From: a virus | Length of the DNA: 23,029 nucleotides | Direction: 5' to 3' (one strand) | Virus record (IMG/VR): IMGVR_UViG_3300036406_000075 | Span: 1-23,029 of that record | In this document: positions 1-23,029 of the stretch, piece by piece | How positions within the stretch are numbered: position 1 is the first letter of the stretch | Layout of the letters: each line of letters starts with the position of its first letter | Notes under the pieces: model-generated | Databases searched by the model: none | What the model was told of the DNA's origin: nothing | What the model saw: only the letters and a program-made list of their open reading frames with translations | Position numbers and translations under genes: made by a program

Positions 1-411
1 GACCTCGCCAAGCGGTTTAAGAAGACCATCGACCCCAAAGTGTTGGCCGATGATGACGATCCAGCTCTTGCCGCTGCTAACCAGCAGATGGAGGCGATGG
101 CCGCTGAGATGGAAAACATGTTCCAGATGTTGCAAAACGTCAACCAGAGCATGGAAGCTCGTGAGATGCAGATCAAGCAGTTTGAGGCTGACATCAAGGC
201 ATACCAAGCTGAAACACAGCGTATCTCTGCTGTGCAGGCTGGCATGAGTGAGCAACAAATCCAAGACATCGCTATGGGCGTTGTGGCTGCTGCGATGGAG
301 AGCAACGACAATATGGTCATGATGACTGAGCAGCGTGAGATGCCTGAAATGCAGCCCGAGATGCAGCCAGAAATGATGCCACCCCAAGGAGAGATGAATG
401 AAATGCGCTGA
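1..411 (+). CDS. Portal protein, C-terminal end (partial, P22 gp1-like)
   Basis: This frame is open from the first base, so the gene starts left of the window; 136 codons remain. The visible part is almost wholly helical and rich in Gln, Glu, Ala and Met, as in the C-terminal helical barrel of P22-type portals. It begins with a basic segment (KRFKKTIDPKVL) followed by an acidic patch, a junction I recall from P22-like portals. The last 30 residues are a Met/Pro/Glu-rich tail with repeated EMQPE units. Portal rings form the DNA channel at the head vertex, and the tail machine attaches to them. The identification rests on sequence style and on the scaffold and coat genes downstream, not on a catalytic motif. 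The stop overlaps the next start. Confidence 0.72.
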   Translation, partial: DLAKRFKKTIDPKVLADDDDPALAAANQQMEAMAAEMENMFQMLQNVNQSMEAREMQIKQFEADIKAYQAETQRISAVQAGMSEQQIQDIAMGVVAAAMESNDNMVMMTEQREMPEMQPEMQPEMMPPQGEMNEMR

Positions 412-760
412 TTTTGTAGGTGAACTGTTCTTGGCCCGCGACGTGGCCCATTCAGTCCACCTGAACACCCGCAGCTTTTCCAAGCACTCGGCGCTGAACA
501 CGTTCTACGACGAGGTGATCGACTTGGCTGACAAATTTGCCGAGGCGTACCAAGGCCGTCATGGTCTAATTGGACCCATCAGTCTGATGAGCGCCAAGAA
601 GAACGGCAACATCATCGAGTTTCTGGAGCAGTCCCTCAAAGATATTGAAGATATGCGGTATGAGGTGGTGAGCAAAACCGACACCCCGATCCAGAATATC
701 ATTGATGAAATCGTCGGGCTTTATTTGGCGACCTTGTATAAATTAAAGTACCTCGCATGA
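398..760 (+). CDS. Dps/DUF5856-like four-helix protein
   Basis: This 120-aa protein looks all-helical. It resembles the phage family DUF5856, with the pattern H..HLNT.S...H.AL..FY..V.DL.D...E.YQG near the N-terminus. The spacing H18, H30, D45, E49 equals that of the ferroxidase ligands of Dps proteins (E. coli Dps H51, H63, D78, E82), and the flanking residues L33, F36, I41, D42 and A48 also match. Role is unknown: iron storage, DNA protection or a purely structural four-helix protein are all possible. An AAGGAG ribosome site at 386-391 supports ATG 398, which overlaps the portal stop by 14 nt. The next gene overlaps its stop by ATGA. Confidence 0.6.
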   Translation: MKCADFVGELFLARDVAHSVHLNTRSFSKHSALNTFYDEVIDLADKFAEAYQGRHGLIGPISLMSAKKNGNIIEFLEQSLKDIEDMRYEVVSKTDTPIQNIIDEIVGLYLATLYKLKYLA

Positions 761-1353
761 AACGCGCAGAAGCAAAGGCTCTTGGCTTGAAGTTTTACAA
801 CACGGGTAAGCCGTGCAAGCATGGGCATTTGTCGGACAGATATGTGCAAGGGGCATGTATTGAGTGCGTCAAGATTCAAACTAGCGAATGGAAAAACAAC
901 AATCCTGAGAAACAGAAACACGCCATGCGTAAATGGTGGGAAAACAACAAAGAAACCCACAACGGGCGCGTAAAAAATTGGCAAGCTGCAAACCCTGAAA
1001 AGGTCAAAGAAACGGCAAAATTATGGGTTGCCGCAAATCCTGAAAAAGTAGCTGAAAAGACCAAGCGTTACAGGCAAAGGCACCCTGACCAAACAACTGC
1101 GTGGGCGGCAGCAAGCGTGGCAAAAAGGTCAAAACGCGTCCCAAATTGGTTGACACCAGACGACAAGTGGATGCTTAAAGAGGCGTATTCTCTGGCAAAA
1201 TTACGCACAAGATTGTTTGGTTTTGTTTGGGAAGTTGACCACGTTTTCCCACTCAGGGGCAGTTTTGTGTCAGGCTTGCATGTTCCAACCAACATCCAAG
1301 TTATTCCCAAGGCTCTTAACAGAGCTAAACGCAACGTGTATCATCCGAATTAA
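757..1353 (+). CDS. HNH endonuclease with zinc finger and 15-residue repeats
   Basis: This 198-aa protein has three parts. Residues 20-37 carry a CKHGH...CIEC cluster that probably binds zinc. Residues 49-123 hold five 15-residue units, most starting NPEK or a variant, with an aromatic residue every 15 (W45, W60, W75, W90, Y105). Residues 159-192 form an HNH-type nuclease core: VDHVFPL (D161, H162), H175, N179 and a closing LN..KRN motif. It probably cuts DNA as a mobile homing-type enzyme. The gene is richer in Lys, Asn and A/T than its neighbours, which suggests acquisition. It starts inside the upstream stop (ATGA) without a strong ribosome site, so translation is probably coupled. Confidence 0.75.
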   Translation: MKRAEAKALGLKFYNTGKPCKHGHLSDRYVQGACIECVKIQTSEWKNNNPEKQKHAMRKWWENNKETHNGRVKNWQAANPEKVKETAKLWVAANPEKVAEKTKRYRQRHPDQTTAWAAASVAKRSKRVPNWLTPDDKWMLKEAYSLAKLRTRLFGFVWEVDHVFPLRGSFVSGLHVPTNIQVIPKALNRAKRNVYHPN

Positions 1354-1363
1354 AGGAGCCATC

Positions 1364-1666
1364 ATGGAACTTCTCAACTCTCTCTCCAAAGCAGGTTTTC
1401 CTGCCCAAACTGCCTCTTTTACCGGCACCGCAGCGAACACCTCGGGCTGGCCTGCTGGCCCTGAAGGCGTTATGGTTTGGTCCGACCAGCCTTGTTACAT
1501 CGAAGTTGGTGAGGGCGCTGTGGCAACCACTGCCAGCACTCCAATCCCTTCATTCACACCCATAGCGTTCAAAGTGCCAACTGGCACTAGCGGTCTGTGG
1601 CGCGTAAGCGCCATCCAAATTGCGACCGCTGGCGTGGTGTACTGCAAACCAATAAACACAAAATGA
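1364..1666 (+). CDS. Small putative virion protein, function unknown
   Basis: This 100-aa protein is rich in Thr, Ala, Gly and Pro with alternating hydrophobic stretches (CYIEVGEG, FKVPTGT, WRVSAIQIA), typical of a compact beta-sandwich phage structural protein. It shows no catalytic motif, signal peptide or membrane segment. ATG 1364 was chosen because AAAGGAG sits at 1352-1358; an upstream in-frame start would run through the HNH gene. It lies directly before the tailspike, so a role as a small virion or spike-associated protein is possible. I do not recognise a named family. Confidence 0.7.
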   Translation: MELLNSLSKAGFPAQTASFTGTAANTSGWPAGPEGVMVWSDQPCYIEVGEGAVATTASTPIPSFTPIAFKVPTGTSGLWRVSAIQIATAGVVYCKPINTK

Positions 1667-1715
1667 TGGGTTGTATCCGTCAACGCCGTGATACTTCTTT
1701 TCGGAGCAATTTCAA

Positions 1716-3602
1716 ATGGCTGTAAATCTTTCACCCGTTGGCGGCGCAGGCGCTCAGTTTTTTGACAACAATGGCGACCCGTTGTCGGGTGGTAAGCTGT
1801 ACACGTATCTTGCGGGTACAACAACTCCAGAAGTTACGTACACATCGTCATCTGGCGCTATTGCTCAACCAAATCCAATTATTCTTGACGCAGCAGGCCG
1901 AGTGCCGGGCAGCAACGAAGTTTGGCTAACTGCGGGTGTTGCGTACAAGTTTGTGCTCAAGACCAGCACAGAGGTGTTGTTGGCAACATGGGACAACATC
2001 TCAGGCATCAACAGTTTGGGCGCTGCGTCCACTGTTGCGTTTACAGGTTTCAAAGGACAAGTTGGAACCGTTCAAAGCCTTGCTGGAAATACAGGCGCTG
2101 ACTGGATTGGATTCACCCAAGCAGGCACTGGCGCAACCCCTATTTCTGCGCAAGACAAAACGCGCCAGATCGTGCATGTTGCGGATTTTGGCGCTGTCGG
2201 TGACGGCGTTACCGATGACACGGGCGCAATTCAAACGGCCATCAACTACGTGCAAGGGGCCAACAGCGGCCAGATTGAATTGCATTTTGACGCCAAGCAA
2301 TATCGAATTCTTGGCACGCTGGCTATCACAGGAATGGTTCGATTGGTCGGCCAAGGCGCATTTGATCTTGACAATGCTCGGCCTATCACGATACCTGGCA
2401 AAGGTACATGGCTAATTCACGCGAGCACCACAGGCCCGCTGATTCAAGTTTCCGGTAACTTGAATAAAGGCGCGGGTCTTTTTGACATCGCAATTTTTGA
2501 AGAAGGCCATACAACGCCGGGGCCAGGCTGGGTTCCTGCTGCGCGTGATTGGGTCATTCGTGTTGAAAACACCCAAGGCACTTTGTTTCTCAACCGCGTA
2601 CACTTTCACGGTGTTTACCGAGGTGTGTTAACAGATTACGCTGTTCGACTTCAATACGAAAACATCACAGGTCAGTTTTTCTACCGTGGTTTTTCTTTTG
2701 ACCGTGTTTACGACATTGGCAAATTTGATGGCCTTCATGCTTGGACTTATTGGAGCGAAGCAGACTCGGTAATTCAATGGCAACAGGCCAACTGCGTTGA
2801 GATCACGCTGTACCGTGTTGACGGGCTTTGGATGGACCGAATCTTTACGTTTGGCGTTGCCGTTTCATTGTTTTTGACTACCGGCACTTATGGGCCACCA
2901 AAGGTAATTGAGGTAGGCAGCTTATATTCAGATTTTTGCGGGCGGGCGATTGTGGTTGATTCCGCAGAACCTGCGCACATTCAAGTTGCAAACGTCTTTC
3001 ATTTGGGCCAAGCATGGCCCCCCGCTACACCAGCTAACGTGCTCCCTGGTGCAGCTTTGGTGGATGTCGTTGTGGGCAGCAACCACCTTGTTCAAATCGG
3101 TAATTCTTACGACACACTGGCAGACACTCATGCTGTCCGAATCAACGGGACATTCAACACTGTATGGATTGCAAGTGGTATTTTTCAGCAATACAGCCGA
3201 GGTACTGCGGGTCAAGGCGCGGCAACCGTTGCAGCAAACAACACCCTTCGCTTTGGGGCTGTTCCGCTGTTAAACCCTTATGCTGGCGGCGCTACAACTT
3301 TGTTCAACGGTACGCCGGGCGGCACTGCGTTTGAGCCAACCCGGCAAGTTGTCACAACTGCCACTGTTAACTATCCTGTGACCGCAGCCAATGTGGCTGG
3401 TCAGCTTGCAGCTTACACTGCTGAAGGTGAAGCAACGGCGGGCGTAGCTTTAATCGCCAAAACAACAGGCACCGTTAACGTCGGCGCATCAACCAACTTA
3501 CTTGGTTTTTACGGCGCAGCAGCCACTGCGCGTCAAACCGGCGTTGCAGTTTCCGCTGCCGGAATCCATGCGGCGCTTGTCAATCTTGGTTTAATCACAT
3601 AA
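1716..3602 (+). CDS. Tailspike / receptor-binding protein with pectate-lyase-like beta-helix
   Basis: This 628-aa protein has a modular spike layout. Residues 1-100 resemble the N-terminal anchoring module common in phage spikes (GGKLYTYLAGTTTP, LDAAGR, YKFVL, WDNI). Residues 153-168 carry VHVADFGAVGDGVTDD, the signature that opens Pectate_lyase_3-type right-handed beta-helices; the helix would fill residues 170 to about 530. The last ~35 residues (GFYGAAATARQTGVAV...) match a short C-terminal module often seen on phage fibres. It should bind, and perhaps cleave, a surface polysaccharide of the host; the catalytic residues cannot be assigned by eye. A GGAG site at 1703-1706 supports ATG 1716. 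It lies in the head-gene region, not after the tail genes. Confidence 0.85.
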   Translation: MAVNLSPVGGAGAQFFDNNGDPLSGGKLYTYLAGTTTPEVTYTSSSGAIAQPNPIILDAAGRVPGSNEVWLTAGVAYKFVLKTSTEVLLATWDNISGINSLGAASTVAFTGFKGQVGTVQSLAGNTGADWIGFTQAGTGATPISAQDKTRQIVHVADFGAVGDGVTDDTGAIQTAINYVQGANSGQIELHFDAKQYRILGTLAITGMVRLVGQGAFDLDNARPITIPGKGTWLIHASTTGPLIQVSGNLNKGAGLFDIAIFEEGHTTPGPGWVPAARDWVIRVENTQGTLFLNRVHFHGVYRGVLTDYAVRLQYENITGQFFYRGFSFDRVYDIGKFDGLHAWTYWSEADSVIQWQQANCVEITLYRVDGLWMDRIFTFGVAVSLFLTTGTYGPPKVIEVGSLYSDFCGRAIVVDSAEPAHIQVANVFHLGQAWPPATPANVLPGAALVDVVVGSNHLVQIGNSYDTLADTHAVRINGTFNTVWIASGIFQQYSRGTAGQGAATVAANNTLRFGAVPLLNPYAGGATTLFNGTPGGTAFEPTRQVVTTATVNYPVTAANVAGQLAAYTAEGEATAGVALIAKTTGTVNVGASTNLLGFYGAAATARQTGVAVSAAGIHAALVNLGLIT

Positions 3603-3619
3603 TAGAGATGGCAAGCGTA

Positions 3620-3641
3620 TTCTTAGCGCATAATCTAAGAA
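3620..3641 (+). promoter_or_regulatory. Inverted repeat in scaffold leader
   Basis: TTCTTAG (3620-3626) and CTAAGAA (3635-3641) form a perfect 7-bp inverted repeat around an 8-nt centre, between the tailspike stop and the scaffold start. There is no T-run after it, so it is not a classical terminator. The centre holds CATAAT, which resembles a -10 box, but I see no good -35 box. It may be an operator, an RNA hairpin or chance. Confidence 0.3.
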
Positions 3642-3664
3642 CTGTACCGGCCCAGTAGACCGGG

Positions 3665-3678
3665 AACTCACACGAGTT
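3665..3678 (+). promoter_or_regulatory. Small hairpin covering the scaffold ribosome site
   Basis: AACTC (3665-3669) and GAGTT (3674-3678) can pair around ACAC. The GAG at 3674-3676 is the only purine-rich ribosome site before ATG 3683, so folding would hide it. Just upstream CCGG (3647-3650) and CCGG (3660-3663) can also pair. P22 scaffold is known to be controlled after transcription by its own product, which makes a leader structure plausible here. Confidence 0.3.
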
Positions 3679-3682
3679 AAAC

Positions 3683-4471
3683 ATGACTGATGAAGTCCAA
3701 ACCTTAGCGGAAGTAGACTCCGCGCAAGCACCCGAGGTGACGGCCACCACGGACAATGCACAAAATGCGCCGGTAGTAGCTGAAAATCAAGACGGTAGCG
3801 CCCAAGAGGAAAAAAAGTACTCCCAGGCTGAAATCGACGCGATGATTGGCAAGCGCCTCGCAAGAGAACAGCGCAAATGGGAACGTGAGCAGCAGGCGAA
3901 GCAGGCACCTGTGCCAGCAACGCCAACGGAAATTCCGAGTGCTGATCAATTTGACAGCCCACAGGCATACGGTGATTTCATCCGTGCTGAAGCTGAAAAA
4001 CTGGTCCAACACCGGGAGATCCAGAAACAACGCGCTGAGATTGAAGAAACCTTTGCAGAGCGTGAGGAGGAGGCCCGGTCTAAATACGATGACTTTGACC
4101 AAGTTGCGTATAACCCGAACCTTCGCGTCACCGATGTGATGGCTGAAACCATCAAAGCGTCTGACCTTGGACCTGATCTGGCCTACTGGCTGGGCAGCAA
4201 CCCCAAGGAAGCTGACCGCATTTCTCGCTTGTCGCCACTGTTGCAAGCGCGTGAGATTGGAAAAGTCGAAGCTAAAATATCTGCCGAGCCTTTCCAAAAG
4301 AAAACCTCGACTGCGCCTGACCCGATTCGTCCGGTAACCGCACGAGCAACAACCACTGGTGTCACTGACACCACCGATCCTCGTTCTGTCAAAAGCATGA
4401 GTACATCGGACTGGATTGCTGCCGAGCGCCAAAGACAAATCGACAAAGCAAAGTCACTCCGCAACCGCTAA
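3683..4471 (+). CDS. Capsid scaffolding protein
   Basis: This 262-aa protein is highly charged and mostly helical. Residues 1-40 are acidic and disordered-looking. Residues 44-75 hold the pattern KKYSQAEIDAMIGKRLAREQ, typical of phage scaffolds. Residues 88-135 form a charged coiled coil, and residues 135-200 contain YDDFDQVAYNP...LAYWLGSNPKEADRI, a block I recall from scaffolds of P22-like phages. The tail is basic (KAKSLRNR), as expected for a scaffold segment that binds coat. It sits directly before the coat gene, the usual position. It should direct procapsid assembly and leave before or during packaging. The ribosome site is weak and lies in a possible hairpin. Confidence 0.85.
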   Translation: MTDEVQTLAEVDSAQAPEVTATTDNAQNAPVVAENQDGSAQEEKKYSQAEIDAMIGKRLAREQRKWEREQQAKQAPVPATPTEIPSADQFDSPQAYGDFIRAEAEKLVQHREIQKQRAEIEETFAEREEEARSKYDDFDQVAYNPNLRVTDVMAETIKASDLGPDLAYWLGSNPKEADRISRLSPLLQAREIGKVEAKISAEPFQKKTSTAPDPIRPVTARATTTGVTDTTDPRSVKSMSTSDWIAAERQRQIDKAKSLRNR

Positions 4472-4486
4472 TTTTAGGAAATCATC

Positions 4487-5686
4487 ATGAGTAACTCGCT
4501 TCTTACCATTGACATGATCACCCGCAAGTCTCTCGAAATCCTTGAGAACAACTTGGTGATCACCCGCAACGTGAACCGCCAGTACGACGACAGCTTCGCT
4601 GTTGAAGGTGCAAAGATCGGTTCTACACTGCGTATCCGTTTGCCCGACCGCGCTCTGGTAACTGACGGTGCCGCCCTGCAAGTTCAGGACGACAACGAAC
4701 AGTTCACCACTCTGACTGTCTCCAGCCAGAAGCACATCGGTATCAACTTCACATCTGCTGAATTGACCATGCAGTTGGACGACTTCGCAGAGCGTGTCTT
4801 GAAGCCACGTATCAGCCAGTTGGCCTCTACCGTGGACGCTGACGTTGCCAACGCATACCGCTTGGTGGGTAACTCTGTCGGCACTCCCGGCACGGCTCCT
4901 GCCACTGCTTTGGTGCTGTTGCAAGCCCAGCAAAAGCTGAACGAGAACGCTGCTACCATGTCGCCTCGTTACGCTACCGTGAACCCTGCCGCTAACGCTG
5001 CTTTGGTGAACGGCCTGTCTGGTTTCTTCAACCCCACAGATGTCATCTCTCGCCAGTTCAAGAACGGCATGATGGGTGAGCAAGTGTTGGGCTACGAAGA
5101 AGTCAACATGAGCCAGTCTATCAAGGTTCACACTTGCGGCACCCGTGCTGCTACTGGTAGCACTACGGGCGCTGCCGTGACTGCTGAAGGCGCAACTACT
5201 CTGACTCTGACAGTTGGTTCTGGCTTAACTATCAACCCTGGTGACGTGTTCACCATCGCTGGTTGCTTTGCCGCTAACCCACAGACTCGTGAGTCCACAG
5301 GTTCGTTGTTCCAGTTCGTGGCAATCTCGTCCTCGACTGTTACCACCACAGCCACTGTGACTGTTGCTCCGATCTACTCGGCTGCTAACGCTCTGTGTAC
5401 CGTGGTGTCCTTGCCCGCCAACGGTCAAGCAGTTGTGTTCGTGGGCGCTGCCAGCGGCTCTTTCCCACAGAACTTGGTGTACCACCGCGACGCCATCGCG
5501 TTCGCCACTGCCGACCTGTTGCTGCCACAAGGCGTTGACATGGCTAGCCGTGCCGTTCACAACGGTATCAGCCTGCGTGTTGTGCGTCAGTACGACATCA
5601 ACAACGACCGTATGCCTTGCCGTGTTGACGTTCTGTATGGTTACAACACCATTCGTCCACAAATGGCTTGCCGCATCTTCGGCTAA
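4487..5686 (+). CDS. Major capsid (coat) protein, P22 gp5-like
   Basis: This 399-aa protein resembles the P22 gp5 coat family (HK97 fold). The N-terminal region MSNSLLTIDMITRKSLEIL followed by NNLVITRNVNRQYDDSF, then an N-arm/E-loop region to residue ~100, is typical. Residues ~220-310 form a beta-rich Thr/Val segment (TLTVGSGLTINPGDVFTIAG) that matches the position and style of the P22 I-domain. The end (DVLYGYNTIRPQMACRIFG) parallels the WYGVNATRPE region of P22 coat. P22 coat is 430 aa, so this one is slightly short. An AGGAA site precedes ATG 4487. Codon use is biased to the same few codons throughout, as expected for a very highly expressed gene. A UUCG hairpin terminator follows. Confidence 0.9.
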   Translation: MSNSLLTIDMITRKSLEILENNLVITRNVNRQYDDSFAVEGAKIGSTLRIRLPDRALVTDGAALQVQDDNEQFTTLTVSSQKHIGINFTSAELTMQLDDFAERVLKPRISQLASTVDADVANAYRLVGNSVGTPGTAPATALVLLQAQQKLNENAATMSPRYATVNPAANAALVNGLSGFFNPTDVISRQFKNGMMGEQVLGYEEVNMSQSIKVHTCGTRAATGSTTGAAVTAEGATTLTLTVGSGLTINPGDVFTIAGCFAANPQTRESTGSLFQFVAISSSTVTTTATVTVAPIYSAANALCTVVSLPANGQAVVFVGAASGSFPQNLVYHRDAIAFATADLLLPQGVDMASRAVHNGISLRVVRQYDINNDRMPCRVDVLYGYNTIRPQMACRIFG

Positions 5687-5694
5687 ATCGAACC

Positions 5695-5714
5695 GGGGCT
5701 TCGGCCCCTGTTTT
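5695..5714 (+). terminator. UUCG hairpin terminator after coat gene
   Basis: GGGGC (5695-5699), loop TTCG (5700-5703) and GCCCC (5704-5708) form a stable stem with the extra-stable UUCG loop, followed by TGTTTT. It lies 9 nt after the coat stop. Since more structural genes follow on the same strand, it is likely a partial terminator or an RNA 3' end that shapes coat expression. Confidence 0.75.
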
Positions 5715-5739
5715 CAAATCAATCTGAAAGGAAATTATC

Positions 5740-6147
5740 ATGGCACTCCCTAACGGCGCAGGCGGTTATCAAGTTGGCGCAGGCAACCGCGCAGAAACTA
5801 TCATGGGCGCAATGGCCGCTCCTCAAACAGCTACGGCTACGGCAACCCTGACAGCGCAGCAAATTGTCAATCAGATGTTGGTGGCTAACCCCTCCACAAC
5901 TGCTGCGACATACACGCTGCCTTCTGGCGACTTGATTGACGAAGCTGTTCCTAACGCCACTGTTGGCAGCACCTTTGATCTGGCGATTGTCAACATCGGT
6001 ACTTCGTCCGGTGCAGTGACTTTGGCTGTCAGCACTGGCGTGACCGATGGCGGCAACGCTTTGGTTGCTATTGCTGTGACAACCAGCCAGTTGTTCCGAT
6101 TCCGTAAGACCGGCGAAGGCACTTACGTTGTGTATCGTCTTGGCTAA
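5740..6147 (+). CDS. Putative capsid decoration / small head protein
   Basis: This 135-aa protein follows the coat gene. It starts with a Gly/Ala-rich segment (GAGGYQVGAGNRAE) and continues with Thr/Val/Ala-rich beta-strands (TYTLPSG, FDLAIVNIGTSSGAVTLAV), ending in RFRKTGEGTYVVYRLG. This is the look of a small beta-rich decoration or head-stabilising protein. The evidence is position, size, composition and its isolation between two strong hairpins, which suggests a distinct and high level of expression. AAAGGAA precedes ATG 5740. No family is named with confidence. Confidence 0.65.
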   Translation: MALPNGAGGYQVGAGNRAETIMGAMAAPQTATATATLTAQQIVNQMLVANPSTTAATYTLPSGDLIDEAVPNATVGSTFDLAIVNIGTSSGAVTLAVSTGVTDGGNALVAIAVTTSQLFRFRKTGEGTYVVYRLG

Positions 6148-6165
6148 ACCCAAGGTAATTGGTAA

Positions 6166-6185
6166 AACGGGGCTTCGGCCCCGTT
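6166..6185 (+). terminator. Second UUCG hairpin, after the decoration gene
   Basis: AACGGGGC (6166-6173), loop TTCG (6174-6177) and GCCCCGTT (6178-6185) form a perfect 8-bp stem. It shares the 14-nt core GGGGCTTCGGCCCC with the hairpin at 5695. No T-run follows, so it may act as a weak terminator, an RNA processing block or a 3' stabiliser. Confidence 0.6.
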
Positions 6186-6202
6186 CTCACATGGAGATTT
6201 AA

Positions 6203-6439
6203 ATGAACATTACCCTCGTACATCCTGAATTCGGCGCTAAAGTTGCCACCAACCAAGAAGAACTCAACCACGATGTCAAAAACGGCTGGTCAGAGTACAA
6301 TCCTGACACACCTGTTGAGGTGGCATCTGAGTCGGTAGTTGAAGCGTCAAAACGCAAGTACACCCGCAAAGTGACCGATCAATCCATCGAACAGCCCAAC
6401 AGCGACACGCTGGCAAGCGACGAATCCGAAGGGAAGTAA
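6203..6439 (+). CDS. Small phage protein in head module, function unknown
   Basis: This 78-aa protein starts MNITLVHPEFGAKVATN, a start I recall from short proteins in the same position in other P22-like phages. The rest is polar and partly basic (KRKYTRKV), with an acidic end; no fold is evident beyond residue ~35. A GGAG site at 6193-6196 supports ATG 6203. It ends one base before the gp4-like gene, so the two are probably translated together. Its role is unknown; a minor head or completion protein is possible. Confidence 0.65.
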   Translation: MNITLVHPEFGAKVATNQEELNHDVKNGWSEYNPDTPVEVASESVVEASKRKYTRKVTDQSIEQPNSDTLASDESEGK

Positions 6440-6440
6440 C

Positions 6441-7151
6441 ATGGCTTATACCGCTGGCGAACAGATCAACCGGGCACTCAGGCTGCTTGGCGTTCTTGCC
6501 GAAGGTGAAACTCCGTCAGCGGCTACCAGTCAAGACAGTTTGACTGCGCTAAACCAGATGATCGACTCGTGGAACACCGAGCGACTGTCTGTGTTTTGCA
6601 CTCAAGACCAGATTTTCAACTGGCCCATAGGCGAGATCAAACAAACCCTTGGCCCTTCTGGCGACTTTGTGGGCAACCGCCCTATTCAGCTTGATGACGC
6701 CACCTACTACCGCGCCCCCAGCGGCGTGTCGTATGGCATCAAGTTCATTAACCAAGACCAATACAACGGTATCGCTGTCAAGACATCGACATCGACTTTT
6801 CCGCAGGTTATCTTTGTCAACAACACGTTTCCGAACGTGGAGATGTACATCTACCCCAAGCCAACGCAGTTGCTGGAGTGGCACTTCATTTCTGTGCAAG
6901 AGCTAACAGAGCCTGCCACACTGGCAACTGAGTTGTTCTTTCCACCAGGTTACATGCGGGCGTTTGCCTACAACTTGGCGATGGAGATCGCGCCCGAGTT
7001 TGGCGTGGAGCCAAGCCCACAGGTGAAGCGCGTTGCCATGACAAGCAAGCGTAACCTCAAGCGCATCAACAACCCATACGATGTGATGAGTCTGCCCTAT
7101 GCTGTGGTGGCAAATCGTCAGCGGTTCAACATCTACAGTGGCAATTTTTAA
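6441..7151 (+). CDS. Head-to-tail adaptor, P22 gp4-like
   Basis: This 236-aa protein begins MAYTAGEQINRALRLLGVL and has a helical N-terminus ending in ALNQMIDSWNTERLSVF, the hallmark of the P22 gp4 / tail accessory factor family. A middle beta segment (FPNVEMYIYPKPT, EWHFISVQEL) and a C-terminal helix (FPPGYMRAFAYNLAMEIAPEFG) also fit; the latter is typical of phage adaptors that dock under the portal. P22 gp4 itself is 166 aa, so this is a longer version. It should form the ring joining portal to the gp10 hub and close the filled head. The gp10-like gene follows once the antisense endonuclease gene is skipped. Confidence 0.85.
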   Translation: MAYTAGEQINRALRLLGVLAEGETPSAATSQDSLTALNQMIDSWNTERLSVFCTQDQIFNWPIGEIKQTLGPSGDFVGNRPIQLDDATYYRAPSGVSYGIKFINQDQYNGIAVKTSTSTFPQVIFVNNTFPNVEMYIYPKPTQLLEWHFISVQELTEPATLATELFFPPGYMRAFAYNLAMEIAPEFGVEPSPQVKRVAMTSKRNLKRINNPYDVMSLPYAVVANRQRFNIYSGNF

Positions 7152-7163
7152 TAAATATAGTAG

Positions 7164-7706
7164 TCAACTATTGTCATACCTGCTATGTTTACCAGCAATA
7201 AACCCTTTCACACCCTTAACCGCCCGCAAAAGCCCTTTGGCCTTGTAGGCGTCGATTGCGTGTTGAAGATTTTGCTGATGCGTAACAACTTCCAAGTTAT
7301 TCAGTCGATTGTTGGCACGGTCAAGGTCTTTGTGGTTTATTTCCAGTCGGCCTTCAATTCGCCCGTTGAACGCTTCCCACACCATGCGATGCACACCGCG
7401 CCGCGTGTATTTGGCGTCTTTGCAAAGACTTGCGACAAAATAATGTTTCAACAATTGCGGCTTGACAAGTCTGTAAGTTGCGTTGCCAACCCACGTCTTA
7501 CCCAGCTTGATAGAATGGGCCGTGGGTATGCTGGTGCCCAAAAACTCAGCAACTTGTTTAAGGGTCGCGCCGTGCTCAAACATCTGCTTGGCTTCGGGAA
7601 TTTTGGCGGCGTCAAGGGTCTTACCTCTGGCAATCCTGCGCACATTTCCAAGGTCGCTCACCTCGTACAAATCTTCAAAGTCCAAAACTGGTTTCCACGT
7701 TTCCAT
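7164..7706 (-). CDS. Free-standing HNH endonuclease with NUMOD4 and HTH
   Basis: From ATG 7706 this gives 180 aa. Residues 3-25 match NUMOD4 (WKPVLDFEDLYEVSDLGNVRRI). Residues 35-70 form a resolvase-like helix-turn-helix (EAKQMFEHGATLKQVAEFLG). Residues 75-150 are the HNH core: GVHRMVWEAF (H106), INHKD (N124, H125, D127), NNLEVVT (N136-N137) and N146. It is a homing-type endonuclease. It is the only minus-strand gene among the late genes and sits between the gp4-like and gp10-like genes, so it is probably a mobile insertion with its own control. GGAG about 8 nt upstream selects ATG 7706 over an upstream start at 7751, which would overlap the gp10-like start. Confidence 0.88.
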   Translation of the reverse strand: METWKPVLDFEDLYEVSDLGNVRRIARGKTLDAAKIPEAKQMFEHGATLKQVAEFLGTSIPTAHSIKLGKTWVGNATYRLVKPQLLKHYFVASLCKDAKYTRRGVHRMVWEAFNGRIEGRLEINHKDLDRANNRLNNLEVVTHQQNLQHAIDAYKAKGLLRAVKGVKGFIAGKHSRYDNS

Positions 7707-7733
7707 AGCTTGACTCCATTTAATATGAATAGG

Positions 7734-7742
7734 AGTATAGCA
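7734..7742 (-). promoter_or_regulatory. Possible extended -10 promoter for antisense endonuclease
   Basis: Read on the minus strand, TG (7742-7741), one base, then TATACT (7739-7734) gives an extended -10 box 28 nt before the endonuclease start. I see no clear -35 box. It overlaps the ribosome site and start codon of the gp10-like gene on the other strand. Confidence 0.35.
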
Positions 7743-9271
7743 TGAAGACACCTATATTGGGCAGCAGCTACGTCACCCGCAGCGTCAACGCTGCGGATGC
7801 CCGCATGGTCAACCTGTTCCCCGAAGTCATCCCCGAGGGTGGACTAGAGCCTGCGTTTTTAAACCGCGCACCAGGTTTGCGCCTACTGGCAACAATCGGC
7901 ACTGGTCCAATTCGTGGTCTGTGGGATTTTGCGCCGGACAGCAATACCGCTTTTGTCGTGTCGGGCACTCAGTTGTTCAAGATCAACCGCAGCTACACGG
8001 CTACACTGCTGGGCACTGTGGTAGGCACTGGCCCTGTCAGCATTGCTGATAACGGCACTCAGTTGTTCATCGCAGCCAACGGGCCAAGCTACATCTACAA
8101 CAACACAACAAACGTGTTCCAGCAGATCACTGACCCAGACTTTCCTGGTGCGGTAAGCGTGGGCTATCTGGACGGCTACTTCGTGTTCAACGAGCCAAAC
8201 AGTCAAAAAATTTGGGTTACCAGTCTGCTGGACGGTCTGTCCGTGGACCCGCTGGATTTTGCAAGCGCCGAAGGTGCTCCCGATGAAGTGACTGGTTTGA
8301 TTGTTGACCACCGTGAGGTCTGGGTGCTGGGCACCAACTCGGTTGAGGTTTGGTACAACGCAGGCACCCCAGACTTCCCATTACAGCGCATCCAAGGCGC
8401 TTTTAACGAGATTGGCTGCATATCCCCTTACTCGCTTGCCAAACTCGATAACGGCGTGTTCTGGCTGGGTTCTGACGCCCGTGGCAAGGGCATCGTTTAC
8501 CGGGCCAACGGCTACACGGGCACCCGCATCTCAACACACGCTGTTGAGTGGCACATCCAACAATACAGCGACATCACCGACGCTTTTGGGTACACGTACC
8601 AACAAGACGGCCATAGTTTTTATGTGCTGATTTTTCCATCGGCCAACACCACATGGGTGTATGACGTGGCAACGCAGGCGTGGCACGAGAGAGCCGGGTT
8701 TAACAACGGTGACTTTACACGGCACCGCAGCAACTGCCAGATGGCGTTTAACAACGAGATTGTGGTCGGCGACTTTCAAAACGGCAAAATCTACGCTTTT
8801 GATCTTGATGACTACTCGGACGACGGGCAGATTCAAAAGTGGCTGCGCACATGGCGTGCGCTGCCTACGGGCCAGAACAACTTTGAACGTACCGCGCAGC
8901 ACAGTCTTCAGCTTAATTTAGAAACAGGTGTTGGTATATCGGGAAACGATCCAGCGGTGCCATTTCCAGCCGAAGCGCCAACTCTAGTTTTAGATTTTGT
9001 CAATCAGCAGTACGACATTTATCAGCCAAACTTTGTGCAAGGGTTTGACCCCCAGGTCATGCTGCGCTGGAGCGATGACGGTGGCCACACATGGTCTAGC
9101 GAACACTGGGCATCCATCGGCAAAATTGGCGTTTATGGGCAGCGCACGTTCTGGCGGCGTTTGGGCATGACGCTCAAACTGCGTGACCGGGTGTATGAGG
9201 TATCTGGCACTGACCCTGTGAAGATCGCCATCACTGGCGCTGAACTCATCTTTAGCTCAACCACAGCATAA
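7742..9271 (+). CDS. Tail hub / packaged-DNA stabilisation protein, P22 gp10-like
   Basis: This 509-aa protein belongs by sequence style to the P22 gp10 family (472 aa in P22). It begins MKTPILGSSYVTRSVNAADARMVNLFPE, and this VNLFPE start is characteristic. A beta-propeller-like series of strands follows (FVVSGTQLFKINRSY, TQLFIAANGPSYIYN, YLDGYFVFNE, REVWVLGTNSVEVWYN). The region WLGSDARGKGIVYRANGY is a strong family block, and the end contains MLRWSDDGGHTWS and a gp10-like closing beta region. It should form the hexameric hub under the gp4 ring and hold spike and needle. AGGAG (7731-7735) precedes ATG 7742. The stop overlaps the next start by one base (TAATG). Confidence 0.9.
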   Translation: MKTPILGSSYVTRSVNAADARMVNLFPEVIPEGGLEPAFLNRAPGLRLLATIGTGPIRGLWDFAPDSNTAFVVSGTQLFKINRSYTATLLGTVVGTGPVSIADNGTQLFIAANGPSYIYNNTTNVFQQITDPDFPGAVSVGYLDGYFVFNEPNSQKIWVTSLLDGLSVDPLDFASAEGAPDEVTGLIVDHREVWVLGTNSVEVWYNAGTPDFPLQRIQGAFNEIGCISPYSLAKLDNGVFWLGSDARGKGIVYRANGYTGTRISTHAVEWHIQQYSDITDAFGYTYQQDGHSFYVLIFPSANTTWVYDVATQAWHERAGFNNGDFTRHRSNCQMAFNNEIVVGDFQNGKIYAFDLDDYSDDGQIQKWLRTWRALPTGQNNFERTAQHSLQLNLETGVGISGNDPAVPFPAEAPTLVLDFVNQQYDIYQPNFVQGFDPQVMLRWSDDGGHTWSSEHWASIGKIGVYGQRTFWRRLGMTLKLRDRVYEVSGTDPVKIAITGAELIFSSTTA

Positions 9272-10182
9272 TGGCAACCTCTCAACTTACCAACATCACG
9301 CCTCCTCGGGTTCCCTTTTTGGACCCGAGGAACGGCCTGATCTCGCGTGAGTGGTACAGGTTCCTCTTAAACTTGTTTGTGCTGACTGGTGGGGGCCAGA
9401 ACACGACAACTTTGACAGACTTACAAGTGGGTCCACCGATGCCCACCCAAGAGGACTTTGTTGAAATCACTGTTGACATTGAGTCGCTTGAAAAGCAACC
9501 GACTCAAGAAAGCGCACTTGAGCAAATCGCTGAGTTGCAAAAGCAGATTGAGGCGCTAGAAGCGCAGATTGAATGCCCTTGCATTGAACTAACAGCGGTA
9601 TTGCAAGCGCAGATTGAAGCACTTGAAGCGCAGATTGCGAGTCCTTGCACCGAACTAGCAGCGGAATTGCAAGCGCAGATTGAAGGTCTTCAATTAGCCC
9701 CACCTCCTCGTGAGTTTGATCGTTCACGTTACGGTTCTTTTTACGACACTACAACGCAAACGGCTACCACGATTAACACCGCCAAGGCCATCACGTTCAA
9801 CAACACAGACTTGAGCCGAGGGGTTTATCTTGGTTCACCTACATCTCGTGTTTACGTGGACACGCCGGGCGTATACAATTTTGACACTTCGTTCCAATTG
9901 GACAAAACGGCTGGCGGCGTAGGGCTGTTCTACTTGTGGTTCAGGCTTAACGGTGTTGATGTACCAAACAGCGCCAGCCAAATCAGGATTCAGGGCAACA
10001 ACGCTGAAATCTTTTCGTCACTGAACTATTTCTTTGATTTAAACGCAGGCGACTACGTGGAAATTATGTACTCGGTTGACGATCTGAGCGTTGAACTCTT
10101 AGCCGAGCCAGCAGCAGCACCGCATCCAGGCGTCCCATCCATCATTCTTACCGTTTCAAACAATATCGGGGGTATCCAATGA
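9271..10182 (+). CDS. Putative tail needle: coiled coil with TNF/C1q-like C-terminal knob
   Basis: This 303-aa protein has three regions. Residues 1-55 (PPRVPFLDPRNGLISREWYRFL) are a short N-terminal anchor seen in many phage tail proteins. Residues 80-141 are a coiled coil with a 22-residue repeat: LQKQIEALEAQI, then LQAQIEALEAQI, then LQAQIEGL. Residues 150-303 are a beta jelly-roll of C1q/TNF type (FYLWFRLNGVDVPNSA, LNAGDYVEIMYSVDD, PSIILTV). It directly follows the gp10-like gene, where P22 carries the gp26 needle, and the Sf6 needle ends in a TNF-like knob. The needle role is inferred; a short tail fibre is the alternative. No ribosome site is visible, so translation is probably coupled. 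Confidence 0.7.
   Translation: MATSQLTNITPPRVPFLDPRNGLISREWYRFLLNLFVLTGGGQNTTTLTDLQVGPPMPTQEDFVEITVDIESLEKQPTQESALEQIAELQKQIEALEAQIECPCIELTAVLQAQIEALEAQIASPCTELAAELQAQIEGLQLAPPPREFDRSRYGSFYDTTTQTATTINTAKAITFNNTDLSRGVYLGSPTSRVYVDTPGVYNFDTSFQLDKTAGGVGLFYLWFRLNGVDVPNSASQIRIQGNNAEIFSSLNYFFDLNAGDYVEIMYSVDDLSVELLAEPAAAPHPGVPSIILTVSNNIGGIQ
9532..9690 (+). repeat. 66-bp tandem repeat coding for coiled coil
   Basis: Two full 66-bp units (9532-9597 and 9598-9663) and a partial third (9664-9690) encode 22-residue units with the pattern LQ.QIEALEAQI..PC.EL.A. Many codons are identical between units, so the duplication is fairly recent or is kept by recombination. Confidence 0.85.
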
Positions 10183-10514
10183 CAGTCACCGTCAAAAACC
10201 TTGTGCCATCAAAAGATGTTGCAAGCAGCCAAACAACTCAGTACACCGCAACTGGTGTGACTGCAATCATTGACAAGTTCACCGCGACCAATTACAGCGC
10301 CAGTGCTGCCACGATCTCGGTCAACTTGGTTACGCTTGCTGGCTCCCCTGGCAACAGCAACCTGATCACCAAGACTAAGACGCTTCAGCCGTCTGAGGTC
10401 TACACGTTCCCCGAGTTGGTCGGACAGGTTTTGAATCCTGGCAGCTTCATCAGTACAATCGCTGGAACCGCCAGCGCCATCAACATGCGCGTCAGCGGAC
10501 GCGAAGTGACTTAA
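10179..10514 (+). CDS. Small beta-rich virion-region protein, function unknown
   Basis: This 111-aa protein opens MTVTVKNLVPSKDVASSQTT and shows repeated beta-strand segments (AIIDKFTATNYSASAATISVNL, YTFPELVGQVL, INMRVSGREVT). The layout recalls a small immunoglobulin-like or jelly-roll domain found in other phage genomes near tail genes. It has no membrane segment and no catalytic motif. ATGA overlap (10179-10182) couples it to the needle candidate, so it may be a partner or chaperone of that protein, though this is only inferred from the neighbourhood. Confidence 0.7.
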   Translation: MTVTVKNLVPSKDVASSQTTQYTATGVTAIIDKFTATNYSASAATISVNLVTLAGSPGNSNLITKTKTLQPSEVYTFPELVGQVLNPGSFISTIAGTASAINMRVSGREVT

Positions 10515-10524
10515 GGAGAATACT

Positions 10525-11253
10525 ATGGCCGCATGGATGATACCTGCCGCAATTCTGGGCAGTTCTTTATTTGGGTCTCGATCCGCACGTAAAGCAGCAG
10601 ATGTTCAAGCCGCAGCCGCAGATCGCGCAGCGGATCTGCAACGCGAACAGTTTAACCGTCAGGTTGAGTTGCAAGCGCCGTTTCGTGAAGCCGGTGTCAA
10701 CGCGTTGAACAAGCTGGCACCACTGGCGTCCGAGTACACACCATTTGGGATGCAGCAGTTTCAAGCCGATCCCGGCTATGCGTTTCGCATGTCCGAAGGT
10801 ATGAAGGGGCTGGAACGATCCGCTGCTGCCCGTGGTGGCCTACTGTCAGGCGCTGCGCTACAAGGCATCCAGCGATTCGGCCAAGGCCTTGCATCGCAGG
10901 AATACCAAAACGCATTTAACCGATACGGCGTTGAACGCGACCGCCAATTGAATCCTTTGCAATCGCTGGCGGGCATGGGTCAAACAACCTCGCAACAACT
11001 TGGTGCAGCGGGGCAAACAATGGCTGGCAATGTAGGCCAAGCAATGGGTGCCGCAGCCCAAGCCCGAGCATCTGGTTACATGGGCGGCACTAGCGCGTTA
11101 ACTCAAGGCTTGGGTTCGTACATGAATTACAACCAGCAGCAAAATCAGAACGCGCTGTTTAACCAACTGATTGGTAACCGAGGTGGTTTTGGTGGCGGCG
11201 CGGGCATGACAAACTCGCCGTATGACTATTCCGGCATGTCGGAATTTGGTTAA
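10525..11253 (+). CDS. DNA ejection protein, P22 gp7-like position
   Basis: This 242-aa protein starts with a hydrophobic segment (WMIPAAILGSSLFGS), then a helix rich in Ala, Gln and Arg (RKAADVQAAAADRAADLQREQFNRQ). Next comes the block FQADPGYAFRMSEGMKGLERSAAARGG, which I recognise from DNA-transfer proteins of P22-like phages. The end is Gln/Gly/Asn-rich. It should be carried in the virion and released into the cell envelope with the DNA. AAGGAG at 10513-10518 precedes ATG 10525. It is the first of three consecutive candidate ejection genes, as gp7, gp20 and gp16 are in P22 (order differs among phages). Confidence 0.75.
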   Translation: MAAWMIPAAILGSSLFGSRSARKAADVQAAAADRAADLQREQFNRQVELQAPFREAGVNALNKLAPLASEYTPFGMQQFQADPGYAFRMSEGMKGLERSAAARGGLLSGAALQGIQRFGQGLASQEYQNAFNRYGVERDRQLNPLQSLAGMGQTTSQQLGAAGQTMAGNVGQAMGAAAQARASGYMGGTSALTQGLGSYMNYNQQQNQNALFNQLIGNRGGFGGGAGMTNSPYDYSGMSEFG

Positions 11254-11262
11254 GGATAAATC

Positions 11263-12807
11263 ATGGCACTTGTCAACCCCAACATCGCAATGTCGTTTCG
11301 TATGCCCGAGTTTCAGCCTCGGAATGCGTTGGCAGAGTACGCTCAGATTCAGCAGATCCAAGGTGGTCAGCGCCAAGCTGAAGTGGCCGACATGCAGTTG
11401 GAATCGCTGCGCCGGGACCGCGACGCGTTGAGTCAAATCCAAGCTGCTATTGTTGCCAAAGGTGGTCCACCAGATTTGGCCGCTGCCGCCGATGCAATGA
11501 TCAAATCAGGCAAGCCCGAGTATTTGACGCAAGGCATGGCCATTCGTCAAAAACTGAACGATCAAGCAGCGTTTGCTGCGTATGAAGCTGAGTTCAGGCC
11601 AAAAGCGCCCGGCGCTTCACCCACGGGAATGGACTTACCTGCGGGCGATCAACCAGCAACTAATGGCCTTATGGGCCGTGTTTCTGGAGTGACCACTACG
11701 CCAGTGCCCGACGCCGCGCCTGTAAATGCTATGGCCCCCGCGCCAACTGCTTCGGTCAACGCGATGGCTGGCAAACCGGATGTCGCTTCGCTTGAGGCGC
11801 GTTACCGCAGAGTTGCCAACATCAACACCCCCGGCGCAAAAGCCGAGGCCGATTTACTGCTTAAGCAGATTGAAGCCGCGTCCAAAGAATCGCGGATGTA
11901 CGTAGTGCCTGGTGTGGGGCTTGTTAACCCAACCGGAAAAGTTATAACGCCTTCGGTTGCAACGCCAGCAGCACCTACACAGCTTGCTAAACTGCAAACT
12001 GAACGGGCAGCGCTGCCTCCCGGCGACCCACGCATCGCGCAATATGACGCGCTTATCCGCAAAGAGATTACGCCTGCGGCTGGTACAACCATTACTATGG
12101 TTTCGGAACGTGCAGAACAAAGCGCGCGCGGCAAAATGTTGGTTGACCAGTACGGGGATATTTCAAAGGCTGCGGGTTTAGCAGCTAGAACATTGCCCGC
12201 TATTGAATCAAACTTGAGCGCACTAAACAAAGGTTTTGATACCGGCTTTGGTAAAGAAACGGTTGCTGCGGGCGCTAGTGTGTTGGCTGCGCTCGGCGTC
12301 AAGGACGCAGAGAAGTTTGCGACAGACAGCCAAAAGTTTCAGTCCAACGCCATCAGCGCCGTGTTGCAGAAGCAGCTTGAGCAAAAAGGCCCGCAGACTG
12401 AATCGGACGCTCGTCGTATTGAACAGATCGGCGCTCAATTGGGTAAAACCAAGAACGCCAACGAGTTTATTTTGGCAACGGCCAAAGAGCAACTACAGCG
12501 CGACATAGACCAGCGCAATTTTTACGACCGTTGGTACAAGACAAAAAAGACGTATGACGGCGCTGAAGATGCTTGGTTTAACGGCGAAGGCGGCAGGTCT
12601 TTGTTTGATCGTCCAGCGCTTAAGAAGTATGCACCTGGCGTTGCAGCCCAAGGTGCAGCAGCGCAGATCCCTACTACGCGCGCGGCGGCTCCAGCCGCGT
12701 CAAATCTTGCGCAAGAGCGCGCAAATGCAAACGCAGCAATTGCCGCTGGCGCGCCAGCCGCTGCGGTACGTCAGCGGTTCAAACAAAACACCGGTCAGGA
12801 GTTGTAA
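11263..12807 (+). CDS. Putative ejection / internal virion protein (second)
   Basis: This 514-aa protein is helical and rich in Ala, Gln and Pro. The N-terminal 80 residues look like a coiled coil (YAQIQQIQGGQRQAEVADMQ). Residues ~115-175 are Pro/Ala-rich with repeated NAMA motifs, probably a flexible linker. The middle and end are amphipathic helices, closing with AAGAPAAAVRQRFKQNTGQEL. No enzyme motif is visible. Its role is inferred from position between a gp7-like and a very large internal protein, the pattern of P22 gp20. AAGGA precedes ATG 11263, and the stop abuts the next start. Confidence 0.65.
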   Translation: MALVNPNIAMSFRMPEFQPRNALAEYAQIQQIQGGQRQAEVADMQLESLRRDRDALSQIQAAIVAKGGPPDLAAAADAMIKSGKPEYLTQGMAIRQKLNDQAAFAAYEAEFRPKAPGASPTGMDLPAGDQPATNGLMGRVSGVTTTPVPDAAPVNAMAPAPTASVNAMAGKPDVASLEARYRRVANINTPGAKAEADLLLKQIEAASKESRMYVVPGVGLVNPTGKVITPSVATPAAPTQLAKLQTERAALPPGDPRIAQYDALIRKEITPAAGTTITMVSERAEQSARGKMLVDQYGDISKAAGLAARTLPAIESNLSALNKGFDTGFGKETVAAGASVLAALGVKDAEKFATDSQKFQSNAISAVLQKQLEQKGPQTESDARRIEQIGAQLGKTKNANEFILATAKEQLQRDIDQRNFYDRWYKTKKTYDGAEDAWFNGEGGRSLFDRPALKKYAPGVAAQGAAAQIPTTRAAAPAASNLAQERANANAAIAAGAPAAAVRQRFKQNTGQEL

Positions 12808-15234
12808 ATGGCTACCGGATATGACGATCTGATTCCCGTTAAAGCTGCATCTGGGTCTGGGTATGACGATCTCATACCAAGCCAATCAACGGGGGTGCCA
12901 GGCCCCCGCCAAAGACCGAGCGCTTTAACGCAGTTCGGCCGCAGCGCAGCCTCGCTGGCCGACGTTACGATTGGCGGCATTCTGCCCGCTGTTGTGCAGC
13001 AAGTGGGCTACCCATTGGCCCGCTTGGGTCGTTCACCAGAACAAGCGCAGGCGGCTACCGCACGTTTGGTGGGCGCTGTTGAGTCACCAGTTGGTCGGAC
13101 GTTTGGCGTCACTGACACACCGGAATACCAGCAAGAGGCTGGCCGTCAGTTGGTGGACTTCATTGGCCAGAACTTTCAAAAGGGCGCGAAGTGGATTGCC
13201 GAAAAAACCGGCATTCCTCAGTCGGACGTGGAAAACTATTTGGGCACCGCGACCGTGGCAGCGCCTGCGGTAGCTCGGCCTGCGGCGCGCACGGTCCAGC
13301 AGGCCGCTGCACCGGTAATTGAGAAAGCCGTCATCGGCGCAAAGTTGCCGTTTGAGGGGCGTCGCCAAGCTAAACTTGAGCGCCAGTCTTTGGAAGACTA
13401 CGCCCGTGGCCCGCAGATCGACGCAGCTGCTGACGCACAGCGGTTGGGTATTGTGCTTAACCCAACAGACATTCAATCTACTGTAGGCACAAGATTGACC
13501 GCAATGGCCGCTGGCCCCCGCGCGCCTGCTGCTTTGGCAGAAGCCAACAAAAACCAAGTCCGCAAGGTTGTGCTGAAAGATTTGGATTTACCACTTACAA
13601 CTCAACTTGACGGCGATACTGCGTTTGACCAAGCGCGCGCGCAAGTAGCAGGGCCTTACGATCAAGTTAAAAAACTGCCTATTCAACAAGCCGACGACGC
13701 AATGGTTCAACGTCTGGAAGCATTGCGGGCAGATTTAGATGTAATTGGGGCTAAAGAATACGCGCCTGCCATTAGCAAGATTGTTGATGATGCTATTGCA
13801 AAAACGCAAACTGGTTTGACCGGTGAGCAACTACTGAAAAACATCAGCGTTCTGCGTGAGCGCGCGCGTAAAACATACAACAACAAATCAGCCACTACCG
13901 AAGCGCTGGACATTGCAGACACCAACCTTAAAGTGGCGACCGAGCTGGAGTCGATGATCGACAACAGCATTTTTAACCCAAAGCTGCTGGGTGAATTCCG
14001 CGATGCCCGTCAGAAGATGGCCAAGACGTATGCATACGAAGGCGCAACCGACTTCAACACCGGCATGGTCGATGTCGGCAAACTTGCCCGTATTACGTCA
14101 AAAAATAACGCATTGACTGGTGACATTGCTTCGTTGGGCAAGATTGCGGGTAACTTTCCCGACGTGTTTAGTTCCCAGCCAACGCCAGGCTTTTTTACCG
14201 CGCCTCGTTTAAGCCGTTCTGGACCAGGCGGTGCGGCGGGGGCGTTAATTGGTTCGCAGTTTGGTTTGACTGGCTCTATTTTGGGTGGTGTGCTAGGTGG
14301 CGCAACTGCCGAAGGTTTGGGTGCGGTAGCCGCACGCCGCGTAGCGTCGCCCGGCTACCAAGCTGGCCTGAACCTGCGCGACATGCGGATACCGGTTAAC
14401 CAGTTGGCCGCGTCAATGCAGCCAATCCCGCAGAACCGCGCAATCGTTCCATACGAAGCGCCTGTAGAGGTGCTTGGTCCTGGTGAAGGCCCGTACCAGC
14501 CAAACTTCGTAATGCAGCCCAACCAGTATGGTCCTCGCGTAACAACCGAAACGCCGGACCTGCGTAATGCATTGCCTGCGCCGAGTGCGGAAGGTACGCT
14601 GAACATGCTGCGCGCTGAAGACACGCGTCGTGGTCAGATGTCCCGCACACTGGGCCAGCAAGCCGAGCAACAGGCCGCTGCGGCTGAAGCTGCTGCACGC
14701 CGTCCAACTAGCGGCGCGGTGGAGATGCAGATTAACCCGTTGACTGGATTGCCCGAGATTGCCACCGGCATCAAAGGCGCTACCCCCGCTACGTTTCAAG
14801 ACTTCGGCACGACGCTCAAGTCAGCCACCGACAAGGCCACGGCTGGCCGCATGTTTGACTTAACCGCTGCCGAAAAAGTTGCGTTTGACAAGACCCGCGT
14901 TGACTTGGCCGAAGCCGTGCCGGGCATGAAGGCGTTGAGCGACAAAGCCGTTGCGGCCAAAATGCAAGACCGCGCTTGGGTGCAAGACGCCGTTGGTAAA
15001 GCGCAAGAAAGAGCGCGCGCATTTGAGGCTATCGCCGCGCGCGCGGATACGGAACGCGCCCGCCAATCTGCTTTGGCAAACCGCGAGCGAATGCTAGATT
15101 TGGCCGAGCAGATGGAAGACATGCTGCGCCCAGCCCGCCCCGTCAAGACTGGCGGTCAGGGTCCAAAGACACGCGCCTTTCAACGTAACATGCTCACACC
15201 CGAGCAAGAAATCCAAAACGCATTGGTGAAGTAA
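12808..15234 (+). CDS. Large internal virion / ejection protein (third)
   Basis: This 808-aa protein opens with a duplicated motif, GYDDLIP at residues 4-10 and 18-24. A helical region follows with KGAKWIAEKTGIPQSDVENYLG at about 129-150. Residues ~470-510 are a glycine-rich hydrophobic stretch (GGAAGALIGSQFGLTGSILGGVLGG), suited to membrane insertion. The C-terminal third is charged and helical. No lysozyme or transglycosylase motif is seen. By size and position it corresponds to the largest ejection protein of P22-like phages (gp16 role). It begins right after the previous stop (TAAATG), so translation is coupled. Confidence 0.65.
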   Translation: MATGYDDLIPVKAASGSGYDDLIPSQSTGVPGPRQRPSALTQFGRSAASLADVTIGGILPAVVQQVGYPLARLGRSPEQAQAATARLVGAVESPVGRTFGVTDTPEYQQEAGRQLVDFIGQNFQKGAKWIAEKTGIPQSDVENYLGTATVAAPAVARPAARTVQQAAAPVIEKAVIGAKLPFEGRRQAKLERQSLEDYARGPQIDAAADAQRLGIVLNPTDIQSTVGTRLTAMAAGPRAPAALAEANKNQVRKVVLKDLDLPLTTQLDGDTAFDQARAQVAGPYDQVKKLPIQQADDAMVQRLEALRADLDVIGAKEYAPAISKIVDDAIAKTQTGLTGEQLLKNISVLRERARKTYNNKSATTEALDIADTNLKVATELESMIDNSIFNPKLLGEFRDARQKMAKTYAYEGATDFNTGMVDVGKLARITSKNNALTGDIASLGKIAGNFPDVFSSQPTPGFFTAPRLSRSGPGGAAGALIGSQFGLTGSILGGVLGGATAEGLGAVAARRVASPGYQAGLNLRDMRIPVNQLAASMQPIPQNRAIVPYEAPVEVLGPGEGPYQPNFVMQPNQYGPRVTTETPDLRNALPAPSAEGTLNMLRAEDTRRGQMSRTLGQQAEQQAAAAEAAARRPTSGAVEMQINPLTGLPEIATGIKGATPATFQDFGTTLKSATDKATAGRMFDLTAAEKVAFDKTRVDLAEAVPGMKALSDKAVAAKMQDRAWVQDAVGKAQERARAFEAIAARADTERARQSALANRERMLDLAEQMEDMLRPARPVKTGGQGPKTRAFQRNMLTPEQEIQNALVK

Positions 15235-15441
15235 ATGAATGAACAAATTAGCGCGACAGACGCGCGATTGACCACGCACGAGCAAGTGTGCGCCCATCGT
15301 TACGAAGGCATTCAAAAAAGTTTTGAGTCAGGCTCTAAGCGCATGGCCAAGATCGAGTATCTGCTCTACGCAGTAATCGCTGCGGTCTTGCTTGGCCCTG
15401 GCGTTGCGGCTGAAGTTGTTAAAAAGTTTTTTGGACTTTGA
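15235..15441 (+). CDS. Small holin-like membrane protein (XhlA-like layout)
   Basis: This 68-aa protein has a charged N-terminal half (TDARLTTHEQVCAHRYEGIQ) likely to be a short helix, then one hydrophobic segment at about residues 43-61 (YLLYAVIAAVLLGPGVAAE) and a short basic end (KKFFGL). This is the layout of XhlA-type haemolysin/holin proteins found in phage lysis cassettes. It starts one base after the ejection-gene stop and comes directly before other lysis genes. The role (holin, holin partner or antiholin) is inferred from layout and position only. Confidence 0.6.
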   Translation: MNEQISATDARLTTHEQVCAHRYEGIQKSFESGSKRMAKIEYLLYAVIAAVLLGPGVAAEVVKKFFGL

Positions 15442-15443
15442 CC

Positions 15444-15545
15444 ATGAAAGATTGGGCCGTCAGTTTCATCGCTGCGGCCCTTCTTGTTGGGCTTGTCGTA
15501 TGGTGCGCCCGTGTTTTTATTGAGGCGATGTATGGCCGACTTTAA
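15444..15545 (+). CDS. 33-aa single-span membrane protein in lysis cassette
   Basis: ATG 15444 to TAA 15545 encodes 33 residues with one membrane segment (AVSFIAAALLVGLVVWCARVFI) and a short polar start and end. It begins two bases after the stop of the holin-like gene and overlaps the muramidase start by 14 nt, the spacing expected in a packed lysis cassette. The Cys does not fit a lipobox (VVWC), so it is not an o-spanin. It could be a pinholin- or antiholin-like peptide, or a non-functional open frame. Confidence 0.45.
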   Translation: MKDWAVSFIAAALLVGLVVWCARVFIEAMYGRL

Positions 15546-16038
15546 ACCAGCATACGAGCGCATGATCCGTGATGAGGGTGGCTACGTGCTACACAACATC
15601 CCCGGTGACAGGGGCGGCCAAACCTATGCGGGTATTGCCCGTAACATGAACCCCAAATGGGATGGGTGGCAGCACATCGACACGGGTTCCACGCCTCCTG
15701 CGCAGCTTATTCACGACTTTTACAAGGTCAAGTTCTGGGACGACATTTGTGGTGACCAGATCACCAGTCAAGTCATCGCGTCCGACATTTTTAACTTTTA
15801 CGTCAACACCGGGCGTCCGGCCAAAGTGCTGGCGCAGTTGATCATTGACGCCACGCCTGACGGAGCGTTTGGCCCTCGGACAGTTGCAGCCATAAACGCT
15901 GCCGATCCCGAAAAGTTCGTGTTGTCTTACGCCTTGGCAAAGATCACCCGCTACCGTGACATCGTGCAGCGTGACCGAACGCAGATTAAGTTCTTGGTGG
16001 GCTGGATCAACCGAACACTGAACGGGCTAAAGTCATGA
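15532..16038 (+). CDS. Endolysin: GH108 N-acetylmuramidase
   Basis: From ATG 15532 this gives 168 aa. The start ADFKPAYERMIRDEGGY carries the glycoside hydrolase family 108 motif with the catalytic Glu E15 in EGGY. It continues with GDRGGQTYAGIARNMNPKW, also diagnostic. The second half (DATPDGAFGPRTVAAINA..., YALAKITRYRDIV) is the peptidoglycan-binding-3 module that follows GH108. It should cut the glycan strands of host peptidoglycan at lysis. There is no signal peptide, so a holin is needed for export. The longer frame to 15484 uses a TTG start without merit. The stop overlaps the next start by ATGA. Confidence 0.92.
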   Translation: MADFKPAYERMIRDEGGYVLHNIPGDRGGQTYAGIARNMNPKWDGWQHIDTGSTPPAQLIHDFYKVKFWDDICGDQITSQVIASDIFNFYVNTGRPAKVLAQLIIDATPDGAFGPRTVAAINAADPEKFVLSYALAKITRYRDIVQRDRTQIKFLVGWINRTLNGLKS

Positions 16039-16445
16039 ACTTGTTTGGCATCGGCACTGTCATTGACTCGGTAGGTAAGATTGCCTCCGACCTGATCACC
16101 ACAGACAAAGAACGCCTTGACATGGCGCTGCGCGAGAAGGAATTAGATCAGCGGCTAGACATCGCTCAAATCGAGGTTAACAAGGCAGAAGCCCAACACA
16201 GCAGCATCTTCGTAGCTGGGTGGCGTCCTGCTATCGGCTGGATCGGTGCAGCGGCTATGGCCTATCAGTTTTTGCTCTACCCACTTATGCTGTGGGGCTG
16301 GACATGGATGCAGGGGATAGGCTGGATTCCCAAAGAACTGACGCCGCCGCCTGTAATAGACTCTGACCAGTTGTGGGTCATTTTGTCAGGCATATTGGGC
16401 ATCGCTGGAATGAGATCATTTGAGAAATCTAAGGGTGTAGCGTAG
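16035..16445 (+). CDS. Holin of the 3TM (GTA-holin) family
   Basis: This 136-aa protein has a charged coiled N-terminal half (TTDKERLDMALREKELDQRL), then the motif AGWRPAIGW at residues 61-69, typical of the GTA_holin_3TM family. Two hydrophobic segments are clear, at about 66-91 (IGWIGAAAMAYQFLLYPLML) and 113-127 (LWVILSGILGIAGMR). The latter is followed by the family's usual MRS.EK end. It should permeabilise the inner membrane to release the muramidase. It overlaps the muramidase stop by ATGA and overlaps the convergent minus-strand gene by 17 bp. Confidence 0.85.
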   Translation: MNLFGIGTVIDSVGKIASDLITTDKERLDMALREKELDQRLDIAQIEVNKAEAQHSSIFVAGWRPAIGWIGAAAMAYQFLLYPLMLWGWTWMQGIGWIPKELTPPPVIDSDQLWVILSGILGIAGMRSFEKSKGVA

Positions 16446-16917
16446 CCGTCTTAACGATTGACCGGGCCTTGCGCATCCTGAATTCTTCTTCAACGATGAA
16501 CAAGGCCTGCTCCATCTCTCTGACAGTGCAATCGTCAAGCTGGCTGTCGTGCAGATCCATGATCAGCTTTACAGCGGCCATCTCTGGCCCCGTAAAGACA
16601 AACGATCCCTTCTCGTGCCCGCGCACACCCATCGAGTAGACGGCATCTTGCGCGGCCCTGATCTCGTCAGCCCAGTCACGCCCCAGATCAGCGCGTATTC
16701 TGATCAGCGCCTCGCTCATGTTGACCGCTGAAATTATCACGTCAACGTGGTCTCTAGTGCCTTGGCCTGTCAGTATGGAATCAAGCGCCTCGTGGTTTTT
16801 GAGTTTGAGCGCCACGCCAGCAGTGGGCAGCGTGCCTACCTTCTTCATGCCTGCGATGATCCACGACATATTGTCGTAGCGCACCCCACGAGGTTTGTAC
16901 TTGCTTTTCTTTTTCAT
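16429..16917 (-). CDS. Conserved phage protein, function unknown (162 aa)
   Basis: This 162-aa protein starts with a basic segment (KKKSKYKPRGVRYDN) and is otherwise mostly helical. The blocks LKNHEALDSILTGQGTRDHVD, EIRAAQDAVYSMGVRG, FVFTGPEMAAVKLIMDLHDSQL and REMEQALFIVEEEFRMRKAR look like those in small proteins I recall from phages and prophages of betaproteobacteria and pseudomonads. It has no named domain that I know. It is the last gene of the minus-strand operon and meets the late genes tail to tail. Its start overlaps the stop of the 70-aa gene by ATGA. Confidence 0.75.
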   Translation of the reverse strand: MKKKSKYKPRGVRYDNMSWIIAGMKKVGTLPTAGVALKLKNHEALDSILTGQGTRDHVDVIISAVNMSEALIRIRADLGRDWADEIRAAQDAVYSMGVRGHEKGSFVFTGPEMAAVKLIMDLHDSQLDDCTVREMEQALFIVEEEFRMRKARSIVKTATLHP

Positions 16918-17126
16918 AGCTCGTGCTTGTTCTTGGTCGGCTTGATCTTAGGATGCGCCCGGCTGTGGATGCTGAACTGCTTGTAGGCCAAGACGTTCTC
17001 CTCCTTGGTCAAGCTCTCGTACACCTGTACTCGCTTGGGCCTGAAATACACGTCTTTGGCGAATATGCTGGGGCGTGGGTTACTGGCCCACAAAAAGGGC
17101 GAGTCGGGGCGGCATTTACAGGTCAT
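16914..17126 (-). CDS. Small phage protein, function unknown (70 aa)
   Basis: This 70-aa protein has a polar, Cys-containing start (MTCKCRPDS) and a middle block DVYFRPKRVQVYESLTKEE, then a basic end (RAHPKIKPTKNK). I recall the VYFRPKR(V/I)QV block from small proteins of other phages, without a known role. A weak ribosome site (GAAAGA) precedes ATG 17126, which overlaps the upstream gene by 11 nt. The ATGA overlap with the next gene supports its reality. Confidence 0.65.
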   Translation of the reverse strand: MTCKCRPDSPFLWASNPRPSIFAKDVYFRPKRVQVYESLTKEENVLAYKQFSIHSRAHPKIKPTKNKHEL

Positions 17127-17238
17127 TCTTTTCTTTCAATGTAGCCCATGCCACTTCATTGCACTTAGCGCATTGGTAGCGATAGTGATTTCGGTCCGGC
17201 ACGGGGGTCAGTATCCAGCGGTGTTTACATTGGGTCAT
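17116..17238 (-). CDS. 40-aa zinc-ribbon-like protein
   Basis: From ATG 17238 this gives 40 aa with C4, H6, C23 and C26 (QCKHRW ... YQCAKCNE), a zinc-ribbon arrangement. GGAG sits 9 nt upstream, and the ATG overlaps the stop of the 25-aa gene (ATGA), so 17238 is preferred over an upstream start at 17307. Such mini zinc ribbons are common in phage early regions, and their targets are rarely known. Binding to host RNA polymerase or another protein is a guess only. Confidence 0.65.
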   Translation of the reverse strand: MTQCKHRWILTPVPDRNHYRYQCAKCNEVAWATLKEKNDL

Positions 17239-17312
17239 TTCTTTTTGCTCCAAAACGCCCACACATAAACGGCAGTGTGAGCAATGCCGATGAGGTACAT
17301 CCACCAAGTCAT
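17235..17312 (-). CDS. 25-aa membrane peptide
   Basis: ATG 17312 to TGA 17235 encodes 25 residues: MTWWMYLIGIAHTAVYVW, then AFWSKKK. It is one hydrophobic aromatic segment with a basic tail, typical of a single-span membrane peptide with the tail in the cytoplasm. AAGGAAG lies just upstream. Both ends overlap neighbours by ATGA (17309-17312 and 17235-17238), which argues strongly that it is a real gene despite its size. Function unknown. Confidence 0.65.
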   Translation of the reverse strand: MTWWMYLIGIAHTAVYVWAFWSKKK

Positions 17313-17497
17313 GTGTTCTTCCTTGCTCGGATTAAATCGGCTGCTTGGTAAGGCTCTGCCAAATCTGCTATCTTTGCACACGCCTCACGCTCATCAGCAC
17401 GGACAAGGGCTTCAAAAACCAAGAAATTGTCAAACAAGCCACCATCTTCCAGGCCTGTCATTCCAGCTTCTTCAGCCATGTCGATCATTTTTCTCAT
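17309..17497 (-). CDS. Small phage protein, ADEREAC family style (62 aa)
   Basis: This 62-aa helical protein contains LVRADEREACAKIADLAE and ends in AADLIRARKNT. This ADEREACA...A..IRAR pattern recurs in many small phage proteins, none with a known role. A similar layout occurs in the 80-aa gene at 19745-19987 in this same operon, so the two may be distant relatives. It overlaps both neighbours by ATGA. Confidence 0.7.
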   Translation of the reverse strand: MRKMIDMAEEAGMTGLEDGGLFDNFLVFEALVRADEREACAKIADLAEPYQAADLIRARKNT

Positions 17498-17823
17498 ACG
17501 TTGCGCTCCTTCAACTTGGCTTCGATGGTGTTGATGTAGTCAAGCCAGCCTTGATAATCTTCTTTGCGCTCAAATATTTGCCGCTTTTCCTCATCCGTCA
17601 GCCCAACCCATTGCCGCTGTGCTGTGGGTGGGGTGGCGTCAAACTTGTTGCGAGGGTCAAGCCCACCGTCCGAAACGATGTCGCTATATTGCCCCACAGG
17701 CTCATAGTCCAACCCCAACTCTCTGGCGTTCTCTGCCTTCTTGTCGAGGGCAGTTTGCTTTGGAATACAGCCGTGCTTCAGACAATGCGCCACGGTTTCG
17801 CATTCATCGCATAGTTTGGTCAT
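17494..17823 (-). CDS. Small protein with Cys/His cluster, function unknown (109 aa)
   Basis: This 109-aa protein has an N-terminal metal-binding-type cluster, CDECETVAHCLKHGC (C5, C8, H13, C14, H17, C19). A linker and a helical end follow (TDEEKRQIFERKEDYQGWLDYINTIEAKL). The middle YEPVGQYSDI...GLDPRNKFD is polar. I do not recognise a named family. It overlaps both neighbours by ATGA. Confidence 0.68.
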   Translation of the reverse strand: MTKLCDECETVAHCLKHGCIPKQTALDKKAENARELGLDYEPVGQYSDIVSDGGLDPRNKFDATPPTAQRQWVGLTDEEKRQIFERKEDYQGWLDYINTIEAKLKERNV

Positions 17824-17996
17824 TTCAGCCCCCTAAGCGTCAGCCATGCCGGTTCTTTGTTGACCACTGGCGGCGGCGTGATCTTCTCGCTGGGCGGTGT
17901 CCAGCCGTACTTGCGCCACAGCGCCTGCACATCAGAGCCACTGCTCCATTTGAAATCAGGATGCCCCACTGGAATCCACGGTATTGTTTTGTTCAC
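17820..17996 (-). CDS. 58-aa protein with GTG start
   Basis: GTG 17996 to TGA 17820 encodes 58 residues beginning MNKTIPWIPVGHPDFKW, rich in Trp and Pro (WRKYGWTPPSE, PAWLTLRGLK). AAGGAG lies 6 nt before the GTG, one of the best ribosome sites in this operon. Its stop overlaps the next ATG by ATGA, which supports it. Its start region overlaps the end of the upstream 66-aa gene by 41 nt in another frame. Function unknown; the sequence resembles small cytoplasmic phage proteins. Confidence 0.65.
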   Translation of the reverse strand: MNKTIPWIPVGHPDFKWSSGSDVQALWRKYGWTPPSEKITPPPVVNKEPAWLTLRGLK

Positions 17997-18156
17997 GGTT
18001 TGCTCCTTCGATTATTAAGTGCCGGTAGGCACGGATCGCTGTCTTCAAGTCTGCTTGCAGACTCTCGATCAGCTCTTCTTGCTCAAGCAGCCGTGCTGTG
18101 GCTTCTTGGGCAAACTTGGCCAGGTTGCGCGATTCCCACGCAGCAAACCTGCTCAT
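17956..18156 (-). CDS. Small coiled-coil protein (66 aa)
   Basis: This 66-aa protein is helical and charged, with FAQEATARLLEQEELIESLQ forming a likely coiled coil, and a polar end (ANREQNNTVDSSGAS). ATG 18156 overlaps the stop of the upstream gene by ATGA. The last 41 nt are shared with the 58-aa gene in a different frame. Function unknown. Confidence 0.6.
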   Translation of the reverse strand: MSRFAAWESRNLAKFAQEATARLLEQEELIESLQADLKTAIRAYRHLIIEGANREQNNTVDSSGAS

Positions 18157-18344
18157 GCTTTGGTGGCCAGCGCCAGCAGCTCGGCCCTCTCTCTGGCCAC
18201 CCGCAGCGTGTTGTATCGCTGGTGCAGGCGCTCAATCACCTTGACGCGGCGGGGCCCGGCCATCTCGGAGTCCAGCAGCGCCTTGACGTCCACTTCTGGC
18301 AGCAACGCCAGCACCTCATTAAGTTTTCGCCATGTGTAGCTCAA
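18153..18344 (-). CDS. Small helical protein, probable TTG start (63 aa)
   Basis: The TTG at 18344 is preceded by GGAGAAG with good spacing, so 63 aa (SYTWRKLNEVLALLPEVDV...) is the preferred product; an earlier TTG at 18365 would add seven residues without a ribosome site. The protein is helical and charged (GPRRVKVIERLHQRYNTLR, ERAELLALATKA). It overlaps the 53-aa gene by 26 nt and the 66-aa gene by ATGA. Function unknown. Confidence 0.6.
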   Translation of the reverse strand: MSYTWRKLNEVLALLPEVDVKALLDSEMAGPRRVKVIERLHQRYNTLRVARERAELLALATKA

Positions 18345-18480
18345 TTTTCTTCTCCAGTTGTTCAATCAGTTTGGTGGTATGGGCGTGTGTTCGCTGCGCT
18401 GCGTTGAGCTGGCGCGTCTTGTGCCGCAGCTCAGACTTGGCCGCACGCAGTTTGGCTTTCCATTGGTCGATTCGTTTCAT
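18319..18480 (-). CDS. 53-aa basic coiled-coil protein
   Basis: ATG 18480 to TAA 18319 encodes 53 residues, basic and helical throughout (MKRIDQWKAKLRAAKSEL, TTKLIEQLEKKIELHMAKT). It looks like a short coiled coil with many Lys and Arg, which could bind nucleic acid or a partner protein. ATG overlaps the helicase stop (ATGA at 18477-18480). It shares 26 nt with the next gene, whose ribosome site lies inside this gene. Function unknown. Confidence 0.6.
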   Translation of the reverse strand: MKRIDQWKAKLRAAKSELRHKTRQLNAAQRTHAHTTKLIEQLEKKIELHMAKT

Positions 18481-19754
18481 TTAAGTGCCTCCAAGGCGAT
18501 TTGGGAAAGAGATAGTTTGTCATGTAACGCGCCCCAGATTTTGTGATCGACAGTAGCGTCGGTCAGAAATACGTAGCACCACACGTCATGCCGCTGGCCG
18601 CTACGATGCAAGCGCCCGATTGTCTGCTCATACAGTTCAAGCGACCAGGGCAAGGACAAGAAAATGATGTGGCATCCACCATGTTGGAGGTTAAGACCGT
18701 GGCCTGCTGACTTGGGGTGGACGGCAAGCAACCTGACCTCGCCTCGGTTCCAGCGTTCAATGGCGTCGTCGTCATCGAGTGTTGTAACTGTGAAGCGTCG
18801 CTTGAGTTCGGCAAGCTCTTCTTGGTATTGGTAAACCAGTAGGGTATTGGCATGTTGGTTCTCATCAAGCAGTTCTTCAAGGCGGTCAAACTTGTGCGAC
18901 GACAACCAGATCGGGCCGTTGTCGGAGTACAGGAAACCAGACGACATCTGCTGCAACTTCTGCGTAACAACAGCAGCGTTGACCGCCACCACGTCGTCCA
19001 GCACGAAGTCCTTCTTCATCTTGTTGTAGCTGGTCATGTCCATCTTGCAGGCCACCTCAACGGTGTGCAGGGGTGGCAGCTTGTCCTTGTACTCGCCAGG
19101 CTCCAGCACGAACGTAGCGGGCTTGATGCGCTGCATGACCAGCTCCAGTGAACCCTTACGTGGCTCCCACTCGCCAAAGTCCTTGTTGATCAGCGTGAAG
19201 TATTGCTGCATGAACGCGCCTTTGGCGCGGCCCAGCAGCGACTGGTCCACGATCTTGCACTGGCCGAACACGTCCTCAAGGCCGTTGCTGGTGAAGCTGC
19301 CCGTCAGGCCCCAACGGATGCCCATCTCGCCAATGACTTTGTTGAGCGCCTTAAAACGAGCGCCTGAGGGATTCTTCAGTTTGGTCAGCTCGTCAAACAC
19401 AATGGCGTTGATGTGCGCTAAGTTCTGCTCGGCCAGCCATTGAATGTTGTCGTAATTGGTCACGATGATCTGAGCGCCGCTGTTGAGCGCCGCCAGTCGT
19501 TGCTTGGGTGTGCCCACGGCCACAGCCAGAGTGCAGCCGGGTGCCCACTTAGGCTGCTCAACAGGCCACACGTCGGTGCAGACACGCTTGGGTGCCAGCA
19601 CGAGAAAACGTATGGCGTAGCCATCTTTGAGAATGGCCTGCATGGCCGTCAGCGTGATGGCGGTCTTGCCAGCCCCCACCGGGGCCAGGATCATGGCGCG
19701 GTCGTGCTCATACAAGAAGTCAGCCGCTGTGTCTTGGTATGGCCTTAATCGCAT
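18477..19754 (-). CDS. SNF2-type DEAD/DEAH-box helicase
   Basis: From ATG 19754 this gives 425 aa with the helicase superfamily 2 motifs in order. RLRPYQ at 2-7 is the Q-like start, and motif I is APVGAGKT (24-31). Motif II is FDELTK (120-125), DELT in place of DEAH, as I recall in phage SNF2 proteins. Motif III is LTGS (150-153), and motif VI is QTIGRLHRSGQ (377-387). It should use ATP to move on duplex DNA or remodel protein-DNA complexes in replication or recombination. It is next to a VRR-NUC gene, a pairing common in phage replication modules. An in-frame TTG five codons upstream is less likely. Confidence 0.9.
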   Translation of the reverse strand: MRLRPYQDTAADFLYEHDRAMILAPVGAGKTAITLTAMQAILKDGYAIRFLVLAPKRVCTDVWPVEQPKWAPGCTLAVAVGTPKQRLAALNSGAQIIVTNYDNIQWLAEQNLAHINAIVFDELTKLKNPSGARFKALNKVIGEMGIRWGLTGSFTSNGLEDVFGQCKIVDQSLLGRAKGAFMQQYFTLINKDFGEWEPRKGSLELVMQRIKPATFVLEPGEYKDKLPPLHTVEVACKMDMTSYNKMKKDFVLDDVVAVNAAVVTQKLQQMSSGFLYSDNGPIWLSSHKFDRLEELLDENQHANTLLVYQYQEELAELKRRFTVTTLDDDDAIERWNRGEVRLLAVHPKSAGHGLNLQHGGCHIIFLSLPWSLELYEQTIGRLHRSGQRHDVWCYVFLTDATVDHKIWGALHDKLSLSQIALEALK

Positions 19755-19987
19755 TTCCACGCCTGGCAATACTTGTACAAATCTTTTCGATTTTTTTGGT
19801 TTACTTTTTTACGCTCGGCATCGCGAATTTCTTGTTCCCATTTTGCAAACTGTTCGGGGGTGTACAGAAGGCCTTCTAGCCTGGAATACTCAACAAGAAA
19901 CACCCCAAACTTATCTATTGTTTCTTTAGAAAACGGCGCGTCAAAACCAGCTTCAACTGCCGCATACCGTATGGCTTGCTTATTCAT
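19745..19987 (-). CDS. Small phage protein, function unknown (80 aa)
   Basis: From ATG 19987 this gives 80 aa: a short start (MNKQAIRYAAVEAGFDAPFS), a helical middle (LVEYSRLEGLLYTPEQFAKWEQE) and a very basic end (ERKKVNQKNRKDLYK). The AAVEAGF...F.. opening is a widespread form of small phage protein. ATG 20005 would add six residues, but 19987 matches the family start and overlaps the VRR-NUC stop by 8 nt. It overlaps the helicase start by 10 nt. Function unknown. Confidence 0.65.
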   Translation of the reverse strand: MNKQAIRYAAVEAGFDAPFSKETIDKFGVFLVEYSRLEGLLYTPEQFAKWEQEIRDAERKKVNQKNRKDLYKYCQAWKCD

Positions 19988-20255
19988 GTTCTTTAATCCA
20001 TCCATCTATTTGATCTTTGTTCCACAGGCACACATACCTTTGGTTCATCAGCGCCATGTCACTGGCGAAAACCTTTTGCAACTCCGACAGCCTGCCGCCC
20101 TCGGTTTTGACCTCAACGAACCATGTCTGGCCGTTAGGCAGGCACACGATCCGGTCGGCCACGCCGCGATGCGCGGGGCTGGTGAACTTGTACGCCCGAC
20201 CGCCCAGCTCTTTGACGCGCTTGACGAGGTAGGCTTCGATTTGTTTCTCAAGCAC
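19980..20255 (-). CDS. VRR-NUC domain nuclease
   Basis: This 91-aa protein is a stand-alone VRR-NUC domain (PD-(D/E)XK superfamily). The start holds EKQIEAYLVKRVKELGG; RGVADRIVCLPNG gives the catalytic D34; FVEVKTEGG gives E48 and K50; and LSELQ gives Q60. Phage single-domain VRR-NUC proteins cut branched or flap DNA, and they often lie beside SNF2 helicases as here. The start is GTG 20255; the site before it (GAAGAG) is modest, and the start overlaps the upstream gene by 8 nt. Confidence 0.9.
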   Translation of the reverse strand: MLEKQIEAYLVKRVKELGGRAYKFTSPAHRGVADRIVCLPNGQTWFVEVKTEGGRLSELQKVFASDMALMNQRYVCLWNKDQIDGWIKEHE

Positions 20256-20427
20256 GATGCTTAAACTCTTCTGCGATCACCAAGCCGTCAGGCTCCAGTT
20301 CGACCGATATGGTTTTTGCGTAGCTAACGACCACCACTTGGCTTGGGTTGTGCCCATGCTTCAAGCAGTATTCGCGCAAGGCGGTTTGCAGTTCTGCAAG
20401 TGTAATTTCGACGGTGTGTGTTTTCAT
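20248..20427 (-). CDS. First gene of minus-strand operon, 59 aa, function unknown
   Basis: From ATG 20427 this gives 59 aa: a beta/helix start (MKTHTVEITLAELQTALREY), the polar loop KHGHNPSQ and a beta end (VVVVSYAKTISVELEPDGLV). It is compact and soluble. An upstream in-frame start at 20460 would place the coding region across the -10 box of its own promoter, so 20427 is preferred. It is the promoter-proximal early gene. Function unknown. Confidence 0.65.
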   Translation of the reverse strand: MKTHTVEITLAELQTALREYCLKHGHNPSQVVVVSYAKTISVELEPDGLVIAEEFKHRA

Positions 20428-20434
20428 AGCCCGA

Positions 20435-20462
20435 ATAATACACGAAAAAAAGTTTTGCACAA
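20435..20462 (-). promoter_or_regulatory. Early promoter for the minus-strand operon
   Basis: On the minus strand TTGTGC (20462-20457), a 16-nt spacer and TATTAT (20440-20435) form a sigma-70-type promoter 8 nt before the first ATG (20427). The short leader fits an early gene. The -35 box overlaps that of the opposite promoter. Confidence 0.55.
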
Positions 20463-20484
20463 ATTATTTTTTGTGTGATAAGAT
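20455..20484 (+). promoter_or_regulatory. Early promoter for the plus-strand replication genes
   Basis: TTGCAC (20455-20460), an 18-nt spacer and TAAGAT (20479-20484) with an extended TG at 20476-20477 form a sigma-70-type promoter. The first gene starts at 20514 after AAAGGACA. Host RNA polymerase should recognise it. Confidence 0.6.
20458..20475. promoter_or_regulatory. Inverted repeat between the divergent promoters, possible operator
   Basis: CACAAA (20458-20463), 6 nt and TTTGTG (20470-20475) form a perfect 6-bp inverted repeat that overlaps both -35 boxes. A repressor bound here would affect both early units. No repressor gene is recognised in the window. Confidence 0.4.
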
Positions 20485-20513
20485 CAAGTCCTCATCAACT
20501 AAAGGACAGTCAA

Positions 20514-20699
20514 ATGGAATATCACATCCCCGCTGCCGATTACAGCAGCATCAACGTCAGCGCCTACGAAAAGGGCGTCTGGATCAGCGTCATGCGTCAC
20601 TGCGGCTACGCATCCACACACCTCACACGCAAGCAGGCAGAAGAATTACGCGACGCCTTGATCGCTTTGACCACGGAGACAGAAGATGCAGCACAGTAA
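20514..20699 (+). CDS. Small early protein, function unknown (61 aa)
   Basis: From ATG 20514 this gives 61 aa, preceded by AAAGGACA. The protein has a polar start (MEYHIPAADYSSINVSAYEK), a beta middle (GVWISVMRHCGYASTHL) and a helical end (RKQAEELRDALIAL). It is the first gene of the plus early unit and overlaps the nuclease gene by 14 nt. I do not recognise a named family. Confidence 0.68.
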   Translation: MEYHIPAADYSSINVSAYEKGVWISVMRHCGYASTHLTRKQAEELRDALIALTTETEDAAQ

Positions 20700-21807
20700 C
20701 ATCGTCGGCGGCTCGACCGCCAAGCGCGTCGTCGCCTGCCCTGGCAGTGTGGCGCTCGTCAACAAAATGCCGCCCAAGCCCTCCAGCGAACACGCTGACC
20801 GTGGCACACTGCTGCACGACGCCATCAGCGCTATCTTGGAAGACCAAAGCGTTGACGTGATTGGCCGCACATACGAAGGCCAAGTCCTGACACAAGACCT
20901 CTACGACGAAAAGATCATGGTGGCGCTGGCGCTGCTGGACGAAGTAGACCCCGACAAGGAGATGCTGTATGAAGTTGAGACCCGTGTGGGATTCGGTGAT
21001 TTCTTACCTAATGTTTTCGGCAGCACGGATTTGGTCGGTCGTATTGGTAGCCGTGCTATTGTTTTGGACTGGAAGTTTGGTGACGGTGTGGTGGTTGACG
21101 CAGTAGAGAACGCGCAGCTCATGTTCTACGCCGCCGCCAGTATGCGTACCCCTGAGGCAGCGTGGGCGTTTGATGGCGCGACTGAGATCGAATGCGTGAT
21201 CATTCAGCCGCCCATGATGAAGCGTTGGGTGACCACGAAAGAGCGCATCAAGCAGTTTGAGCAAGAGCTGGTGCAGGCCGTCAAGGCCGCGCAGCAGCCG
21301 GACGCCAAGCTGGCCGTGGGTGACCATTGCCGCTGGTGCGCAGGCAAGCCCATCTGCCCAAAAATGACCGGCGCAGTGGACCGCGCCCTGCAAGTGCAAC
21401 TGAAAGAAATAGACGTTGACATGCTGGGCCGATACCTGAAGAATGCTGATCTCTTGGAAGACTGGATCAAAGACCTGCGTGGTCTGGCGCTCCAGTTGCT
21501 TGAGAAGGATATGCCGGTGCCGGGGTATAAACTTGTACAGAAACAAGCAAGACGTAAATGGACCGATGAGTCAGCCGCCAAGCAGGCGTTGCTGAACATG
21601 GGCCTCAAAGAATCTGTCGTAGTCGAGACTTCAGTTATGTCTCCTGCGCAGGCCGAGAAGGCGCTTAAAAAGCGCTGGGCCGACCTGCCAGAAGGCTTGG
21701 TGAAGTCCGAGTCGTCAGGTACAACACTGGCAAGCGAGGATGACCCTCGCCCAGCAGTGTTGCAAATCGGGTCGCAGTTATCTGCGGCCCTTCTTAAACT
21801 TCAGTAA
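20686..21807 (+). CDS. DUF2800 nuclease, RecB/Cas4-like PD-(D/E)XK
   Basis: This 373-aa protein matches DUF2800. ADRGTLLHDAI (H44) is the Cas4/RecB-like first motif; E97 or E99 (LYEVETRV) follows; GSTD (D115) and LDWKFG (D128, K130) are the PD-(D/E)XK catalytic residues; and QLMFYA (Q144) is the QxxxY-type motif. C19 (ACPGS) with C215, C218 and C224 (CRWCAGKPICP) matches the one-plus-three cysteine arrangement of iron-sulfur nucleases such as AddB and Cas4. It probably acts as a 5'-3' or end-processing exonuclease in replication or recombination. GGAGACAGAAG precedes ATG 20686. Confidence 0.85.
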   Translation: MQHSNIVGGSTAKRVVACPGSVALVNKMPPKPSSEHADRGTLLHDAISAILEDQSVDVIGRTYEGQVLTQDLYDEKIMVALALLDEVDPDKEMLYEVETRVGFGDFLPNVFGSTDLVGRIGSRAIVLDWKFGDGVVVDAVENAQLMFYAAASMRTPEAAWAFDGATEIECVIIQPPMMKRWVTTKERIKQFEQELVQAVKAAQQPDAKLAVGDHCRWCAGKPICPKMTGAVDRALQVQLKEIDVDMLGRYLKNADLLEDWIKDLRGLALQLLEKDMPVPGYKLVQKQARRKWTDESAAKQALLNMGLKESVVVETSVMSPAQAEKALKKRWADLPEGLVKSESSGTTLASEDDPRPAVLQIGSQLSAALLKLQ

Positions 21808-21816
21808 AGGACAATC

Positions 21817-22449
21817 ATGTCAACTTTTTCTCTCGCAAATCTGCCAGCAGTTACCACTCTCTCCACCGCATTGCGTTCGCTTGAACAAGGCGCAGGCACA
21901 TCGGGCGTCGTCATCCTGAAAATGGACAAGACCGGCCATTGGGTGTTTGGTGCTGATCAAACCGAAGTCGAAGACGACTCTACTTGGGCCGTCAATCCTT
22001 TCTCTTTCGTCCACGGCTTTATCGCCTGGGGCGACGGCGAAGTGCTTGGCGAGAAGATGACCGGCGTGCAGCACCCCCTGCCAGAGCTTGACGTAGCGCC
22101 TCCCGGTGCCAAGCGCGGCTGGGAAACGCAGATCGGCATGTCGTTGAAGTGCCTCGTGGGTGAGGACAAAGACATGGAAGCACGCTTCACCACCACATCC
22201 GTGGGTGGTAAGAAGGCTGTGCAAGCATTGGGCGTTGCCATCGCCACGCAAGTGGAGAAGGACCAGTCCAAGCCCGTGGCCATCGTGCGCTTAAAGAAGG
22301 ACCACTACGTCCACAAGTCCTACGGTCGCATCTACACCCCGGTGTTTGAGATCGTGGAGTGGGCCAGCATGGACGGCGCTGCTGAAGCGCCAGCGGTTGA
22401 AGAAGCCGAGGCAGCGCCTGCTGCTGGCCGTCGTCGTCGTGCGGCCTAA
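21817..22449 (+). CDS. Conserved replication-module protein, possible ssDNA-binding role
   Basis: This 210-aa protein follows the DUF2800 gene and precedes the polymerase, the slot taken in related phages by the DUF2815 single-strand-binding-like protein. I do not see a confident DUF2815 match. The N-terminal part is mixed alpha/beta (SGVVILKMDKTGHWVFGAD). A beta core follows (FVHGFIAWGDGEVLGE, AIVRLKKDHYVHKSYGRIY, PVFEIVEW). The end is a flexible acidic stretch (AAEAPAVEEAEAAPAAG) followed by RRRR. The single-strand-binding role is inferred from position and the low-complexity tail, not from a motif. AAAGGACA precedes ATG 21817. Confidence 0.6.
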   Translation: MSTFSLANLPAVTTLSTALRSLEQGAGTSGVVILKMDKTGHWVFGADQTEVEDDSTWAVNPFSFVHGFIAWGDGEVLGEKMTGVQHPLPELDVAPPGAKRGWETQIGMSLKCLVGEDKDMEARFTTTSVGGKKAVQALGVAIATQVEKDQSKPVAIVRLKKDHYVHKSYGRIYTPVFEIVEWASMDGAAEAPAVEEAEAAPAAGRRRRAA

Positions 22450-22457
22450 GTGAAATC

Positions 22458-22524
22458 GGGGCCGAAAGCGGATGCTGTGTAGTGCCGTCACGGACTCTAG
22501 AGCGCAGTGCAGCGAGTAGGCCCC
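22458..22524 (+). ncRNA. GC-closed structured segment before the 65-aa and polymerase genes
   Basis: The 102-nt gap between 22449 and 22552 holds no credible gene. GGGGCC (22458-22463) pairs with GGCCCC (22519-22524). Inside, CTGTGT (22475-22480) can pair with GCGCAG (22502-22507, two G-U pairs), and CCG TCA CGG (22485-22493) forms a hairpin extended by GT/AC. This could be an mRNA leader structure or a small RNA. It is not a tRNA. Confidence 0.35.
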
Positions 22525-22551
22525 ACCTATAAAGTAAAGTGGAGTACAGGC

Positions 22552-22749
22552 ATGAAAGTTTTTATTCTTTGTAAACGGTTTGAGGACAGCACAAACAAAG
22601 CTGCCTTTGTCAATAAAATTATGGCGGTATTTGAAGACAGCAATGATGCGTACCACAGGGTAAACGCAAAGAAAAAGGACGGCGATTACAGTTGGTACAT
22701 TGTCGCTAAAGATTTAAGGCCACGGGCGGTTAAAAATGCTGTGGCTTGA
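22552..22749 (+). CDS. Small protein before the DNA polymerase, function unknown (65 aa)
   Basis: From ATG 22552 (GGAG at 22541-22544) this gives 65 aa. The sequence MKVFILCKRFEDSTNKAAF with a middle NDAYHRVNAKKKDGDYSWYIVAK looks like a compact alpha/beta protein. A longer frame from 22507 would pass through the structured gap and lacks a ribosome site. It overlaps the polymerase start by 14 nt. I do not recognise a named family. Confidence 0.65.
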   Translation: MKVFILCKRFEDSTNKAAFVNKIMAVFEDSNDAYHRVNAKKKDGDYSWYIVAKDLRPRAVKNAVA

Positions 22750-23029
22750 TTTTGAGACGCGTAGCCGCTGTGACCTGAAGGCCAAGGGCGTCTACAACTA
22801 CGCGCAAGACATGAGCACCGAAGTGCTGTGCATGTCCTACGCCTTCGATGATGATGAGGTCGTCACTTGGTTGCCCGGTCAGCCGCTGCCTGACTTTACG
22901 GGTCACATGATCTACGCCCACAACGCCGCGTTTGAGCGTTTAATTTTTTGGTATGTTCTTCAGAAGAACTACCCCCTTGAATCGTTTTACTGCACCGCAG
23001 CGCAGGCCCGTGCCAACTGTGCGCCTGGC
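22736..23029 (+). CDS. Family A DNA polymerase, N-terminal 3'-5' exonuclease part (partial)
   Basis: The frame from ATG 22736 stays open to the right edge (98 codons). LDFETRS gives exonuclease motif I (D5, E7) of the DnaQ-like fold. EVLCMSYAFDDDEVVTWLPGQ and IYAHNAAFERLIF (motif II region, N63 and E67) are the usual next blocks of phage PolA-type enzymes, followed by SFYCTAAQARANCA. It should be the phage replicative polymerase with proofreading; the polymerase domain lies outside the window. It starts inside the previous gene. Confidence 0.87.
   Translation, partial: MLWLDFETRSRCDLKAKGVYNYAQDMSTEVLCMSYAFDDDEVVTWLPGQPLPDFTGHMIYAHNAAFERLIFWYVLQKNYPLESFYCTAAQARANCAPG

Follow-up and report, generated by a model that had tools for sequence, protein, structure and literature searches.

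The stretch of viral DNA analysed here, called the window, comprises 23,029 nucleotides (positions 1 to 23,029 of IMG/VR record IMGVR_UViG_3300036406_000075) and belongs to a P22-like phage. An open reading frame on the plus strand at 398-760 encodes a protein of 120 amino acids with a pI of 5.5, which matches PF19174 (DUF5856) at an E-value of 2.4e-21 and, scoring 77 bits against a curated cut-off of 34.6, is a member of that family. It also matches phrog_858 (E=3.7e-26). Runs against NCBIfam and PADLOC yielded no useful information. Two features define the locus:

1..411 (+): portal gene, 3' part, whose last 14 bases are shared with the DUF5856 gene (assigned from the gene order in 150 relatives and the portal of the related locus L082)
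398..760 (+): gene of the DUF5856/phrog_858 protein, 120 aa, a putative Dps-like mini-ferritin subunit (PF19174, phrog_858, predicted four-helix model, Dps and ferritins as top solved matches)

The order of portal followed by DUF5856 gene recurs in 150 relatives, and the gene preceding the DUF5856 gene in L082 matches the portal family phrog_156 (E=4.6e-127). Other genes of the window encode a tailspike-like protein, a scaffold, the major head protein, a connector and DNA-ejection proteins. The association with virion genes proposed in a first-pass annotation of this DNA thus holds, the gene lying directly after the portal and relatives of its product being present in virions. The stop codon of the DUF5856 gene is overlapped by an endonuclease VII-like gene at 757-1353 (+) (phrog_1035, E 2e-18). 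Since the gene found here at 1364-1666 directly follows the DUF5856 gene in 65 of 70 relatives, the endonuclease VII-like gene looks like a mobile insertion. A homing-type endonuclease of the HNH_3/NUMOD4 kind is encoded on the other strand at 7164-7751 (-), flanked by virion genes.

The annotation had pointed to H18, H30, D45 and E49, spaced like the iron-oxidising residues of Dps. These residues stand at those positions in the translation, and the E. coli Dps of the K-12 record carries H51, H63, D78 and E82. Five further identities given in the annotation (L33, F36, I41, D42 and A48) are also correct, corresponding to L66, F69, I74, D75 and A81 of that record. The H-12-H-15-D-4-E pattern occurs in 0.04% of shuffles of the protein and in one of the 184 open frames of at least 60 aa in the window. 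This rarity, combined with conservation in 52 relatives, indicates that the pattern is not due to chance.

Relatives were gathered from viral contigs and phage records and reduced to 52 non-redundant sequences with 30-98% identity. H21, H30, Y37, D45, E49, Y114, L116 and L119 are invariant among them and H18 is kept in 98%, where the full conservation is partly selected, because some searches used patterns including D45 and E49 or other site residues; searches with patterns away from the site were also used. The BLAST matches in T4, RB16, LIMEstone1 and ctOK67 keep the site residues as well. Loss of these four residues in homologues, named beforehand as an observation that would count against a Dps-like site, was therefore not what the relatives revealed. 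Among close relatives the median dN is about 0.17 and dS about 2, with synonymous sites near saturation, which places the gene under strong purifying selection. The helices and codons concerned are as follows:

404..463 (+): predicted helix A (residues 3-22), bearing H18 and H21 (DSSP on the model)
449..451 (+): codon of H18, 98% conserved, aligned with K48 of Dps (alignments)
458..460 (+): codon of H21, invariant, equivalent to H51 of Dps (alignments)
476..562 (+): predicted helix B (residues 27-55), bearing H30, D45 and E49 (DSSP on the model)
485..487 (+): codon of H30, invariant, equivalent to H63 of Dps (alignments)
530..532 (+): codon of D45, invariant, equivalent to D78 of Dps (alignments)
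542..544 (+): codon of E49, invariant, equivalent to E82 of Dps (alignments)

Three of the four proposed ligands, H30, D45 and E49, can be retained as equivalents of Dps ferroxidase residues, while H18 has to give way to H21. MAFFT, HMMER and hhalign alike place H21 opposite H51 of Dps, opening a gap of three residues in the AB loop, and leave H18 opposite K48, a position occupied by His in H. pylori NAP (HP-NAP) and some other Dps proteins. Of 254 relatives, 66 have three extra residues in the AB loop, for example HWRAKGDGSFAKH, and in these the 12-15-4 spacing of Dps starts at the counterpart of H21, that of H18 lying at a distance of 15; H18 was accordingly rejected as the H51 equivalent. 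The short-loop relatives (185 of 254) separate the counterparts of H21 and H30 by 9. Judged from these alignments, the distance of 12 at H18 is a coincidence of the shorter loop, through which the right site was nevertheless reached. In an alignment of seven DUF5856 and four Dps members, H21, H30, D45 and E49 form the only invariant columns. D67, which is conserved in Dps, is replaced by N34 here and is variable across DUF5856.

Sequence profiles connect the family to Dps in several ways. The DUF5856 family profile matches HP-NAP at an E-value of 8e-4, followed by Bacillus subtilis MrgA, Deinococcus Dps2, the Dps of Y. pestis and E. coli and a few non-Dps chains, so that its leading matches are mostly Dps. 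The Dps alignment used for profile-profile comparison contained 13 bacterial and phage sequences, drawn from phage and plasmid records because a genome-wide Pfam ferritin search yielded loci without a tblastn match to E. coli Dps, and a scan of genome contigs returned nothing beyond close enterobacterial Dps. Against this alignment, hhalign aligned 113 columns of the DUF5856 profile at a probability of 85 and a score of 39.4, compared with at most 20.4 over 60 column shuffles. Reciprocal signals were obtained for E. coli Dps against phrog_858 (0.0087), for RB16 rI.-1 against the phage Dps family phrog_3636 (0.0019) and for a Streptomyces phage Dps against PF19174 (7.7e-4). The DUF5856 model also gave a sub-cut-off signal in B. 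subtilis, for which MrgA or another Dps may be responsible. For the 398-760 protein taken alone, PF00210 (Dps/ferritin) gave no match at E up to 1, BLASTP produced no alignment with E. coli Dps, and phmmer against the PDB found no Dps, which only profiles recovered.

A single AlphaFold2 prediction, made from a 49-row alignment, has a mean pLDDT of 94.6 and a pTM of 0.89. DSSP assigns helices to residues 3-22, 27-55, 72-90 and 96-119, giving a predicted four-helix bundle. Foldseek against the PDB lists Dps and other members of the ferritin superfamily as leading matches, the best with a probability of 1.00 and E-values of 0.05 or worse. VIA-align superposes the model on M. smegmatis Dps2 (Z 14.1, rmsd 2.4, 119 aligned) and on E. 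coli Dps (Z 13.0, rmsd 2.5, 117 aligned, with residue 1 of the model at residue 31 of Dps); by the tool's own note, Z values of 13-14 are within reach of unrelated helical bundles and are not proof by themselves. The unrelated fold that would have spoken against Dps did not appear, and a Dps-like fold is strongly predicted. The model contains no BC helix between residues 56 and 71 (DSSP; local pLDDT about 79), and a Lys/Arg N-terminal tail is absent, helix A beginning at residue 3.

A chance resemblance of an unrelated four-helix bundle could explain why the direct sequence match is so weak, with no BLASTP alignment and no PF00210 match; yet profile, profile-profile, fold and intermediate-sequence evidence all give the same residue correspondence, which makes this explanation scarcely credible. 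The case for homology to Dps is strong, and it is carried by the agreement of independent lines instead of any one score.

Relatives of the protein have been detected in virions. LIMEstone1 ORF78, whose gene lies in a virion-gene cluster with a late promoter, was represented by three peptides and 28% coverage (PMC3296691, Table 2), and Sajous1 gp217, 91% identical to it, by 10 spectra (PMC10892097). A protein of the Klebsiella phages ValerieMcCarty03 and ValerieMcCarty04, assigned to DUF5856/phrog_858 by name, was found in purified virions (26/27 spectra; PMC13119998). The annotation's remark that DUF5856 proteins are left without a function is not wholly accurate: phrog_858 carries the label "starvation-inducible transcriptional regulator" in PHROGs and RefSeq, and a 2024 paper names Sajous1 gp217 "Ferritin" after a Phyre2 model of 96.7% confidence (PMC10892097). 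The regulator label was probably derived from Dps similarity and is misleading, the mini-ferritin reading fitting better. True Dps proteins are known in phages (PMC8008677, PMC6669764). The family is thus partly recognised already, and the present reading is in part anticipated by the naming of gp217; a literature search found no residue-level Dps assignment for DUF5856, and no paper that uses the name DUF5856. T4 rI.-1 (locus L370, 220-606 (-); T4 58819-59205) likewise belongs to DUF5856 and keeps the five conserved residues; to our knowledge it has figured only in studies of lysis inhibition.

On balance, and with reasonable though far from full confidence, the 398-760 protein is read as a phage-encoded, shortened Dps-like mini-ferritin with inter-subunit iron sites, which would oxidise Fe(II) and is probably borne by the virion. 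In Dps, the two-fold axis that relates paired subunits brings the histidine and the aspartate/glutamate ligands together between chains. H30 and D45 lie on one continuous helix, 15 residues or about 22 A apart (at 1.5 A per residue), so that any metal shared by them would have to sit between subunits, the arrangement known from Dps. Homology makes an inter-subunit iron site of the Dps type the likeliest arrangement, and a ferroxidase function is likely. In the dimer envisaged, which has two-fold symmetry, H21 and H30 of each subunit would lie opposite D45 and E49 of its partner, making two iron sites of the Dps type. Fe(II) would bind to the protein and be oxidised by peroxide or oxygen, and this would limit Fenton damage. 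Being made with the portal, a few copies would probably enter the virion, as in relatives, and could act on DNA that is packaged or has just entered, or within the cell late in infection. For this phage we infer the dimer geometry, a dodecamer, the iron chemistry, presence in the virion and the role. The absence of a lysine-rich N-terminal tail and of a BC helix, together with the pI, makes Dps-style coating of DNA unlikely, and the handling of iron or peroxide is the better guess. We hypothesise that packaged DNA may be protected in this way. A further suggestion is that the mini-ferritin is packaged in the virion by way of its association with the portal and delivered with the DNA, shielding the genome on entry against the iron and peroxide of the host; T4 rI.-1 would then be a long-overlooked model member. 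This is doubtful, with a modest chance of being right.

Other roles for the same fold have to be considered. The protein might be a structural or assembly component of the head or neck, which retains the fold and metal site of Dps just for holding an oligomer together and plays no redox part. The position of its gene immediately behind that of the portal, shared by 150 relatives, the virion location of relatives, the missing DNA-binding tail and the acidic pI would all suit such a component, but the gene moves between positions, lying in tail or lysis modules in loci L083, L086 and L171 and in the rI operon of T4 and RB16, which is unusual for a portal partner, and the complete set of Dps ligands is retained. 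This role is considered unlikely. T4 rI.-1, whose gene adjoins rI, underlies the suggestion of a lysis-timing regulator with the metal as a sensor, and its overexpression slightly prolongs lysis inhibition (review PMC6832632). That effect is small and comes from overexpression, however, while genes of the window's clade sit with the portal and DUF5856 proteins are found in virions, so a regulator of this kind is improbable. Carriage of an iron-loaded ferritin by the virion to exploit host iron uptake at entry, the "Ferrojan horse", was proposed for Sajous1 gp217, itself a DUF5856 member (PMC10892097). In the same paper, however, tonB and feoB mutants were infected similarly, and there is no sign that a portal-adjacent subunit of 120 aa is on the particle surface; this proposal is very improbable for the protein studied here.

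If the mini-ferritin reading is correct, it provides an explicit residue-level interpretation for a common phage family now filed as DUF5856 or mislabelled as a transcriptional regulator. The inclusion of T4 rI.-1 makes iron binding, survival of peroxide and virion content testable in a standard laboratory phage, and phage-encoded oxidation of iron within particles would be relevant to the survival of phage DNA under oxidative stress.

Three groups of known systems come closest. T4 and RB16 rI.-1, LIMEstone1 ORF78 and Sajous1 gp217 belong to the same family by the curated cut-off and share the conserved H, H, H, D and E at about 30-35% identity, although they come from large myoviruses, whereas the window derives from a P22-like phage with the gene after the portal. 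The Dps proteins (E. coli Dps, H. pylori NAP, M. smegmatis Dps2 and the Streptomyces phage Dps of phrog_3636) have the four-helix fold in common with the model, and their H51, H63, D78 and E82 correspond to H21, H30, D45 and E49. The 398-760 protein differs from them in an AB loop shorter by three residues, in L22 for W52 and N34 for D67, and in lacking the BC helix, the N-terminal tail and a PF00210 match; a Lys/Arg DNA-binding tail is not universal in Dps. Bacterioferritin and the 24-mer ferritins show the same general bundle (Z about 11.8), but their in-bundle E and ExxH ligands are missing from helices A-D of the protein. Two giant-virus proteins in BFVD, A0A481ZC29 of Pithovirus LCPAC404 and A0A7D3V608 of Fadolivirus, also match the model, at 20-28% identity.
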